Positions 1-64,000 of a DNA stretch of 64,000 bases are shown here, one piece after another. The DNA comes from Halomontanus rarus (lineage in GTDB: Archaea; Halobacteriota; Halobacteria; Halobacteriales; Natrialbaceae), in contig NZ_CP071597.1 in NCBI RefSeq assembly GCF_017357405.1, positions 3,038,001-3,102,000 on the forward strand, written 5' to 3'. Each line of letters begins with the position of its first letter. The stretch's first letter is position 1. The notes beneath the pieces were generated by a model. That model was not told the DNA's origin and did no database searches. It saw only the letters and a program-made list of their open reading frames with translations. The position numbers and the translations under genes were made by a program.

Positions 1-1647
1 GACTACTCGCTGCACGTCGTGATGCGCTTTCGCGAGGCTCGACAGGGGACCCTCGAGGACGACTTCGGAGCGAGGGAAACGGGAACGGACACCGCGACGG
101 CGACCGACGGCGAGGGTGACGCCGACGTCGGCTTGCGAGACGTCCGCGGGGGCATGCGCGTCGGCCTCGCTAGCGTCGTACTCGCGCTCGCGGCGGCGAC
201 GTTCTCGACCGGCGTCGGTTTCCTCTCGAACGTCGTGAGTCCGCTGGCTGCGGTTCAGGACTTCGCGATCCTGTGTGCCGGCGGTATCGTCGCCACGTTC
301 GTCGTCTTCGGCGCGCTCGTCCCCGCGGTCAAAGTCGAGGTTGACGACCTGCTCGAGGGTCGGTTCGGTCGAGACCGACAGCTCCCACCGTTCGGCGGCG
401 CGGGAGTCGTAAATCGTCTCCTCGCGGGCGGGGCCACGCTCGTTCGCCGAGCGCCGCTGGCCGTCGTCGTCGTCGCCGTTCTCCTCGCCGTAGGCGGGGC
501 CTACGGCGCGACGGGCATCGATACGGAGTTCAACCAGGCGGACTTCCTGCCCGAGGACGCCCCCGAGTGGGCGAAGTCCCTTCCCGGCCCGCTGGCCCCG
601 AACACGTACACGATCAGCGACGACGTCGCCTACCTCGGCGAGAACTTTCAGGAGCGGGGTGAAGGAACCCAAACACAGGTGCTCCTTCGGGGCGAGGTCA
701 CCGACCCCGCGACGCTCGTCGCGCTCGAGGACGCCGCGGCTTCCGTCGGAGACGGGACGATCACCCGTCGAGCCGACGGCGACCCGGCAATCGAGAGTCC
801 GCGGTCGGTCCTGTTGTCGGCGGCCGCCGAGAACGACACCGTCGCCGCCGCCCTCGAGGAGCGCGACACGTCCGGTAACGAGCTACCCGACGAGGATCTC
901 GCCGGTCTCTACGACGTGCTCTTCGAGGCCGATTCGGAGGCGGCGTCGGAGGTGCTCTATCGAACCGACTCTGGGGGGTACGAATCCGCCCGACTCCTCG
1001 TCAGCGTCCGCGGCGACGCGGCCGCACAGGACGTCGCCACCGACTCGAGGGCGCTCGCCGAGCGGATCGAATCCGGCGCCCCCGTTACGGCCGTCGCGAC
1101 CGGCGGGCCCGTCGTCACGGCGGTGGTCCAGGACGCGCTGCTCGAGACGCTCGTAGAGGCGTTCGTCGTCACGCTCGTCGTGATCCTCACCTTTCTCACG
1201 CTCCTGTACTGGCGTCGCTACGGCGCGCCCAGTCTCGGCGTGCTCACACTCGTACCCGTCGTCGCGGCGCTGTGTTGGCTGCTCGGGACCATGGCGGTCC
1301 TCGACATCCCGTTCAACAGCGAGACGGCCGTCATCACCAGCCTCGCGATCGGCCTCGGCGTCGACTACAGCATTCACGTCAGCGAACGGTTCGTGAGCGA
1401 ACGCGAGCGCACCGACGATCTCGAGCGGGCGCTGACGGCGACGGTGACGGGAACCGGCGGCGCGTTGCTGGGGAGTGCGGCGACGACGACTGCCGGCTTC
1501 GGCGTCCTCGCGCTCGCGCTCGCGCCGCCGCTCCAGCGGTTCGGTCTGGTGACGGGGTTGAGCATCGTCTTCGCGTTCGCGGCCTGTCTCACCGTGCTGC
1601 CGTGTCTGCTCGTGCTGCGCGAACGCCTCTCCCGGCGTGTGACGTAA
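1..1647 (+). CDS. RND/MMPL-superfamily exporter, 5' truncated
   Basis: The frame is open from base 1 and begins inside the conserved GVDYSLH-type helix (DYSLHVVMRF), so the true start lies upstream; 548 residues are present. The protein shows the two-fold RND layout: a membrane block (about residues 50-110), an extracytoplasmic loop domain (about 165-375), then a second membrane block (about 375-545). The second block repeats the GLGVDYSIH motif in which the Asp relays protons. Haloarchaeal members are proton- or sodium-driven exporters of unknown lipid or drug substrates. It ends about 90 bp before the convergent peptide gene, so it could export that cluster's product, but nothing in the sequence proves the link. 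Confidence 0.85.
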   Translation, partial: DYSLHVVMRFREARQGTLEDDFGARETGTDTATATDGEGDADVGLRDVRGGMRVGLASVVLALAAATFSTGVGFLSNVVSPLAAVQDFAILCAGGIVATFVVFGALVPAVKVEVDDLLEGRFGRDRQLPPFGGAGVVNRLLAGGATLVRRAPLAVVVVAVLLAVGGAYGATGIDTEFNQADFLPEDAPEWAKSLPGPLAPNTYTISDDVAYLGENFQERGEGTQTQVLLRGEVTDPATLVALEDAAASVGDGTITRRADGDPAIESPRSVLLSAAAENDTVAAALEERDTSGNELPDEDLAGLYDVLFEADSEAASEVLYRTDSGGYESARLLVSVRGDAAAQDVATDSRALAERIESGAPVTAVATGGPVVTAVVQDALLETLVEAFVVTLVVILTFLTLLYWRRYGAPSLGVLTLVPVVAALCWLLGTMAVLDIPFNSETAVITSLAIGLGVDYSIHVSERFVSERERTDDLERALTATVTGTGGALLGSAATTTAGFGVLALALAPPLQRFGLVTGLSIVFAFAACLTVLPCLLVLRERLSRRVT

Positions 1648-1738
1648 CCGTGTGAGGCCGCGACTCGTTCGGGCGACGGTCGCGACTCGCCGCTCGAGCG
1701 GCTCTCTCCTCGAAAAAACGAACCGCGAGTGACCGGCG

Positions 1739-1876
1739 TCAACACCCGGTCTCGAAGCAGGCCATGGTCGTGGCTCCTTCCTCGCCGAGGGCCATCGTCG
1801 TGACCATCGGAGCGGCGTTCGATCGTTCCTCGAGGTCCTCTACGAAGTGCACAGTGTCGTCGTCGTTCGAACTCAT
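1739..1876 (-). CDS. Candidate graspetide (omega-ester/amide) precursor peptide, 45 aa
   Basis: I chose the start at the ATG giving MSSNDDD; the longer open frame upstream runs through the AT-rich divergent promoter and is unlikely to be translated. Residues 1-24 are acidic and could be a helical leader (VHFVEDLEER, 9-18). The C-terminal half is a tandem: TTMALGEE at 26-33 and TTMACFET at 36-43, ending GC. The first copy fits the TTxxxxEE core described for plesiocin, in which Thr hydroxyls are esterified to Glu side chains by an ATP-grasp ligase. Such a ligase is encoded divergently about 240 bp away. The second copy keeps TTxxxxE but has Thr instead of the second Glu. C40 and C45 could allow a disulfide. 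Calling it a precursor is inference from motif plus neighbourhood. Confidence 0.7.
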   Translation of the reverse strand: MSSNDDDTVHFVEDLEERSNAAPMVTTMALGEEGATTMACFETGC

Positions 1877-2112
1877 GCGGCCTACTATATTGTGGCACAC
1901 ACTATGAAAATTTATGAAGTGATAAAGTATATTGATACTGACTACTGGCGAACAATCAAAAATACATCTGGCGGTGACCGATGGAAGATTTGATGGAGTC
2001 CGATATAAAGTTCGCAATCTGGGCTCGGCACGTTTCGAGCCGTCCTTTCGTAACCTGGGCCGGACAAATTATCTCCAATAGTATTATTAATTTAAACAGC
2101 GATATGTGGGTT
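1877..2112. promoter_or_regulatory. AT-rich divergent promoter between peptide precursor and ATP-grasp gene
   Basis: This 236-bp spacer is much more AT-rich than its surroundings. On the minus strand a TATA-like CATAAATTTT lies at 1907-1916, about 30-40 bp before the precursor ATG. On the plus strand the stretch at about 2083-2096 (ATTATTAATTTAAA) lies about 20-30 bp before the ATG at 2113. Both spacings suit leaderless haloarchaeal transcripts. A short open frame continuing upstream to 1981 exists but overlaps this promoter-like sequence. Confidence 0.5.
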
Positions 2113-3060
2113 ATGTCCGTCCTGTCGATCGGTCCCGCGTCCGACCCCCAGATCGCCGCTATCACTCGAGCGCTCGAGGACCGCGGCGTCGAGACGACGC
2201 TGTGGAACGTCGATTCCTGGCCCGGTGACGAACCGGTCACCGTCGAGCGGCGAGGCGGGAACACGCGATTGGCCGTTCGGGGAGAGTCCGTCGATCCGAC
2301 CGAGTACCGGACGGCTTACTTGCGCGACCTCGGACTCGATCCGCGGTATCCCGCGTTCGAAGACGAGTTCGAGGATCGGCCGCTGTCGATGCTCAACCAG
2401 CTCCGCGAGTACCGCGGGCTGCTCCTGTCGGTCGTTCGATGGCTGTCGGACCACGGCGTTCGCGTGATCAACCCGCCCGAGGCGATGAGCGTCCACCGGC
2501 TCAAACCTTGGCAGCTGTCGACGCTCGCCGCGGCCGGCGTTCCGGTTCCCGAAACCTGCTCGACGAACGATCCCGGTGCCGTCAGGGCGTTCGCGGATCG
2601 CGTCGACGAGGTGATCTACAAACCGATCGCCGGCGGCGGACACGCCCGCCCCCTCGAGCCGTCGGACCTGACCGATGATCGGCTCTCGCGGCTGGCGAAC
2701 TCGCCGGTCCAGTTTCAAGAACGCGTCGACGGGGAGGACGTTCGCGTGTTCGTCGTCGACGGCGAGGTCGTCGCCGCCGCGCGAATCGTTTCCGACGCGC
2801 TCGACTACCGCAGTACGGATCACGACGTCGAGCGGATCGACCGAGCGGAACTTGACCCGGAGATCGAAGACGCCGCGATCAGGACGGCCGACTGCCTCGG
2901 GCTCCCGTTTACCGGCGTCGACGTGATCGACGCGGGTGATCGGTTCTGCGTTCTCGAGGCCAACCCGTCGCCGATGTTCGCGACGTTCGACGAACTCGCC
3001 GGGACGGACGTCGCGGGTGCGTTCGCAACGTTGCTGGCCGGACCTGATGGACGCAAATGA
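2113..3060 (+). CDS. RimK/MvdD-like ATP-grasp ligase, probable graspetide-modifying enzyme
   Basis: 315 residues with the layout of RimK/MvdC/MvdD-type ligases: an N-terminal preATP-grasp domain (MSVLSIGPASDP onward), a central ATP-binding lobe with K170 in VIYKPIAGGGH, the QERVDGEDVRVFVV strand pair, and a C-terminal metal/ATP site with E282 and N284 in VLEANPSP. Family members use ATP to activate carboxylates. RiPP versions form side-chain ester or amide rings in a precursor peptide. An in-frame ATG at 1981 would add 44 residues through promoter-like DNA, so I use 2113. The stop overlaps the next start (ATGA), implying co-translation with the M50 protease. The small TTxxxxEE peptide encoded divergently is the probable substrate. 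Confidence 0.8.
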   Translation: MSVLSIGPASDPQIAAITRALEDRGVETTLWNVDSWPGDEPVTVERRGGNTRLAVRGESVDPTEYRTAYLRDLGLDPRYPAFEDEFEDRPLSMLNQLREYRGLLLSVVRWLSDHGVRVINPPEAMSVHRLKPWQLSTLAAAGVPVPETCSTNDPGAVRAFADRVDEVIYKPIAGGGHARPLEPSDLTDDRLSRLANSPVQFQERVDGEDVRVFVVDGEVVAAARIVSDALDYRSTDHDVERIDRAELDPEIEDAAIRTADCLGLPFTGVDVIDAGDRFCVLEANPSPMFATFDELAGTDVAGAFATLLAGPDGRK

Positions 3061-4046
3061 CCGACGAGATGCCGAGTGAAACCGCCCGCGACGCCGAGAC
3101 CGACCCGCGGACTCGAGTCTCCGGTGAGAGTGTGAGTGTGAGTGAGAACGACAGGGAGTCATCTGCTGACGGTCGTCCCCGCCTCAGACGGGACTTCGGA
3201 TTCACGTGGGGCGAAACCGGCGAGACGATTTGGCTTCGCAACGACGACGGCGACTACAAACGCATCGAACCGGCGTTTCTGGACCCTCTGCTGGCGCTGG
3301 CCCGCGGCGAACGTGACCCCGAGACGGCCGGCCGGGACGTCCTGCGAGCGGTCGAGCTCCTCGCCGACGAGGGCTACCTCGAGGCGGGTGGCGAGGTCAC
3401 GCGGTACGAACCGCCGTCGGACATCCGGCTGTGGCCCAGACTCGCGGTTCTGGGAGCGGCGACGGTGGCGATGTGTGCACTGATCGCGACCCGCTGGTCC
3501 GCCATCTGGCGTCCGCCGGGGTCGGTCACCGGAACGGTGCTGATCGGTCCGTTCTTTATCGTCGTCACGCTGCTCCACGAACTCGGCCACTACGTCGCCA
3601 GCCGACCGTACTTCACGCCGCGGATCCGGCTCGACCGGTTGAACGGCGTCATTCCCGCGGTCGTCACCCGGACGAACGACGCCTGGCGGTGCCCGCGCAC
3701 CGTCCGGATCTGGATCAGTCTCGCCGGCCCCGCCGTCGACGTCGCGATCACGCTCGGACTGGCGGCCGCCTTCGTGTCGTCTCCCGAGTACGGGTTGCTG
3801 GGAACGCTGATTCTCGTCCAGTTATTTCGCCTGCTGTTCGTCCTGAATCCGCTCGTGGAAGGCGACGGCTACTGGCTGCTCGTCGACGTCTTCGAGACCC
3901 ACAACCTGCGGCCCCACGCCTTTCGAGACCTGCGTCGGGGTCGACCGACCGCCCCGGCGGCCTTCGCCGTCTCGATCGTCGCGTTCACCGGAGGGTTCGT
4001 CCTCGCGAGCGGCTACTTCCTGTTGCAGGTCGTCGGGTTGGTGTGA
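3057..4046 (+). CDS. M50-type peptide zinc metalloprotease with N-terminal PqqD/RRE-like segment
   Basis: 329 residues. After an acidic low-complexity start (1-43), residues about 44-115 resemble the small winged-helix PqqD/RiPP-recognition fold. Several membrane helices follow, with the zinc motif HELGH at 174-178 and the distal site NPLVEGDGYWLLVD including D270. The NPxxxxDGYxLLxD pattern and following NLRP are typical of the 'putative peptide zinc metalloprotease' (YydH-like) branch of intramembrane site-2 proteases, often found in peptide-natural-product clusters. It overlaps the ATP-grasp gene by ATGA. Likely role: leader removal or membrane processing of the modified peptide. The RRE-like reading is inference from sequence pattern; the protease call is firm. 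Confidence 0.8.
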   Translation: MTDEMPSETARDAETDPRTRVSGESVSVSENDRESSADGRPRLRRDFGFTWGETGETIWLRNDDGDYKRIEPAFLDPLLALARGERDPETAGRDVLRAVELLADEGYLEAGGEVTRYEPPSDIRLWPRLAVLGAATVAMCALIATRWSAIWRPPGSVTGTVLIGPFFIVVTLLHELGHYVASRPYFTPRIRLDRLNGVIPAVVTRTNDAWRCPRTVRIWISLAGPAVDVAITLGLAAAFVSSPEYGLLGTLILVQLFRLLFVLNPLVEGDGYWLLVDVFETHNLRPHAFRDLRRGRPTAPAAFAVSIVAFTGGFVLASGYFLLQVVGLV

Positions 4047-4070
4047 CGATCGGCGCCTCGGATTCGCTCG

Positions 4071-4125
4071 TACTCACGCTTGGACTCTCCCTCTCCCTCA
4101 CACTCACGCTTGCACTCGTACTTCG
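4071..4125. repeat. Degenerate hexameric pyrimidine-rich repeat
   Basis: A run of related ACTCxC/TCACxC units follows the M50 gene and abuts the low-complexity C-terminal end of the convergent gene. It belongs to the same repeat style seen near 16.8, 19.1 and 28.1 kb. Confidence 0.45.
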
Positions 4126-4132
4126 GCCCGAT

Positions 4133-5089
4133 CTACCCGCTCTCGTCGTCGGAGTCTGCGTCGGAATTGGAGTCTGAGTCGGAGCCGGAGTGTGCCCGCA
4201 CCCACAGCTCTCCGATCCTCGAGAGTCGCGTCCGGTAGGACTTCCCGTGTTCCTCCCGCTCGATGTAGCCCTTCCCGCCCGGCCCCAGCCGATCGACGTT
4301 GTAGATCACCTTCGACCGGAAGCTGTCGGTGTACTCCTCGTTCAGTTCGTCGGCCAGCGCCTCCGCTAGTTCCGAGACGGAGTCGAACTCGCCGTCCTCG
4401 CCCAGTTTGTACAAAATGAGCTCCTCGAACGGTTTGACGTTCGAGAAGGAGGCGACGGGCAACTCGACGATGTGGCTGCCGTCGATCTCCTTGGCGCCGA
4501 TCGTGGTCCCCCGTTCGTCGAACTCCGCGAGCAGGTCGCGGGCGCTCTCGAGTCTGGTCTCGATGCGGTCGTCCGGGACCTCGCCGTCGGCGTCGACTCT
4601 CCCCGCCGTCGCGAGCAGATCCTCGAGTAGCGCCGACTGCTCGCGCAGTTCCTCGGCGAGCTCGGTCTCGAGGTACTTCTCGGGAGCCGTGTAGTAGGTG
4701 TGGATGTGCTCGCGCTCCTCCTGGCGTTCGACCATCAGCGAGTGGGCAGCGGTGGCGAAGGCGAAGCTCACCGTACGGGGCATCGCGGCGATGTTGACCC
4801 AGACCTCGTTTCCCCGATCGAGTTCGACCGTGATCAGGTCGTAGGCCTGCTCGAACGCCTCGTCGTAGTCGTAGACGTCCTCCAGAACGAACCGTTCGGT
4901 CGTCGCCCCCAGCAGGTTCTGGAAGTCCGTCTCGAGTTTCCGCGAGAGGTGGCGGGAGTACTCGACGTTGGCCTCGCTGCCGACCGCGCCCTCGAGCAAG
5001 ATGACGCGGTCGACGTCGCACTGATCGCGCACGAGCGGGGCGATCAGCCGGTCGTAGTCGAATCCGACCGGGACGATGTGGGTGTGCAT
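4133..5089 (-). CDS. HFX_2341/DUF6293-family transcriptional-regulator-like protein
   Basis: 318 residues from the ATG at 5089 (MHTHIVPVGFDYDRL). The N-terminal 140 residues form a Rossmann-like CARF/DUF6293-type domain (IVPVGFDYDRLIAPLV, then VWVNIAAMPRTVSFAFATAA). The C-terminal part (about 210-300) looks like a winged helix with the end pattern YxxxxxxLGPGGKGYIEREEHGKSY. The tail is Ser/Asp-rich (GSDSDSNSDADSDD), coded by hexameric repeat DNA. Homologues are widespread haloarchaeal proteins annotated as regulators; a ligand for the CARF-like domain is unknown. Convergent with the M50 gene, so not obviously in that operon. Confidence 0.7.
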   Translation of the reverse strand: MHTHIVPVGFDYDRLIAPLVRDQCDVDRVILLEGAVGSEANVEYSRHLSRKLETDFQNLLGATTERFVLEDVYDYDEAFEQAYDLITVELDRGNEVWVNIAAMPRTVSFAFATAAHSLMVERQEEREHIHTYYTAPEKYLETELAEELREQSALLEDLLATAGRVDADGEVPDDRIETRLESARDLLAEFDERGTTIGAKEIDGSHIVELPVASFSNVKPFEELILYKLGEDGEFDSVSELAEALADELNEEYTDSFRSKVIYNVDRLGPGGKGYIEREEHGKSYRTRLSRIGELWVRAHSGSDSDSNSDADSDDESG

Positions 5090-5202
5090 GCACCGAGATT
5101 GGGAGGTAGCCGCCGTAATGGTGTTGGTCTCCGGTAGGTGCTGATATCTCACCCTCGAAGCCGTTCAGTTGTCCGGCTCGCACAACAGTTAAGCCGTTTC
5201 TG

Positions 5203-5214
5203 CACACATGTGTG
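5203..5214. promoter_or_regulatory. Perfect 12-bp palindrome, candidate VapB operator
   Basis: CACACATGTGTG is self-complementary and lies immediately before the vapB ATG (5218), where TATA and transcription-start elements of a leaderless gene would be. Toxin-antitoxin operons are usually repressed by the antitoxin binding such palindromes. Confidence 0.5.
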
Positions 5215-5217
5215 TGC

Positions 5218-5463
5218 ATGGGTGAAACTGAGTATCGTAATATTCGGCTCACCGAGGACGCGTATCAGCGCCTCAAAAGTCGCAAACAGGCCGGCGAATC
5301 GTTCTCCGACACCGTCGAACGAATCGCTGGCGAGCGGTCGCTGCTCGACCTGGCGGGAATCCTCTCCGACGAGGAAGCCGAAGAGATGCGTGAGGCGATT
5401 CGAGAACGGGAAGAACGATCACGTGACAGACTCGACCGGCTTACCGATCAGATGGACACGTGA
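5218..5463 (+). CDS. vapB: VapB-family antitoxin
   Basis: 81 residues starting MGETEYRNIRLTEDAYQRL, which matches the N-terminal strand-helix of the DUF217/VapB antitoxins. The C-terminal half is a charged helix (SDEEAEEMREAIREREERS) suited to wrapping the PIN toxin. A GTG two codons upstream is possible, but the ATG at 5218 directly follows the palindrome. Its stop overlaps the toxin's GTG start (GTGA), giving translational coupling. Expected role: bind and neutralise the VapC RNase and repress the operon through its DNA-binding end. Confidence 0.85.
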   Translation: MGETEYRNIRLTEDAYQRLKSRKQAGESFSDTVERIAGERSLLDLAGILSDEEAEEMREAIREREERSRDRLDRLTDQMDT

Positions 5464-5852
5464 TCGTCGATACGAACGTTCTCATCCGCGTGATGCAGGA
5501 CAACGAGCAAGCCACGCGAAAGATTGCCGATTTAGAGGACCAGCACGTCCGACTCCGTCTTTCGTCGGTATCTCAGTTCGAACTCTATCATAGCATCGAA
5601 CGCGTGAATAATCCCGCCGAACGCCGGCGAAAAATCGAGGCGGTGCTCGAATCGAAACCGACGTATCCCGCTGACGATGCCGTGATGAAGAAGGCGGGAC
5701 GAATCGACGGGAAACTCACTGCGGACGGGTGCGCCGTCGGGATCGGAGATACGATTATCGGCGCAACAGCGCTCGTTCACGAGGAACCGGTTCTCACGGA
5801 AAACGTCGAGCACTTCGAGCGAATCGACGGCCTCGAGATCGAATCGTACTAG
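5460..5852 (+). CDS. vapC: VapC-family PIN-domain ribonuclease toxin
   Basis: 130 residues from a GTG start (MIVDTNVLIRV). The PIN-domain acidic residues are visible: D4 in the first strand, E41 in FELYHSIERV and D97 in VGIGDTIIGATAL, followed by the TENVEHF element near 113-119. Family members are Mg-dependent RNases, often cleaving tRNA or rRNA, and are held inactive by VapB. It directly overlaps vapB. No disabling change is seen. Confidence 0.9.
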   Translation: MIVDTNVLIRVMQDNEQATRKIADLEDQHVRLRLSSVSQFELYHSIERVNNPAERRRKIEAVLESKPTYPADDAVMKKAGRIDGKLTADGCAVGIGDTIIGATALVHEEPVLTENVEHFERIDGLEIESY

Positions 5853-5931
5853 CGTCTCGACTCGGTGCGGGTTCGGGTTCTCGAGTGATCCGGCTGCGAC
5901 GTTAGCCCAAATCCGAATCTTCTTCGCCGAG

Positions 5932-6705
5932 TCACTGCTCGTCACCGTCGGGTCGACTCGTCTCAGTCTCGGTTGTGCCCTCCTTCTCTTCGAGGCCCAC
6001 CGTCCGGACCAACTCGAGTACCGCCTCCCGGTCGCGTCCGGGGTCCACCTCGAGCGCGTCGGCGATCGGGGCGGGAGCGTCCTCGGAGATCCCCAGCGGC
6101 ACGGTGCCGCCGGCCATACGGTAGGCGTCGTCGGTCGGCCAGATCGCGAGGTGGGTTTCGGCGTCGATTCGGGGATTGTGGAGTTCGTCGGTGTCGGTTT
6201 CCGTTTCGGCTTCGGACTCGGCGTGGACCGACACCACCGGATACGAAACCGACAGCGTGTACCACCGACCGACGGTTCCGTCGCCGCGGTCGAACTCGCT
6301 CGCGGTCCGGTCGTCACCGTCACCGTCGGCGACGACGATCCCGTCGTCCTTGAGCCGGCCGACGAACAGATCGGTCGCCTTCTCGGCGGCGGTCCCGAGT
6401 ACCGCCGTCGGTGCGAGACCCACCGACGACAGCGACGGAGTCGACGAGAGATCGACGACGAACAGCGATCGGATCGGAATGTCGCCGCCGTTCCGCGTGT
6501 TAGTTTCGTCGTCCGGTTCGTCGACTTCGGGATCGGGATCGGTACGGGAACGGAGACGGAGATCCGCCCGCTCGAGCCGCGTCGATTCGCGTTCGTACAG
6601 CGTCGTCTCGGCGACGACGGTGGCGACGCCGAACTCCATTTCGTCCGTGTCGGTGCCGATCGCGCGCCACTCGTCGGCGAGCGACTGCGGCAACTCGCTG
6701 ACCAT
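5932..6705 (-). CDS. Haloarchaeal hypothetical protein (DUF6517-like?)
   Basis: 257 residues from MVSELPQSLADEW. The open frame extends 35 residues further upstream but that part is low-complexity and overlaps the end of the symporter gene. No catalytic motif is recognised. The central region has alternating strands (IPIRSLFVVDLSSTPSLSSVGLAPTAVLG), then a strand pair with an ETETDTDE insert and LAIWPTDDAYRMAGGTVPLG. Predicted soluble. It follows the symporter/DUF3311 pair on the same strand but with a separate gap. Function unknown. Confidence 0.55.
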   Translation of the reverse strand: MVSELPQSLADEWRAIGTDTDEMEFGVATVVAETTLYERESTRLERADLRLRSRTDPDPEVDEPDDETNTRNGGDIPIRSLFVVDLSSTPSLSSVGLAPTAVLGTAAEKATDLFVGRLKDDGIVVADGDGDDRTASEFDRGDGTVGRWYTLSVSYPVVSVHAESEAETETDTDELHNPRIDAETHLAIWPTDDAYRMAGGTVPLGISEDAPAPIADALEVDPGRDREAVLELVRTVGLEEKEGTTETETSRPDGDEQ

Positions 6706-6784
6706 CGTCGGGACGTACGCGGACGGGGGCTTTTGGTGTGGTGGTTCCGGTCGCGGTCGGTCGCGGGTACCGTCACCGAAACCG

Positions 6785-8347
6785 TCAGTCCCCGCCTTCG
6801 GCGCCGACACCCTCGAAGTACCGCGCTCGTCGTTCGGTCGCCGCGGGCGAGGTGGCGGCCGAGACGCCGACGGTGAGCACGAGTCCGAGGGCCATACCGA
6901 CGATGCCGGGGGTCCAGCCCACGACTCCCGAGAACACCGTCGTCACGAGCGCCGTCAGCACCGGTGTCAGTCCGCCGAGAACGGGATCGAAGAACTCGAT
7001 GACACCGACGATCGCGCCGACGAACACGCTCGAGAGGTAGAACGCCTGACTCCCGACGATTCCGGCGGTAATCCCCGCGCGGGTGGTCCGACGCCAGTAG
7101 AGGGCGATCAGCAGTGGCAGCGCGAGCTGTGCGAAGCCGCTGAACGCCGCGTCGCCGATCTCGAACAGCGTCGCGGGGTTGAACAGGCTCGCGACGAACG
7201 CCGCGACGGCGAAGACGACGACGCCGACGCGGGCGATCAGGTCCTCGCGGCGACTCGAGGCGTCGGCGTCGACGAAGGGACGGTACAGGTCCCGCGTGAA
7301 GTACGACGACCCGGAGAGCAACATCGAGTCCGAGGAGGACATCATCGCGGCCATCGCGCCGGCGATGACGAGCGCGGCGAACCACGTCGGGGTGTACTCG
7401 GCGAGGATCAACGGGAGGACGTTGCCGTCGCCGGTGAACTCGACGGCCTCGAGGCCGGCCGCCCACGTGCCGAGCATGAACGCGGGGACGAACAGGAGGA
7501 CGCAGAGGATCGGCCAGAGGACGAACGACCGTTTCAGGACCGTCTTCGAACCCGCCGCGAAGAAGCGCTGGTTGACCTGCGGGAACATCGCGACCCCGAA
7601 GCCGATCGTGATCGCCGTCGAGAGCATCCACTGGGGCGTGTAGTAGTCGCTGCCGAGCGAGAGGAATTCGGCGGTCGCCGCCGTCTCCCGGAGCGTCGCC
7701 GTCGCCGCGCTCGGTCCGCCGATGGCGGCGAGCACCCACAGGAGCGCGACCCAGGTCGTGACGAGCATGAACGCCCCCTGGAGTGTGTCGGTCCAGGCGA
7801 TGCCGCGCATCCCGGCGAGGACGACGTAGGCGATCATGAAGAGGGTGATGAGGCCCGCGCCGACGCCGTAGGAGATCGCGCCCTCGGTCAAGGCCTCGAG
7901 CGCGGTGCCCGCGCCGACCTGCTGGAGCATGACGTAGGGGAAGAGCCAGAGCAGACTCACGCCGGCGACGAGGCCGCGGAGCCGCCGCGAACCGAAGCGA
8001 TCGCCGAGCATCTCGCCGACGGTGACGTAGCCGTACTGGCGGCCGAGCAGCCACTGTTTGTAGCCGATCACGTACCAGAGGATGGCGAAGATGATGCCGT
8101 CCATCAGTCCCATCACGAGGATCCACTCGGGGCCGTACAGGTAGGCGACGTTCGGGCCGGCGAAGAAGGTGAACGCGGAGAGGAGCGTGGCGAAGGTCGT
8201 AAACAGCAAGACGACGGTGCCGAGGGTCCGACTCGCTAGGTAGAAGTCCTCGGCGCTGCGGTCGGTCAGCCGGTAGGCGTAGAGGCCGACGAGGAGCGCG
8301 ATGACGAGGTAGCCGACGACGATCCCGACCTGGAGAGCGACGCTCAT
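6785..8347 (-). CDS. Sodium:solute symporter family (SSF) transporter
   Basis: 520 residues with about 13 hydrophobic helices, beginning MSVALQVGIVVGYLVIALLV. SSF signatures include SAEDFYLASRTLG after the first helix and AGAMAAMMSSSDSMLLSGSS in the helix that carries the sodium-site serines. The upstream DUF3311 gene overlaps by 4 nt, the usual partner arrangement in this subfamily. Related proteins import monocarboxylates, pantothenate or similar organic solutes with sodium. The substrate here cannot be read from sequence. Confidence 0.9.
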   Translation of the reverse strand: MSVALQVGIVVGYLVIALLVGLYAYRLTDRSAEDFYLASRTLGTVVLLFTTFATLLSAFTFFAGPNVAYLYGPEWILVMGLMDGIIFAILWYVIGYKQWLLGRQYGYVTVGEMLGDRFGSRRLRGLVAGVSLLWLFPYVMLQQVGAGTALEALTEGAISYGVGAGLITLFMIAYVVLAGMRGIAWTDTLQGAFMLVTTWVALLWVLAAIGGPSAATATLRETAATAEFLSLGSDYYTPQWMLSTAITIGFGVAMFPQVNQRFFAAGSKTVLKRSFVLWPILCVLLFVPAFMLGTWAAGLEAVEFTGDGNVLPLILAEYTPTWFAALVIAGAMAAMMSSSDSMLLSGSSYFTRDLYRPFVDADASSRREDLIARVGVVVFAVAAFVASLFNPATLFEIGDAAFSGFAQLALPLLIALYWRRTTRAGITAGIVGSQAFYLSSVFVGAIVGVIEFFDPVLGGLTPVLTALVTTVFSGVVGWTPGIVGMALGLVLTVGVSAATSPAATERRARYFEGVGAEGGD

Positions 8348-8676
8348 CGGCGCTCACCGCCGGTGTCGGCTGCGGGTTCGCCGGCGTCGGTCGTGCCCTC
8401 GCCCATGCCCGTCTCGATGCCCACGCCCCACGCTCGCGTCGCGAACACCCAAAATCCGCCCGCGGCCAGTCCCATCCAGCCGACGTGCCACCACAGCCAG
8501 ATCGGCAACCCGGCGACGACGGTGTCGTTCCCCCACAGGAACCACGGAATCGAAAGCGCCACGAGAACGACCGCCGCGCCGGTCCACCGGAGGACGCCAG
8601 TCCGACTCCCGTTCCGTCCGCTAACCCTGTTCCGTCTCTCGTCCCGATCGCGACTCCGGTCTCGGCCCTGATCCAT
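8344..8676 (-). CDS. DUF3311 small membrane protein, symporter partner
   Basis: 110 residues from MDQGRDRSRDRDER. An Arg-rich N-terminus is followed by two helices (WTGAAVVLVALSIPWFLW and LWWHVGWMGLAAGGFWVFA) with the WxLWG/IPxW features of DUF3311, then an acidic tail. DUF3311 proteins are commonly encoded beside SSF transporters and are thought to be accessory subunits. It overlaps the symporter start (ATGA), so the two are co-translated. An in-frame ATG five codons upstream is possible. Confidence 0.8.
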   Translation of the reverse strand: MDQGRDRSRDRDERRNRVSGRNGSRTGVLRWTGAAVVLVALSIPWFLWGNDTVVAGLPIWLWWHVGWMGLAAGGFWVFATRAWGVGIETGMGEGTTDAGEPAADTGGERR

Positions 8677-8848
8677 GCGGGCGGCTAGCAAACAGATGTG
8701 CGTAATCCTTTCTATTCCGGCACCGGACCGACCTCCTGAACGAGTCGCCCGAAACGACCGCTTTCGGTCGGATCCTCCAAGGTAAAAGAGCTATTTCACG
8801 TATAGAAAGGGGTATACGTGTCGGGAAACGAACTGGAAAGCAGTTGCT

Positions 8849-9784
8849 ATGGCTCGTCTGTTCCCGCTCCGCTCGGAGACCCCCGCCACGGAGGGCCAAC
8901 CTCGAGTCGTCGACCTCGAGGACGAAGACGCCGATGCGGTGTTCAGCGCGCTCTCGTCGACGACGGCCCGTCGGATCTACTCTCGATTGAACGACGAACC
9001 CGGCACGCCCAGCGACGTCGCCGAGTCGATCGACTCCTCCATTCAGAACGTCCGCTATCACCTCGAGAACCTCGAGGACGCCGGTCTGGTCGAGGTGGTC
9101 GACACCTGGTACTCCTCACGCGGGAACGAGATGAGCGTCTACGCGACGGCCGACGGGCCGTTGATCGTCACCAGCGACAAATCTCGTGCGGACAAGCTTC
9201 GCGACGCGCTCTCTCGATATCTCGGCGGCGTCGCGGTGCTGGCCGGGGCGAGTCTGTTCCTCCAGTACGGGCTCGATAACGTACTCTCCGCGGCCCAGTG
9301 GCGACCCTCGATCGGATTCGGCAGTAACGACGAGGCCGCTGGTGGGAACGGTAACGGCGCCGGCGCTGCTGGCAACGGGGACGGTGGCGCCAGCGGAAAC
9401 GGAGGGTACAACGAGTCGACGACTCGAGACGAGGGTGACGACGCCGGCGCCGACGGAGACGCCGCGGACGACGAGGCGTTCGACGCCGAGCGCACTGACG
9501 ATGGAGGCGACACCGACATCACCGTCGAACGAACCGAATCGGAATCACTCGAGGCCGAAGACGCCGCCGAACCGACCCCGGAAGCCGATGGTGGAACCAA
9601 CTTCAGCGGCGACGATCCGACGCCGACGGGAACGGAGACGGAACCGGTGACGACCGCGGCCGACCACGCCGCCGACGCCGGCGACACGTTCCTCGCGACG
9701 CTGCCGCCGGGACTGCTCTTTTTCCTCGGCGGACTTCTCGTCCTCACAGTCGTCACCGTCTGGTGGTACCGAAGCTCCTACTGA
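8849..9784 (+). CDS. Membrane-anchored winged-helix (ArsR-like) regulator
   Basis: 311 residues. Residues about 28-95 form a winged helix (ALSSTTARRIYSRLNDEPGT, then SIDSSIQNVRYHLENLEDAG). A hydrophobic segment follows near 125-145, then a long Gly/Asn and Asp/Glu low-complexity linker (about 165-275) and a C-terminal membrane helix (LPPGLLFFLGGLLVLTVVTV). This layout suggests a DNA-binding domain tethered to the membrane and possibly released or regulated there. It is divergent from the symporter operon, which it could control. The linker length is likely variable because it is built on repetitive DNA. Confidence 0.75.
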   Translation: MARLFPLRSETPATEGQPRVVDLEDEDADAVFSALSSTTARRIYSRLNDEPGTPSDVAESIDSSIQNVRYHLENLEDAGLVEVVDTWYSSRGNEMSVYATADGPLIVTSDKSRADKLRDALSRYLGGVAVLAGASLFLQYGLDNVLSAAQWRPSIGFGSNDEAAGGNGNGAGAAGNGDGGASGNGGYNESTTRDEGDDAGADGDAADDEAFDAERTDDGGDTDITVERTESESLEAEDAAEPTPEADGGTNFSGDDPTPTGTETEPVTTAADHAADAGDTFLATLPPGLLFFLGGLLVLTVVTVWWYRSSY

Positions 9785-9914
9785 CTCGGAGTCGGCGCTC
9801 GCGAAGTCTCCCGCGCGGGTCAACAGGTATTTGCCGTTCACGAACATATTTTACGCTAACCGGATGCTGGACGCGTCTCACGCGGCAGCGAGCCCCGACC
9901 GGGGCTGATCTCCC

Positions 9915-11336
9915 ATGGAAGACACATCGAAATATCTCATTCACGCGGACGTCACGGCCGACGGGGTGGTCGAGCGGAGTGACGTCGTCGGCGCGATCTT
10001 CGGTCAGACCGAAGGACTGCTCGGCGACGAGCTCGACCTTCGCGATCTGCGCCACTCGCAGAAAGTCGGTCGGATCGACGTCGAAATCTCGAGTACGAAC
10101 GGGCAATCACACGGCAACGTGACGATCGCGACCAGCCTCGACAAGGTCGAAACCGCGACGCTCGCGGCCTCCCTCGAGACGATCACGCGCGTCGGCCCCT
10201 GCCGGGCGGAGCTCTCGGTCAGCGAGATCGAAGACGTCCGCGCGGCAAAGCGCAAGCAGGTCGTCGACCGGGCGAAGGAACTCCTGCGGACCGGCTTCGA
10301 CGACACGGTCATGTCCTCCGAGGAGATCCTCGCCGAGGTCCGCCAGCACGTCCGCGTCGAGGATATCACGGAGTACGAGGGGTTGCCCGCCGGTCCCAGA
10401 GTCACCGACAGTGACGCGATCATCGTCGTCGAGGGTCGCGCGGACGTTCTCACCCTCCTGAAGTACGGGATCAAGAACGCCATCGCCGTGGAAGGGACGA
10501 ACATCCCCGAGGCCGTCGCCGAGTTGACGACCCGCCGGACGGTGACCACGTTCCTCGACGGGGACCGCGGCGGCGACCTCATTCTCGAGGAACTGGCTCA
10601 GGTCGGCGACGTCGATTACGTAGCCTTCGCCCCCGCGGACTCGTCCGTCGAGGATCTCGATCACCACCAGCTCTTCACGGCGTTGCGTAACAAGACGCCC
10701 TACGACGCCGTCTCCGGGGTGAACGTGCCACGTGAAGCGATCGCGGCGACCGACGGGAGTGCGACGCCGGCACCGCCACCGACGTCGTCTTCGTCTGCAT
10801 CGTCGTCCGTTCCGTCCGCCAGTTCGACGCCGTCGAGCTCGGAATCAGATGTGCGGTCGCAGCCGCAGTCACGATCACAACCGGAATCTCGAGCACAGCC
10901 GTCCGATGCGGCTGACACGACACTCGAGGTCGAGACCGATCTCGGTCCCGAATCCGAATCTAGACCCGGGACCGAGGCCGATGCCGAACCCGAACGTACT
11001 GCCAACGCGAACACCGGGCCGAGTACCGTCTACGAGCACGCGTCGGCGGTCGTCGACGAGCGAACCGAACGCGTTCGCTTCCTCGACGAGGAAAACGACA
11101 TCGTCGAGGAGACGGCTGCCGGGGACGTCTCCTCGGCCCTCGAGGCGTTCGCGGACGAAGAGGTGCCGACGACGATCGTTCTCGACGACATTCTCAGTCA
11201 GCAGGTGCTCGACCTGGCGGCCGATCGCGGGGTCGACCGGATCGTCGCGCGGTCGCTGGGTCAGTTCACCAAGCGTCCGACCGGCGTTCGGATCCACGCG
11301 AGCGACGATATCGCGGACGAGCCGCCGGCAGAGTAA
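9915..11336 (+). CDS. dnaG: Archaeal DnaG-type primase/exosome-associated protein
   Basis: 473 residues beginning MEDTSKYLIHADVTADGVVE. A Toprim domain occupies about 170-260: DAIIVVEGRADVLTLLKYG carries the catalytic Glu and FLDGDRGGDLI the Asp motif. Upstream is the archaeal DnaG N-terminal domain. The segment at about 275-370 is a Ser/Pro/Gln-rich low-complexity linker before a conserved C-terminal domain (FLDEENDIVEE). Archaeal DnaG makes RNA primers and is also a subunit of the RNA exosome. The gene stands alone with its own upstream gap. Confidence 0.95.
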   Translation: MEDTSKYLIHADVTADGVVERSDVVGAIFGQTEGLLGDELDLRDLRHSQKVGRIDVEISSTNGQSHGNVTIATSLDKVETATLAASLETITRVGPCRAELSVSEIEDVRAAKRKQVVDRAKELLRTGFDDTVMSSEEILAEVRQHVRVEDITEYEGLPAGPRVTDSDAIIVVEGRADVLTLLKYGIKNAIAVEGTNIPEAVAELTTRRTVTTFLDGDRGGDLILEELAQVGDVDYVAFAPADSSVEDLDHHQLFTALRNKTPYDAVSGVNVPREAIAATDGSATPAPPPTSSSSASSSVPSASSTPSSSESDVRSQPQSRSQPESRAQPSDAADTTLEVETDLGPESESRPGTEADAEPERTANANTGPSTVYEHASAVVDERTERVRFLDEENDIVEETAAGDVSSALEAFADEEVPTTIVLDDILSQQVLDLAADRGVDRIVARSLGQFTKRPTGVRIHASDDIADEPPAE

Positions 11337-11443
11337 CGTACTGTAAATCAGTTCCAGTGCGACCGCGACCGACCTGCGGTTCTCCGGGAAATCGGTACAG
11401 CAAACCGCCTGCGTCTCCGCCCCGCGTCACGTTCGGAGGACCG

Positions 11444-12775
11444 CTACAGAACAGCAACCGCGAGAACGAGGAGTGCGCCGGTAATCGCACCCGAGAGCGT
11501 GGCCAGAAAGTTCACGCCCTGATTGCCGACGGCGGTGCCCTCGATCGTCGCCCCGAGTAGACTGTCGACGGTCATGCCGACGAAGCCGGCAGTGACGACG
11601 ATAGCCGCGCCGACGAGCCCCACGTCCGGGAACACCGCGTAAGTAAGTCCCGCGACGACGCTCGCACCGAGCAGACCGGCGACCTCTCCCTGCCAGGTGA
11701 CGCCGCCGTCGGTTCCGGGTTCGACGGGCTCGAGCGTCGTGATCAGTCTGGGTGTATCGAAGACGCCGCCGACCTCGCTCGAGAGGGTGTCGCTCATGGC
11801 GGTCGCGAGCGAGCCGGCGAACGCGAACAGGAACAGTTCGGGATTCGCTTCGCCCAGGAGCGGGAGGTCGGCGGCACTCGCGGCGTAGCCGAGGACGGCC
11901 ACGAGGGCGACGGCCGCGTTGCCGAGGACGTTCGAACTACCCCGAGCGCCGTCGTTCTCCTGGGCGACGCCGCGGTCGACCTTCTCGTCGTAGCGGAACT
12001 TCGTCGAGAGGCTGCCGATGGCGAAAAAGGACATGAGGACGGCGAACCAGCTGTAGCCGCCGAGGACGATCGTCAGGAGTCCCAGCAGGATGCCGGTGAG
12101 CATGCCGGCGACGGAGGCTGCGCCGAGAGCGTAGGAGAGGTAGCCGACGGCGACGGTGACGACGGTGGCGACGGCGATCTCCGTCGCGCCGAGTCCGGGG
12201 ACGAGTTCGGCGAGCAACCAGCAGAGAAACCCGACTGCGAGCATTACGACCGGGTCGTCGTAGAGGATGAGGATGTCCCGAAGCAGTGCGGCGAGGAGGG
12301 CACCGGCGACGGCGAGAAAGACGATTTTCGGGAACGTGTCGGTTACGGGGTCGCCGGTCAGCGTCCGCGAGATCGCGTGCCCGGCGACCCCCGCGGTAGT
12401 GGCACCGACGCAGAACGCGGCGGCGTGGCTGGCGGGGTTGTCCGTCCACTCCCGTGTGACCGCTGCGGCGAGGTTCCCGTACCCGACGAGGACGACCGTC
12501 CCGACGAACACCGCAGTCGACATCGACGACATAACCGAGACCAGTCCGAGCGCGGTTGCGGCGAGGACGAACGTGATGAGTCCGTAGAGACGTCCGTCCT
12601 CGTAGTCGTCGGGGTAGGCGAAGAGATCGAACAGCGGCCCATCGGTGACGGCAAAGGCTGCCAGAAGGACGGCTGCTGCGACCGGGACTGCGGTCACCGG
12701 ATCGAACAGCGGGACAACGAGTGAGAGCGTCGAGAGTATCGCAAAGGCCCCCGCTCGCCGGACGGTCGATGTCAC
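11444..12775 (-). CDS. DUF92 (TMEM19/VTE6-like) polytopic membrane protein
   Basis: 443 residues with about 12 hydrophobic segments. The C-terminal half has the DUF92 signature: an acidic AMSDTLSSEVGGVFDTPRLIT stretch, then VTWQGEVAGLLGASVVAG and FVGMTVDSLLGATIEG. The family includes plant VTE6 (phytyl-phosphate kinase) and is distantly related to CDP-alcohol/dolichol kinases. An isoprenoid-phosphate kinase role is therefore plausible but unproven. It is divergent from a cis-prenyltransferase homologue about 220 bp away, a context consistent with polyprenol metabolism. Confidence 0.8.
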   Translation of the reverse strand: MTSTVRRAGAFAILSTLSLVVPLFDPVTAVPVAAAVLLAAFAVTDGPLFDLFAYPDDYEDGRLYGLITFVLAATALGLVSVMSSMSTAVFVGTVVLVGYGNLAAAVTREWTDNPASHAAAFCVGATTAGVAGHAISRTLTGDPVTDTFPKIVFLAVAGALLAALLRDILILYDDPVVMLAVGFLCWLLAELVPGLGATEIAVATVVTVAVGYLSYALGAASVAGMLTGILLGLLTIVLGGYSWFAVLMSFFAIGSLSTKFRYDEKVDRGVAQENDGARGSSNVLGNAAVALVAVLGYAASAADLPLLGEANPELFLFAFAGSLATAMSDTLSSEVGGVFDTPRLITTLEPVEPGTDGGVTWQGEVAGLLGASVVAGLTYAVFPDVGLVGAAIVVTAGFVGMTVDSLLGATIEGTAVGNQGVNFLATLSGAITGALLVLAVAVL

Positions 12776-12992
12776 GATACCGGTTCCTTTCTGTGGGGGT
12801 CACTTAACTTCCCCTTTTCCCTACGGTGTTCGTCGATGGACCAATCAGGCGCGTCGCGTCGTGTCCGGGACGATCTACCGTCGTCGTCGCCCCGTCGAAG
12901 GGAACGGAGTCCCCTCGCGACGCGCTCGTCGTCACCCACAACTCGAGTCGGAACCCGAAACCGTTAGGCCGCCGGACGGAAAATCCGAACCC

Positions 12993-13598
12993 GTGGGACT
13001 GTACGAACGGTATCTCGCCCTCCGTCTTCGCCGTCACGAGGGGACGCCGCCGGACCACGTCGCACTCGTGATCACCGAACGCGACCTGCTCGAGCAGGGC
13101 GCCTACGAGACGCTCACCGAGTTCTTCGACTGGGCATTCGAGTACGCGACCCGGGTGACGGTGTACGTGAGCGTCCTCGACGCGGCGGCGGTGCCGACGT
13201 TGCGCCGGGAACTCGAAGAGATCGACGCCCCCCGCGAAGTCGCGGTTCGCGGACCGGACGACCGAACGCGTGCGGACGCGCCGATCCAGATCGGGATCGG
13301 ACTCGGCGGGAAACACGAGTTTACCAGCGCGGTGCGGACGCTCGTCGACGACGTCGCCAGCGGCGACCTCGAACCCGACGAGATCGACGACGAACACGTC
13401 GAGCGCCACCTCGTTTTCCCGTCAGAACCCGATCTGGTGATCAAGACCGGTGCCGAGCGCCTCTCGGACTTCATGATCTGGCAGTCGGTCTACTCCGAAC
13501 TCTACTTCACTGACGTCAACTGGCGCGACTTCCGGAAGCGGGACTTCCTGCGAGCGGTCCGCGAGTTTTACAACCGATCCCGGCGGTTCGGTCGCTAG
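12993..13598 (+). CDS. Degenerate cis-prenyltransferase (UppS-like) subunit with RxG tail
   Basis: 201 residues from a GTG start (VGLYERYLALRL). It aligns by eye with UppS: HVALVITERDLLEQG sits where the catalytic DGNxRxA motif should be, so that Asp/Asn pair is lost. IGIGLGGKHEFTSAVRTL matches the family's YGGRxEL strand-helix, and DLVIKTGAERLSDFMIWQS matches the RTGGxxRxSNFL element. The C-terminus ends RRFGR; R198-F199-G200 is the RxG motif that, in cis-prenyltransferases, reaches the partner's active site. The full-length UppS encoded nearby (14039-15037) has DGN but no such tail. I infer a non-catalytic partner analogous to NgBR/Nus1. Confidence 0.75.
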   Translation: MGLYERYLALRLRRHEGTPPDHVALVITERDLLEQGAYETLTEFFDWAFEYATRVTVYVSVLDAAAVPTLRRELEEIDAPREVAVRGPDDRTRADAPIQIGIGLGGKHEFTSAVRTLVDDVASGDLEPDEIDDEHVERHLVFPSEPDLVIKTGAERLSDFMIWQSVYSELYFTDVNWRDFRKRDFLRAVREFYNRSRRFGR

Positions 13599-13960
13599 GA
13601 CCGACCGGGTGAGGCGACCGTGTCGAGGGCCCCGTCGAGTTGGAGGCTCGGCGACTCGACGCGAACCCGTTTTCGGTCTCGATCGTACGTCACCAGTCCG
13701 TGTGCCTCGAGTTGCGGCAGGGTACTGTGAACCAGCGCGATTCGGATCCGTCGGACCGTTTCGTCGGGCCGATTGGCCAGTTTTCGTTCGGCGACGGCTT
13801 CGGCGATGTGATCGAGTGACAGCGTCCGTTCGCTCTCGATCAGGACGCGGATCGTCGCACGAGTGCACTCGTTCGCCAGCAGGCGGTACGTTTCGTCGGC
13901 CGAGATTCCTGTTAGTCGGACGAACTGTTCGACGTCGATCGTCTCGTTCCTGTTGGCCAT
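13595..13960 (-). CDS. DUF7344-like winged-helix protein
   Basis: 121 residues from MANRNETIDVEQF. Helices at about 18-60 (EQFVRLTGISADETYRLLAN and ATIRVLIESERTLSLDHIAE) plus a wing near 90-105 (HGLVTYDRDRKRVRVES) give the haloarchaeal single-domain winged helix. It resembles the gene at 30356-30700. It ends four bases inside the convergent RxG-subunit gene. Probable small DNA-binding regulator; target unknown. Confidence 0.65.
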   Translation of the reverse strand: MANRNETIDVEQFVRLTGISADETYRLLANECTRATIRVLIESERTLSLDHIAEAVAERKLANRPDETVRRIRIALVHSTLPQLEAHGLVTYDRDRKRVRVESPSLQLDGALDTVASPGRS

Positions 13961-14038
13961 TACCAACGGAAACGGCGTCTGGTGAAATAAAACCTGTGTT
14001 TCGGCATGCCACTATGTGTCACACGCTCTCTCGCTCTC

Positions 14039-15037
14039 TCAGTCGGCGATTCGACTGTTGTTATTGCCCGTTCCGTTCGAGTCCTCGACGGGAGTTTCGG
14101 TCTCGTCTCCAGTCTCGAGTGTGCCGAGGTCGTCTTCGGTCGGGCGCTCGCCGGTCGGCAGCGAGTCGCGAAAGCGGGCGACGATCGACCGAGCGTCGGC
14201 GAGCTCGGGTTCGCTCATCGCGCCGAGTAAGGCCAGTGCCCGCCGCGCTCGCGTGCGTCGCCAGGATGCCTCGCGGTGCTCGTAGGTGCGGATTCCTCGA
14301 AGGAAGTCGACTCTCGAGAACTCGGGCCAGTAGGGCGTACAGAAGAAGACGGCGGCTTCGTTGCCGTTGGCGTGCCACGGCAGGAAGTTCGACGTGCGCT
14401 CGTCACCGCCCGTGCGGATGATGAGGTCGACGTCGCGGACGGGTTCGCCGTAGAGTCGCCGTTCGACGGTCTCGACGTCGACGTCCGCCGGCTCGAGCTC
14501 GCCCGCCTCGACGTCGCGGGCGATACTGCGGGTCGCTTCCAGGAGCTCCGAGCGCCCGCCGTAGGCGAGCGCGATGTTGAGCACGAAATTGTCGTATTCT
14601 CGGGTCCGTTCCTGTGCGTAGTCGATCGCATCCTGCACTCGCGGCGGCAGACGGTCGATATCGCCGATGGCGCGAATGCAGACGCCGTTCTCGTGAACTC
14701 GGTCGGCGTCGGCGAACTCGTGAAGTTTGTCACAGAGCAAGTCGAACAGCGCCTCGTTTTGCTCGGGTGGCCGATCGAAGTTCTCGGTCGAGAAGGTGTA
14801 TAGCGTCAGTTCCTCGACGCCGACGTCCTGACACCACTCGAGGACGCGCTCGGTCGTCTCGGCACCTTCGCGGTGGCCGTCGGAGGCCTCTTTTCCCGAC
14901 TGGCGCGCGTAGCGGCGGTTGCCGTCCTGAATGACTGCCACGTGCGTCGGTGCACCGTCGATCTCTCGAGCCAGCAGTTGCTCGTAGGCCGAGTAAACAC
15001 GTCGATGGAACCAGCCGCTCATCACTCGTGTCGACAC
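14039..15037 (-). CDS. uppS: Cis-prenyltransferase (undecaprenyl diphosphate synthase family), catalytic subunit
   Basis: 332 residues. The catalytic loop HVAVIQDGNRRYAR holds D38-G39-N40; later motifs are LTLYTFSTENF, LNIALAYGGRSELLEA and DLIIRTGGDERTSNFLPW. The enzyme condenses isopentenyl diphosphate in cis onto an allylic primer, giving the long polyprenyl/dolichyl phosphate carrier used for N-glycosylation and S-layer decoration. The C-terminus continues into an Arg-rich helix and an acidic, Asn-rich tail (GTGNNNSRIAD) without the usual RxG motif. That motif is found instead in the homologue at 12993-13598. A downstream ATG (residue 6) is an alternative start. Confidence 0.9.
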   Translation of the reverse strand: MSTRVMSGWFHRRVYSAYEQLLAREIDGAPTHVAVIQDGNRRYARQSGKEASDGHREGAETTERVLEWCQDVGVEELTLYTFSTENFDRPPEQNEALFDLLCDKLHEFADADRVHENGVCIRAIGDIDRLPPRVQDAIDYAQERTREYDNFVLNIALAYGGRSELLEATRSIARDVEAGELEPADVDVETVERRLYGEPVRDVDLIIRTGGDERTSNFLPWHANGNEAAVFFCTPYWPEFSRVDFLRGIRTYEHREASWRRTRARRALALLGAMSEPELADARSIVARFRDSLPTGERPTEDDLGTLETGDETETPVEDSNGTGNNNSRIAD

Positions 15038-15193
15038 GACCGACGACCATGTGTCTTGTGTGTTCGTTCACGTGATTTTTCGGCACAATCAATTTCGATA
15101 GTATGTGTCTGTGTAACAATCACGCGCATTTTCGTCGCACTCGCCGTCCGCGAACCGTGACGGCTATGGGTTCGGAAACCCTCGCCGCGAGCA

Positions 15194-15607
15194 ATGGCAG
15201 ACGTCATCGACGACGACCTCTATCAACGAACGAAGGCACTGCTCGAGCCGGGCGAGATCGAACTCAACGGCGCGATCGTCCGCACCGAGTACGGATCACA
15301 GGAGGACGTGCAAATGATGCAGGCGACGATCGACGTCGGTGACGTCATCGCCGAACACGCGGGTCACGACCCCCGCGACTGCTACGTCTACTCCGGTAAC
15401 GACGACCCCGACTTCTCGTCGAACCAGCACCAGGGACGGACCCTCGAGGACGAGTCGTTCGTCTGGGAGTGCCAGCAGTTGCTTCGGGAGGGGACGTTCG
15501 ACATCGTCATCTACTACGAGGCGAGCGCGGACCATGAGGCCATTCTCGAGGATATCCGCGCGCTCGGTCACGACGTAACCGGCGTCGTCTCCGCCGAGTT
15601 CGAGTGA
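15194..15607 (+). CDS. DUF5778 family protein
   Basis: 137 residues, MADVIDDDLYQRTKALLEPG. A compact alpha/beta protein of the haloarchaeal DUF5778 family, with conserved stretches RDCYVYSGNDDPDFSSNQHQ and ESFVWECQQLLREGTFDIVI. No catalytic signature is recognised. It stands alone between the divergent uppS and the haem block. Function unknown. Confidence 0.75.
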   Translation: MADVIDDDLYQRTKALLEPGEIELNGAIVRTEYGSQEDVQMMQATIDVGDVIAEHAGHDPRDCYVYSGNDDPDFSSNQHQGRTLEDESFVWECQQLLREGTFDIVIYYEASADHEAILEDIRALGHDVTGVVSAEFE

Positions 15608-15749
15608 GTGGTCGGCCGGTGTCGTAATCGTAGTCGTAGTCGGGATGTAGATGTGGACGTGGACGTGGTCGGCGTCCCGAACCTGCGAGTACCGCTGTGG
15701 ACGGCCCCATGCCGATTCCCTTATGCCCTGCCGGTTCCGAGCATCGCTC

Positions 15750-16820
15750 ATGCACGCCGACGTCGACCTCTCGGAACGCGATCGGGCCGTCGTCAACGCC
15801 TTTCAGGGCGGGTTTCCCGTCACCGAATCGCCGTTCGAACCCGCAGCAGCGGCCATGCGAGAACACGGAGTCGACGTGACCGCCGCCGACCTCCTCGAGA
15901 CCGTCCGCGATCTGGACGACCGTGGCGTCCTCTCTCGATTCGGTGCACTCGTCAACGCTCAGGAGATCGGCGGAGCGGCGACGCTCGTCGCGATGCACGC
16001 CCCCGAGGACCGATTCGACGAGGTCGTCGAGCGCGTCAACGCCCACCGCGAAGTGGCACACAACTACGAGCGCGAGCACCCCCACCTGAACGTCTGGTTC
16101 GTCGTGAGCGTCGCCGACCGCGAGCGCGTGGACGAGGTTCTCTCGACGATCGAGGTCGAAACCGGTCAGGAGACGTACAACCTGCCGAAACTGCAGGAGT
16201 TTCGCGTCGAGGCAAAGTTCTCCGTCGACGGCCCGCTCGCGGACGGCCTCGACCTCACGCACGTCGGCCCCGACGTGACGCCGACCGACGAGTCGACGCT
16301 GACGCCCGCCGAGCGCGACCTCATCCTCGAGATTCAGGACGGATTTCCGCTCACCGCGACTCCCTACGCCGACATCGCCGAGGCGATCGAACAGGATCTC
16401 GAGTGGGTCCTCGAGACGGTCGCGCGCTTCGATCTCGAGGGGAAGATCCGTCGGATCGGCGTCATCCCGAACCACTACGCGCTGGGCTACACGGAAAACG
16501 GGATGACGGTCTGGAACGTTCCGGACGAGCTGGTGAGCGAGGTCGGACCGGACGTCGCCTCGCTGCCGTTCGTCACCCACTGTTACGAGCGCCCGCGCCA
16601 CGAGGGCGTCTGGCCCTACAACGTCTTCGCGATGACCCACGGCCGCAGCGAGGAAGAGAGCGACCGCCGCGTCGAGCAGGTCCGCGAGACGATGAGCGAG
16701 TACTGGGACGTTGGGAGCGAGGACTGGGACACCCTGTTCTCGACCCAGATCCTGAAAAAGACCGGTATCAGGATCGACGAGCGCGCCGACGCGAACACCG
16801 AGGATCGAGACTCGAGGTGA
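15750..16820 (+). CDS. Siroheme decarboxylase, AhbA-AhbB (NirDL-type) fusion
   Basis: 356 residues from MHADVDLSERDRAV. The protein is an internal duplication of the AsnC/Lrp-like AhbA/B unit: copy 1 at about 5-175 (LSERDRAVVNAFQGGFPVTE) and copy 2 at about 185-350 (LTPAERDLILEIQDGFPLTA, then RRIGVIPNHYALGYTENGMT). Each has a winged helix followed by a ferredoxin-like half. AhbA/B removes acetate side chains from siroheme to give didecarboxysiroheme on the alternative haem pathway. It is often mis-annotated as an Lrp/AsnC regulator. The next genes, precorrin-2 dehydrogenase and HemA, supply siroheme, so the block is a pathway cluster. Confidence 0.85.
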   Translation: MHADVDLSERDRAVVNAFQGGFPVTESPFEPAAAAMREHGVDVTAADLLETVRDLDDRGVLSRFGALVNAQEIGGAATLVAMHAPEDRFDEVVERVNAHREVAHNYEREHPHLNVWFVVSVADRERVDEVLSTIEVETGQETYNLPKLQEFRVEAKFSVDGPLADGLDLTHVGPDVTPTDESTLTPAERDLILEIQDGFPLTATPYADIAEAIEQDLEWVLETVARFDLEGKIRRIGVIPNHYALGYTENGMTVWNVPDELVSEVGPDVASLPFVTHCYERPRHEGVWPYNVFAMTHGRSEEESDRRVEQVRETMSEYWDVGSEDWDTLFSTQILKKTGIRIDERADANTEDRDSR

Positions 16821-16835
16821 GCGGCCTCGACTGGC

Positions 16836-16872
16836 GTTCGAATCCGAATCCGAATCCGGGTCCGAGTCTGAG
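16836..16872. repeat. Degenerate (GAATCC)n-type hexamer repeat
   Basis: TTCGAATCCGAATCCGAATCC followed by diverged GGGTCC/GAGTCT units, between the siroheme decarboxylase and precorrin-2 dehydrogenase genes. Confidence 0.55.
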
Positions 16873-17013
16873 CCACCGTTCCGAACGGAGGGCCCCGAAC
16901 ACGTTCACGACGATATCGACGAACCTATGCCCACATACTGACTGTATGCGACAACTCGGTTCACACCTGCTGCGATCACGAACACCACCCCGACAACGAC
17001 CACGAACACGATC

Positions 17014-17700
17014 ATGATCCCACTCCTCCACGACTTTTCGAACGCGACGGTCCTCGTCTTCGGCGGCGGCCCCGTCGGCGCTCGCAAAGCCCGCCGGTTC
17101 GCCCGCGAGGCCCGCGTCGTCGTCGTCAGCCCCGAGTTCGTCGACGCCGACTTCGGCGGCGCGGAACGAGTTCGGGCTGCGCCCGACGTGCGGGAGATCG
17201 ACGACTGGCTCGAGCGTATCGGCCCCGCGCTGGTCGTCGCCGCGACCGACGACGAGGAGATCAACGAGGCGGTCGTCGCAGCAGCCCGCGAGCGCGGCGT
17301 GCTGGTCAACCGCGCGGATCGTGCCGGCGACGGGGAGCGCGATCACCGCGACGTCGTCGTCCCCGCGACCGTTCGCGAGGACCCGGTGATCGTCGCGATC
17401 GCGACCGGCGGCACCGCACCCGCAGTGAGCAAGTACCTCCGTCGGGAACTCGAGGAGACCCTCGACGGGGCCGGCGAGATGGCGACCGCCGTTTCGGCGG
17501 TGCGGAACGAACTCAAAGATCGTGACATTTCGCCGGATCGTCGCCGAAAGATCGTGACCGACCTCGTCAATTCTCCGGAGCATTGGACAACTTTACGTAC
17601 GGGTACTTCCAATAGCCGACAAGTGATCGAGGACGTGTTCGCCACGGATGGGTCTCTCTCTACCGATCCGAACGAAACTAACCCGGGTGAGACGAAATGA
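17014..17700 (+). CDS. Precorrin-2 dehydrogenase (SirC/Met8/CysG-N type)
   Basis: 228 residues. The N-terminal Rossmann motif is VLVFGGGPVGARKARRF (14-30). ALVVAATDDEEINEAVVAAA follows, then the family signature VVPATVREDPVIVAIATGG and SKYLRRELEETL in the dimerisation/catalytic part. It oxidises precorrin-2 to sirohydrochlorin with NAD; some homologues also insert iron. Its stop overlaps the hemA start by 4 nt, so the two are co-translated. Upstream is siroheme decarboxylase. Confidence 0.85.
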   Translation: MIPLLHDFSNATVLVFGGGPVGARKARRFAREARVVVVSPEFVDADFGGAERVRAAPDVREIDDWLERIGPALVVAATDDEEINEAVVAAARERGVLVNRADRAGDGERDHRDVVVPATVREDPVIVAIATGGTAPAVSKYLRRELEETLDGAGEMATAVSAVRNELKDRDISPDRRRKIVTDLVNSPEHWTTLRTGTSNSRQVIEDVFATDGSLSTDPNETNPGETK

Positions 17701-19034
17701 TGGGCGCCGGTGTCGTCACGAGCGCGCGCGTCACACACGACGCTGCGGGCGTCGACGACATCGCCGACGCGAGCCCCGAGAGTCAATCGGCCGCCGTCGC
17801 CACGCTCCTGACGCGCCCGGAGATCGAGGAGGCGTTCGTGCTCTCGACGTGCAACCGCGTCGAAGCCTACGTCGTCGCCCCCGACGCCGCCGTCGGTCAG
17901 GCCGCACTCGAGGACGTATTCACCGACGCTGACGGCGACGCCGTCTGCTGGGCCGACCACGACGAGAGCCTGCGTCACCTGCTGCGGGTCGCCGCCGGCC
18001 TCGAGTCGGTCGTCATCGGTGAGGACCAGATCATCGGCCAGGTCCGCGACGCCTACGAGGACGCCCGTCGGTCGGGCGGGATCGGTCCGATGCTCGAAAT
18101 CGCCGTCACGAAGGCGATCCACGTCGGCGAACGCGCCCGAACTGAGACGTCGATCAACGAAGGGATCGTCTCGCTCGGCTCGGCCGCGACGACGCTGGCC
18201 GCCGCCGACGTCGACGGCGGTCTCGAGGGAACGACCGCGCTCGTCGTCGGCGCCGGCGAGATGGGACGGCTCGCCGCCCGCAGCCTCGACGACGCCGGGG
18301 CGAGCGAGGTGATCGTCGCCAATCGGACCGTCTCCCACGCCGACCACGTCGTCTCGGAACTCGGATCCGAGGGTGACGCCGTCGCGCTCGAGGCGATCGA
18401 CACGATCGCCGCCCGGGCTGACGTCGTCGTGGCTGCGACCGGCAGCGCCGAGCCGGTCCTCGTGCCCCGGCATCTGGACGCGGCCGACCGCAAACAGGTC
18501 GTCGTCGACCTCGGCCAGCCCCGGGACGTCTGTCCGACCGCGGCGTCGCTCCCGTCGGTGACCGTCTACGATCTCGACGACCTCGAGACGGTTACCGAAC
18601 GGACGCGCGAACAACGCGCCAACGCTGCTGGCGAGGTCGAGGCGATGATCGACGAGGAGTTCGCGCTCCTCCTCGAGCAGTACAAGCGTACGCGCGCCGA
18701 CGAGGTCATCGCCGCGATGTACGAGAGCGCAGAACGGGTCAAACAGCGCGAGATCGAGACGGCGATCTCCCGACTCGAGGCGAGTCAGGACGGCGCGGTG
18801 ACCGACGAACAGCGTGAAATCGTCGAATCGATGGCCGATTCGCTCGTCGGCCAGCTCCTCGCGCCGCCGACCAAGAGTCTCCGGGAAGCCGCCGCCGAGG
18901 ACGACTGGAGCACGATCAACACCGCTCTCCAGCTGTTCGATCCCGAATTCGGACCCGAAGTGCCGGCGTCGGTCCTCGAGTCGGGATCGGAGTTCGGTAC
19001 CAGGACGTCACTCGGAGCGATCGACGACGATTGA
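17697..19034 (+). CDS. hemA: Glutamyl-tRNA reductase
   Basis: 445 residues. The catalytic Cys lies in AFVLSTCNRVEAYVV near 50. The NADPH-binding segment is TTALVVGAGEMGRLAARSL near 180, preceded by VVIGEDQIIGQVRDAYEDAR. A C-terminal helical dimerisation domain spans about 310-420. It reduces Glu-tRNA to glutamate-1-semialdehyde, the first committed step of tetrapyrrole synthesis. It starts within the end of the precorrin-2 dehydrogenase gene. The GTG/ATG choice at the overlap does not change the protein materially. Confidence 0.95.
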   Translation: MMGAGVVTSARVTHDAAGVDDIADASPESQSAAVATLLTRPEIEEAFVLSTCNRVEAYVVAPDAAVGQAALEDVFTDADGDAVCWADHDESLRHLLRVAAGLESVVIGEDQIIGQVRDAYEDARRSGGIGPMLEIAVTKAIHVGERARTETSINEGIVSLGSAATTLAAADVDGGLEGTTALVVGAGEMGRLAARSLDDAGASEVIVANRTVSHADHVVSELGSEGDAVALEAIDTIAARADVVVAATGSAEPVLVPRHLDAADRKQVVVDLGQPRDVCPTAASLPSVTVYDLDDLETVTERTREQRANAAGEVEAMIDEEFALLLEQYKRTRADEVIAAMYESAERVKQREIETAISRLEASQDGAVTDEQREIVESMADSLVGQLLAPPTKSLREAAAEDDWSTINTALQLFDPEFGPEVPASVLESGSEFGTRTSLGAIDDD

Positions 19035-19046
19035 GTGTTCTTTCTC

Positions 19047-19128
19047 TCGACCTCGATATCGACCTTGAACTCGGTTCGCGTTCACGTTCGCGTTCGAATT
19101 TGAACTCGACTTCGAGTCCGAATTCGAC
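19047..19128. repeat. Degenerate hexameric repeat (GTTCGA/ACTCGA type)
   Basis: About 13 related six-base units (for example GTTCGC GTTCAC GTTCGC GTTCGA) downstream of hemA with no gene. It is the same repeat class as the 16.8 and 28.1 kb runs, on the opposite strand sense. Confidence 0.55.
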
Positions 19129-19197
19129 TATCCTATCCGTTCGAGTTCGGTCTCGTCCGGTCACGCTTCCGAAGAGCCATCGCAAGACGAGCGGCGA

Positions 19198-19380
19198 CTA
19201 CTGATCGGTCCGGGGTGCCGACTCGTCTGCCGATGCCAGTACCTCTCGAAGAACCGACTCCCTGACGACCGGCGAGTGTCTCGTCTCGACGTAGTGGTCG
19301 ATCATCGCCTGGTTGATGTCCTGAGACGAGGCGTCTGCCGTAGCGGTCCACTCGCATTCCCCACAGTGTGCTGTGTTCAT
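19198..19380 (-). CDS. Small C2H2-like zinc-finger protein, 60 aa
   Basis: 60 residues, MNTAHCGECEWTATADASSQ. C6, C9, H29 and H35 have the spacing of a classical zinc finger (CxxC, then H-x5-H after a helix DINQAMIDHYVETRH). Such mini zinc fingers are common in haloarchaea and are likely regulators or nucleic-acid binders. It stands between hemA and the dehydratase gene without an operon partner. Confidence 0.65.
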   Translation of the reverse strand: MNTAHCGECEWTATADASSQDINQAMIDHYVETRHSPVVRESVLREVLASADESAPRTDQ

Positions 19381-19639
19381 ATCGATCCTAGTCGATTCCG
19401 GTGAGGTTATCCCACGGCTTCATCTGTGCATCGTCTAAGAGTCTCAGAGAACACTCGCGGGGTCGACTCGGGCACTCGAGAGCGACCGACGCCGCTCGAC
19501 TGGCGGTTTCGATACGTCACGGGACCCGACAACCGACGACGGAACCCGTCGTCGGTATCGAGAACCCGCGCTCGAGTTAATTGCCGCGTCGGATCGGCCG
19601 GGCACAATCATTATTTAACTGGGTTGCGTTCGAGCGCAC

Positions 19640-19921
19640 ATGGCAGACGTACTCTCTGACGACGAAATCGCCGCTCAGCTTCCCGACACCTGGGATCGCG
19701 AGGGCGACGAGATCGCGCGCACCTACGAGTTCGACGACTACCTTCGCGGCGTCAACTTCGCGCAGATGGTCGGCGAGATCGCCGAAGCGCAGTTTCACCA
19801 CCCCGAGATCATCATCGGCTACGAGGAAGTCGAAATCCGGCTCACCAGCCACGAGGAAGGCGGGATCACGGACGCGGACATCGAGATGGCGGAACTGATC
19901 GACGCCGAGCACTCGGCCTGA
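19640..19921 (+). CDS. Pterin-4a-carbinolamine dehydratase
   Basis: 93 residues, close to the family's usual length. The signature is present: ARTYEFDDYLRGVNF, then AEAQFHHPEIIIGYEEVEI, whose HHPE motif is catalytic, and ITDADIEMAELIDAE at the end. It dehydrates 4a-hydroxytetrahydropterin; many archaeal copies may instead act in molybdopterin-related chemistry or as protein partners. Single gene. Confidence 0.9.
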   Translation: MADVLSDDEIAAQLPDTWDREGDEIARTYEFDDYLRGVNFAQMVGEIAEAQFHHPEIIIGYEEVEIRLTSHEEGGITDADIEMAELIDAEHSA

Positions 19922-20026
19922 GTGACGCGTGGTCCGGCTCGATTCACCCGACTCGAGCCGGATCACGCGTGACACGCAGAGACAGGCACATCGAATACGG
20001 TCGCGCCGATTCTAGATGGACAGCAC

Positions 20027-20434
20027 ATGGACGCACACTACGCATTCGGCGTTCGAATCCGCCTCGAACCCGAGGCCGACGACGTCGTCCTCGAGTCGCC
20101 GACCGTGGAGCGACGGTGTCTCCTCGAGGCGGTCCGTCCGGGCACCGACGGCTGGCTGTTCTTCCGCGATACGCTCTGGCGCGGCGAGGTCGCCGATCAG
20201 GACCACGCCCGCCGGCTGTTCACCGAGAAACTGGGGATGAACGTCGAAGCGGTCGACTTCCGCGGTCTGCACACCGACGAGGCGTACCTCGAAGCGCTGA
20301 AAGCCGAGATCGACGACTCGCTCGAGACGTTCAAGGCAGACTCCGTGACCGAGGCGATCTCGAAGTACTTCGGGTCGTCGCTCGTCGTCGACGTGGGCGA
20401 GGGTGAGGGCGAGAGCGAGGGCGGGGAAGGGTGA
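20027..20434 (+). CDS. LWR-salt family protein
   Basis: 135 residues with the family's central FFRDTLWRGEVADQ motif (the LWR triplet near 54-56). It ends in an acidic Gly/Glu low-complexity tail (GEGEGESEGGEG) encoded by a hexameric GA-rich repeat. It is a haloarchaeal family of unknown function. It lies on the same strand as the HAD gene, with a 127-bp gap. Confidence 0.75.
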   Translation: MDAHYAFGVRIRLEPEADDVVLESPTVERRCLLEAVRPGTDGWLFFRDTLWRGEVADQDHARRLFTEKLGMNVEAVDFRGLHTDEAYLEALKAEIDDSLETFKADSVTEAISKYFGSSLVVDVGEGEGESEGGEG

Positions 20435-20561
20435 TCGGAGTGTTCGGTGTTCGGTGTACGTGTGCGCGTACGCCACTGTATCACACACGGCGAAGCGCCG
20501 ATACACACTTACTCGTGACCGCCCTACTAGGTCGTCCCAGCAGGGACATTCGAGACAATCC

Positions 20562-21197
20562 ATGGCTATGGCACTTTCTTACGACTTCTGGCTGCTCGAC
20601 CTCGACGGCACGCTGATCGACGTCGAGTGGTCCTACACCCGCGAGGTGTTCGACGCCGTCGGCGACCGTCTCGGCCGCGGGTTCACCGACCGAGAGGCGC
20701 GGATTCTCTGGAACGGCCTCACCGGCTCGCGCGACCGGCAACTCCGTGAGTGGGGGATCGAGCCCGTGTCGTTCTGGGAGGCCTTCCACGCGGAGGAGGA
20801 CCCGCTGGTGCGGGCCGAACAGACCTACCTCCACGAGGACGCCGCGTTCGTCGCCGACCTCGAGGTACCGGTCGGACTCGTCACGCACTGCCAGCAGTTT
20901 CTGGCCGACCCGGTTCTCGACGCGGTGGGTATTCGCGACTGGTTCGACGGGATCGTCTGCTGTACGGAAGAGACGGGCTGGAAGCCCGATCCCGGACCCG
21001 TTCGGCAGGTCATGCAGGAAATCGACGTCGCCGGCAACGGTCACCGCGGCGTCCTCGCCGGTGACGGCTCGAACGACGTCGGAGCGGCCTGGAACGCCGG
21101 TCTCGACGCGATCCACGTCGAACGTATCGGACACGACCGTCGCGGACGCTGCGTATTGGGTGACTACCGGGTCACGTCGTTCGACGAACTGTCGTGA
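20562..21197 (+). CDS. HAD-superfamily hydrolase
   Basis: 211 residues from MAMALSYDFWLLDLDGTLID. Motif I is DLDGT with the nucleophilic Asp, motif II is VGLVTH, the Lys lies in TGWKPDPGPVRQVM, and motif IV is VLAGDGSNDVGAAWNAG. A helical cap occupies about 25-95. It resembles small phosphatases of the phosphoglycolate type. The substrate cannot be read from sequence. A second ATG two codons in is equally possible. Confidence 0.85.
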   Translation: MAMALSYDFWLLDLDGTLIDVEWSYTREVFDAVGDRLGRGFTDREARILWNGLTGSRDRQLREWGIEPVSFWEAFHAEEDPLVRAEQTYLHEDAAFVADLEVPVGLVTHCQQFLADPVLDAVGIRDWFDGIVCCTEETGWKPDPGPVRQVMQEIDVAGNGHRGVLAGDGSNDVGAAWNAGLDAIHVERIGHDRRGRCVLGDYRVTSFDELS

Positions 21198-21265
21198 TCT
21201 GCGGCCGACCTTGTACATGACGGTCGTCGGTTTTCCCGTCTGGCAGCCGTCAGTATCGCGTATCC

Positions 21266-21562
21266 GTGAACGAGGATCTCTACGCGAACGACGGTGTGGT
21301 CCGACGGCGGTACCGACCCGGCGAGGAGAACGCGTCACTGAGCAACGTCGTGTTGCGCGCGATCGACGACCACAGTGACGAGACGCTGACTCGAGGCGAC
21401 CGGACGCTCTACGATCAGATCGATCCCGACGCCCTCGATACGCTCTTTCGAGGAGACGGTGATGCACCCGTCACGCTCCAGTTCGCGTTCGACGGGATGA
21501 ACGTGAGTCTGTGGTGTGAGGAGACGGTCGAGATCAGAGTCTCTGGGACCGATTCGTCGTAG
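21266..21562 (+). CDS. HalOD1 output-domain protein
   Basis: 98 residues from a GTG start. The haloarchaeal HalOD1 domain fills the protein: ENASLSNVVLRAIDDHSDE, then YDQIDPDALDTLFRG, and the closing strand pair VTLQFAFDGMNVSLW. It usually appears as a single-domain output module in signalling, with unknown target. Convergent with an HTH_10 regulator gene. Confidence 0.75.
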   Translation: MNEDLYANDGVVRRRYRPGEENASLSNVVLRAIDDHSDETLTRGDRTLYDQIDPDALDTLFRGDGDAPVTLQFAFDGMNVSLWCEETVEIRVSGTDSS

Positions 21563-21650
21563 GGTCGCCTCGAGCGTTGTCGCTCGCTCGAATCGGAAGT
21601 GGAAGTGAACGTGAACGTGACTCTCAATCCGGACGTGAGCGGAATCGAAC

Positions 21651-22307
21651 TCAGGAATTGGGGCGGTCGCTCGCCGGTTGTAATTCGGCGTCGACGAGCG
21701 TCTCGTAGGCTCGCCGCAGTCGTTCGGAAAGCGCCTGATGGGAGATTCCGAGTTCGGCGGCGAGTTCTTCCATCGATATCTGCCGTGGAATTTCGAAGTA
21801 GCCGTGTTCGAACGCCGCCGACAGCGCTTCCTGCTGTTCGGGCGTCAATCGCGTGTGCGTCCTCGAGTCGTCGGTGAGTTCCGTGATCCGTCGGAGGTCG
21901 GCGTTGACGCCGAACTCGACCAGCCGGTCGTTGGTCTCGCAGAGTTCCTCGCGGTCGAGAAACCGCATGCGAATCTGCCACCAGCCCGCGGTCGCGGTCG
22001 CCTCGAGCAACGACCCACCCTCGTCGAGGAGTTCGTCCCAGACGCGCTGGGCCTCCTCGCCGAACGTGATGTCGTAGAGCAGTCGCCGATCCGTTTCCGT
22101 CTCGACGAGCAATTCGAACGATTCGACCGTCGGGTCGGCCTCGAGTGCGCTCTCGACGGTCTCGCGGTCGGCGTCCGAGATCCAGAGACAGGGAAGCGTT
22201 TTCGAGACCGACGGCTCGAGTTCGACCGTCGCATCGGGTGCGCGCTCGAGTGCGACCGATAGTGCCGTATCCTCCGTTGGGAGGCGAAACTCGGCAATCG
22301 TCGACAT
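21651..22307 (-). CDS. HTH_10 (bacterio-opsin-activator type) regulator
   Basis: 218 residues from MSTIAEFRLPTEDTALS. Residues 1-150 match the BAT/GAF-like N-terminal sensor seen in many haloarchaeal regulators. The C-terminal HTH_10 (about 160-215) carries LTPEQQEALSAAFEHGYFEI and MEELAAELGISHQALSERLR. Probable single-component transcription factor; target unknown. An in-frame ATG seven codons upstream exists. Confidence 0.8.
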   Translation of the reverse strand: MSTIAEFRLPTEDTALSVALERAPDATVELEPSVSKTLPCLWISDADRETVESALEADPTVESFELLVETETDRRLLYDITFGEEAQRVWDELLDEGGSLLEATATAGWWQIRMRFLDREELCETNDRLVEFGVNADLRRITELTDDSRTHTRLTPEQQEALSAAFEHGYFEIPRQISMEELAAELGISHQALSERLRRAYETLVDAELQPASDRPNS

Positions 22308-22407
22308 CACCACACGTACACCATTCACGCGTAAAACTGCTACTTAGCGGGACCTGACTGTCGTCAGGTGTGACGTTTAGTAGCGCGCCTTGCGAGCGCC
22401 TGTTCGC

Positions 22408-24423
22408 TCACTGCGGTCGTCGACAGCCGTCGGAACTGACCGTCTTTTCGATCGCTCGCTCGAGGGCGCGAACGCTCGCTTTCTCTACTCGATCCGGGTT
22501 CGCGAGGAGGCGAACGTCCTGCTCACCCAGCGAAACGAACCCGCACTCGAGGTGATCGGCGGTCGCCCGGAGGCCGAGGCCGACGTCGGCGTCACCCGAA
22601 AGCACCGTTCGCGCGGGACTCTCGTGGGCGCGCAGACCGAGGTCGAAGCCATTGATCGCGTCGGTGACCGCTCGCCGCTCGAGCCCGCGCGCGTCGGCGA
22701 GTTCGTCGAGTGCGGCCTCGAGGTCGGTCCGCAGTCCCGAGTCGGGCGTCCGATTGACGAACCGCAGGTCGCGATCGACGAGGTCCGCCACTCCCTCGAT
22801 CTCGGCTGGATTCCCCGGTGGGACGACCAGTCCCCACTCGCGGCGCCACTCGGCGAGAACCGTCGCTTCCTCGGGAACCCGGTGATCGGCCTCGAGTGAC
22901 CCCGCAGCGACCGCCACGTCGGGGACGCCCTCGCGAAGTCGGCGGAGGGCGGGGCGCGTGCCGACCGAGAGGTAGCGCGGGCGATCGAGACGGTCGAGCG
23001 CCCGGTTCAGCGTCGGGTCGTCCTCGCCGACGCCGAGGAGCGTGGGCGGTCGGATATCGGGTGAGAAGAGCCGAACCGTCACGCGCTCGCCGGCCGACAG
23101 GTAGGCCGTGTCCGGGTGAACCTCGACGACGCCGTCGGCGTCAGCGAGGCTGGTGGTCGCGCCGCTACCCTTGTCGACGGGGTAGACGAGGAGGTCGTCG
23201 GTGGTGTTCCCGTTCTCGCCCCCATCTCCGTCTCCGTTCCCGTCGGATTCACTGCCACTGTCGGACGCCCCGTCCCCGTCGGTCACGACTCCGACGGGCA
23301 GCAGCCGCAATCGCCCCTCCTCGTAGCGTTCCTCGACCGCCATCCGCCCCTCGAGGGTCGCCGAAGCGGGTTCGGGATGGCCCGCCGCCTCTCGGATCGC
23401 TGGCGCGACGAAGGTTCGAAAGACCATCATCGCCGACACCGGATACCCCGGCAATCCCACGTAGGCCGACCGCTCGAGGCGGCCCACGAGCATCGGTTTT
23501 CCGGGTTTGACGCTGACGCCGTGGATCAACAACTCCCCTTGCTCGTCGATCACCCGGTGGACGACGTCGACCGCGCCCGCGCTGGTCGATCCCGACGAGA
23601 GGACCAGGTCGCACTCGGTGGCGGCCTCCCGGAGAACGCGCTCGAGTTCGTCCCTGTCGTCGCCTGCGTGCGGATAGAGGACCGCCTCGCCGCCGGCGTC
23701 TTCGACCCCCGCAGCGATCGTGTAGCTGTTGACGTCGTAGATCTCGCCGCGGTCGCTGTCGACCGTTTCGCCCGGTCGGACGAGTTCGTCGCCCGTCGAG
23801 ACGATGCCGACGCGGGGTTTGGAGCGGACGGGAACCTCGTCGACGCCCAGCGCCGAGAGCAGACCGATCTCCCGCGGGGTGAGTCTGGTGCCGGGGCCGA
23901 GCGCCCGCTCGCCGGCCGCGACGTCCGCGCCGGCGAACATGACGTTGTCGCCGGGCGTGACGGCGGTTCGGACGAGGACGGCGTCGTCGCTCGCGGCGTT
24001 GTTGCTCGCGGAGCCATCGTTCGCTCGGTCCGCCGATTCGGAACCGGCGCGATCGGTCCGCTCGACCGGGACCATCGCGTCCGCGCCAGCGGGCATCACC
24101 GCCCCGGTCGAAATCTCGACCGCCTCGCCGGCCTCGAGAGTCACGTCGGGCTTCTCCCCCGCCCGCACCTCCCCGACGACCTCGAGGCGTGCCGGATCGC
24201 CTTCCGTCGCGCCGAAGGTGTCCCGCGCCCGCAGCGCGTAGCCGTCGAGGCTCGCCCGGTCGAACCCGGGGACGTCGATCTCGGCGTCGATTCGCGCGAG
24301 CAGCACCCGACCGCGGGCGCTCGAGAGGGAGACCCGATCGACGCCGCCCTCGAGCGCGAGCGAGCGGATCGCCTCCCTGGCTTCTTCGGGGGTAGCGAGG
24401 TCGCGAAATTCCGTGCGTTCCAT
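22408..24423 (-). CDS. MoeA molybdopterin molybdotransferase fused to a periplasmic-binding-like (PBP) domain
   Basis: 671 residues from MERTEFRDLATPEEAREA. The MoeA part (about 1-420) has GFDRASLDGYALRARDTFG, STGDELVRPGE, SSGSTSAGAVDVV and PGKPMLVGRLERSAYVGLPG. After a Ser/Gly/Asn low-complexity linker (about 380-405) the C-terminal 200 residues form the MoeA-associated PBP_like domain (LLGVGEDDPTLNRALDRL to VGLGLRATADHLECG), which in relatives may sense molybdate or tungstate or regulate transcription. MoeA inserts Mo or W into adenylated molybdopterin. It lies downstream of the aminopeptidase and a second MoeA on the same strand. Confidence 0.9.
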   Translation of the reverse strand: MERTEFRDLATPEEAREAIRSLALEGGVDRVSLSSARGRVLLARIDAEIDVPGFDRASLDGYALRARDTFGATEGDPARLEVVGEVRAGEKPDVTLEAGEAVEISTGAVMPAGADAMVPVERTDRAGSESADRANDGSASNNAASDDAVLVRTAVTPGDNVMFAGADVAAGERALGPGTRLTPREIGLLSALGVDEVPVRSKPRVGIVSTGDELVRPGETVDSDRGEIYDVNSYTIAAGVEDAGGEAVLYPHAGDDRDELERVLREAATECDLVLSSGSTSAGAVDVVHRVIDEQGELLIHGVSVKPGKPMLVGRLERSAYVGLPGYPVSAMMVFRTFVAPAIREAAGHPEPASATLEGRMAVEERYEEGRLRLLPVGVVTDGDGASDSGSESDGNGDGDGGENGNTTDDLLVYPVDKGSGATTSLADADGVVEVHPDTAYLSAGERVTVRLFSPDIRPPTLLGVGEDDPTLNRALDRLDRPRYLSVGTRPALRRLREGVPDVAVAAGSLEADHRVPEEATVLAEWRREWGLVVPPGNPAEIEGVADLVDRDLRFVNRTPDSGLRTDLEAALDELADARGLERRAVTDAINGFDLGLRAHESPARTVLSGDADVGLGLRATADHLECGFVSLGEQDVRLLANPDRVEKASVRALERAIEKTVSSDGCRRPQ

Positions 24424-24557
24424 GGTCGGTCGTCGGGACGGATCGACAAAAACGTCCACGTCCGCGTTCGCGTCCGCGTCCGCATCGTCTCTCGCGGGTC
24501 GCAGTTCGGTTCGTCGAACCCGGCCCGACGCGGTCGGCGAGTTCGGGGATTCACGGC

Positions 24558-25667
24558 TCAACCCTCGACTTCGAACTCGCCCTCGAACCCGTCTTCGAAC
24601 CGGAACACGCCGTTTCGCTGGATCACGTCGCCGTCCACCTCGATGCGCGAGTCCTCGCCGACGTCGAGGATCAGGTCCGCGTGGACCGCGCTCCCGTTGC
24701 ACTCCCGATCCTCGGGCACGCACTCCTCGACGGCGTTTCCGAGCGCGACGTGGACGGTGTCGCCCATCTTCTCGTCGAACAGCACGTTGCCGGTGAACCG
24801 ATCGATGCCGCGATTCGTCCCGATCCCGAGTTCGCCCGCGCGCCGCGCGCCCGCGTCGGTCTCGAGCAGGCTCGTCAACGCGTCCTCGTTTCGGGCCGCG
24901 GAATGGGCCACGACCTCGCCGTCTTCGAACTCGAGGCGGGCGTCCCGGATCTCCCGGCCGTTCCGGATCACCGGCACGTCGAACCGCACCGTCCCCTCGA
25001 CCGAGTCGGGGACCGGGGCGGTGAACACCTCGCCGCCCGGGAGGTTCTGGGTCGCGTCGTCGTTCTCGGCTCGCATGCCGTCGACGGACATGCGGAGGTC
25101 GGTCCCCTCGCCGCTGACGATCCGAACCTCCTCGGCCGGCTCGAGGACCTCCACGAGTTGCTGCTGGAACTCCCGCTGTGCGGTCCAGTCTCGATCGACG
25201 GCCTCGTAGACGAAGTCGGCCCACGCCGCGGTGCTCATCTCGGCTCGCTGTGCGTCCGCGGCCGTCGGATGCCGGGTGATGACCCACCGTTTTCCGAGTC
25301 GCTCCTCGAGAACCGGCCGTCGTGCGCGGCTCGCGGCGGCCGCCTTCGCCGGGTCGACGTCGCTCGTCTCCGACGGGTTCGCCCCGCCGGCGATCATGAT
25401 CACCACGTCGGTCTCCGCCATCGCGGCGAGTCGGTGTTCTTTCGGGCGAAAGTCCTCGACGTCCATCGCTCGAGCGTACGCGCGACCGGCTCGAGCGTTC
25501 CGCCACGAGAGGATCGGGCGCGCGCCCCGCTCGCCGAGGTGCTCGTAGAGCGCGATGACTAACTCGTCGGCCGCCGCCGGCGCTCGGACGAGAACGTCGT
25601 CGTCGGGGCCGACGTCCGTACAGTGGTCGACGAGGATCTCGGCGTGTCTCCTAATGCGGTCATCCAT
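24558..25667 (-). CDS. M29-family aminopeptidase
   Basis: 369 residues, MDDRIRRHAEILVDHCTDVG, the characteristic start of thermophilic-type aminopeptidases (M29). Further family blocks are LPGGEVFTAPVPDSVEG, with the metal-binding Glu, and the C-terminal HVALGNAVEE and HADLILDVGEDSRIEVDG with the metal-binding His/Asp. It hydrolyses N-terminal residues of peptides with two metal ions. It lies between two moeA paralogues on the same strand, about 100 bp from each, with no obvious functional tie. Confidence 0.9.
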   Translation of the reverse strand: MDDRIRRHAEILVDHCTDVGPDDDVLVRAPAAADELVIALYEHLGERGARPILSWRNARAGRAYARAMDVEDFRPKEHRLAAMAETDVVIMIAGGANPSETSDVDPAKAAAASRARRPVLEERLGKRWVITRHPTAADAQRAEMSTAAWADFVYEAVDRDWTAQREFQQQLVEVLEPAEEVRIVSGEGTDLRMSVDGMRAENDDATQNLPGGEVFTAPVPDSVEGTVRFDVPVIRNGREIRDARLEFEDGEVVAHSAARNEDALTSLLETDAGARRAGELGIGTNRGIDRFTGNVLFDEKMGDTVHVALGNAVEECVPEDRECNGSAVHADLILDVGEDSRIEVDGDVIQRNGVFRFEDGFEGEFEVEG

Positions 25668-25765
25668 GTACCGAGATGACGGACGATTGTCGTAAGTATC
25701 TCCGCCAGCCGGAGTGAAAGTAAAACTCGAATCGCAGTCGGTTCGAGTGACGTGTGCCGTCGAAT

Positions 25766-27133
25766 CTACAGGTGTGCTTCCCAGTGCTCGACGGTTACCG
25801 TCTCGCCCGCCGGAATCCCCTCGAGCGACTCCTCGACGACGACCCAGCCGTCGGCCAGCGCGACGCTCGAGAGGACGCCGGCGCCGCTGGTTCGCGTGGG
25901 GATCGCCGTCGGGGCCTCCGCAGCGTCCTCGTGCCTCTCGCTCTCCTCGCCCTCTTCATTATCTCCGGCCGACCCCTCGAGTCGGACCCGCGCGAACGTC
26001 CTCGACCCGATGTCGCTCGGTATCTTGCGCTCGAGGCGGGCTTCGGTGGTGGGATGGGGATCACCGTCGACCGGCGCTCCCTCGAGTCGCCGGAGCAGCG
26101 GCCGCAGGAACTGTACCGCGGTGACGATGCAGGCGACGGGGTAGCCCGGCAGCGCGAGGACGGGCGTGTCCTCGACGATTCCGAGGGCGACTGGGTAGCC
26201 GGGTTTGATCGCGACGCCGTGGACGAGCACCTCGCCGAGGTCGTCGATCACCTCCGGGAGGAGGTCGCGCTCGCCGACCGAGGAGCCGCCGGTGGTGACG
26301 ACGACGTCTTTCGTGAGGTCGCGCTGGATGGCCACCCGGAGTGCGTCCCGGTCGTCGGTGACGACGTCCCGGTAGGTGGCCCGACCGCCCCAGCGCTCGA
26401 TCAGCTGGGAGACGGTGAGGCCGTTGGTCTCGACGACTTCGCCGGGCTCCGGCTCGCGGTAGACGAGTTCCTCGCCGGTCGGCACGACGCCGACGGTCGG
26501 TTTCGGCCGGACCGCCACGTTCGAGACGCCGGTCGACCGCAGCAAGGCGAGGTCCGAGGGTCGAAGCCGGTGGCCCGCCTCGAACAGTATCTGCCCCTCC
26601 TCGACGTCCTCGCCAATCGGGGCGACGTTCTCGCCGACGGCGACGGCGTCGGTGATCTCGACCGCCGTCCGAGCCCCGCTCGTCGACTCGGCCTCGAGAA
26701 CGTCCGCGTGCTCGACCATTACGACGGCGTCGGCACCCGCGGGGAGTTCGCTGCCGGTGTGGACGCGGGCGGCGGTATCGGGGCCGACGGGGTCGGCTGC
26801 GGTCGATTCGTCTTCGAGATCGACCACCTCGAGAACCGCGGGCGACCGTGCGCTCGCGCCGAAGGTGTCGGCGGCCCGAACGGCGTAGCCGTCCATCGCC
26901 GCCCGCTGGTAGTGGGGGACGTCGCGGATCGCCCGCACCGCTTCGGCGAGGACGCGACCGTCGGCCGCGGGGAGGCCGAGTCGTTCGGGCTCGGTCTCAG
27001 GTTCGAATTTCGACACCCCATCGTTCTCACTCGCGCCACTCGAGACCGCCGCCTCGAGAATCTCGCGGGCGTCCTCCAGACGGGTTCGTGACTTGAACCC
27101 CGATTCGGTTCGGTCGCGGTCGGCCCCGTTCAT
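25766..27133 (-). CDS. MoeA-family molybdopterin molybdotransferase, second copy
   Basis: 455 residues from MNGADRDRTESGFKS. MoeA blocks are HYQRAAMDGYAVRAADTFGA, GSELPAGADAVVMVEHADV, VVTTGGSSVGERDLLPEVID and ALGIVEDTPVLALPGYPVAC. No PBP domain is attached, unlike the copy at 22408-24423. Archaea often keep two paralogues, plausibly for tungsten versus molybdenum or for different cofactors; sequence alone does not decide which. An internal Glu/Asp-rich insert near residues 375-395 is a low-complexity insertion. Confidence 0.9.
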   Translation of the reverse strand: MNGADRDRTESGFKSRTRLEDAREILEAAVSSGASENDGVSKFEPETEPERLGLPAADGRVLAEAVRAIRDVPHYQRAAMDGYAVRAADTFGASARSPAVLEVVDLEDESTAADPVGPDTAARVHTGSELPAGADAVVMVEHADVLEAESTSGARTAVEITDAVAVGENVAPIGEDVEEGQILFEAGHRLRPSDLALLRSTGVSNVAVRPKPTVGVVPTGEELVYREPEPGEVVETNGLTVSQLIERWGGRATYRDVVTDDRDALRVAIQRDLTKDVVVTTGGSSVGERDLLPEVIDDLGEVLVHGVAIKPGYPVALGIVEDTPVLALPGYPVACIVTAVQFLRPLLRRLEGAPVDGDPHPTTEARLERKIPSDIGSRTFARVRLEGSAGDNEEGEESERHEDAAEAPTAIPTRTSGAGVLSSVALADGWVVVEESLEGIPAGETVTVEHWEAHL

Positions 27134-27220
27134 ACCTCCACTCGAGATGTCGGGCGGCAAAAACGTGCGGGACCGAGGAGCTGTCGGTGCGTATATGTGT
27201 TCGCCGGCGCATCACCGATT

Positions 27221-28042
27221 ATGGTGACGACTTCGATGGAGCTACTCGTGATCCTTCTCGTCGCGCTCGTGGGTCTCGTCGCACTCGCGTTCGTCGCGTA
27301 CGGCGTTCGCGAACTTCAGGTCGCCTCCCACGTGCTCCGATCGCGGCCGAACTCGGTCCTCGAGGCCACCCAGGGCGGGCCGATCGAACTTCGCGGGTCC
27401 GCGACCCCCGCGGGCGGAACCCTTCGATCGCCGTTTACGAACACGCCGTGTCTGGCCTACGAGTACGAGGTCGAAGAGGAGTACAACACGAAAAACGGCA
27501 CCTCCTGGCGGACGATCGATTCGGGCGACCGGCACGTCCCGTTTCGCCTCGAGGACGACTCGGGAAGCGTCCTGATCGAACCGCCGGGTGCGTCGTTTCG
27601 GCTCACCGCGGAGGACCGGATCCACGTCGAGGGCGGTACCGAACCGCCGGCGACGATTCAGCGGTTCATCGACGCCAACGAGGACGTCGACTGCGAGAAC
27701 ACGTCGATGGACCTCCGGATATTCGAGCTTCGAACCGGCAGCGACCGGCGGTTCACCGAGCACAGACTCGACGTCGACGAGGCGGTCCACGTCCTCGGAA
27801 CCGCACGCCACGACACTACGGTTTCCCGGCGGGCCGGCGAGGTCAACGCCGCCGTCGGGATCGGCGAGGCGGCGCTTTCGGACGACCGCTGGGTTCGTCT
27901 TCGACACCGGTTGTTCGGCTATCCGTTCGTCGTCTCCGACCGGAGCGAACGGTCGCTGGGCCTGCGTGCGGCGCTCGTCGGCGGCGGCGCGGTCGTCGGC
28001 GGACTGTTACTCGTCGCGTTCGCGGCGCTCTTTTTCGCCTGA
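27221..28042 (+). CDS. GIDE-domain membrane protein
   Basis: 273 residues from MVTTSMELLVILLVALVGLV; ATGs five codons downstream and eight upstream are alternatives. An N-terminal helix is followed by the GIDE-type beta-rich domain: IELRGSATPAGGTLRSPFTN, CLAYEYEVEEEYNTKNGTSW, then a C-terminal membrane helix (AALVGGGAVVGGLLLVAFAA). GIDE was defined in eukaryotic E3 ligases, but prokaryotic copies lack RING fingers, as here. Function unknown; the protein is likely exposed at the membrane. Confidence 0.75.
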   Translation: MVTTSMELLVILLVALVGLVALAFVAYGVRELQVASHVLRSRPNSVLEATQGGPIELRGSATPAGGTLRSPFTNTPCLAYEYEVEEEYNTKNGTSWRTIDSGDRHVPFRLEDDSGSVLIEPPGASFRLTAEDRIHVEGGTEPPATIQRFIDANEDVDCENTSMDLRIFELRTGSDRRFTEHRLDVDEAVHVLGTARHDTTVSRRAGEVNAAVGIGEAALSDDRWVRLRHRLFGYPFVVSDRSERSLGLRAALVGGGAVVGGLLLVAFAALFFA

Positions 28043-28090
28043 GTCTGTGAGTCCGTCTCGAGTCCGCCGGAGTCGAGAGCGCGAGGTGAG

Positions 28091-28153
28091 GTCGAACTCG
28101 GACCCGGACAGAATCCGAACTCGAACCTGAATCCGAACCCGAACTCGAACCGG
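28091..28153. repeat. Degenerate (GAACTC/GAATCC)n hexamer repeat
   Basis: About ten adjacent units such as GAACTC GGACCC GGACAG AATCCG between the GIDE and Hsp20 genes. It is the clearest intergenic example of the repeat class in this window. Confidence 0.6.
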
Positions 28154-28193
28154 GACCGCGGCCTTTTTCGTATCGGCGTTCGAACCCGGTACT

Positions 28194-28553
28194 ATGTCAG
28201 CGCTCCGCGATGCCTTGCGGGATCTCCCCGACGGAATCTTCTTCGATCTCCTCGAGAGCGACGAGGCGTATCTACTCGTCCTCGACGTACCGGGCGTCTC
28301 CGCGGAGACGCTCGAACTCGTCGTCGAGAACGGTCGGATCTCGATCGAGGCGCGCCGAGAGAAGGACCTCCCCGCCGACTATCGTTACCTCGAGGAGAAC
28401 CGATCGCTGTTTTTCGACGCCGACCTGCCGCTCCCCGCCGACGCCGCCGAGACCGAAGCCCAGGCGGTGGTGACCAACGGTGTCCTCGAGTTGACCCTCC
28501 CCAAACGCGAGGCGAGCGAAGAGACGACCATCGATATCGTCGACGACGGATAA
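28194..28553 (+). CDS. Hsp20/alpha-crystallin small heat-shock protein
   Basis: 119 residues. The alpha-crystallin domain fills about 20-115: SDEAYLLVLDVPGVSAETLE, ISIEARRE, and the closing VVTNGVLELTLPKREA, the usual GVLxIxxPK signature. Such proteins hold unfolded proteins in oligomers. Its stop is directly followed by the UbiB-kinase reading frame in the same phase, which may indicate coupled expression. Confidence 0.85.
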   Translation: MSALRDALRDLPDGIFFDLLESDEAYLLVLDVPGVSAETLELVVENGRISIEARREKDLPADYRYLEENRSLFFDADLPLPADAAETEAQAVVTNGVLELTLPKREASEETTIDIVDDG

Positions 28554-28628
28554 GCGGGGTGGTCAGTTCTGAGCACTCTCCGCGCGTACCGGCGCTTCGT
28601 CGTCGTCGCGTGGCAGTTCCTCCCGCTG

Positions 28629-30272
28629 TTGCTGGCCTACGCTCGCGACCGCCGGCGGTTCCTGCTGTTCGGCCGCTCGCGACGGGTCGGTGGTGACGTC
28701 CGCCGCCGGCGCGCACAGCGCCTCCTCGATTCGCTTTTGACCCTCGGTCCGACGTTCATCAAACTCGGCCAACTGCTCTCGACTCGTCCCGACGTGCTGC
28801 CGCCGGAGTACATCGAGGTGCTCTCGGCGCTGCAAGACGAGGTCCCGCCGGCCGACTGGGCGAACGCGAGGGTCGTCCTCGAGGAGGAACTCGGGCCGAT
28901 CGACGAGCGCTTCGCCGAGTTCGAGACCGAGGCGATCAGCGGTGCGAGTCTCGGCCAGGTGTATCGGGCGCGCGTGGACGCACGAGCGATGGGGGAAAAC
29001 GAGGATCACGCGGAAGACGCCATGGACGTCGCGGTCAAGGTTCGTCGACCCGGCATCGAGGAACTGGTCGAAGCCGACCTCCGGGTCGTTCGCTGGTCGC
29101 TGCCGATCCTGATGCGATTCGTCGGCGAATCCCGCGCGTTCTCCCTCGAGAACCTGGCCGACGAGTTCGCCCGGACGATCCGCGAGGAGATGGACTACGA
29201 ACGCGAGGCGACCATGCTCACCGAGATCCGGTCGAACTTCGCCGATGACGACCGGTTCGTCATCCCCGCCGTCGTCGACTCCCACTCGAGTGCGCGCGTG
29301 CTCACGATGGAGTACGTCCCCGGGACGAAGATCAACGACGTCGCGAAACTCGACGAGAAGGGAATCGATCGCGGGCAGATCGCAGAGCACCTCGAGCGGT
29401 CGTACCTGCAGATGATCATCGACGACGGTGTCTACCACGCCGACCCGCATCCCGGAAACCTCGCGGTTACCGACGACGGGGCGATCGTCTTCTACGACTT
29501 CGGCATGTCCGGTCGGGTCGACGAGTTTGTCCAGGAGAAGATCGTCGACTTCTACATCGCCGTCGCGAACCAGGACATCGACGCCATCCTCGACGCCCTG
29601 ATCGAGATCGGAACCCTGAGCCCCGAGGCGGATCGGCAGGTGATGGCCGAGGTGATGGAACTGGCTATCGCGGACGCCCGCGGCGAATCGATCGAACAGT
29701 ACCGCGTCCAGCAGATCGTCGGTCAGATCGAGGACTCGATCTACGAGTTTCCGTTCCGACTGCCCGCGAACCTCGCGCTCGTCCTCCGGGTCGCGACCGT
29801 CGTTGAGGGGGTATGCGTCACGCTCGATCCCGACTTCGACTTCATCGACACGGCGACGGAGTACCTCACCGAAGAAGGCTACCGCGAGGAGTCGATCCGC
29901 CAGTACCTCTCCGAGAGCGGCCAGCAGGTCCGTCGGTCGGCCGAATCGGCGACGCGCGTCCTGCCGAAGACCGAGCGGGCGCTCGACCGCCTCGACAGAG
30001 ACGACACGTTCGTCCGCATCGGCGTCGAGGACTCCGAACAGGTCTTCGACAAACTCGCAAAACGACTCGTCTACGGCATGTTGTTGACGATGGGCGTGTT
30101 CTCGATGGGCGTCCTCTACGCGCTGGGCGCGCCCGAGGCGTCAGTCGTCGCAGCGGTGTTCTCGACCGTGTTGTCGATCCAACTCTACCGATCGTTTCGC
30201 AAGCCCCAGTCGATTCGGACGACACCGCAGTTCACCCGCCAGAACCTGCGCCAGCGCCGCGAGGACGAGTGA
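28629..30272 (+). CDS. ABC1/UbiB (AarF) atypical kinase family protein
   Basis: 547 residues from a TTG. Family motifs are LGPTFIKLGQLLSTRPDVLP (the KxGQ element), ISGASLGQVYRARVDA (Ala-rich loop), VAVKVRRPGIEE, VYHADPHPGNLAV and IVFYDFGMSG. Two membrane helices close the protein. UbiB-type kinases support isoprenoid-quinone synthesis or lipid homeostasis. The frame stays open upstream: STLRAYRRFVVVAWQFLPLL looks like a conserved N-terminus but has no ATG or GTG, only a CTG at 28569. The real start may be upstream of 28629. Confidence 0.85.
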   Translation: MLAYARDRRRFLLFGRSRRVGGDVRRRRAQRLLDSLLTLGPTFIKLGQLLSTRPDVLPPEYIEVLSALQDEVPPADWANARVVLEEELGPIDERFAEFETEAISGASLGQVYRARVDARAMGENEDHAEDAMDVAVKVRRPGIEELVEADLRVVRWSLPILMRFVGESRAFSLENLADEFARTIREEMDYEREATMLTEIRSNFADDDRFVIPAVVDSHSSARVLTMEYVPGTKINDVAKLDEKGIDRGQIAEHLERSYLQMIIDDGVYHADPHPGNLAVTDDGAIVFYDFGMSGRVDEFVQEKIVDFYIAVANQDIDAILDALIEIGTLSPEADRQVMAEVMELAIADARGESIEQYRVQQIVGQIEDSIYEFPFRLPANLALVLRVATVVEGVCVTLDPDFDFIDTATEYLTEEGYREESIRQYLSESGQQVRRSAESATRVLPKTERALDRLDRDDTFVRIGVEDSEQVFDKLAKRLVYGMLLTMGVFSMGVLYALGAPEASVVAAVFSTVLSIQLYRSFRKPQSIRTTPQFTRQNLRQRREDE

Positions 30273-30355
30273 GTCGAGTCGGATCCCGTCTGCTGTCTCC
30301 CGAGAATTTGTCCTGGAACCACCGCACCAGAAACGTGTGCGCGTAATATTACACG

Positions 30356-30700
30356 CTACGTCGACCGGAACTCCGTCCAGGCGCTGTGATCGATACAATC
30401 CCCGAACCGATGGTCGTCGCGGTAGCGGGCCGTTCCGCTCCGCGGGTCGTACTCGAGGAATCCGCACTCCGCCAGTTTCGGGAGCGTGACGTGGTGGAGC
30501 CTCGTCCGAATCAGATCTCTGTCGCTTCTCTCGGAATCGTGTGCGAGGACGAAGGGGAGCAGATCGTCGATCGAGGCGACGTCGTCGTTCTCCCGAAAGT
30601 AGTACAGGACGTAGCGACGATGACTGTCGGCCATCGCCTCGAAGAAGTCGTCGAGCGGCGGTCCGTGTCGTTGTGCGTGTTCCCCACGTGCTGGCGTCAT
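30356..30700 (-). CDS. DUF7344 winged-helix protein
   Basis: 114 residues from MTPARGEHAQRHG. Core pattern: DDFFEAMADSHRRYVLYYFR, then RDLIRTRLHHVTLPKLAECG and LEYDPRSGTARYRDD, the haloarchaeal DUF7344 winged helix. It is similar in plan to the gene at 13595-13960. Predicted DNA-binding regulator. Confidence 0.7.
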   Translation of the reverse strand: MTPARGEHAQRHGPPLDDFFEAMADSHRRYVLYYFRENDDVASIDDLLPFVLAHDSERSDRDLIRTRLHHVTLPKLAECGFLEYDPRSGTARYRDDHRFGDCIDHSAWTEFRST

Positions 30701-30753
30701 ACCGACGATAACGGGATCCACCGGATAACCACGGCCGTTGGGTGGTCAACTGT

Positions 30754-31416
30754 TTAAATACCTCGGTCGTCGGTGGCGAGCGTCTGGCGCAGTAACCCGG
30801 CCTGCCCGCGTCGCAGTCGAGCGGACAACGCCTGATCGGAGATCCCGAACGCGGACGCCAGCTCCCGTAACGTCGTCCCCCGCGGGACCTCGAAGTAACC
30901 GGCTTCGAGGGCCGCCAGAAGCGCTTCTCGCTGTGAGTCCGTGACGCCGTAGTCCCGTCCGCCCGGCTGCTCGCGGTAGAGCCTATTGAGCGAGAACCAC
31001 AGCGATTGGTCCTGACAGCTCTCTTTGAAGGTGGCGAGCGCTTCTCGAGACGGGATCCGAACGCGGGATCGAAGCCCGTCTCGAGTGAGCGTCGAATCGA
31101 GTATGACCATATCCGATTCCGCGACGACGGGGTACAGAATCACGCGCGATCCTTCCTCCGACGCCGTTATCCGGTAGAGCCGTCGGTCTCCGACCGTCGA
31201 GATCGGAGCGAGGGTGTCGCAGTGGGGATCGGCGTCCATCGCCGCCTCGAACGCCTCGAAGTCGACGCCGCTCGCCCAGTGGTAGAAGACGGTCGCCGAC
31301 TCGTCGCCACTGCCCGCCGGGTGGACCTCCTCTAACGACAGTTTTAGATCCGGAAGCGCCTCGAACGTGTGCTCGAGGACGTGTAGTTCGTGGGTCCACT
31401 CGGCGATGAAGCTCAT
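30754..31416 (-). CDS. HTH_10 (bacterio-opsin-activator type) regulator
   Basis: 220 residues from MSFIAEWTHELHVLEHTFEA. The N-terminal 150 residues follow the BAT sensor plan. The C-terminus carries VTDSQREALLAALEAGYFEV and RELASAFGISDQALSARLRR. A longer frame reaching 31500 adds an unlikely N-terminus. It neighbours the DUF7344 gene on the same strand, so the pair may be co-regulated. Target unknown. Confidence 0.8.
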   Translation of the reverse strand: MSFIAEWTHELHVLEHTFEALPDLKLSLEEVHPAGSGDESATVFYHWASGVDFEAFEAAMDADPHCDTLAPISTVGDRRLYRITASEEGSRVILYPVVAESDMVILDSTLTRDGLRSRVRIPSREALATFKESCQDQSLWFSLNRLYREQPGGRDYGVTDSQREALLAALEAGYFEVPRGTTLRELASAFGISDQALSARLRRGQAGLLRQTLATDDRGI

Positions 31417-31673
31417 TGTGTTAGCAAATCTGGCACTATTGAAACCGCTTGTGGCTCTCGCGCACTCCGAACGCGTTCGATACGGTATGTTGTCAGTCAT
31501 TTTCGGTGCAATCGCAGCTAGGTCGCGGTTACACCGGTAAACAGTGACAGCAGTCCGTCTGATTTCCCGGGCGACGAGTCGGCTCCGGGTTCGGGAATCG
31601 GGTCGCCGGCGGGTTTTCGAGTCGCGTTCGCCACCGAGTAAACCGTTTTCCCGCTCGCGGGTGACGTGGACGT

Positions 31674-32786
31674 ATGGACTCCGACTACGGTCGGCTCGCC
31701 GACCTGCCGGTGACGATCGACTCGGCCTCGACGGAGCGTCTCGAGCGCGATACCTCGAGCGGGTTCACGCGCGTGACGACCGTGTTCTCGCTGTCCGGTC
31801 CCGGTCCCGATCCCGGTCCCGATCCCGATTCCGGTTCCGAATCGGACCCTCGGGACGCCACGGCGATCGGCCGCGGCGAGGACGTCACCTACGAGACCGC
31901 CGACCACGACGCGCTCGCCGACTCCGGTTTGCCGGCACTCGAGGGCGAGTACACGATCGATTCGTTTTCAGACCGGCTGGAAGAACTCGACCTATTTCCG
32001 ACCGGTGGCCCCGACCGCGAGGTATTCCGAAACTACCGCCGCTGGGGCCTCGAGAGCGCCGCCCTCGATCTGGCGCTCCGACAGGCCGGGACGGATCTCG
32101 CGACGGCGCTCGACCGGTCGGCCGGTCCGCTCCGGTTCGTCGCCAGCACGCGGTTAGGAGAGCCGCCGACGACCGATCGCGTCGACTCGCTTCTCGAGCG
32201 GGTGCCCGGCCTCGGGTTCAAACTCGACCCGACGAGCGACTGGGACGACTCGCTGGTCGCCGACCTGGCGGAAACTGGGGCCGTCCGCATCCTCGATCTG
32301 AAGGGCCACTACGAGGGAACCGACGTCGACGCCCCCGCAGATCCTGAACTCTACGAGCGAGTCCTCGAGGGATTCCCGGACGCCGTCATCGAGGACCCGG
32401 CGTTGACCGACGAAACGCGGCCGCTGTTTTCCGATCCGGACGTTCGAGGTCGGGTCTCCTGGGACGCCCCGATCCACGGCGTCGACGACGTCGAGGCCCT
32501 GCCGTGGGAACCGTCGTGGCTCAACGTCAAACCCTCCCGGTTCGGCTCGCTCGAGTCGCTGCTCGAGACGCTCGCCTACTGCGAGGAGCGCGAGATCCGC
32601 TGCTACGGCGGCGGTCAGTTCGAACTCGGCGTCGGCCGCGGCCAGCTGCAGTTGCTGGCCGCGCTGTACTATCCCGACTCGCCCAACGACGTCGCGCCGC
32701 GCGCGTACAACGATCCGGAACTGGCGGAGGAGTTGCCGGCGAGCCCGCTCGAGCCGTCGACGGAGTCGGTCGGCTTCCGCTGGTGA
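31674..32786 (+). CDS. Enolase-superfamily-like protein
   Basis: 370 residues. A low-complexity Pro/Asp/Ser insert (about 41-60), coded by CGGTCCCGATCC hexamers, interrupts the N-terminal capping domain. The barrel keeps superfamily landmarks: GFKLDPTSDW (second-strand Lys), VRILDLKGHYEG (Asp), DAVIEDPALT (Glu), SWDAPIHGVDD and LNVKPSRFGS. Superfamily members abstract a proton next to a carboxylate with Mg. The exact reaction (muconate cycloisomerase- or OSBS-like) is not evident. Confidence 0.7.
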   Translation: MDSDYGRLADLPVTIDSASTERLERDTSSGFTRVTTVFSLSGPGPDPGPDPDSGSESDPRDATAIGRGEDVTYETADHDALADSGLPALEGEYTIDSFSDRLEELDLFPTGGPDREVFRNYRRWGLESAALDLALRQAGTDLATALDRSAGPLRFVASTRLGEPPTTDRVDSLLERVPGLGFKLDPTSDWDDSLVADLAETGAVRILDLKGHYEGTDVDAPADPELYERVLEGFPDAVIEDPALTDETRPLFSDPDVRGRVSWDAPIHGVDDVEALPWEPSWLNVKPSRFGSLESLLETLAYCEEREIRCYGGGQFELGVGRGQLQLLAALYYPDSPNDVAPRAYNDPELAEELPASPLEPSTESVGFRW

Positions 32787-32921
32787 CGGGAGAGTCGGGT
32801 TCGGCTCCGTTCGTCGCTGGATCAGTGCTCCCGTCTCCAGGTCTCTCATCCTCCGACCAACCACGCTGTCACGGACCTCCCCGACGGAGAGATATATGGA
32901 CGGCGGTGCTACTATCGCCCG

Positions 32922-33230
32922 ATGACCGAGTGGATAGAGATCACTACCGAGGAGGGTCCGGACGAAAACGCCACAGAACGTGTTCCAAGGGAGTGGTACG
33001 AATACAATCGACGTGCTAAGGGCGTTCTCGAGACGCTCCGCGAACGGTTCCGCGACGAACCGGGTGTGACGGGATCCGGACTGCGGAGAGGTGAGCAGAC
33101 GATCGCAGGAAAACACGTCCTGCAACCGGTGGTGTACGCCGAGGAAACGGTCGCACAGGACGTTCCCGACGAGATCGATGGGATCCCCGTCCGAATCGAA
33201 CCGCCGCGAGGGGACGCCGTGGGTCTTTGA
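32922..33230 (+). CDS. Hypothetical haloarchaeal protein, 102 aa
   Basis: 102 residues, MTEWIEITTEEGPDENATER. A helix (YEYNRRAKGVLETLRERF) precedes short strands: GLRRGEQTIAGKHVLQPVVY, then DEIDGIPVRIEPPRG. The pattern is reminiscent of small alpha/beta domains in which a sequence must be IxG-matched, but I do not recognise the family. It stands alone, followed by about 285 bp without a gene. Confidence 0.5.
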   Translation: MTEWIEITTEEGPDENATERVPREWYEYNRRAKGVLETLRERFRDEPGVTGSGLRRGEQTIAGKHVLQPVVYAEETVAQDVPDEIDGIPVRIEPPRGDAVGL

Positions 33231-33515
33231 GGAGCGACCGACCGTCCACGGTCACCGCGACTGCCGACCGAAACCGGAGGGCGTCGACGATACCGTCTCC
33301 TCGAGCAGTTCGGAGAGGCCCATTCGGCACGGGTATCGACGGCTCGTGGGAACCGCTGTCGTCCCCGCGCTCTGGTCGCCTCGTCGCGTAATTCAAATTC
33401 GATCGGTGTGCCGCGTGCGAGCAGCGGAGACAGCACTCGAGGCAGACTTTCGATAGTACATCGAGAACGGGAGCGAGCCCACGACGGTAGTCGAGAGTAG
33501 CCGTCGAAACGAACG

Positions 33516-33971
33516 TTAGGCGTCGGGACGAGGCATCGTCTCGATATCTCGGACTCGAGGCGTCTTCTCGACGGACTGGTATTGACGTTGCCACGCCTCC
33601 TCCGGGAAGAGACCGTTTCGGTCGAACAGTTCGCGGGCCGGTTCGGTGAGTTCGTAGAACTTGTAGGGGTAGTCTCGAAGCCGTTCGCCGACCTCGAACT
33701 CGCGCTCTCGAACGACGCCGACGTCTTCCAACGTCTGGAGGTGCCGGCGGATGGCGTCGTCGCTCAGCGGTGGATTCATGTAGTCCAACTCCTCGACGCT
33801 GGGCATTCCCTTCGGGTGACCGACGATATCTGCGAGGAGGTCGGCCCGTTTCTTGTCGGTCGCCTTCTGGAGCGCACGCCACGAATCGAACTCCTCGTCC
33901 TCGTCGTCATCGTCGGCGTTCCGAGGTGCTTTCGATGGGGCGGCCACCGTCGTCTCAGGCCTCATACTCAT
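33516..33971 (-). CDS. ArsR-like winged-helix regulator
   Basis: 151 residues from MSMRPETTVAAPS. After an acidic stretch (ADDDDEDEEFD), the winged helix spans about 35-105: DKKRADLLADIVGHPKGMPS and PLSDDAIRRHLQTLEDVGVV. The C-terminal helix then follows (FYELTEPARELFDRNG). It is divergent from the 34094 gene over an AT-rich promoter, and so is the most likely regulator of it. Confidence 0.75.
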   Translation of the reverse strand: MSMRPETTVAAPSKAPRNADDDDEDEEFDSWRALQKATDKKRADLLADIVGHPKGMPSVEELDYMNPPLSDDAIRRHLQTLEDVGVVREREFEVGERLRDYPYKFYELTEPARELFDRNGLFPEEAWQRQYQSVEKTPRVRDIETMPRPDA

Positions 33972-34093
33972 GCATTGGGGTGCTACCACCATAAAGCATT
34001 CTCACCCTACTGAGGACAGTACCACAAATAATACCACAATCAAATACACGGAGAACACAATCCTAATATATCAACCGATACCACAACTGAATA
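33972..34093. promoter_or_regulatory. AT-rich divergent promoter region
   Basis: 122 bp between two divergent starts, much richer in A/T than the flanks. It has ACCACAAATAATACCACAAT direct repetition (CCACAAATAATA / CCACAATCAAAT) around 34022-34045 and a TATA-like CTAATATATC at 34062-34071, about 25-30 bp before the 34094 ATG. Confidence 0.45.
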
Positions 34094-34699
34094 ATGGGTT
34101 CCGGAGATGATCGGTTCGGTATCGACGACACCACGAGTTCTGAGGTACCTGACGAAGAAGAATTGATGACCGAAATCACCGATATACACCTCACTCCGAG
34201 CGAACATCAGCGGATCAAGGATCTGGTGAACAGTCCGCAACTGGACCGCATCAAGGGTCACGACCGACGATATCTGGTCGCAGGGGCAGGTGGGAATACT
34301 GGAGCCGCAACTCGTCGAAAGACCGTCTACGACCTGCTCGATTCGCGATCGGCTCCACCGGCGGTCGCCATGCAACTAGAAGACTTCGGGCTGACACCCG
34401 AGGAGATCCGGCTGTGGACTCGAGTGTTCGATATCCTTTGCGGAATGGCGACGCACATCGTCGCCGTTATCGAAGACTTCGATGGCGGCTACGTCTGGGA
34501 GTTAGGGCTGCTCTTTGCCCCGTCGTACCGGGCAAAAGCGTGGGTGTTGAAACGACGGTATCCGGACGAAGAAACGGAACGTGAGCGATACGACAACGGA
34601 ATGGGTGCCTCGCACGTCGAGCTTCTTCTGACCGGCGACCACTCTCTCGAGTGGACCGATGTAACTGAACTCCGGACCGTCGTCGACGAAATCCCCTGA
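34094..34699 (+). CDS. Uncharacterised protein with nucleoside-deoxyribosyltransferase/TIR-like pattern
   Basis: 201 residues. After an acidic N-terminus come RRYLVAGAGGNTGAATRRK (60-78; first strand and loop), a helical part, and THIVAVIEDFDGGYVWELGL (120-139). E136 sits where the catalytic Glu of nucleoside 2-deoxyribosyltransferases and TIR-like NADases occurs. HVELLLTGDHSLEW closes the fold. This is a visual fold suggestion only; no family is recognised firmly. It is divergent from a winged-helix gene over an AT-rich promoter, a layout common for accessory or defence genes. Confidence 0.5.
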   Translation: MGSGDDRFGIDDTTSSEVPDEEELMTEITDIHLTPSEHQRIKDLVNSPQLDRIKGHDRRYLVAGAGGNTGAATRRKTVYDLLDSRSAPPAVAMQLEDFGLTPEEIRLWTRVFDILCGMATHIVAVIEDFDGGYVWELGLLFAPSYRAKAWVLKRRYPDEETERERYDNGMGASHVELLLTGDHSLEWTDVTELRTVVDEIP

Positions 34700-34770
34700 G
34701 ACGACAGTACAGGATCAGTCGTCGAGTGGCCGCCGAAGCGTACTTCTTCGCACACCCAGTGATTCTTCGC

Positions 34771-35838
34771 ATGCAGATCGACCCCTTCGAACTCGAGCGC
34801 TGGTTCGCCGAGTACGAACACGAGGCGGATATCATGCTCGCCGAGAGCGGGATCCGCAGCCTGCCGGCGAGTCGGTTCGACACCGACCCCGGCGATCTCG
34901 GCTACGTGATCCCGACCAACGGCGATCCCGACTTTCGCGCCGATGTGGCGAGGCGGTACGACCGGGACGCCGACGAGGTGCTGTTCACCTGTGGCACCCA
35001 GGAGGCGAACTTCCTCGCCTTTCTCTCCGTACTCGGCGGAGACGGCCACGCGGTCGTCGTCACGCCCACGTATCAGGCGCTGCACGCGGTCCCCGACGCG
35101 ATCGGCGACGTGACGCGGGTTCCGCTCGAGGCGCCCGACTGGACGCTCCCGGTCGACGCGGTCGCCGAGGCGATCAGGCCGGAGACCCGGCTCATCGTGC
35201 TGAACAATCCGAACAACCCCACCGGCAGGTACCACTCCGAGGAGACGGTCCGGGCACTGTACGACCTCGCGGCCGACAACGACGCGTTCCTGCTCTGTGA
35301 CGAGGTGTACCGGCTGCTCGCCACCGAGCCGCTCCCGCCGGTCGCGAGCATGGGGCCGCACGGGCTCTCGACGACGAGTCTGACGAAGGCCTACGGTCTC
35401 GCGGGCCTGCGTTTCGGCTGGCTGGTCGGCGACCGCGAGGTGATCGACGCCGCCTGGAACTGGAAGGACTACACCACGATCTCGCCGTCCCTGTTCGGCC
35501 AGCACGTCGCCCGGCAGGCACTGGGCGAGCAGGAAGACGACATCCTCGCGGAAAATCGCCGGCTCGCCGCCGACCACCGCGATCGAGTGGGCGAGTTCCT
35601 CGCCGCACACGATCTCGCGTGGCACGACCCCGTCGGCGTCAACGGCTTCGTCACGGTTCCCGAGGGGTTCGAGAACGGCCGCGAGTTCTGCCGGACCGTC
35701 GTCGAGGAGGCCAGCGTCGTCCTCGGTCCGGGCGAGTGCTTCGGCTACCCCGATTATTTCCGGATCGGCTTCGGCCTGCCGACCGAGGAACTCGAGGCCG
35801 GACTCGAGCGGGTGGGGCGGGTGCTCGAGGACCGGTAG
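34771..35838 (+). CDS. PLP-dependent class I/II aminotransferase
   Basis: 355 residues from MQIDPFELERWFAEYEHEAD. Fold-type I landmarks are YVIPTNGDPDFRADVARRY (N-terminal substrate loop), LNNPNNPTGRYHSEE (NPNNPTG), LLCDEVYRLLATEP (Asp that binds the pyridine N) and STTSLTKAYGLAGLRFGWLV (SLTKAYGL with the Schiff-base Lys). The acceptor and donor are not evident. Single gene; the upstream frame adds 15 unlikely residues. Confidence 0.9.
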   Translation: MQIDPFELERWFAEYEHEADIMLAESGIRSLPASRFDTDPGDLGYVIPTNGDPDFRADVARRYDRDADEVLFTCGTQEANFLAFLSVLGGDGHAVVVTPTYQALHAVPDAIGDVTRVPLEAPDWTLPVDAVAEAIRPETRLIVLNNPNNPTGRYHSEETVRALYDLAADNDAFLLCDEVYRLLATEPLPPVASMGPHGLSTTSLTKAYGLAGLRFGWLVGDREVIDAAWNWKDYTTISPSLFGQHVARQALGEQEDDILAENRRLAADHRDRVGEFLAAHDLAWHDPVGVNGFVTVPEGFENGREFCRTVVEEASVVLGPGECFGYPDYFRIGFGLPTEELEAGLERVGRVLEDR

Positions 35839-36138
35839 CCGGTGTCGGCTGCGGAGGGGTGGAACCCACCGGATATCGATGTCGGGATCGAAACCGAGAG
35901 CGATCGCGAGAACGACTACCTCGACGAGGACGGCGACGTCCATCGTTCGATACCACGCTCCGCCGTTGCGTTCGAAAGTGTAGTTTTGCGGATGTCACAC
36001 GCGCTGCCTTCCGGACCCATTTCCGTATCGCAACCGGTGCTCTCGACCAACTCGAGGCGGTCACGTCCCCGACTCACACGCTCGTCGTCTCGAGTCCGTT
36101 CCAAACGGTTTATGCCGTTCGGTTGATTACCCCGGGAC
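35839..36138. other. 300-bp intergenic region, no gene found
   Basis: No convincing reading frame or RNA is seen. The last 40 bases before the aIF5A ATG include ACGGTTTATGCCGTT (a TTTATG TATA-like element about 30 bp upstream), which is the likely promoter of the aIF5A-agmatinase pair. Confidence 0.4.
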
Positions 36139-36513
36139 ATGGCGAAACAGCAGACAGAAGTTCGCGAACTCCAGGAAGGTGGCTACGTCATGATCGACGA
36201 CGCAGCCTGCGTCATCAACTCCTACTCGACCGCAAAGCCCGGCAAACACGGCAGTGCCAAGGCTCGAATCGAAGCAAAGGGTGTCTTCGATGGCAAGAAG
36301 CGGTCGCTCTCCCAGCCCGTCGACGCGAAGATCTGGGTCCCGATCATCGAGCGCAAACAGGGCCAGGTCGTCTCCGTCGACGGTGACGACATGCAGGTCA
36401 TGGACCTCGAGACCTACGAGACGATCACGATGCGCATCCCCGGTGACGCCGACGTCTCCCCGGACGAGAACATCGAGTACCTCGAACTCGAGAACCAGCG
36501 AAAGATCGTCTGA
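36139..36513 (+). CDS. Translation factor aIF5A
   Basis: 124 residues. The hypusination loop is [13 protein letters not shown] with K36 as the modified Lys. An N-terminal SH3-like barrel and a C-terminal OB fold ([20 protein letters not shown]) have family length. The factor binds the ribosomal E site and relieves stalls at poly-Pro and similar stretches. It is fused in operon with agmatinase (TGATG overlap), and deoxyhypusine synthase lies 4.6 kb downstream, matching the haloarchaeal modification pathway that needs agmatine-derived steps. Confidence 0.95.
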
Positions 36514-37400
36514 TGCTTCCGGGGGCGGTCGCCGAGCGCGAGGACGCGAACTTCGTGGTCGTCGGTGCGCCCCTGGACGTATCGACGACGTTTCAGCCGG
36601 GGACCCGATTCGGGCCCCGGAGAATCCGAACGTTTGCGGAAACGTTCGACGACTACGATTCTCGGACGACCCAGCACTTCTCCGAGCTGCAGGTTCACGA
36701 CCACGGCGACGTCCACGCGTGGGACGACGCCAGCGAGTATCTCGAGTTCCTCGAGGGGACGCTGACCGACGTGGTCTGGGACGACGCGGTTCCCCTCCTG
36801 CTGGGCGGGGAACACACCGTCTCGGTGGCGGGCGTGCGAGCGACGGAACCGGACGTGTTCGTCTGTCTCGACGCCCACCTCGACCTTCGCGAGGAATACG
36901 ACGGCAACCCGCTCTCACACGCCTGCGTGACCCGACACGCCCTCGAGGTCGCCGACGAGGCGATCGTCGTGGGTGCGCGGACGGGGAGCGAAGCCGAGTG
37001 GGAACGGGCGGACGGGGACGACGTGACCGTCGTCGCCCCCGAGGCCATCGGCGAGCGGGACTTTGGGGACCGGCTCGCCGACCGCGAGGTCTATCTCAGC
37101 GTCGACATCGACGCGGCCGACCCCGCCTACGCGCCCGGAACCGGGACGATGGAACCGTTCGGCCTCGAGCCCGGCGACATGCGCGACGTCGTCCGCGAGG
37201 TCGCACCCCACGCGGTCGGCTTCGACGTCGTCGAAGTGAACGACCGCGACGACGGACAGGCGGCGACGCTCGCGGCGAAGTTGTGCCGGGAGTTCGTCTT
37301 CTCGAGGGCTGCTGTGGACGCCAGTACCGACGGCGCTGGCGGCACTGACAACGCCGACGGCGCTGGCGGCACTGACAACGCCGACGGCACCGACGAGTAA
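36513..37400 (+). CDS. speB: Agmatinase (ureohydrolase family)
   Basis: 295 residues. The manganese ligands lie in LLLGGEHTVSVAG (GGEH), VFVCLDAHLDLREEY (DAHxD) and VYLSVDIDAADPAYAPGTG (SxDxDxxDPxxxPGTG), the full arginase/agmatinase set. It converts agmatine to putrescine and urea, or acts on an agmatine-modified aIF5A intermediate in haloarchaea. The start overlaps the aIF5A stop by one base. The C-terminus carries two identical nine-residue repeats (DGAGGTDNA) beyond the catalytic fold. Confidence 0.95.
   Translation: MLPGAVAEREDANFVVVGAPLDVSTTFQPGTRFGPRRIRTFAETFDDYDSRTTQHFSELQVHDHGDVHAWDDASEYLEFLEGTLTDVVWDDAVPLLLGGEHTVSVAGVRATEPDVFVCLDAHLDLREEYDGNPLSHACVTRHALEVADEAIVVGARTGSEAEWERADGDDVTVVAPEAIGERDFGDRLADREVYLSVDIDAADPAYAPGTGTMEPFGLEPGDMRDVVREVAPHAVGFDVVEVNDRDDGQAATLAAKLCREFVFSRAAVDASTDGAGGTDNADGAGGTDNADGTDE
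37329..37382 (+). repeat. Two exact 27-bp tandem repeats at the 3' end of the agmatinase gene
   Basis: The units at 37329-37355 and 37356-37382 are identical and in frame, each encoding DGAGGTDNA. A partial third unit (GACGGCACC) follows before the stop. This suggests recent slippage in a dispensable tail. Confidence 0.8.
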
Positions 37401-37428
37401 CTCCGCCACAGCCCCGCGTTCGATGCGC

Positions 37429-38295
37429 TCACTCTGCTCGTGATTCGACTGCTGGTGTCTCGAGTTCTGCGGTGGCTTCCTCGACCCACTCGGGACGTTC
37501 GACCCTCGTCTCGCCGACGTTGACGTACGTCACTCGTTCGGCGTATCTGAGTTCGAGGTCGTATCTGTCGGTGACGCCCTCGAGTTCGTACTGTCGGATC
37601 AGGCCGTCGTCCTCGACGGTAAGCCGAACGTCGATAATCTCGTCGCCACCGAAGGGATACAGCGGGCCGCTCGTGCGCCCGTCGATACGGGTGGTATCGT
37701 CGAGTTCGGTGACGGTCGCGTTCTCCGTCGCTGCCAGCGCGTAGACGACCCACACCGGCGCCGTCCTGACCTGCCGCGGCCAGCCCCGGTCGTACTCGAC
37801 GCTCCCTTCCGCTGGGTCGACTCGCTCGACGGAGCGCCCGTCCTCGATCCAGTACTCGCGCACGACCGGCTCCTCCGGGCGGGTCTCGACGCTCGTCGTT
37901 CGTTCGACCACGAAGACCCGTTCGTCGGCGGGGTCTACCCGAACCAGTTGCTCGGTTTTTCCGTGTACGGTCCTCGATTCGTCGACGTACCGCTTTTCGA
38001 CGAGATACGTGTGCGTCCGGTTCTCGACGACCGTCCGATAGTTCTCGAAGAACGCGCGTTCGTCGACGATCCCGTCGGTCGTCAGCCCGGCCTGTATGCG
38101 TTCTCCGGGTTGTCGTTTCGTGCCCGCGTCCGTGTTCGTGTCCGCAGTCGTCGCGTTCTCGACCGCGCTCGACGAATCGACGGTCTCGTCAACACCGTAC
38201 GGTTCGCGGTCGGGGACTTCGTCTCCGACTCCGCCACAACCCGCTACGAGCGCGAACAGGACGATCACGAACGCCAGCCGCACCCTTCGCGGCAT
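37429..38295 (-). CDS. Secreted lipoprotein, haloarchaeal (DUF7537-like)
   Basis: 288 residues. The N-terminal signal MPRRVRLAFVIVLFALVAGC ends in a lipobox (LVAGC, Cys 20), followed by an acidic, Thr/Asn-rich linker. The mature part is beta-rich with repeated strand pairs (DERVFVVERTTSVET, REYWIEDGRSVERVD, DVRLTVEDDGLIRQYELEG), like LolA/LppX-type lipid-binding folds. It is anchored on the outer face of the membrane. The precise role is unknown. Confidence 0.75.
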   Translation of the reverse strand: MPRRVRLAFVIVLFALVAGCGGVGDEVPDREPYGVDETVDSSSAVENATTADTNTDAGTKRQPGERIQAGLTTDGIVDERAFFENYRTVVENRTHTYLVEKRYVDESRTVHGKTEQLVRVDPADERVFVVERTTSVETRPEEPVVREYWIEDGRSVERVDPAEGSVEYDRGWPRQVRTAPVWVVYALAATENATVTELDDTTRIDGRTSGPLYPFGGDEIIDVRLTVEDDGLIRQYELEGVTDRYDLELRYAERVTYVNVGETRVERPEWVEEATAELETPAVESRAE

Positions 38296-38366
38296 GCTAG
38301 CACACTCCGTTACCGAACGGGAAAGGTTCTCCCGTCACCCGTGGCGCTCGAGGTCGTCCGAGCCTC

Positions 38367-38933
38367 TCAGCCGTCTTCGGTTTCGGTTCCGCTCCCGCTC
38401 TCGTTCGCATCCCCGTCTTCGGCTTCGGCCTCGACGTCGAACTCCCATCGAGTCGCGTCCTCCGGATAGTCGCGCCACGCGAAGACGGTCGACGGATCGA
38501 CCGCGAAAAACGGCGTTCCGTGCCCGACGCCGTACTTTCGCTCGTAGGCCGCCTCGAGGCGCTCGAGCAGGTCGGGGTCGGCGGTCTCCTCGTCGATTCG
38601 CCGCGCCTGCCCCTCGAGGATCACCACCTCCTCGGCGCTCTCCCGGTGGACGACGATCTCGGGATCGACCGCGAGGTTTCGGACCCAGCGGGTTCGTTCG
38701 CCGCCGCCGCAGTGGAAGGTCCGATCGACCCAGACGCCCCACGTCGGTCGGGCGTGCGGGCGTCCGTCGGGGCGAACCGTCGTCACCCAGTAGGTGCGGT
38801 CCGCCGCGAGCGTCTCCTCGACGAACCCCCACGGGAGCAGTCCCTCGCTGCTCGCGGGGATCCCGTAACTGTCCTCGGTGCGGGGACGCCCCCGTATTCC
38901 GGTGTCGCCGACCGTCGCGTCGTCTCGGGTCAT
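38367..38933 (-). CDS. Pyridoxamine-5'-phosphate-oxidase-like flavin protein
   Basis: 188 residues. The split-barrel core runs from TYWVTTVRPDGRPHARPTWG (FMN-binding strand pair) through VDRTFHCGGGERTRWVRNLA to EEVVILEGQARRID. It ends in an acidic Ser/Gly-rich low-complexity tail (DANESGSGTETEDG). Family members bind FMN or F420 and reduce or oxidise small molecules. Substrate not evident. Confidence 0.85.
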   Translation of the reverse strand: MTRDDATVGDTGIRGRPRTEDSYGIPASSEGLLPWGFVEETLAADRTYWVTTVRPDGRPHARPTWGVWVDRTFHCGGGERTRWVRNLAVDPEIVVHRESAEEVVILEGQARRIDEETADPDLLERLEAAYERKYGVGHGTPFFAVDPSTVFAWRDYPEDATRWEFDVEAEAEDGDANESGSGTETEDG

Positions 38934-39066
38934 CGACCCCTAGACGGCGTGAAGCGGAATAAATCGTGGGTACACGTGACATCCCTCGAGTCCGTTCTCG
39001 AGGCGAGCGATTCGGAGCTCCGACGGATCAGTCGAATACAAGGAACCGGCGGGCGATACGCCGAGC

Positions 39067-39831
39067 ATGGAACGCTCGGAATTCGTCGACCGACTCGATT
39101 CCCGACTTCGAATCGCCGACTACGCCGACCTCGACGCGAGCGCGAATGGCTTACAGATCGGCTCGAGGACCGGCGAGATCGACCACGTGGCGTTCGCCGT
39201 CGACGGCGTCCAGCAGACGTTCGAACTGGCGATCGACGCCGGTGCCGACGCCCTCGTGGTCCACCACGGTCTCTCCTGGGGCGGGTTCGACCGCGTGACG
39301 GGCAGAACCTACGATCGCATCGCGCCGCTGGTCGAGCACGACCTCGCGCTCTACGCCGCGCACCTCCCGCTGGACGGCCACCAGGAACTCGGGAACGCCG
39401 CCGGCGTCGCCGACGTCCTCGACCTCGAGGACCGCGCACCCTTCGGCGAACTCGGGCCGGAGTACATCGGCCAGCGAGGGACCGCCCGAGCGCCGTACGC
39501 GCCCGACGAACTCCGCGAACGCCTCGAGACGGAACTCGACGGTGATCGCGACGTCCGACTCCTCGAGTTCGGCCCCGAGGAAATCGAGGACGTGGCGGTC
39601 GTCACCGGCAGCGGCACCGACTGGCTCGAGGAGGCCGTCGAGAACGGGGTAGACGCGCTGGTCACGGGCGAGGGGAAACAGAAGGTCTACCACGAGGCCC
39701 GTGAGGCCGGCATCACCGTCGTCCTCGCGGGTCACTACGCGACCGAGACCTTCGGCGTCCGGTCGCTCCAGGGGCTCGCAGAGGAGTGGGGTCTCGAGAC
39801 GACGTACTTCGACGTGCCGACTGGGTTGTAG
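39067..39831 (+). CDS. Nif3-like dinuclear metal-centre protein
   Basis: 254 residues. Metal-site motifs are DALVVHHGLSWGG (HH), YAAHLPLDGHQELGN (H-x-P-x-D) and the C-terminal TVVLAGHYATETFGV (GHxxTE). The fold is the NIF3/YbgI hexameric family, often annotated GTP cyclohydrolase I type 2. Biochemical role unsettled. Single gene with its own upstream gap. Confidence 0.9.
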   Translation: MERSEFVDRLDSRLRIADYADLDASANGLQIGSRTGEIDHVAFAVDGVQQTFELAIDAGADALVVHHGLSWGGFDRVTGRTYDRIAPLVEHDLALYAAHLPLDGHQELGNAAGVADVLDLEDRAPFGELGPEYIGQRGTARAPYAPDELRERLETELDGDRDVRLLEFGPEEIEDVAVVTGSGTDWLEEAVENGVDALVTGEGKQKVYHEAREAGITVVLAGHYATETFGVRSLQGLAEEWGLETTYFDVPTGL

Positions 39832-40045
39832 TCGGTTACTCGTCGGCGCGGCCGTCGAGGGCGACTTCTCGTTTGCTCTCGGCCAATTTCCGGTCTACCC
39901 CTGTCGGACGATACCGGTGTTCGGCTCCGTCGTGATGCCGTCTTTCGGGCGCGTTCTCGTGGAACGTGGCCTCGTCTCTCGGTCTACGCGTCTCTCGAGT
40001 GTGGTATGAGTACGCATAAGAGACTACATTCGCAACGACTTCCCA

Positions 40046-40900
40046 ATGCAGTTCGAGTTCACGGAGGTCTTCGTGCGAGTCGTTGGAACGTCGCCGGTGA
40101 TACAGGCACTGGCCGGGGGGATCATCATCGCCCTGCTGAACCTCGTTGGTGCGTCACTCGTCCTCGTCTGGCGAAATCCGTCCGAACGAACGCTGGATAG
40201 TATGCTCGGATTCGCAGCCGGCGTAATGCTCGCAGCCGCCTTTACCAGCCTCATTATTCCCGGTATCGAGGAGTACTCCGCGGGGAACCCGATACCGACA
40301 CTGATCGGCGTCGGACTCGGCGCGCTGTTTCTCGATCGGTCCGACGTACTCGTCCCCCACGCACACTACCTTCTGACCGGGAACCGTCGAACGGACGCAG
40401 CGGGAGGAGGAAAGAAACTACCGGTCACTGACGAACGGCTGGCGGGGGTGATCCTGTTCATTCTAGCGATCACGCTGCACAATATGCCCGAGGGTCTGGC
40501 CGTCGGCGTCGCGTTCGGTGCCGCGATGGGGGATCCAGCACAGCTCGGCGGTGCGTTGTCGTTGATGTTCGCGATCGGTCTCCAGAACGTCCCCGAAGGA
40601 CTGGCCGTGTCCGTGGCGGCGATCAACGCCGGTCTCGACCGTCGGCTGTACGCCGCAGTCGCCGGGATTCGCGCGGGAATCGTCGAAATCCCGTTGGCCG
40701 TGCTGGGTGCCGTCGCTGTGACGACGATCGAGCCGCTGTTGCCGTACGCGATGGGCTTCGCCGCCGGTGCGATGTTGTTCGTCATCTCCGACGAGATTAT
40801 CCCGGAAACACACAGGGGCGGCTACGAACGCGTGGCCACGCTCGGGCTCATGGCCGGCGTCATCGTCATGCTGTATCTGGACATTGCCCTGGCCGGGTAA
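40046..40900 (+). CDS. ZIP-family divalent-metal transporter
   Basis: 284 residues with about eight helices. The metal-binding helices carry HNMPEGLAVGVAFGAAMG and NVPEGLAVSVAAINAG (HNxPEG and NxPEG). A loop TGNRRTDAAGGGKKLPV sits between helices 3 and 4. The family imports zinc, iron or manganese into the cytoplasm. The conserved polar residues are intact. Confidence 0.9.
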   Translation: MQFEFTEVFVRVVGTSPVIQALAGGIIIALLNLVGASLVLVWRNPSERTLDSMLGFAAGVMLAAAFTSLIIPGIEEYSAGNPIPTLIGVGLGALFLDRSDVLVPHAHYLLTGNRRTDAAGGGKKLPVTDERLAGVILFILAITLHNMPEGLAVGVAFGAAMGDPAQLGGALSLMFAIGLQNVPEGLAVSVAAINAGLDRRLYAAVAGIRAGIVEIPLAVLGAVAVTTIEPLLPYAMGFAAGAMLFVISDEIIPETHRGGYERVATLGLMAGVIVMLYLDIALAG

Positions 40901-41141
40901 CCCCATCACCGTCGCAGACGACGGGAGCCACTGGCCCACGAATCGAACTGTACACGAACGACACACGTGACACTCCGGAGTCGACCCTCGTTTTCGCTCA
41001 CGACCGCTCTCGTCCTGCCGTCTCGAGTTCCGTCTGGCTCCCGTCGTCGAGGCGTTTCGCTGGCGGCATCCGTGACGAACGCGGCGACACCTCTCACGAC
41101 GAACCGCGGCGTTCAAACGGGTGGCTCGCCCAGTCGCGAAC

Positions 41142-42251
41142 ATGACTGACGAGCACGATCACGGGGACGATCGCGCGGACCACGACCACGGTCACGAGGG
41201 AGAGGGTGACGGTGAGAGCGAAAGCGCGAACGAGAGCGAGAGCGAGGGGTACCACGAGCCCGAACGGGAGACGTTCGCCCACGACCCGGTCGGCCACACC
41301 GAGGTTCGGGCGGGGATGACCGTCGGCGAACTGGTCGACCAGTACGGACGGGCCGGCCTCGGCGCGGCCGACGTCCACGAGGCCGCCGACGTCGCGGCGA
41401 AGATGTTCGACGACGACGTCACCGTCTTCTTCGGCCTCGCGGGTGCGATGGCGCCGACGGGCATGCGTCGGATCGTCTCGGATCTGATTCGCGACGGCTA
41501 CATCGACGTCCTCGTGACGACCGGGGCGAACCTCACCCACGACGCCATCGAGGCCATCGGCGGCAAACACCACCACGGCGAGGTCCACGCCGAGGGTAAA
41601 ACCGAACGCGAACACGACGAAACGCTGCGCGACGAGGAAGTCGACCGCATCTACAACGTCTACCTCCCACAGGAGCACTTCGCCGAGTTCGAGGGCCACC
41701 TCCGCGAGGAGGTCTTCCCCGAGATCGAGGAGACGGTCTCGATCGAGCGGCTCACGCGCGAACTGGGGCGAGCGAATAGCGAGGTCAACGAGCGCGACGG
41801 CGTCGACGAGGACCCCGGCATCGCCGCCGCGGCCTACGAGAACGACGTGCCGATCTACTGTCCGGCGATTCAGGACTCCGTCCTCGGATTGCAAGCCTGG
41901 ATGTACTCCCAGACGACGGACTTCTCCCTCGACGCGCTCGCCGACATGACCCCGCTGACCGACCGCGCCTTCGAGGCCGAGGAGGCCGGCGCGTTCGTCG
42001 TCGGCGGCGGCGTCCCCAAGAACTTCACGCTCCAGACGATGCTCGTCACGCCCGGGGCCTACGACTACGCCGTCCAGCTCACGATGGACCCGCCACAGAC
42101 CGGCGGCCTCTCCGGCGCGACCCTCGACGAAGCCCGCTCGTGGGGCAAACTCGAGAAGGACGCCGAGAACGTTTCCGTCTACGCGGACGCCTCCGTGACG
42201 CTACCGTTGATCGTCGCCGCGGCGAAGGAGCGCCTCGAGTCGTCGTCGTAG
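41142..42251 (+). CDS. dys: Deoxyhypusine synthase
   Basis: 369 residues from MTDEHDHGDDRADHDHGHEG. The first 45 residues are a His/Asp/Glu/Ser-rich low-complexity extension (ESESANESESE) beyond the usual family start. The catalytic core contains LVTTGANLTHDAIEAIGG, VGGGVPKNF and the active-site Lys in EARSWGKLEKDA (K336). It modifies the Lys of aIF5A, encoded at 36139-36513, using NAD. In haloarchaea agmatine or spermidine-like donors are implicated, consistent with the agmatinase gene beside aIF5A. Confidence 0.95.
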   Translation: MTDEHDHGDDRADHDHGHEGEGDGESESANESESEGYHEPERETFAHDPVGHTEVRAGMTVGELVDQYGRAGLGAADVHEAADVAAKMFDDDVTVFFGLAGAMAPTGMRRIVSDLIRDGYIDVLVTTGANLTHDAIEAIGGKHHHGEVHAEGKTEREHDETLRDEEVDRIYNVYLPQEHFAEFEGHLREEVFPEIEETVSIERLTRELGRANSEVNERDGVDEDPGIAAAAYENDVPIYCPAIQDSVLGLQAWMYSQTTDFSLDALADMTPLTDRAFEAEEAGAFVVGGGVPKNFTLQTMLVTPGAYDYAVQLTMDPPQTGGLSGATLDEARSWGKLEKDAENVSVYADASVTLPLIVAAAKERLESSS

Positions 42252-42352
42252 CAGTCGGTTCGTCACAGTTGCGTATCAAAACTGTCACGATTTCCGGATG
42301 GTAGCACATGCGTGTGTATTATTTATACAGGATTGCCCCGTGAGGGTAGTCA

Positions 42353-42547
42353 ATGAATCACATACTGAATGTGCGCACGAACACACTTCACAAACCGCGA
42401 ACGGACACGAGTCAGCAAAAAACCGAGTGCGGGGCCCTGATGCACGTTCCGCAGGATCACGTTGAGGAAGTTTCGGAGGCTGATTTCGAGACGGCGGCCG
42501 CCGTGAGTCGGTGCGGGCGGTGTTTCGAAAACGGCGGCGGGTACTGA
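42353..42547 (+). CDS. Small zinc-ribbon-like protein, 64 aa
   Basis: 64 residues, MNHILNVRTNTLHKPRTDTS. C26 (ECGALMHVP), C54 and C57 (SRCGRCFENGGGY) could bind a metal together with H31. An ATG with upstream TATA-like DNA (AGCACATGCGTGTGTATTATTTATACAGG, split here as TATTATTTATACAGG at 42317-42331) supports expression. Conserved-looking C-terminus; function unknown. Confidence 0.6.
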   Translation: MNHILNVRTNTLHKPRTDTSQQKTECGALMHVPQDHVEEVSEADFETAAAVSRCGRCFENGGGY

Positions 42548-42699
42548 CTGCGACGGCGGGGTTCCCCGGCATGTTGGCGCTCCTTTTCCCTGCTATCCTG
42601 CGGTCGACTGTCCCGATTCGTCTCTAAGCCCCAGCTCTGAGACGGCGGCTTGCACTCCCCGCGCGGAGGTACAACCATCCGCGGCCCGAACCGACCGTG

Positions 42700-43953
42700 A
42701 TGACCGAACTCGAGCACCCGACCTACGAGGTCGTCGTCGTGGGCGGCGGCCCCGCGGGGCTGACGACCGCGCTGTACACGACGCGACTCGGCCACCGAAC
42801 CGCAGTCTTCGAGAAGGAGGGCGGTCGCCACGCGGCGGTGACCCACGTCCACAACCTGCTGGGCGTCTCCGAGGACGTCTCCGGCGCACAGCTGGCCGAA
42901 CACGGCGTTCGGCAACTCGAGTCCTACGGGGCCGACTTCTATCCGGATGCCGTGGATTCGGTGCGACGCGTCGGCGGTGGGGGTGAAAGTGAGAACGCGG
43001 AGACCGAGGACGGGGACGGAGCTGGGGTCGAAACGGAGAACGAGAACGGGAACGGAAGCGAGAACGAAAACGAAAACGGAGACCGCTTCCGCCTCGAGGC
43101 CGCCCACGCCACCGTCCTCGCCGACCGCGTCGTCTTCGCGACCGGCTTCGCCGATCGCGGCCCCGAGGTCCCCGGCCTCCAGCAGTTCACGGGCCGCGGG
43201 CTCCACTACTGTCTCCACTGCGACGCCTACACCCTCGGGGACGGCTCGGTGTTCGTCCTCGGTCACGACGAGAGCGCGGCCCACGTGGCGATGACGATGT
43301 GCAACTTCACCGACGACGTCGACCTCCTGCTCGACGGCCACGATCCCGAGTGGGACGCAGAAACCGACGCGCAAGTGCGCGCCCATCCCGTCGACCGAAT
43401 CGAACTGGGCGTCGTCTCCACCTACCCCGACGACGAGAGCGGTCGCGACAGCGGCCGCGCCGGTCGCGAGGACGAGCCCTGGCTCGGCGGCTTCGAGTTC
43501 GCCGACGGCACCGAACGCGACTACCTCGGCGGCTTCGCGATGTACGGCATGGAGTACAACACCGGCCTCGCGACCGACCTCGGTTGTGAGTGTACCGACG
43601 AAGGAGCACTCGAGGTCGACGGCGACTTCGAGACGAGCGTCGACGGCGTCTACGCCGTCGGCGACGTCACCCACGGCCAGAACCAGACGACGATCGCGAT
43701 CGGCGACGGCGCGAAAGCGGGGCTCGCGATCCACGGGGAGCTTCGACGGTACCCGCGGTCGCTCGAGGACCTCGCGGCCGACGGTGCGCTCGACTCCGCG
43801 TCGGTCGACGCCGAGGGATCCGATTCCGCGGTCGATGCCGATCCCGGGACGCTGGCCGTCCCGGGCAGCGCCGACGATCTCCGGGCGCGGATGCGGCGAG
43901 TTCGACAGCTCGAGACCCATCCCGGATTTCGGGAGCCGAGACCGGGCGAGTGA
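42700..43953 (+). CDS. Thioredoxin-reductase-like FAD/NAD(P)-binding oxidoreductase
   Basis: 417 residues from MTELEHPTYEVVVVGGGPAG. The FAD motif VVVGGGPAGLTTALY (14-28) and the C-terminal VDGVYAVGDVTHGQNQTTIA flavin element match the thioredoxin-reductase branch. The active-site CxxC is replaced: GLHYCLHCDAYTLG shows a CLHC pair at the usual place, so a redox disulfide remains possible. Residues about 88-128 are an acidic Glu/Asn/Gly insert (ENENGNGSENENENGD) absent from normal members. Electron partner not evident. Confidence 0.85.
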   Translation: MTELEHPTYEVVVVGGGPAGLTTALYTTRLGHRTAVFEKEGGRHAAVTHVHNLLGVSEDVSGAQLAEHGVRQLESYGADFYPDAVDSVRRVGGGGESENAETEDGDGAGVETENENGNGSENENENGDRFRLEAAHATVLADRVVFATGFADRGPEVPGLQQFTGRGLHYCLHCDAYTLGDGSVFVLGHDESAAHVAMTMCNFTDDVDLLLDGHDPEWDAETDAQVRAHPVDRIELGVVSTYPDDESGRDSGRAGREDEPWLGGFEFADGTERDYLGGFAMYGMEYNTGLATDLGCECTDEGALEVDGDFETSVDGVYAVGDVTHGQNQTTIAIGDGAKAGLAIHGELRRYPRSLEDLAADGALDSASVDAEGSDSAVDADPGTLAVPGSADDLRARMRRVRQLETHPGFREPRPGE

Positions 43954-43972
43954 CGGCGGGTCGGTCGGAGCG

Positions 43973-44752
43973 CTACTCGGGGAAAATTTCGACCTCCCGT
44001 TCGATCCCGTCGATCCGCTCGCGATCCTCGGCGTCGAGATCCAGTTCGAGCGCCGCGAGGTTCGCCTCGAGGTGATCCCGACTGCTGGCTTTCGGGATCG
44101 TCACGAGGTTGTCCTTCGCACAGAGCCACGCGAGGCTGACCGCCTCGGGCGACGTGTCGTGTTTCTCGGCGACCGCGACCACCGCGTCGACCTCCTCGAG
44201 CCGGCCGGCGGCCAGCGGCGAGTACGCCACGAGCTGGTAGTCGTGTTCCCGCGCGTGTTCGAGGAGCTCCGTCGGCTGGAAGAGCGGATGGTACTCGACC
44301 TGGTGGGCCGCGATCGGCGACTCGAGGATCTCCCGGGCGGCCTCGAGTTCCGCGACCGAGAAGTTGCTCAGGCCGACGTGATCGACGGTGCCCTCCGCTC
44401 GGAGCTCGTCGAACGCGGGCAGGGTCCGCTCGGGCTCGTAGGTCTCGATCGGCCGGTGGACGTACAGCAGATCGATCGTCTCGAGTCCCAGCCGCCCGAG
44501 GCTCTCCGCGGTGGTCTCGCGGACGGCCTCGGGTGCGAGGCTGTCGGCCCACACCTTCGTCGCGACGGTGAGCTCCTCGCGGGAGAGATCGCTCCGGGCG
44601 AGTCCTTCGCCGACGACGCTCTCGTTGTCGTAGATCTGGGCCGTATCGAGGTGTCGGTAGCCGACCTCGAGTGCGGTCGCGACGACGTCCGGATCGTCGA
44701 TTCCCATCGTTCCGAGTCCGACCGGTGGCAGTGTGAGTGTGGGCGCGTGCAT
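43973..44752 (-). CDS. Aldo/keto reductase
   Basis: 259 residues from MHAPTLTLPPVGLGTMGIDD. AKR landmarks are YRHLDTAQIYDNE (catalytic Asp/Tyr), VATKVW (Lys), DLLYVHRP (His), VGLSNFSVAELEAA and VTIPKASSRDHLEANLAAL (cofactor-binding). It reduces aldehydes or ketones with NADPH. Convergent with the flavoprotein gene, ending 20 bp from it. Substrate unknown. Confidence 0.9.
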   Translation of the reverse strand: MHAPTLTLPPVGLGTMGIDDPDVVATALEVGYRHLDTAQIYDNESVVGEGLARSDLSREELTVATKVWADSLAPEAVRETTAESLGRLGLETIDLLYVHRPIETYEPERTLPAFDELRAEGTVDHVGLSNFSVAELEAAREILESPIAAHQVEYHPLFQPTELLEHAREHDYQLVAYSPLAAGRLEEVDAVVAVAEKHDTSPEAVSLAWLCAKDNLVTIPKASSRDHLEANLAALELDLDAEDRERIDGIEREVEIFPE

Positions 44753-44893
44753 GATCTGACTATGACGTCCGTGGCGGACGCACAAATACGCTCGCGTCGC
44801 AGCGATCCGGGTCCGGGTTCGAGTGGATTCGAGGCCCCGCTCGAGTCCCGAGTCTCGCGTCTCGAGCGTCCGTGGCGATCGAGAGGATCCGCG

Positions 44894-45610
44894 TCAGTAC
44901 CCCGACCGAACGCGCCCCACGTCGAGGCGAGCGTAGTGCCAGAGCGTCCCCGTCAGGCCGCAGTCGGCGATTCGCCGCCCGGAGCTCTCGACCAGCACCG
45001 ACGGACAGTAGCCCGTCGGAAGGCCGTGATCGCGGGCGAGCGCCCGGCTGAACGCCGTATCCTCGTTGGGGACGTTTGGAAACCCGCCCGCTCGCTCGTA
45101 GGCCTCGCGGTGGATCACGACGTTGAACCCCGGGAGGATCGGGTACTCGAGGCGGGGGAAGACGTAGTTGATCGTCGCCTCCATCAGTTTCCCACGGACG
45201 GGGCCGGTGATCCGACACCGCGAGGAGGCGGCCGCGAGTCCCTCGGCCTCGAGGAATCCCAGCAGCCGAGTCAGGTAGTTCGCCCGCAGTTCGGTGTCGG
45301 CGTCGACGAACGCCAGCCACTCACCGTCGGCCGCGAGCGCCCCCTGGTGGCGAGCGGCGCCGATTCCGGTGCCCGCCTGCTCGAGGAGGCGGACGTCGTA
45401 CTCCGCGGCGATCGCCTGCGTACCGTCGGTCGAACCACCGTCGACGACGATCGTCTCGTACTCGTAGGCGGTATCGAGGGCCTCGATGCTAGCGAGGGTC
45501 CCGCGGAGGTACTCGCGTTCGTTAGACGCGGGGACGACGAAACTGACGTCGGGCGTGGTCGGCCGCCGGGCCGCGGCGGTCGTCTCCACGTCGGTGTGCG
45601 GGGTCGACAT
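44894..45610 (-). CDS. Family 2 glycosyltransferase
   Basis: 238 residues from MSTPHTDVETTAAARR. The GT-A fold motifs are FVVPASNEREYLRGTLASIE, TIVVDGGSTDGTQAIAAE and AFVDADTELRANYLTRL (DAD metal site). PNEDTAFSRALARDHGLPTG follows as the acceptor-side D/E-D element. No membrane helix is present, unlike many polyprenyl-phosphate-linked enzymes, so it is a soluble or peripheral transferase. Donor and acceptor unknown. Confidence 0.85.
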   Translation of the reverse strand: MSTPHTDVETTAAARRPTTPDVSFVVPASNEREYLRGTLASIEALDTAYEYETIVVDGGSTDGTQAIAAEYDVRLLEQAGTGIGAARHQGALAADGEWLAFVDADTELRANYLTRLLGFLEAEGLAAASSRCRITGPVRGKLMEATINYVFPRLEYPILPGFNVVIHREAYERAGGFPNVPNEDTAFSRALARDHGLPTGYCPSVLVESSGRRIADCGLTGTLWHYARLDVGRVRSGY

Positions 45611-45970
45611 CTGTGCGCTCGAGCGTGTGAACTCTTCCACGGGCCTTCAGTGTCGCTATCGTCGTCCGCCGCCGTCGGTTTTGGGGTGCGAGTCCGGCTG
45701 TGAGAGCGTGTGCGTATGCCTGTGAATACGCCATGCGCGTGTTCGTGTGAATACGAGTACGAGTGTGAGTACGAACGAAAACAAGAACGCCAACCCGAGC
45801 CGAATCCGAAACCGCCCTCGATCGATTCGACTCGAGTCGTGCGTGTCGATCGGCTCGAGTCGAGCGACCGGCTCGTCGAACCGACGCGGGCGATCGGACT
45901 CGCCTCGACCCGCCTGCCGTTCCGGATCACGTACTGTTTTGTCCGCCGCCGAGTACGGTCACCTGTATCG
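45611..45970. other. 360-bp intergenic region with short repeats, no gene found
   Basis: No supported coding frame. The stretch around 45735-45800 contains diverged hexamers (GAATACGAGTACGAGTGTGAGTAC) of the same class as other repeats in the window, mixed with GTGTGCGTATGCC-type runs. No promoter can be singled out with confidence. Confidence 0.4.
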
Positions 45971-46411
45971 ATGAACCTCCGTCCCCCTCGCCCTCGCCGG
46001 CCGCAGTTTCGACTCGCCGACTCGGCCCAGCAGCTCGTCGGCGGCTTCCTGCTCGCCGGCCCCTTCGTCGTCACCGAGGAAGTGTGGAGTCTCGCGGGGA
46101 ACATGAACCTCTTGCAGACGCTTCTCACCGTCGGTATCGTCGCCGGAATCGGCTACGCGACGCTCTACAAGGCCGATACGGCACGGGACCCGGACGTCGA
46201 ACACGAGGTCGTCGGCATCCCGGTCCGGTTCGTCTCGCTGATGATCGTCTCCTTCGGCTCGGTTACCATCCTCGCGGTCGTCTTCGGCGCCCCGGAGACG
46301 TTCCTCAAGGATGCCAGTACCGGCAAGCTCGTCGCGACGACGTTCAAGGCGATCAGCGTCGGCGCCGTCTTCAGCGTCGTCGGTGCCGCGACGGCCGACA
46401 GCGTGTTCTGA
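45971..46411 (+). CDS. DUF2391-like membrane protein
   Basis: 146 residues from MNLRPPRPRRPQFRLADSAQ. Four hydrophobic helices: QLVGGFLLAGPFVVTEE, LLQTLLTVGIVAGIGYATL, VSLMIVSFGSVTILAVVFG and ATTFKAISVGAVFSVVGAA. The compact four-helix pattern with APETF between helices 3 and 4 resembles the TIGR02587/DUF2391 family. Function unknown. The frame extends 87 codons upstream without support. Confidence 0.6.
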   Translation: MNLRPPRPRRPQFRLADSAQQLVGGFLLAGPFVVTEEVWSLAGNMNLLQTLLTVGIVAGIGYATLYKADTARDPDVEHEVVGIPVRFVSLMIVSFGSVTILAVVFGAPETFLKDASTGKLVATTFKAISVGAVFSVVGAATADSVF

Positions 46412-46525
46412 GTGCGCTCGTCGCTGTCTTTGCGTCTCGAGAGTCACGATATCCCTCGTCCTGCGGACTCGAGAGGGTTCGGATACCAGACCCCACGAAC
46501 TCGAGGACGGTCGACGCGCCGGCAC

Positions 46526-47032
46526 TCACGCTCGATTTTCGCTCGCTTCTTCTCTCACGCTCGAGACCCTCGTCTCGTACGGCCCGAACTCCTCGTACTC
46601 GACGTCGTTTTCCTCGAGGACGGCTCGGAGTTCCTCGAGGCCGCGGTCGATGTCGATCCCGACGCGGTCGACGTGGGCGTCCGGCGACTCGCTGGGATCG
46701 GTCTCGAAGTGGGCCGTCAGCTCGAGGCCCGCGGGGTGGTGGTAGCCGCGGACGTGGACCTGCCACCAGCGGTAGTCGGGGTGGTCGGCCACGTACTCGA
46801 CCCGCCGGAGGTTGAGCACCTCGCCGAAGTACTCAAAAGACATGTCCCAGTTGGGCGCGAAGTGTTCGCCCCCGAGGATCGACTCCACCTCGTCGGGCTC
46901 GAGGCCGACTACCAGTGCGGCTTCCGCCGGCTTCGGCCGGGTGAAAAAGCGCCCTCTCGCCGAGATGATCAGCCGGCGGAGATCGCGGAGGAAGACGTCG
47001 ACGAGTTTGGATTTCGAAACGCGGTGTGGCAT
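46526..47032 (-). CDS. Hypothetical haloarchaeal protein, 168 aa
   Basis: 168 residues from MPHRVSKSKLVDVFLRDLRR. The N-terminal helix is Arg-rich. The rest is alpha/beta with aromatic strands (FAPNWDMSFEYFGEVLNLRR, then WWQVHVRGYHHPAGLELTAH). No motif is recognised. It is the last chromosome-like gene before base composition changes. Confidence 0.5.
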   Translation of the reverse strand: MPHRVSKSKLVDVFLRDLRRLIISARGRFFTRPKPAEAALVVGLEPDEVESILGGEHFAPNWDMSFEYFGEVLNLRRVEYVADHPDYRWWQVHVRGYHHPAGLELTAHFETDPSESPDAHVDRVGIDIDRGLEELRAVLEENDVEYEEFGPYETRVSSVREEASENRA

Positions 47033-47203
47033 ACGTATACGAGGCGCTCGAGGTGCGTAAAGGGGTGGTCTGGTGAACACGGACGAAGTGAGAAAGGGTC
47101 TTTGGAGGGAGGCGTGTAGGCTCGAGTGGCCGATGACGAATCACCCACTCAGAGCCGGACTCGGCACCCGGTGATGACGAGCCCTATGAGTGCCGAGGCC
47201 CAC

Positions 47204-47219
47204 AATCATACGTATGATT
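47204..47219. promoter_or_regulatory. Perfect 16-bp palindrome at the composition boundary
   Basis: AATCATACGTATGATT is fully self-complementary. Upstream DNA is GC-rich; downstream it is AT-rich with accessory genes. An 8-bp inverted repeat (CTCGGCAC at 47160-47167, GTGCCGAG at 47190-47197) ends just before it. It could be an operator, a recombination core or an element end; nothing in the sequence decides between these. Confidence 0.5.
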
Positions 47220-47324
47220 TTCTGGGAGAACCTTAAATCCTCACACAGCCACTCCTACAACCGGACAAACACTAACTTCCTCCAAGATTCAGAGGATTTG
47301 ATAAACCAAAAACCACGATACAGA

Positions 47325-47912
47325 CTACGGACCTGCAGAAAACTCCGCCATAAACTCACGAACAAGACGCAGCGCCACCTCTTGTGGTAAATCAGGGCAC
47401 TCACCCGGTCTAAACGGTCCATACGTCTGCCCCTCCTTACCACGAACGGCGTCACATTCCTCCGTCACAATCACTCCAACTTCCCGATGCACCGAGAACT
47501 TCACCCGATCATGTTCCGGATCCTCTATGCGATACAACCGGCCGTCAGTAACTAACCGATCGATTGCCTGCTTCGGCCAATACGAGACAGAAAGCGCTTC
47601 CTGCAACTCGGCTTTCCAGACACCACGACCATCATCTTGCTCTGTGACCGTTTCCAGGATCGCCTCCTCACTGATTGCTTGATCCGTTAACCGCTCCTCT
47701 AATACCTCTTGGAGAAATTGCTCCTCAAGCCGGTCATAAAATCGGTCGTCATACAGTGCTTCAACCGCTCTATGGCAGTTCGCGCAGAGCGTAACAAGAT
47801 TCTCCTCAGAATCCGATCCACCGTAACGGCGCGGAACGATATGGTGCTTCTGCAGCTTGCAGTCATTCCCTTCGCTACAGATAAAACAATGCGAGTCGGT
47901 CAGTACCACCAC
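47325..47912 (-). CDS. HNH endonuclease with a C-terminal GINS-B-like domain
   Basis: 195 residues from a GTG. The HNH nuclease lies at 9-50: C9, C12, HH at 23-24 in QKHHIVPRRYGG, N38, and CANCH at 43-47 (zinc ligands plus HNH). A winged-helix-like linker follows (about 95-130). The C-terminal 40 residues, VHREVGVIVTEECDAV to GQTYGPFRPGECPDLP, resemble the small B domain of archaeal GINS. Likely a nicking or homing-type DNA nuclease linked to replication of the element. The GINS-like reading is inference. Confidence 0.7.
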   Translation of the reverse strand: MVVLTDSHCFICSEGNDCKLQKHHIVPRRYGGSDSEENLVTLCANCHRAVEALYDDRFYDRLEEQFLQEVLEERLTDQAISEEAILETVTEQDDGRGVWKAELQEALSVSYWPKQAIDRLVTDGRLYRIEDPEHDRVKFSVHREVGVIVTEECDAVRGKEGQTYGPFRPGECPDLPQEVALRLVREFMAEFSAGP

Positions 47913-47938
47913 CGGACATCAAGTTCGAACGCATTCTT

Positions 47939-48346
47939 TTATTTATCTAGCACGTCAGCCACTACATCATCCAGAATCTCGGACTCCTCTTCCACAGCCG
48001 ATAACTCTTGCTCTATTCTCGCCAGCTCATCTTCGAGATCTTGCTTCCGCTGTACAAATCGGCCTCGACACGCCTCCAACTGCTCATAAAGTTCAGCAAC
48101 CTCCTCTTCCGCTCGTCGCTGACGTTCCCCACGGCTCCATCCATTTGACCGTGCCCGGCGCTTCGCCGGCCGCAACGCCTCTTTGATCCGATCACGCTCT
48201 TCCACATACTGCTCGACGAGTTCCTCCAACTGCTCCTCCTTTAACGCATGTTGCCGCAGCAATTCCTCGCGTTCACGGGCAACAGCATCCGTCAACAATC
48301 TCTCGAAATCCAGGTCATCCTCCGATTCGCCCCCGTACACCGTCAT
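47939..48346 (-). CDS. Coiled-coil protein, 135 aa
   Basis: 135 residues from MTVYGGESEDDLDF. Nearly the whole length is charged heptad-like helix (LLRQHALKEEQLEELVEQYV and DLEDELARIEQELSAVEEES), with a basic break KRRARSNGWSRGERQRR near 75-95. Likely a structural or partner-binding protein of the element. The longer frame upstream adds 14 doubtful residues. Confidence 0.55.
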   Translation of the reverse strand: MTVYGGESEDDLDFERLLTDAVAREREELLRQHALKEEQLEELVEQYVEERDRIKEALRPAKRRARSNGWSRGERQRRAEEEVAELYEQLEACRGRFVQRKQDLEDELARIEQELSAVEEESEILDDVVADVLDK

Positions 48347-48604
48347 ACCGGTTCCTCTCTCACCCAACGCTTTTATGCGGATATGCAATCTCCAGATGCG
48401 CTCGATCCGACACCGTTCTGTCGCCTCGCCTCACTCCTATCAACCAGCCAGTGAACACGCGGATCACTCCGCATATGTCGCCGCCCGCTCGTGATTTTCA
48501 TAGTGTACTCCCAACATCGGAGTGCCGATGCCGTCACACCCCGCTGACGCCGACCGGCCTCTCATCCACAGCACCACCCGCCTACCAACAACGGAGGGAT
48601 ACCC

Positions 48605-48787
48605 ATGAGCGAATCCCAAACGGACCCGGATACACGGCAGGTCCCGCCGCGCCGTGATCGGCCGGCGATCAACGCAATCTGGGACGGCCACGACGAGTGG
48701 TGGATCTTCTCCGAGGCGGAGACACCGATCGAGGACGGACGGTATCTCCTGGCCGACGACGCCACAGTCTGTGACGTGCATCGGTAA
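48605..48787 (+). CDS. Small hypothetical protein, 60 aa
   Basis: 60 residues, MSESQTDPDTRQVPPRRDRP. A good ribosome-binding site GGAGGG lies at 48593-48598, and a 26-aa frame (48528-48608) ends with ATGA overlap, suggesting translational coupling. The middle has a Trp-rich strand pair (NAIWDGHDEWWIFSEAE). The only plus-strand gene in the left half of the element. Function unknown. Confidence 0.5.
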   Translation: MSESQTDPDTRQVPPRRDRPAINAIWDGHDEWWIFSEAETPIEDGRYLLADDATVCDVHR

Positions 48788-48854
48788 CCTGCTGGTTTCC
48801 CGCGCCGAGGACAGCACACAGCTGGCACGCGACCACTCTTTTTCTATTCCGAAA

Positions 48855-50243
48855 TCATCCAGGATGGCTGCATAGCGGCGCTAAACTCCGGACAATCGGG
48901 CAATCGGTGACACTATCGTGGTGTTCTGGCGATACATACAGAAAATCGTACTTCTTCAGCCGGTTCATCTTCCGTCGCCACTTATCTGCATCATAGTGCC
49001 GATACAGACTCATGGAATCCAACGCCGCCTTCCAATGCTTCTTATCCAAATCAAATCCCAGAAACAGGTGATTCAGCTCGGCGAGGATATCAGCATCGTC
49101 ACTGTGCGGGATCTTATTCGGTTGCTGTGAACTCAACACGATTGGCATCTCAATCTGTCGCGCAGCTACATCCACCAGATCCTGCATCGGTCCCGTCATC
49201 AAACTCTCGCCGGTTGCTGGCAACAGCAGATGTGCCTCATCCCAAAACCCGAGAATCGGCGGTGTGATTTGCCCTGCCTTCGCCCGTTCCTTCAACTGCC
49301 GCAGCAACACCGCAGCATAGAACTGGATCTTGTGCATGTCCCCGTGGCGGAACTCTCTCCATCGCTCCAAGCCCAGCGAAATCGCGAAACTGACACGGTT
49401 CTCCTTTTCGCCTTTCCAGTCACAATCCTCATTCGTACACGTCCAGAGATTATCATACGTCGACTGAAACTCGGTGGTAAAGCACTCCGGACATCCAATC
49501 TCATTCAGATACTGCAGCGGGTCCTCCCGATGCTGATTGCCGACGATTTGCTCCGCTTCCAAGACATCGATTGTATCCAGCATCACGCGTTCCAAGTTCT
49601 TCCCCAACTCCATCTCCATGATTTTCTGACGTAGCAGAGCAAAACCATGGATTTCACGGTCAGTATCCGCCAGTCGCTCCATCGTTACCTGCCGCGCCAG
49701 TTTCTTCACCGTCCGTTTCTGTGCTTGAGAGTCCGGCTGCAGTAAAAACTGAAGATCCGTCCATGACAGATCCTGAAACCCGAGTGTGAACGGCTCCACG
49801 TAACTTGGGACCTTCCCCTCATAGGCGTCCACCATGAATTTCGGCATGAAAATTTTCTTCGGGATCCGGTGCGGTTGCTCGTAATCTGCTAATCCCATAC
49901 GCTTGATCAGCGATGATGACGCCCCACCCTTGTAGTCGAGGCTCTGGAAATCGTTCTTGATGTCGCCGCCGTTGAAGATCTTGAACCCTGCATCGTACAA
50001 CCGCGAGATCAGAGCTTTCCCGAAGGTGGTCTTCCCTTTTCCAGACGGCGCGAAGAACCCGACGCGTGTCTCACCGTCAAACTGGATGTAGATTAATTCG
50101 TCTGTGCGCCTGTCACGGGCGACCGGAATGCCCTGACTATAATCCGGGTCTGGATCTACTGGTTCGGTCAACTGTGTGAGCCGTGGATCATCGCTTTGCT
50201 CGAAGGCACGGAGTTCATCCCGTGCTAACTCGACATCACTCAT
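48855..50243 (-). CDS. VirB4/HerA-like conjugation or translocation ATPase
   Basis: 462 residues from MSDVELARDELRAFEQ. The Walker A is APSGKGKTT at 65-73 and the Walker B ILGFWDEAH at 330-338 (D335, E336), with QQPNKIP near 375 as a sensor. A four-Cys zinc ribbon (C251, C254, C269, C274) is inserted between them. The ATPase is shorter than typical VirB4 and lacks its N-terminal half. It is preceded by two small two-helix proteins in overlapping frames, like VirB3/PrgI next to VirB4 in type IV systems. Likely energises DNA or protein transfer. Confidence 0.75.
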   Translation of the reverse strand: MSDVELARDELRAFEQSDDPRLTQLTEPVDPDPDYSQGIPVARDRRTDELIYIQFDGETRVGFFAPSGKGKTTFGKALISRLYDAGFKIFNGGDIKNDFQSLDYKGGASSSLIKRMGLADYEQPHRIPKKIFMPKFMVDAYEGKVPSYVEPFTLGFQDLSWTDLQFLLQPDSQAQKRTVKKLARQVTMERLADTDREIHGFALLRQKIMEMELGKNLERVMLDTIDVLEAEQIVGNQHREDPLQYLNEIGCPECFTTEFQSTYDNLWTCTNEDCDWKGEKENRVSFAISLGLERWREFRHGDMHKIQFYAAVLLRQLKERAKAGQITPPILGFWDEAHLLLPATGESLMTGPMQDLVDVAARQIEMPIVLSSQQPNKIPHSDDADILAELNHLFLGFDLDKKHWKAALDSMSLYRHYDADKWRRKMNRLKKYDFLYVSPEHHDSVTDCPIVRSLAPLCSHPG

Positions 50244-50883
50244 CTTCACCGGCCTCCGCCTGTCCCGGCAGCATACTCTGATCGATGTTTCCGTAGCTGC
50301 GTGGCAGTTGGCCGGCGCTCGCATTCTTCATATACCGCATCATTTGCTTGGAGGACTTCCGTGACTCCCGCAGATCTTTCACGATCGGAATGTAGTCGAA
50401 CGGGTCACGCGTGACCTCCTGCTTGAACCGGACCGGTGCATGATGCACAACGTACCCTGTTTGTGCCTCAACTCCGATATGCAGCTGTCTATTCCGGCCT
50501 TTGACCGGAGTGATAATCGAGTAGAAGTAAAAGACATCTCCGTCGAAGGATTGGAGCGCGGTGAACTTCACATAGGTATTCAACTGCTCCCAGACCAGTT
50601 CCGTATTCCGTGGATCTTGCTGCTCCCAGTCTTGTAAGTCATCCCAGAGCTTGCTGATCTCGCGGCTGGTGTCCAAGGTCTGGTCCGCCGGCTGGTCGAA
50701 CGAGTCGAACAAGTGCTGGAGATACTGGCGTTTGAACACAACCCAAAGAATGAGACCGAGACCGCCAGCACCGAGACCAAAATAGGCGGCCCGAATACTC
50801 AAAATATCAAGAAATGTGCCAGCGAGTACACCGAGAAAGATGATGGCGCCAACACCAACGATGATCTGTGTATCATCCGTCAC
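50236..50883 (-). CDS. Two-helix membrane protein with cytoplasmic domain (PrgI/VirB3-like position)
   Basis: 215 residues from a GTG (VTDDTQIIVGVGAIIFLGVL). Two N-terminal membrane helices are followed by a soluble domain of about 150 residues with VWEQLNTYVKFTALQSFDGD and QLHIGVEAQTGYVVHHAPVR. It ends with GQLPRSYGNIDQSMLPGQ. It overlaps the ATPase start by 8 bp. In type IV secretion loci a two-helix VirB3/PrgI protein commonly precedes VirB4; the match here is positional, not by recognised family. Confidence 0.6.
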   Translation of the reverse strand: MTDDTQIIVGVGAIIFLGVLAGTFLDILSIRAAYFGLGAGGLGLILWVVFKRQYLQHLFDSFDQPADQTLDTSREISKLWDDLQDWEQQDPRNTELVWEQLNTYVKFTALQSFDGDVFYFYSIITPVKGRNRQLHIGVEAQTGYVVHHAPVRFKQEVTRDPFDYIPIVKDLRESRKSSKQMMRYMKNASAGQLPRSYGNIDQSMLPGQAEAGEDE

Positions 50884-50887
50884 CGGG

Positions 50888-51076
50888 TCACACCCCTGCT
50901 GCAATACCAACAAGTACAGGTGCGAGCATTACCAGGACGGTGACGGCTGCCCAGTAGCCTGCGGAAAAGTGTTTGAGATCGTCCTTGAATAGGATCCAGA
51001 AGCCGAACCCGATCGTGTATGCGACGGCGGCGAAGAGAATCAACGTGATCCGGAGAAGGGTGTCATTCAGCGCCAT
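50888..51076 (-). CDS. Small two-helix membrane protein, 62 aa
   Basis: 62 residues, MALNDTLLRITLILFAAVAY. Two helices (LLRITLILFAAVAYTIGFGF, AAVTVLVMLAPVLVGIAAGV) with a short charged loop between them. It is the size and plan of VirB2/VirB3-type subunits. It lies 4 bp before the next membrane gene and overlaps the upstream gene's end by 14 bp. Confidence 0.6.
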   Translation of the reverse strand: MALNDTLLRITLILFAAVAYTIGFGFWILFKDDLKHFSAGYWAAVTVLVMLAPVLVGIAAGV

Positions 51077-51437
51077 TTCGCTGGTTCACCCGTTTGTTGT
51101 GGAGTTTCCGGAGACGCCGCGGAATCTCCAGTTCGTCGTTGTAAACGGCTTTTCCAGATTGTTTGGTTTTCTCAGCAACTTGGATGCGTGGGATCACCAC
51201 AAGGTGTTCGGTCTTCTTGAGTTTCCGCGGTTTCAGTTCTAGGTCGCCGTTGACCAGGTGCTTTCGGAGGATGTCGCGTTTCTTGGCGTCGGAGATGGTG
51301 CGGTTGACGCCGTTTTCGGGGCCGCGGAGATCCGGAGCGTTGTTCAAATTCCCGAGACAGATGTGATTGTACTCAAACGGAGTTCGTTCCTTCGTTTTTT
51401 TAGAGGCTTCTCGCCGTGCCATCAGCATGTAGTCCAT
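51063..51437 (-). CDS. Basic hypothetical protein, 124 aa
   Basis: 124 residues from MDYMLMARREASKKTKERTP; ATGs at codons 4 or upstream are alternatives. Highly basic, with repeated Lys/Arg (GDLELKPRKLKKTEHLVVIP). It has strand-like stretches but no recognised domain. Could be a nucleic-acid-binding partner. It belongs to the minus-strand membrane/ATPase operon. Confidence 0.5.
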   Translation of the reverse strand: MDYMLMARREASKKTKERTPFEYNHICLGNLNNAPDLRGPENGVNRTISDAKKRDILRKHLVNGDLELKPRKLKKTEHLVVIPRIQVAEKTKQSGKAVYNDELEIPRRLRKLHNKRVNQRNGAE

Positions 51438-51575
51438 TGTGTATCCGCTCCTCGAGTCGGTGTTGACGATTGCAGTCCGGGATTGTAGCTGATTGCAGTC
51501 TCCTCCAAGATATACTGCAACTGCAGCCGACATTTTCCGCTGTTCAGACGCGCACGTATATGCAGGATAACCGGG

Positions 51576-52475
51576 TTACAATATACCCTCTTCTTGCGCC
51601 TGTGACTTCACGCGCGACACATACCCTGCATCAGTATCGTATCTCTCTGCAATCTCCTTCTGTGTCAGCTTCAATTCGCCAGCCTGCATCTTCTGCAAGT
51701 CATCGATAATCGCCTGCTTCAACGACCCATCCCCCCGGTCAGGCGACTCGCCCGGTGACTCGCTTGATCCCGGCGACTCACTCGCTAACTCGGTATCGGC
51801 CACTGTCTCAGATTGCAGCTCAACCTCCTCCAGTTGTACTCCAACCCGATCAACCGCCTGCGCCAGCAACGTCATCGAATCCTGCACCATCCGCCGCGTC
51901 TCCTTCTGCTCATCACGCACATCCTCCATCTGCGTCGTAAACGCGTCGGCCTGCTGATCAACAATCTCCTGCATGAAATCACGCTCCTTCTGCATCGTTT
52001 CCTCAAGCTTCTCATACACACGAGCCTGCAACCGCTGCCCATCGAACTCATCAACGACCTCGGCCAGCTTCACACGGGCAACCCGTTCCAACGACTTCAT
52101 CACCATCGCTTTCTCAAACAGCTTCTCATTCGCTCTCACCAGCTTCCGATCCAACTCCGCCAACTGATACAGTTCAAAGTTCCAGCGACCCTCACCCGCT
52201 TCACGAAGATCACCCAACTCATCCTCACCGAACTCTTGCTCCACCTCAGCACGCTCCTGCCGCAGCTCACGCCGATCATCAAGAAGTTCGATCAACGTCT
52301 CCCGCTTCTCATCAATCGTGCCGACGATATCCTCCAGAAACGCCTCGTAGTTGTCCTTCGTCACCGGATGCTGCAGATACTTCGTCAGATCCGCTTCTGC
52401 TTTCTCCAACCGATCTTCGCTCAAACTCGTAATATCCAATTCAATATCCGGCGCCTGCTCCGAGTCAGTACTCAT
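51576..52475 (-). CDS. Coiled-coil protein with C-terminal helix-turn-helix
   Basis: 299 residues from MSTDSEQAPDIELDITSL. Residues about 40-235 are long charged helices (RRELRQERAEVEQEFGEDEL and QKERDFMQEIVDQQADAF). A Ser/Pro/Glu linker follows. The last 50 residues hold a helix-turn-helix (LKLTQKEIAERYDTDAGYVS). It overlaps the 173-aa gene by 11 bp. This may be a DNA-bound scaffold or partition-like factor within the transfer operon; function unproven. Confidence 0.6.
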   Translation of the reverse strand: MSTDSEQAPDIELDITSLSEDRLEKAEADLTKYLQHPVTKDNYEAFLEDIVGTIDEKRETLIELLDDRRELRQERAEVEQEFGEDELGDLREAGEGRWNFELYQLAELDRKLVRANEKLFEKAMVMKSLERVARVKLAEVVDEFDGQRLQARVYEKLEETMQKERDFMQEIVDQQADAFTTQMEDVRDEQKETRRMVQDSMTLLAQAVDRVGVQLEEVELQSETVADTELASESPGSSESPGESPDRGDGSLKQAIIDDLQKMQAGELKLTQKEIAERYDTDAGYVSRVKSQAQEEGIL

Positions 52476-52986
52476 CGTCTCGCACCTCCTCATCATCAGG
52501 CAGCATTCGGTGCCGCGGCCGCCGCCTCGAATCATCTTCCATATCCTGCTCCTGCTGCAGCCGCATCGACTTCGCTTTCTGCGTTAAACTCCGCGACTGC
52601 TCCGACTTCTGTTTCTCCTTCGCTCGCTTCAACCGTTTCTCAGCACTGCGGCCTTTCTTCTCCGCCCACCGAGCATCGCCATGCCGATCATAGCGCATCA
52701 CAAGCTTTCGCTCCGGTACGCCCGGCGTCGTCCCGACATCATCACACGTCTCAATCTCGAACGCACTATCCGGAATCGGCTCCGGCGTCTTGCACACCGG
52801 AGGCTGCCCTGCAAACAGTTTCAGATAGGTCGGGAACGACCTGTTTGGATCCGTATCTGGCACATACTTGATGTAGTACAAGTCTTCTTCCGAATCGTAG
52901 CCACTGGCCTTCTCCTTTCCAGCATAGGAGCCTTCAATCCCCCAAATACTGTCGTCGATCGGAATTGCAACTTTCTCTTCACTCAT
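52465..52986 (-). CDS. Hypothetical protein with basic coiled-coil C-terminus, 173 aa
   Basis: 173 residues, MSEEKVAIPIDDSIWGIEGS. The first 115 residues are strand-rich (YYIKYVPDTDPNRSFPTYLK, PERKLVMRYDRHGD); the rest is Lys/Arg/Gln-rich helix (EKRLKRAKEKQKSEQSRSLT) with a basic RRRPRHR patch. It overlaps the surface-protein gene by 4 bp and the next gene by 11 bp. No family recognised. Confidence 0.55.
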   Translation of the reverse strand: MSEEKVAIPIDDSIWGIEGSYAGKEKASGYDSEEDLYYIKYVPDTDPNRSFPTYLKLFAGQPPVCKTPEPIPDSAFEIETCDDVGTTPGVPERKLVMRYDRHGDARWAEKKGRSAEKRLKRAKEKQKSEQSRSLTQKAKSMRLQQEQDMEDDSRRRPRHRMLPDDEEVRDDEY

Positions 52987-54818
52987 CGGTCAAACACCTC
53001 AGACTTCGGCAAGCGCGCCCGGACAAACATCCGGCCATGCAACTGCTGCTTCCGCCACAATACTAACATGAATACAACCGCGGTCAACCCGCCTAACCCC
53101 CCGACATACTTCCAAAACACTGCTTTGCGGTGTAGCTCATCGTTCTCCTCGATAATTCGGTCAACTTCCCCCATCGCGAGACTGGTACACCCACTCCAGT
53201 CTCCGTTTCCGCGGCAGTTCTCAGCTGGCAGCCGACCGATATAATACGCATATTCACGAGAACCTTCAGTCCCGATATCGCCAAACTGGTCTTCAAACTC
53301 TTGTACTACGTTCCCATATCCAATGACGCCACGGAACTCCTTGATCACCATCTCCCGGGGCTTTGGATAATCTGCACTGTTGATCTGCCCCGAAAACACG
53401 ATATTAGAGACATTGACGTGCTGCTCCGGCACATCAATCGTTAAACGGCCATCATACCGGTAAATGTCTGAAATCGATTCTTTCGACCGGGAATCAATCA
53501 CCAGCCTGTAGTCACCCGGCTTTGAAAACGAAAGCTCTGTCCCTGGCTCATCGAAATACTCCGGAGACGACTCACTCGGTGCCAACACACCGACCTGCAC
53601 CGAGGTATTTCCAGCATATTCAAACCGATCCAACTGCAGTGTGAATGGCGATTCAACCCGGTTATCAAGAATCAGTTCAGTAGTCTGCTCCTGGTGCCGA
53701 ATCGAAGAAAACACGAAGTTCTCGTTCTCAACTTGGACCGCGTCCAACCCTTCCACCGTAAACGGCGCCATCCGTGTCACGGAATTCCCTGCAGTATCCG
53801 TCACCGTGATGTTCGCATAGTACTGAGTCATGTCCGCCGTCTCCGCGAATTCGGCAGTCCACCGATCCGTATTCTGCACGTGCGTGAACTCCACCGCTTC
53901 TACAGATCGGTTTTCAATTGATGTCGTATTCCCGTCAGTGACTGTCACTTCCTTCGTTATATTGGCGACAACGTTATCTACAGCAAGATTATCTGTGACC
54001 AACGCCTCCCACTCCGGAACAGTAGTCGCCATCACCGTTTCCGGCACATCCAACTGCTTGACCGTTGGCACAATCTCATCCTGAAATACTGCCGTCAAAT
54101 TCACGGTCTTTGTCTCATTCTCACTGGCGAGTTCCAGCTGACCGGAATAGTTTCCAAATGGAACATCCTCACGCACCTGGTAGGAGAGACGCCCCGTATG
54201 CGGCGTATTCGGATGGACCGAAAACGATGGTTCAATATTCAGATATTCACCGAGGTCGCCGGTGACGTTCGTTGTAATCGTCTGATCCGCATTCCCGTGC
54301 TGTTCCACCAAGAACTCACTGAAGACGCCGCTGGACCCGACACTAATATTCCGGGATACATTCTGTGGTGTCACCGTCCAGTTCCGGACTTCACGAACCG
54401 TATAATCGAATGAGAGATCGATGCTTTCTGCCGGCAGAATTACGTAAAACGTGTTCGAGCGATCACCTGGATCTGCATCAGACGGCGGCTGGATCACGAG
54501 ATCTCCGGTTATCGTCGTCGTATACTGTGTCTGATTTCCGTCAACGGTTGAAGACACAGTCCGCGTCGTGTTCACCAGCCATGCCGGGAACGGAAAATTA
54601 TGCGTCGTATCCTCAATCACAGTCTCGTTCCCGTCTGCAGTGATCTCGACCGTTGCCAAGGTCTGATTCGTTCCCGGGTCTACGATGGTCTGCGACCGGT
54701 TCATATCTACGTCGGCCGCTGTAACAACGGTACAGAGAAAACAGAACAATCCCGCTACGACCAGGTACTTACCGCGAACTATCGCTACCACCTCGCTCGT
54801 CCAGTGACTCACAGCCAC
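52983..54818 (-). CDS. Large surface protein: signal, Asn-glycosylation-rich ectodomain, C-terminal membrane anchor
   Basis: 611 residues from a GTG; GTGs at codons 3 and 10 are alternatives. A hydrophobic signal (GKYLVVAGLFCFLCTVVTAA) is followed by a beta-rich ectodomain with many N-x-S/T sequons (NRSQT, NQTLA, NETVI, NTTRTV, NVSRNI, NYSGQ). The anchor helix lies near 575-595 (GGLGGLTAVVFMLVLW), with a short basic tail. It looks like Ig-fold repeats of an S-layer-like or adhesin protein. It heads the block containing the ATPase, so contact with recipient cells is a reasonable inference. Confidence 0.65.
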   Translation of the reverse strand: MAVSHWTSEVVAIVRGKYLVVAGLFCFLCTVVTAADVDMNRSQTIVDPGTNQTLATVEITADGNETVIEDTTHNFPFPAWLVNTTRTVSSTVDGNQTQYTTTITGDLVIQPPSDADPGDRSNTFYVILPAESIDLSFDYTVREVRNWTVTPQNVSRNISVGSSGVFSEFLVEQHGNADQTITTNVTGDLGEYLNIEPSFSVHPNTPHTGRLSYQVREDVPFGNYSGQLELASENETKTVNLTAVFQDEIVPTVKQLDVPETVMATTVPEWEALVTDNLAVDNVVANITKEVTVTDGNTTSIENRSVEAVEFTHVQNTDRWTAEFAETADMTQYYANITVTDTAGNSVTRMAPFTVEGLDAVQVENENFVFSSIRHQEQTTELILDNRVESPFTLQLDRFEYAGNTSVQVGVLAPSESSPEYFDEPGTELSFSKPGDYRLVIDSRSKESISDIYRYDGRLTIDVPEQHVNVSNIVFSGQINSADYPKPREMVIKEFRGVIGYGNVVQEFEDQFGDIGTEGSREYAYYIGRLPAENCRGNGDWSGCTSLAMGEVDRIIEENDELHRKAVFWKYVGGLGGLTAVVFMLVLWRKQQLHGRMFVRARLPKSEVFDR

Positions 54819-55011
54819 CGGCTCCAGTAAGACGCCGGACCGCCACGACCGAGAGCCACGTCACCGCGATCAACCCGGCACCGACCACGAGCCCGAAATC
54901 ACCCAGCTCACTGCTCAACAAATACAGCAGGAGACCGGCAACCACCAGTGCGAGAGAAAGAAACCCGAGATCCTCAACCTTCCGTCGCCGTCGCTGTGAA
55001 AATCCTCTCAT
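54769..55011 (-). CDS. Small membrane protein, 80 aa
   Basis: 80 residues from MRGFSQRRRRKVEDLGFLSL. A basic start is followed by two helices (GFLSLALVVAGLLLYLLSSE, LVVGAGLIAVTWLSVVAVRR) and a short charged tail. It overlaps the 42-aa gene by ATGA and the surface-protein start by 50 bp. Probably a subunit of the membrane complex. Confidence 0.55.
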   Translation of the reverse strand: MRGFSQRRRRKVEDLGFLSLALVVAGLLLYLLSSELGDFGLVVGAGLIAVTWLSVVAVRRLTGAGGCESLDERGGSDSSR

Positions 55012-55139
55012 CACTCATCCACCTCTATCCCACACAGATCTGTAAACATCTCATGCCAGTCCTCGTAGTCCTCCCGCGCTTTGAAAATCCGTAACTCACG
55101 GTGTTCCTCACTCGTACACTCGAACCGAATCACAGGCAT
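55011..55139 (-). CDS. Ribbon-helix-helix-like 42-aa protein
   Basis: 42 residues, MPVIRFECTSEEHRELRIFK, followed by AREDYEDWHEMFTDLCGIEV. A short strand then two helices follows the pattern of tiny archaeal virus/plasmid RHH repressors. Its stop overlaps the next start (ATGA), showing real translation phasing. Likely regulator of the operon; family match is by pattern only. Confidence 0.55.
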   Translation of the reverse strand: MPVIRFECTSEEHRELRIFKAREDYEDWHEMFTDLCGIEVDE

Positions 55140-55184
55140 GTTACAAACCTAACAAACACTGGGAAGAACCCGTTTAAAAAAGTA

Positions 55185-55856
55185 TCATCCCGATACCGCA
55201 CCGCTCGCATTCACCGATCCATTCACCGACTCATTCACACCGACCTGCGACCCCGCCCACACATCAACCAGCTCCATCAACTCCGCCTGCAACGACACCA
55301 CATAATCCACGCCCAACCCATGCAGCACCGAATACAGCACCACCAGCGTCAGATACAGTAGCCCCATCAACAAGTAATGATCATCAGACGGCGAGGTCCG
55401 CGATAACAAGATAATCACCCGCTCCCACAACCGGTAATAGATTACTGCCGTCCCTACCGCCGACAGCACCAAGAACACGGCCAACACCTCCGGAATCAGT
55501 ACGAACTCGGCGACAACCTCAACGACGCCCTGCAGCCACCCAGGTAACTCCTCGACCGCCTCAACCGTTGACTCGAAAAACGGACGCGTCAACGCCTCAT
55601 CCACCGTAACACCGCCGTTCAACAATTCGAGTGCTGTCCCCAACTTGTATGCCGACGCCCCGACCCCTTCAGCGGCAGCTACAACAGCATCAATCACCCG
55701 CGCACCGCTCACATGCCGCACCGCCAACCAGAGATTCGCGAACACATCCGGGAACACGCCCACCGCAACGACGTAGAAGATGAAGCGGCGAGACCAAAAG
55801 AATCCGACAGCGTACTTCAAGACGCTCGACTGCCACACCCGTGCCAAGACCGCCAC
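55185..55856 (-). CDS. Polytopic membrane protein, 223 aa
   Basis: 223 residues from a GTG (VAVLARVWQSSVLKYAVGFF), 5 bp after the zinc-protein stop; longer frames overlap that gene. Three to four long helices (RRFIFYVVAVGVFPDVFANL, VLAVFLVLSAVGTAVIYYRL, YLLMGLLYLTLVVLYSVLHG) alternate with amphipathic stretches. The C-terminus is Ser/Asn/Gly-rich with sequons (NESVNGSVNAS). Positioned like a VirB6-type channel subunit, but no family motif is recognised. Confidence 0.55.
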   Translation of the reverse strand: MAVLARVWQSSVLKYAVGFFWSRRFIFYVVAVGVFPDVFANLWLAVRHVSGARVIDAVVAAAEGVGASAYKLGTALELLNGGVTVDEALTRPFFESTVEAVEELPGWLQGVVEVVAEFVLIPEVLAVFLVLSAVGTAVIYYRLWERVIILLSRTSPSDDHYLLMGLLYLTLVVLYSVLHGLGVDYVVSLQAELMELVDVWAGSQVGVNESVNGSVNASGAVSG

Positions 55857-55861
55857 CGGTG

Positions 55862-56008
55862 CTACACCTCGAGACAATCCGGGCACAGCGCCGGCACCGA
55901 CACCCGCGGTGTCTCCATCAGCGCAGTATACGCGGCAGCAGAGAGAAATGCCACTGCAAACCGCCCGCACCGATCACACGGCTGCTCTCCGACACAAACT
56001 GCGTTCAT
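55862..56008 (-). CDS. Zinc-ribbon-like 48-aa protein
   Basis: 48 residues, MNAVCVGEQPCDRCGRFAVA. Two Cys pairs (C11-C14 and C42-C45 in CPDC) fit a zinc ribbon around a hydrophobic turn (FLSAAAYTAL). It sits 5 bp before the membrane-protein start and 93 bp after the GINS-like gene. Likely a small DNA- or protein-binding factor. Confidence 0.55.
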   Translation of the reverse strand: MNAVCVGEQPCDRCGRFAVAFLSAAAYTALMETPRVSVPALCPDCLEV

Positions 56009-56100
56009 CACTCACCGTCACCTCACACCATTCTACACCCTACTGGTAAGTTCTCGTTTAAATATTGTTCAGAGTCAAACTTCACGACTGCTCCTTGCTC

Positions 56101-56262
56101 TCATGATTTCGATCTTATTCGCCGCGCGTAGCCGCGATCAGCTAAAATATCTGCCTCTGCTTCAGGCAGTCGGACAATATCACCCTTCTCAAACGGGCCA
56201 TATACACGAAGATCAGTTCCGGTGAACCGGTTATCATACTTTTCAGTAATCCGAACCATCAT
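56101..56262 (-). CDS. GINS-B-domain-like 53-aa protein
   Basis: 53 residues, MMVRITEKYDNRFTGTDLRV (a start one codon later is possible). Strand, YGPFEKGDIVRLPEAEADIL loop, then RGYARRI. The YGPFxxGDxxxLPxxxAxxL pattern parallels the B domain of archaeal GINS, as at the C-terminus of the HNH protein in this element. It lies just downstream of the inverted repeat next to the helicase gene, so a replication role is likely. Match is by eye. Confidence 0.55.
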   Translation of the reverse strand: MMVRITEKYDNRFTGTDLRVYGPFEKGDIVRLPEAEADILADRGYARRIRSKS

Positions 56263-56308
56263 TTTGCCAACTGCTTCTCGGTTATTATGGTTCAAGAATA
56301 TCACCCCC

Positions 56309-56405
56309 GGACAGGGGGGACAGGGGTTTGACGAAATCTATGCGTGCGCTCGCGCACACACGCGGGTTGTCTTTCGGATTGGTCCAAACCCTGTCCCCCC
56401 TGTCC
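56309..56405. repeat. 22/21-bp inverted repeat with G-tracts and inner hairpin, candidate replication origin
   Basis: The left arm GGACAGGGGGGACAGGGGTTTG (first 20 bases shown as GGACAGGGGGGACAGGGGTT; 56309-56330) pairs with the right arm 56385-56405, CAAACCCTGTCCCCCCTGTCC, with one bulged G. Each arm is itself a direct repeat of GGACAGGGG. The 54-bp loop contains an inner palindrome GTGCG-CTCG-CGCAC (56344-56357). It lies between the 3' end of the D5/SF3 helicase gene and the GINS-like gene. Such rep-adjacent inverted repeats often serve as origins; a terminator or packaging site is also possible. Confidence 0.65.
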
Positions 56406-56437
56406 ACCCTCTAATAGTCTGAGCGGTTGGCAAAATC

Positions 56438-58333
56438 TCACAGTGTCGTCACCTCACCAGAAACTGGCTCAAAGTATTCTCCTTCATCAATACCCTTTTC
56501 AATAATCGCGAGAGCCCTGTCCTCTTCCGTCTCCTCATCTGATATGATCCCTTCTTCCTTCAGTCCAGCCAATATATCCTCATACATCATCGAATCCTGG
56601 CTGCAATTCGCCTGCATGAACTCATGCACTTGTTCCTTGAGATCTGGCTCGCCATCGGCGATAATAATGCTTTGATTCGAATCGTCCTTGTATAGATTGA
56701 GTAGATACTCGGGCACCTCATCAGGATCAAGTACGATTTTGATTCCGCTGTAGACCCCGACCTTATCGCTGTTATTGTCGATAAGATGGTCTGGTTCCCG
56801 TCGCGTTCGTGTTGGTCCAGCGTTTAAATCAGAGTCTTTGATCGCCTCAGTAATCTTCTTCAGCGAGGGCTTTGCAGCACCTCGTCGTTTCGCATAGGCT
56901 GAAATCATCAGCTGAAGATCGTCCTTTCGAACGTAGTCAAACGACCATTGCGACCAGTCCGGATTTTCACTATGCTGTTTCGCTCGTTCGTCATCACTCC
57001 GTGTCCGACCTTGCTGAACGAATCGTTCGAAAAAACTGATGATTGGCGTACTGTGTTCTCTCCATTTTTTCTGTATCTCTTCGGCCGTGTACTCGTGGCT
57101 GAAGGAATTATTATCTAAAACTGTATGTAGTTTCTCAATGCATTTCGCCAGCAGCCCCTCCATCTCTTCTTGTGTAGTTAGTTCATCAATCAATTCTTGT
57201 CGTGGCATCGCCTGTTTCTGATACGGGTCATTAGGATTGGGGTTATTCCGAAACCGGAATGGGAAATCAACGATCAACCACCGACGGAAGAATCCATGGC
57301 TTTTGTCAGGTGTGGGTGGAATCTGGTTCGCAGCGAAAATTGGGAATGCAAAGGGGGTGAAATCATAATGGTCGCCGAATTTGATTTCTGCTCCAATATC
57401 GGTTCCACCAGTTAACTTCTTGAACATGTCTGTACTTTGGAGTTTGGCTGGTGGGAGGTCGTCATCAATCATCGCTAGTTTTCCGTATAGTGTGTGCGCA
57501 TCGAAACCACTCTGGAGATCCTGTAGACTTTTATTGACGATATTGTCTCGTCCAAGAAACGTCTTGAGTACGTCTAATAGTACTGTTTTCCCGTTTTGTC
57601 CGCTCCCTGCGAGCATCGCTGCTTTGTTTAACGGATTTGAGGGGAGAAGTGCGTATGCAATAATCTCATACAACTTTTCTTTATCCTGATCTGATTCTGT
57701 GACTTCTGTCAGGAATCGGTCGATTTTGGGACAGGATGCACCTGAGTCGTAGGGGTAGTTGATTTTGAACGTGAAATGGTAGTCAGGATTATGATCGACT
57801 AGTTCTCCCTGATCAAGGTCGTAAACGCCGTTCTGAAGATTGATTTTCCGTTTGGGCGGTCGGAATTCTTGGCGTTTGATGTAGTTTCCAGTTTTAATGT
57901 ATTCGACGACATTTGAGACACGTGATTTCATAAACTCTTGCCCAAGCCGCACATTTGCTTCCTCTTCGACAACTTTGCGTCCTTGGGGTTGCCACCACCC
58001 GTTTTTGTAGACGAGCATCTGACTGTTGTCACGAAGGGTGACAAAATCGTAGTCCTCTAGTATCTCGCGGCCAAGAAGTTCAGCACGGAACTTATTATTA
58101 TGGTTGGTGTAGTTTCTGTAATTATACGCACCTTGGTGTTCTAAGTGGGCTCGTTCCGCAGCTTTGTACGACCGAATTATTTGCTCAAGCCGCTCGTTGT
58201 TCCCCTCAAAGCTGCTAATTGCTTCCTGTAGCTCTTCTTTGTTGCCGAGTTTCAGATGCTTAAAGACATCTTCTGCACCGAGTTCTTTGAATTTCGACTC
58301 CATTGCTTCATCGAGATCCTCAATCGTGTTCAC
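56438..58333 (-). CDS. D5/P4-type SF3 replicative helicase (primase-helicase)
   Basis: 631 residues from a GTG that overlaps the CoiA-like gene's stop (GTGA). The SF3 core carries Walker A GSGQNGKT at 243-250, Walker B LAMIDDD at 286-292 and sensor FAANQIP at 333-339, followed by RRWLIVDFP. The N-terminal half has D5-N-like sequence (INLQNGVYDLDQGEL). No classical primase motif is seen. Family members unwind plasmid and viral DNA at the origin, often with an N-terminal primase. AT-rich codon usage contrasts with the chromosome. The inverted repeat sits directly downstream. Confidence 0.85.
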   Translation of the reverse strand: MNTIEDLDEAMESKFKELGAEDVFKHLKLGNKEELQEAISSFEGNNERLEQIIRSYKAAERAHLEHQGAYNYRNYTNHNNKFRAELLGREILEDYDFVTLRDNSQMLVYKNGWWQPQGRKVVEEEANVRLGQEFMKSRVSNVVEYIKTGNYIKRQEFRPPKRKINLQNGVYDLDQGELVDHNPDYHFTFKINYPYDSGASCPKIDRFLTEVTESDQDKEKLYEIIAYALLPSNPLNKAAMLAGSGQNGKTVLLDVLKTFLGRDNIVNKSLQDLQSGFDAHTLYGKLAMIDDDLPPAKLQSTDMFKKLTGGTDIGAEIKFGDHYDFTPFAFPIFAANQIPPTPDKSHGFFRRWLIVDFPFRFRNNPNPNDPYQKQAMPRQELIDELTTQEEMEGLLAKCIEKLHTVLDNNSFSHEYTAEEIQKKWREHSTPIISFFERFVQQGRTRSDDERAKQHSENPDWSQWSFDYVRKDDLQLMISAYAKRRGAAKPSLKKITEAIKDSDLNAGPTRTRREPDHLIDNNSDKVGVYSGIKIVLDPDEVPEYLLNLYKDDSNQSIIIADGEPDLKEQVHEFMQANCSQDSMMYEDILAGLKEEGIISDEETEEDRALAIIEKGIDEGEYFEPVSGEVTTL

Positions 58334-59124
58334 TGGGGACCACCTGCCCACCAACATTTATCGAAAAATCGTGCTATCTTCCTCCCCTTCGAATATGTAA
58401 CAGTAAGACTCCCGCACGGGATACTCCCGTAGCTTTTCTCACCAATAGTCCTGTATTTCTTTTTGTAGCTGGCCCATTGGTTGTCAACAGCTCGTATTGC
58501 AGGTTGAAGACGAATAGGACGATACCGAATGCACGGTCCTTGATTGGGACTCTCTTTCAAAGAGAATGTGTAACTGCGGCCGAAATAATGGCGTTGCACC
58601 CATTTGACAGCGTCTTTAAATGCGGTTCCAGAGACTTTCTTTGTTGACTTCTTTGGAAAGTAGGTCTCCTCGTCAAGAATCCATAGAACGGCATAACCGC
58701 GTTTGTTATAGAAATCGGTCCTTCGTTCGAACTCCTCTACTGATTGCAGACTACATTGAATTTCGACGACAATTTTTCCGTGATTGTATGTATCAAGAAG
58801 GATGTCGGCTACTCGCAGGTTGTCAGGGTCTTTCTCAACAATGTGTTCTAGGTCAGCATTAGCACAGGCATTATCTTCTCGAAGAGACCGATAGAAAAAT
58901 TGTTTGGCAGAGGCATGACGTTCACTTTCAGAGACTCCTGGGTGGGAGGCTGCAGATTGATGTCGAAAATGAGCAGTTCTGCCTGTATAGCTCTGTGAAA
59001 CGAAATTCAGTTGCTCATTGCATATTGGGCAGTTCCAGGTTCGGCTTCGTGCAGAATCTGGAGATAGATTAGGAGCAATTTGCTTTTTTCCCTGTTGATT
59101 AAGCGCCGTTAACAGTCCAGACAC
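58330..59124 (-). CDS. CoiA-like PD-(D/E)XK nuclease
   Basis: 264 residues from a GTG (VSGLLTALNQQGKKQ). A zinc finger WNCPICNEQLNF plus the HFRHQSAASH region opens the protein (30-60). The nuclease core is RVADILLDTYNHGKIVVEIQ, with the D...E-x-Q pattern of the CoiA family, then FERRTDFYNKRGYAVLWILD. The tail has aromatic/Lys-rich strands. CoiA proteins act in competence; in mobile elements they probably process DNA. It overlaps the zinc protein upstream (26 bp) and the helicase start. Confidence 0.75.
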   Translation of the reverse strand: MSGLLTALNQQGKKQIAPNLSPDSARSRTWNCPICNEQLNFVSQSYTGRTAHFRHQSAASHPGVSESERHASAKQFFYRSLREDNACANADLEHIVEKDPDNLRVADILLDTYNHGKIVVEIQCSLQSVEEFERRTDFYNKRGYAVLWILDEETYFPKKSTKKVSGTAFKDAVKWVQRHYFGRSYTFSLKESPNQGPCIRYRPIRLQPAIRAVDNQWASYKKKYRTIGEKSYGSIPCGSLTVTYSKGRKIARFFDKCWWAGGPQ

Positions 59125-59254
59125 CTTTGAGCAGTGTGATGCGATGGCCGCATCGTGTACAGATGTTTCCGCGGAGCGGGTGGTAGCTGTAGCCCGCGTT
59201 TGGATGACTGGGACATCCCCAATGTTTGAGTTTTCCCCTCCCCCGTGAAGTCAT
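59099..59254 (-). CDS. Small zinc-finger protein, 51 aa
   Basis: 51 residues, MTSRGRGKLKHWGCPSHPNA. C14 and H17 with C32/C35 (NICTRCGHRI) can form a single zinc site. Basic N-terminus. It overlaps the AbrB-like gene's stop by ATGA and the nuclease start by 26 bp, so it is probably translated as part of the chain. Likely a small DNA-binding protein. Confidence 0.55.
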   Translation of the reverse strand: MTSRGRGKLKHWGCPSHPNAGYSYHPLRGNICTRCGHRITLLKGVWTVNGA

Positions 59255-59469
59255 AGCTCCTCACCGTATTCATCAGCTGGAGGTTGGTCATCAGCCCAGA
59301 TCATGACCGCTAAGCCGTGTTTGGTTTCTACTTTTGCGATGGTGCAGTCAGCACCAACAGTAAGGTTCGTGTCCTCGGCGATATCCTCGGGCAATGGCCC
59401 GTAAGAGACGCCGTTGTTTCCAACGATTTGCTTCGCTACCTTGTGTAAGACTCGTACAATCTTAACCAC
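59251..59469 (-). CDS. AbrB/SpoVT-like DNA-binding protein, 72 aa
   Basis: 72 residues from a GTG (VVKIVRVLHKVAKQIVGNNG). The pattern KQIVGNNGVSYGPLPEDIAE, then GADCTIAKVETKHGLAVMIW, matches a swapped-hairpin AbrB fold: a strand, a P-x-D turn, a helix and two closing strands. It is weaker than a firm family match; the shared YGP also makes a GINS-like reading possible. Probable transcription regulator at the start of the helicase operon. Confidence 0.45.
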   Translation of the reverse strand: MVKIVRVLHKVAKQIVGNNGVSYGPLPEDIAEDTNLTVGADCTIAKVETKHGLAVMIWADDQPPADEYGEEL

Positions 59470-59623
59470 CTACTCAGTAACTTTTCATGAATTGTTTATA
59501 TAACTTCATGGTGTCACTTAAACGTGAAAAATCCAGTTGAAATTCTCTACAGAAACCGGTCGCAATATCAAAATCAGAAACGTGTGTTCAGTACACACTC
59601 ACAGTCGCGCCTGAAAACGAGAA

Positions 59624-60271
59624 TCAATTCCGTTCCCCGGCGAGCATCGTCCAGTCCTCGTTCGCCTTCTTGAGTAGCGTTCCGTCACCGATTCGGACCT
59701 CAACGTCACAGCCGAATCGGCTCTGGCAGAAGTTGGATGCCAGTTTGCTGTATCCGTTCTTGATCCGAACCGTATCACCCGGCTCGAGATCGTTCGTCAA
59801 CTGAGTCGCATCGTCCCAAAGGGTGAGCACTGCTTTCCCAGTTGAGTCCGTCAGAATCACGTTGCAGACCTTGCCTTCGGTTCCGTCGTCGCGGGTGAAC
59901 TCGTTGACCGCTGTGATCTGTTTCACGGTGCCGGTGATGTCGACGCTGTTCATCTCCGGCTGCAGGTTCTCGATGTCCAGCGAGTAGCTGCGTTGCTGCG
60001 TGTTGAACACGGCTGCAAGATCGATGTCGTACTGTTGGCCCAGCAGGTAGTAGGCCGCGACGTCGGTCAGGAACCCGATCTCGTTCTGTAGTGCGTCTTT
60101 CTCGGCTGCGAGTTCGTCCGCGGTTTTGTCGGTACTCTCGACGAGATGGGACTGGAGCTTATCCGGCGACGGTTCCATTGTCGCTGATTCAGACGGTTCC
60201 TCTGTATCTGAATTTTCGCTGTTGACAGCGTCTTTGGTCTCGTCTGCTGGTCGTTTTTGTGCCAGTCCCAT
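59624..60271 (-). CDS. RPA-like single-strand-binding (OB-fold) protein
   Basis: 215 residues. After an acidic N-terminal linker (to about 60) and a helical segment, the OB fold runs from about 108: SVDITGTVKQITAVNEFTRD, VCNVILTDSTGKAVLTLWDD, ATQLTNDLEPGDTVRIKNGY. This matches archaeal RPA41/SSB pattern strands. It would coat single-stranded DNA during replication or transfer. Divergent from the 60366 gene across a pair of inverted repeats. Confidence 0.75.
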   Translation of the reverse strand: MGLAQKRPADETKDAVNSENSDTEEPSESATMEPSPDKLQSHLVESTDKTADELAAEKDALQNEIGFLTDVAAYYLLGQQYDIDLAAVFNTQQRSYSLDIENLQPEMNSVDITGTVKQITAVNEFTRDDGTEGKVCNVILTDSTGKAVLTLWDDATQLTNDLEPGDTVRIKNGYSKLASNFCQSRFGCDVEVRIGDGTLLKKANEDWTMLAGERN

Positions 60272-60326
60272 ACTCCCTCTTTAGTTTCAACCATCTATAA
60301 AAGTCATTGTTCCTAAATATTGTTAC

Positions 60327-60367
60327 AACAGGCTTGTAGCCTGTTACGATTATAGGTGACAACCTAT
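60327..60367. promoter_or_regulatory. Two adjacent inverted repeats in the divergent promoter
   Basis: AACAGGCT-tgt-AGCCTGTT (60327-60345) is a perfect 8-bp-arm palindrome. A second one, ATAGGT-gaca-ACCTAT (60352-60367), ends on the ATG of the plus-strand gene (60366). Together they cover the promoter of both genes and are strong operator candidates for an autoregulator such as the RHH or AbrB-like protein. An origin function is an alternative. Confidence 0.6.
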
Positions 60368-60905
60368 GGGACTACAACAAAAAGGTGAAGAAGGAGATTT
60401 TGACAATCCTCATATCTATGAGGACTATTACATCGGCAAACTTTCTGAACGTGATCATCCGGACATCAATTCTGATCGGGAGGACGATGCGTTTCCGACA
60501 TACGACCGGGACGAGTGCCTCGGGATGGTGATGCGCCTAAAGATTACGCGTGATCATCGTGATGCGGGGAATGAAGGCGTTGTGCTTCCGTTCTTTGCAC
60601 CGGCCAAGCTTTCGGTGGCTCGGGACGGTGTTGATGAGAATCCGTCGCGGTTGGCTGCCAACCTCAAGGAACTCGGGATTTTAGAGGATGTTCTTGAGGT
60701 GCTGGGTGTGCGTGATCCTGTGATGACTGGTGAAGAAAAGTGGATGGCTGAGAGTCAGGTTGAGTACAATAACCTGGTTGCAGCGATCCGTCACAGTATC
60801 GGCGATCGGCATATCCGGTTCCAGGTTGAGGATAACGAGAACGGTGACGGTGAGAAGGAGAGTCAGGTCAGTAAGCTCAAAAATTTAGTCGATGAGGATG
60901 AATAG
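60366..60905 (+). CDS. Hypothetical acidic protein, 179 aa
   Basis: 179 residues, MGLQQKGEEGDFDNPHIYED. Acidic and soluble; a central stretch VMRLKITRDHRDAGNEGVVL and EKWMAESQVEYNNLVAAIRH look like ordered strands and helices. No family recognised. The start codon lies in an inverted repeat, suggesting strict control. It begins a plus-strand pair converging on the coupling-ATPase module. Confidence 0.5.
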   Translation: MGLQQKGEEGDFDNPHIYEDYYIGKLSERDHPDINSDREDDAFPTYDRDECLGMVMRLKITRDHRDAGNEGVVLPFFAPAKLSVARDGVDENPSRLAANLKELGILEDVLEVLGVRDPVMTGEEKWMAESQVEYNNLVAAIRHSIGDRHIRFQVEDNENGDGEKESQVSKLKNLVDEDE

Positions 60906-61019
60906 TCCTCTTCGCGTCTTTTTCTTTCTTCTTTGATAATGGTGCGACAAGTCTGGCGTAATTCCGGGGCTCTGGCCCTGTCCTTTTTATTTCTTTACTT
61001 CATATGTGATTACCGCGTG

Positions 61020-61418
61020 ATGACAATTACTGAGGTAGAATACTCTCCCGCTGGAGCTGTGAACTTGGACCTCCTTGATCTCGCGATTCTCGACACGGTC
61101 CGGGAGCAGGCGCTGTGGAAAAAGCGGCTCTATGAACAACTGGCCCAGCGTGCCCAGATCGATCGATACCTCGCTACGGTGTCTCTGCAGACGGTAGCCC
61201 GACGTGTCGATAAACTACGGGAGAACGGCTACCTCCAGTCCTGCATCATTTCACCTGACGACCTGAACCGGGATCTGATCATCGCGTTTCGCGCTTCAGA
61301 GGCCGGAGTCACGGCGTTGACCGAGTACAAGATCTGCCCGGACTGTGGTGAACTCGTGCACGAATCTTCGCACGAACACGCATTTACGCCTGTGAAAACG
61401 TATTTCAAAAATTCCTGA
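61020..61418 (+). CDS. Winged-helix protein with C-terminal zinc finger, 132 aa
   Basis: 132 residues from MTITEVEYSPAGAVNLDLLD. Winged helix at about 18-80 (LAILDTVREQALWKKRLYEQ and LQTVARRVDKLRENGYLQ). The C-terminus has ICPDCGELVHESSHEH, a CxxC...HxxxH zinc site. Likely transcription regulator of the element. An upstream in-frame ATG adds a hydrophobic start that is less likely. Confidence 0.6.
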   Translation: MTITEVEYSPAGAVNLDLLDLAILDTVREQALWKKRLYEQLAQRAQIDRYLATVSLQTVARRVDKLRENGYLQSCIISPDDLNRDLIIAFRASEAGVTALTEYKICPDCGELVHESSHEHAFTPVKTYFKNS

Positions 61419-61424
61419 CCGATC

Positions 61425-61868
61425 CTACTCCTCCTGAGTGTTCACCTGCTCCAGCACTTGCCGTCGAAAGTTGGCGAACCCTGCTTTTAGCTGCTCGATC
61501 TGCTGCTCGTTCTTGCGGACTCGTTTGACGAGTTCTGTGTGGTCGAGATCCTGGAACCGTTCGCTCTCGTCTTCGATGGTGTCCACCACGGTTTTGCCGC
61601 GCTGTGTGAGCCGGACTCGTTTGGGCGTCCGGAACTTCCGGCGTTGGCCGTCGACCACTTTTTCTGTCCAGCCGTCCGGTCGTTCCACGGCCAGTAATTC
61701 GTATCGTTCCAGTTTTTCTACAGCATAGTTGATTTTGCGGTGGCTCAGGGAGAGCTGCTGTGTGAGGGCGTGGACATCGTTGGCGCCGTCAGCGACTGCT
61801 TCAAGCACAGCTCGGTCTTCAGGTCGGAGCTTGGTACTGGCCTCTGAAGCGTCGACCTCGTCACTCAT
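61425..61868 (-). CDS. Winged-helix regulator with coiled-coil tail, 147 aa
   Basis: 147 residues, MSDEVDASEASTKLRPEDRA. Winged helix at 20-80 (AVLEAVADGANDVHALTQQL and INYAVEKLERYELLAVERPD), then a C-terminal helix (ELVKRVRKNEQQIEQLKAGF) that could dimerise. It overlaps the VirD4-like gene's stop by 8 bp, so the two are co-translated; it may regulate the module. Confidence 0.65.
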   Translation of the reverse strand: MSDEVDASEASTKLRPEDRAVLEAVADGANDVHALTQQLSLSHRKINYAVEKLERYELLAVERPDGWTEKVVDGQRRKFRTPKRVRLTQRGKTVVDTIEDESERFQDLDHTELVKRVRKNEQQIEQLKAGFANFRRQVLEQVNTQEE

Positions 61869-63792
61869 GCTCGATCACGCAGGGTGTTCCAAGCTTCTCG
61901 CAGTGTCCGTCTTCGGCCCGATACAGGCAGAACGCCGCCAGTGCGTCTTCCGTGGCGTTTTCAGCGGCGAGTTCGGGACACTCGGGATCTGTGTCGGCTT
62001 CACCGAGTTCGATCAACGTGTCGTCACGGTGTTCGTAGATCGTGTACACCGCGTCCTGCACCGCAGTGATATCCGTCACCGGCTCCCCGTCGACCCGGTA
62101 GTATCGGTACGGCCCGTCATCATCACTCCCATCCGCGTTCGCCTCGGTCATGCGGCGGTTCACGGGATCCGCCAAAATCTGGTGCAGTTTCTGTCCCTCC
62201 CCTGCCTCGACGACAAACACGAGCTCCCGATCTTGGTCGACCGCCCGCTGAACGTTCCGCAGCACCTTGCCGGGCTTCGACAGCGTGTTGTGTTCGGCCT
62301 CGAGGTGGGTGATCGCCCCATCCTGCAATAGGTGGCCGTCCGGTTTCGAGCCACCGTCCTGGTGGAGAATCGTCACGTCCCAGCCTTCGGCGGTGAAGTA
62401 GTGGTAGGCTGCTTCCAGGAGTTTGGCGTGCGCCTCGCCACCGGCGCTTCCGGCTGTTCCTTTCCGGCCGGCCACAGCGGACGTGGTGTCTTCCGTACTG
62501 AGGACCGGGTACTGCTCGAGCAGCATCGTCTTGATTCCGTCACCGCGTTCTGGATCCACGGTCCACGGCGGGTACGTATCGAAGATCGTGGCGTCCTGAT
62601 GTTCTTGTTCGGCCGGGGGTTGGACCACGGCCCGGTACTTGCCAAGTCCGGTCAACTGGTCGCGGCTGACTCCGGAAACGAGGTCGGTCAGTTGAGCGAT
62701 GTCCTCGGAGCCGCTGGGATTGAACAGGAGTTTCGTGCGGCAGTTATTGAGCAGTGCACTCCGTAACGTGGTGGGGAGTTGGCGCAGGTACTGGGTGGCG
62801 AGCCAGCAGCCGAGTTTGTACTCGCGGGCTTCGGAGAGGATGTTCTGGAAGTTGCCGCCCTCGTTGGCGAACGTGTGGAGTTCGTCCACGTACAGATAGA
62901 ACGGGGTGCGTTGGTCGGCGGGTTGGGTGATGCGGGCTTGGGCGGCTGACCAGATCTTGGTGAGGAAGATGCTGCCGATCAACGTTGCGGCGGTCGTGCC
63001 GATCGTGCCTTTCTGCACGTCGACCAAAAGGATCTGCCGATCGTCCAGTACCTGCTGGAAGTCGATGTGGTTCTCGGGCTGGGTGATGATGCGGCGGATG
63101 GTTTCGCTCTCGAGGAAGTCTCGGAATCGGCGCTGTAGGGGCTCCATCTCCCGGTCGCTGAGCGCATGGATCTCCTGCAGTTCCTCGTACAGCAGGGGAT
63201 GGTGCACGCGGTCGAGGAGAGCAGTCATGTCGTCAGCGTTGCGGACGCAGTCGAAGACATCCATCAGGGTGTTCTGCTCGCCGCGCGTGTTCAGATGGAG
63301 ATGGGCGCGGAGCAGGGTGCGGAGGTTGCGGCCCCAGCGTTCGCCCCAATCCCCCGAGAGGCGGCGGAAGACCGCGATCAGGTCGTCGAGGATGATGCTA
63401 TACTGGAGGTCGCGTTCGCCCTGCCGCATGTTTGGTGTGACAGTGGCTTCGAGGACGTTGATCGCGGGGCAGCGTTGCCGGTTTGGGTTGACGTAGATGA
63501 CGTCTTCGCGGCGGTCTTCCGGGAGTTTGGTCAGGAACTCGTCGATGAGGCCGCCTTTTGGGTTGATGATACAGAGGCCGTGTCCTTTGTAGGCGTCTTG
63601 GAGGGCGGCGTGGACCATGAGCTGGGATTTCCCGTAGCCGGTGGGACCGAGGTTGAGGACGTGGAGCAGGCGGTGTTTATCGGAGAGACCGACGTGTTCC
63701 TCGATCCCAAGCGAGCTCTCGGTACTTCCGAGGTAGGTATCGGTGAGGTCGCCGCTGTGAGTGATGAGTTGCCGGGCGTCGCCAGGCTGCAT
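61861..63792 (-). CDS. VirD4/TraG-like coupling ATPase with fused PD-(D/E)XK-like C-terminal domain
   Basis: 643 residues. Walker A GPTGYGKS (49-56), a helical insertion, Walker B YLYVDE (298-304, D303 and E304), and LATQYLRQLPTTLRSALLNN downstream are typical of type IV coupling proteins. Residues about 455-535 differ from VirD4: KPDGHLLQDG (D485), HLEAEHNTLSKPGKVLRNVQ (E498, E500, K506) and LVFVVEAGEG fit a PD-(D/E)XK nuclease fold. It thus joins DNA pumping with possible nuclease activity. Overlaps the winged-helix gene by 8 bp. A cytoplasmic form is likely, since no N-terminal membrane helix is seen. Confidence 0.75.
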   Translation of the reverse strand: MQPGDARQLITHSGDLTDTYLGSTESSLGIEEHVGLSDKHRLLHVLNLGPTGYGKSQLMVHAALQDAYKGHGLCIINPKGGLIDEFLTKLPEDRREDVIYVNPNRQRCPAINVLEATVTPNMRQGERDLQYSIILDDLIAVFRRLSGDWGERWGRNLRTLLRAHLHLNTRGEQNTLMDVFDCVRNADDMTALLDRVHHPLLYEELQEIHALSDREMEPLQRRFRDFLESETIRRIITQPENHIDFQQVLDDRQILLVDVQKGTIGTTAATLIGSIFLTKIWSAAQARITQPADQRTPFYLYVDELHTFANEGGNFQNILSEAREYKLGCWLATQYLRQLPTTLRSALLNNCRTKLLFNPSGSEDIAQLTDLVSGVSRDQLTGLGKYRAVVQPPAEQEHQDATIFDTYPPWTVDPERGDGIKTMLLEQYPVLSTEDTTSAVAGRKGTAGSAGGEAHAKLLEAAYHYFTAEGWDVTILHQDGGSKPDGHLLQDGAITHLEAEHNTLSKPGKVLRNVQRAVDQDRELVFVVEAGEGQKLHQILADPVNRRMTEANADGSDDDGPYRYYRVDGEPVTDITAVQDAVYTIYEHRDDTLIELGEADTDPECPELAAENATEDALAAFCLYRAEDGHCEKLGTPCVIEHE

Positions 63793-64000
63793 ACGTCAGT
63801 GGAGGGCGTAGGAGAGTGTAGTGGTGTATCTGGTACGACAGCTTCCTGGAGGACTGCAAGGGGCGTGGTGAGGCGACACAGATCTGTCGGATTGCGATGT
63901 ACAGGGCACCGTTCGCGTCTCCTGGAAACACACTCTGGTGCGTTGAAAAAACCTCTTTGTGCATTGTCATCATAGCACATATATGGCCAAGGCTTCAACA
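63793..64000. other. Upstream region of the coupling ATPase; no gene found
   Basis: 208 bp to the window edge without a convincing reading frame. On the minus strand a TATA-like CATATATG lies near 63977-63984, about 190 bp before the coupling-protein start, so its transcript may carry a leader. The next gene of the element must lie beyond 64000. Confidence 0.4.

Follow-up and report, generated by a model that had tools for sequence, protein, structure and literature searches.

A candidate plesiocin-type graspetide cassette with an RRE-like/M50 protease fusion in haloarchaea

Analysis of a 64,000-nucleotide stretch of the Halomontanus rarus genome (the window; contig NZ_CP071597.1) suggests that three genes specify a plesiocin-type (group 2-like) graspetide, and we regard it as likely that this cassette combines a precursor peptide and an ATP-grasp ligase with an M50 protein that bears an RRE-like domain and would cut the leader, and that its product is a protease inhibitor. 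This reading best accounts for the genes themselves, their conservation and co-occurrence, the predicted folds and an empty site in a sister genome. The initial annotation had described a 45-residue peptide with TTMALGEE and TTMACFET, a divergent ATP-grasp ligase and an M50 metalloprotease overlapping it as a graspetide system of a halophilic archaeon; all three genes are present as described (Table 1), and the assignment is borne out by a ligase nearest PsnB and by a leader and core like those of PsnA2.

Layout and limits of the cassette

The precursor (MSSNDDDTVHFVEDLEERSNAAPMVTTMALGEEGATTMACFETGC, 45 aa) contains both motifs, and its gene and the ligase gene are transcribed away from each other in the window. 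An AT-rich, TATA-like stretch lies about 30-40 bases upstream of the peptide ATG, as seen by eye in several orthologues. The ligase frame also has an upstream ATG at 1981; the start at 2113 is preferred because the orthologues align from this position. The ATG of the protease gene and the stop codon of the ligase gene overlap by 4 bases. The window's genome comprises 5.17 Mb on two contigs and belongs to the Natrialbaceae; the named relatives are haloarchaea, e.g. Halomontanus, Natrinema, Natronolimnobius and Halopiger.

A congeneric sister genome (G007) lacks the cassette, and an MMPL gene and an HFX_2341 regulator likewise flank the empty site there: window positions 1521-1639 align with 5160-5278, and window positions 4188-4250 with 5438-5500, of the sister locus (L070), and in place of the 2,548 bases between the aligned flanks of the window the sister genome has only 159 bases, which show no significant similarity to the cassette. 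A possible precursor remnant within the empty site was rejected, as 111 of 200 shuffles reached its alignment score. Because the limits of the empty site enclose only the three genes, we take these to be the unit, without transporter or regulator. Neither a transporter, of NHLM type or otherwise, nor a LanB-like amino-acid-adding enzyme is among them, and no conserved transporter was recognised in the neighbourhood; NHLM-type transporters are described as highly co-occurring with group 2 but not as defining it (PMC13097080).

Syntenic neighbours outside the cassette are the MMPL gene (5 loci), a valyl-tRNA synthetase gene (4 loci, two of them scanned) and the gene of the HFX_2341-family regulator (9/9 close loci; window 4133-5152, minus strand), which apart from its final codons lies outside the empty-site limits. 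Further on, at 5212-5852, the window carries a pair of a VapB-type antitoxin and a PIN-domain toxin (Pfam VAPB_antitox 65.9 bits, PIN 52.6 bits).

Table 1. Coordinates of the cassette and its parts within the window
Feature	Positions	Strand	Remark
Stretch absent from sister genome	1640..4187		three genes and final codons of two flanking genes
Precursor peptide, 45 aa	1739..1876	minus	ATG start
Core module 2, TTMACFETGC	1742..1771	minus	one Thr-Glu ester and Cys pair predicted
Core module 1, TTMALGEE	1778..1801	minus	two nested Thr-Glu esters predicted (plesiocin hairpin)
Leader segment HFVEDLEERSNA	1814..1849	minus	resembles PsnA2 LFIEDL
Divergent intergenic region	1877..2112		42% G+C
ATP-grasp graspetide synthetase, PsnB type, 315 aa	2113..3060	plus
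RRE-like domain and M50/site-2 protease fusion, 329 aa	3057..4046	plus	candidate leader peptidase
RRE-like (lasso B1/PqqD-type) domain, residues 44-110	3186..3386	plus	middling fold match
HELGH zinc motif of M50 protease	3576..3590	plus

Ligase, precursor and their distribution

The RimK-type ATP-grasp ligase is of the graspetide-synthetase kind: by profile and by fold its nearest relative is PsnB (approximately 35% identity), ahead of RimK and LysX. Plesiocin is a product of the myxobacterium Plesiocystis pacifica. The two systems share a single ligase, similar leaders (LFIEDL in PsnA2, HFVEDL here) and similar cores (TTLAIGEE and TTMALGEE); however, plesiocin has four hairpin repeats whereas the peptide studied here has one hairpin and a Cys module, and the archaeal host, the lack of a GG motif, the M50 protease with its RRE-like domain and the divergent precursor gene also set the cassette apart. 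Comparison of the precursor with solved structures gave no direct match to PsnA2, and the resemblance of leader and core was traced through the plesiocin-like homologue P0153 and by eye.

At E 1e-30 or better, the ligase was found in 9 of 125 family genomes, the other eight proteins being 60-72% identical to that of the window. In all nine of these close loci, window included, the peptide gene lies upstream on the opposite strand and the protease gene downstream, and a peptide with the donor and acceptor residues of a graspetide precursor adjoins the ligase. The leader HFVEDLEER.NA is invariant at all but one position in the nine loci, and two core types follow it: TTxAxGEE...T[ML][AS]CxETGC in four, window included, and TTxxxGECPEKC[WS] (type B) in five. 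The initial annotation would have been refuted had homologous ligases never neighboured TTxxxxE peptides; they do so at 9/9 close loci (in type B the motif reads TTxxxGE) and at 3 of the 12 loci that are more distant. The full [TS]TxxxxEE is present in 34 of 43 homologous proteins, and the type-B orthologues (5/9 loci) are without TTxxxxEE. In six pairwise comparisons, non-synonymous changes in the 12-codon leader number 0 or 1 and synonymous ones 1 to 6; dN/dS for the whole precursor gene is approximately 0.06-0.33 (five pairs). The peptide profile has a single match in the window's entire genome; in the source databases the precursors, where named at all, are hypothetical or uncharacterized.

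Profile searches of a 391-genome sample of the class placed the ligase at 18 sites in 15 genomes. All 14 genomes matched by the protease profile belong to these 15, as do 8 of the 10 matched by the peptide profile (Fisher tests of association with the ligase, ignoring kinship: 8e-25 for the protease, 2e-11 for the peptide). The class-sample loci together with four family genomes that the sample did not return make 21 loci, at 19 of which the M50 protease is present (missing at L057 and L061). The culturable Natrinema halophilum is among the species that carry the cassette. The peptide gene is divergent and upstream in the nine close loci, convergent and downstream in L053 and L054, and upstream on the same strand in L052. 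Among 16 candidate stretches of viral contigs, one distant relative was found.

The two peptide matches in genomes without ligase are of different kinds. That in G179, at E 0.0066 and within a longer frame, is probably due to chance. In G059, where the ligase was not found, the match is an apparent degraded precursor relic (VHSVEDLEERSNAPPM...; L064, about 6052-6531, minus strand). Next to it is a gene that by eye resembles valyl-tRNA synthetase, a kind of neighbour that recurs at L016, L018, L020 and L023.

When 6,765 six-frame ORFs from 20 loci and the whole window were ranked by a leader profile, the top 16 places went to 16 peptides adjoining the ligase/protease pair. Many of the loci's peptides are, however, among the 38 homologues used to train the profile or closely similar to them. 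Clearly independent matches are only those at L052, L055, L056, L057 and L060, all ranked above everything unrelated, although the E-values of the last four are weak (0.039 for L055, 4.1 for L056, 0.064 for L057, 1.3 for L060). The profile missed L058, L059, L061, L062 and L063; candidates at L058, L059, L062 and L063 were picked out by eye only. The cores of the matched peptides differ widely: the related precursors of L056 and L057, adjoining the ligase or its protease, end in TPITWFGG and have cores free of acid residues, and both are neighboured by a TnpB-like gene (Cas12f1-like TNB, scanned in L056). At L059, a plasmid sequence matching Halorussus salilacus NZ_CP099994, two tandem ligase genes accompany one protease gene. 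The ligase frame of L018 (the L005 record, Natrinema gelatinilyticum; 6004-6909) may be an interrupted gene or reflect a sequencing error because it has no aligned start codon.

Core modules and the RRE-like/M50 protein

By homology, the ligase would bind the leader at HFVEDL and use ATP to phosphorylate Glu side chains of the core, which Thr hydroxyls would then attack. The outcome would be three dehydrations: a nested pair of esters in TTMALGEE and a single ester (Thr2-Glu7) in TTMACFETGC, with esters numbered as in plesiocin. The calculated mass of the full-length precursor would thereby fall from 4811.995 to 4757.963 Da; a core released after Ala21 would have 2421.003 Da when linear and 2364.956 Da with three dehydrations and a disulfide. 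The 38 peptides with an HF/HY leader (P0111-P0148) comprise 29 with CxETGC, 7 with CPEKC and 2 with neither. Among the 29 CxETGC homologues, module 2 has Thr at its first donor position in 9 cases and Ile, Val, Leu or Met in the other 20, whereas its second donor is always Thr or Ser (29/29), counts to be read in light of a search pattern that partly presets them by fixing both Cys, the second Thr and the Glu; similarly, the first donor of module 1 is Thr or Ser in 27/27 hairpin-bearing CxETGC peptides, a figure partly preset by a pattern that fixes the donor pair. Because the first Thr of module 2 is lost in most homologues while the Cys module is conserved, we expect a single ester there and not another complete hairpin. 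The sequences thus favor a module 2 with one inner ester and a retained Cys pair, the outer pair being gone on both sides in most homologues; the nearby cysteines perhaps form a disulfide. Two hairpin macrocycles had been predicted initially, the second in altered form: the prediction stands for module 1, and the second would be reduced to a single ester.

That module 2 also forms a two-link ring, e.g. by way of a Cys thioester or by using another Thr, to give four links in total (calculated mass of the full-length peptide 4739.953 Da), we consider unlikely. The window's own module 2 keeps TT, and non-native thioesters are possible for graspetide synthetases (PMC13097080); however, the substitutions at the first donor position and the constancy of the second argue against this, as does the group 2 graspetide Gra-5, the core of which is reported to lack one donor-acceptor set and to undergo one dehydration (PMC9576775). 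Gra-5 stems from a study of bacterial clusters, the excerpts of which mention no Cys module.

The third protein carries HELGH and NPLVEGDG, the HExxH and NPxxxxDG motifs of M50/site-2 proteases, in a membrane helix core, and scores 13.8 bits with Pfam M50 against a cut-off of 27.2. H174, E175, H178, N264, P265 and D270 are invariant across 34 aligned sequences. Fold comparison of its model (pLDDT 87.3; below 50 for most of residues 1-37) points to an RRE-like domain, with a middling match, and a site-2-protease core; a Foldseek search against the PDB returned nothing at E 0.001, and the informative match came from a second-look fold comparison only. PqqD profiles matched 1 of 34 relatives. NF041824 and NF058609 both match 34/34 relatives, and give the window's protein 54.3 and 23.7 bits against cut-offs of 300 and 225. 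The protein thus shows similarity to M50 proteases that act in the epipeptide, daptide and pearlin pathways (YydH/LiaK, NF041824, TglG), but falls far below the cut-offs, and those pathways use other modifying enzymes than this cassette.

In 2022 the enzyme responsible for removing graspetide leaders was described as unknown (PMC8939145). Some graspetides rely on C39 transporters, and the epipeptide and pearlin pathways employ M50 enzymes for peptide cleavage (PMC10885120); a graspetide with an RRE-M50 protein was not seen in the excerpts of the graspetide literature consulted. We propose that the RRE-like domain would hold the leader while the site-2-protease domain cuts near ER.NA, which may mark the cleavage region, and that the latter domain may aid release of the peptide through the membrane. 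A graspetide system in which the M50 protein instead serves self-protection or signalling, and a housekeeping protease cuts the leader, appears improbable. It would fit the two loci without M50 protein, the RRE assignment, which is not firm, and the report that proteases encoded next to graspetide genes may have roles in maturation or in resistance (PMC13097080); but the RRE-like fold match, the near-total co-occurrence with the ligase and the peptide cleavage by epipeptide and pearlin M50 proteases (PMC10885120) suggest that the M50 protein handles the precursor.

Far less probable is a pearlin- or RimK-like system, in which the ATP-grasp enzyme would add a C-terminal amino acid that the M50 protein clips, as TglG and TmoG (both M50) clip C-terminal residues in pearlin pathways (PMC10885120). 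Some distant cores do lack acid residues; however, the ligase is nearer to PsnB than to RimK, no LanB-like gene is present, and the C-termini vary (GC, CW, CS) whereas TT....GE is invariant in 9/9 close loci. A chance pairing of an unrelated RimK-like ligase with a spurious short frame has a negligible probability. The shortness of the peptide gene and the absence of a Halocatena counterpart from the PLSDB gene table of its plasmid (a table known to be incomplete) would fit it, but purifying selection, co-location in 9/9 loci and three gene orders already contradict it.

Product, origin and significance

The product of the proposed graspetide cassette would, like plesiocin, inhibit serine proteases, an activity described for plesiocin and microviridins (PMC13097080), and by analogy an extracellular halophilic protease would be a natural guess for its target. 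A second predicted archaeal graspetide, group 36 of Thermoprotea, belongs to another archaeal lineage, and often accompanies a protein with weak similarity to a chromosome segregation protein (PMC13097080). Our literature search, in which papers on archaeal graspetides were judged mainly by title, found no haloarchaeal graspetide or ATP-grasp RiPP, and the haloarchaeal RiPP papers examined name neither ATP-grasp enzymes nor graspetides; published data sets may already include haloarchaeal members.

More tentatively, and with considerable doubt on our part, the loci could represent a RiPP family of haloarchaea whose leader stays constant while its cores change freely, in which a PsnB-type lineage has moved beyond Thr-Glu esters (acid-free ..TPITWFGG and ..TYYTGGCIAYC, Cys-pair modules) and an RRE-fused site-2 protease removes the leader and passes the product through the membrane without a transporter.

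In a quick tree, a 33-row cluster unites the haloarchaeal ligases with P0053, a protein on a 4.4-kb contig whose Myxococcota label is the source's own naming, and its close twin P0054; transfer between domains, in one direction or the other, is likely. In its M50 protein the cassette supplies a specific candidate for the peptidase that removes a graspetide leader. It also places plesiocin-type chemistry in haloarchaea, with a nearly bacterial substrate, and points to inter-domain transfer.
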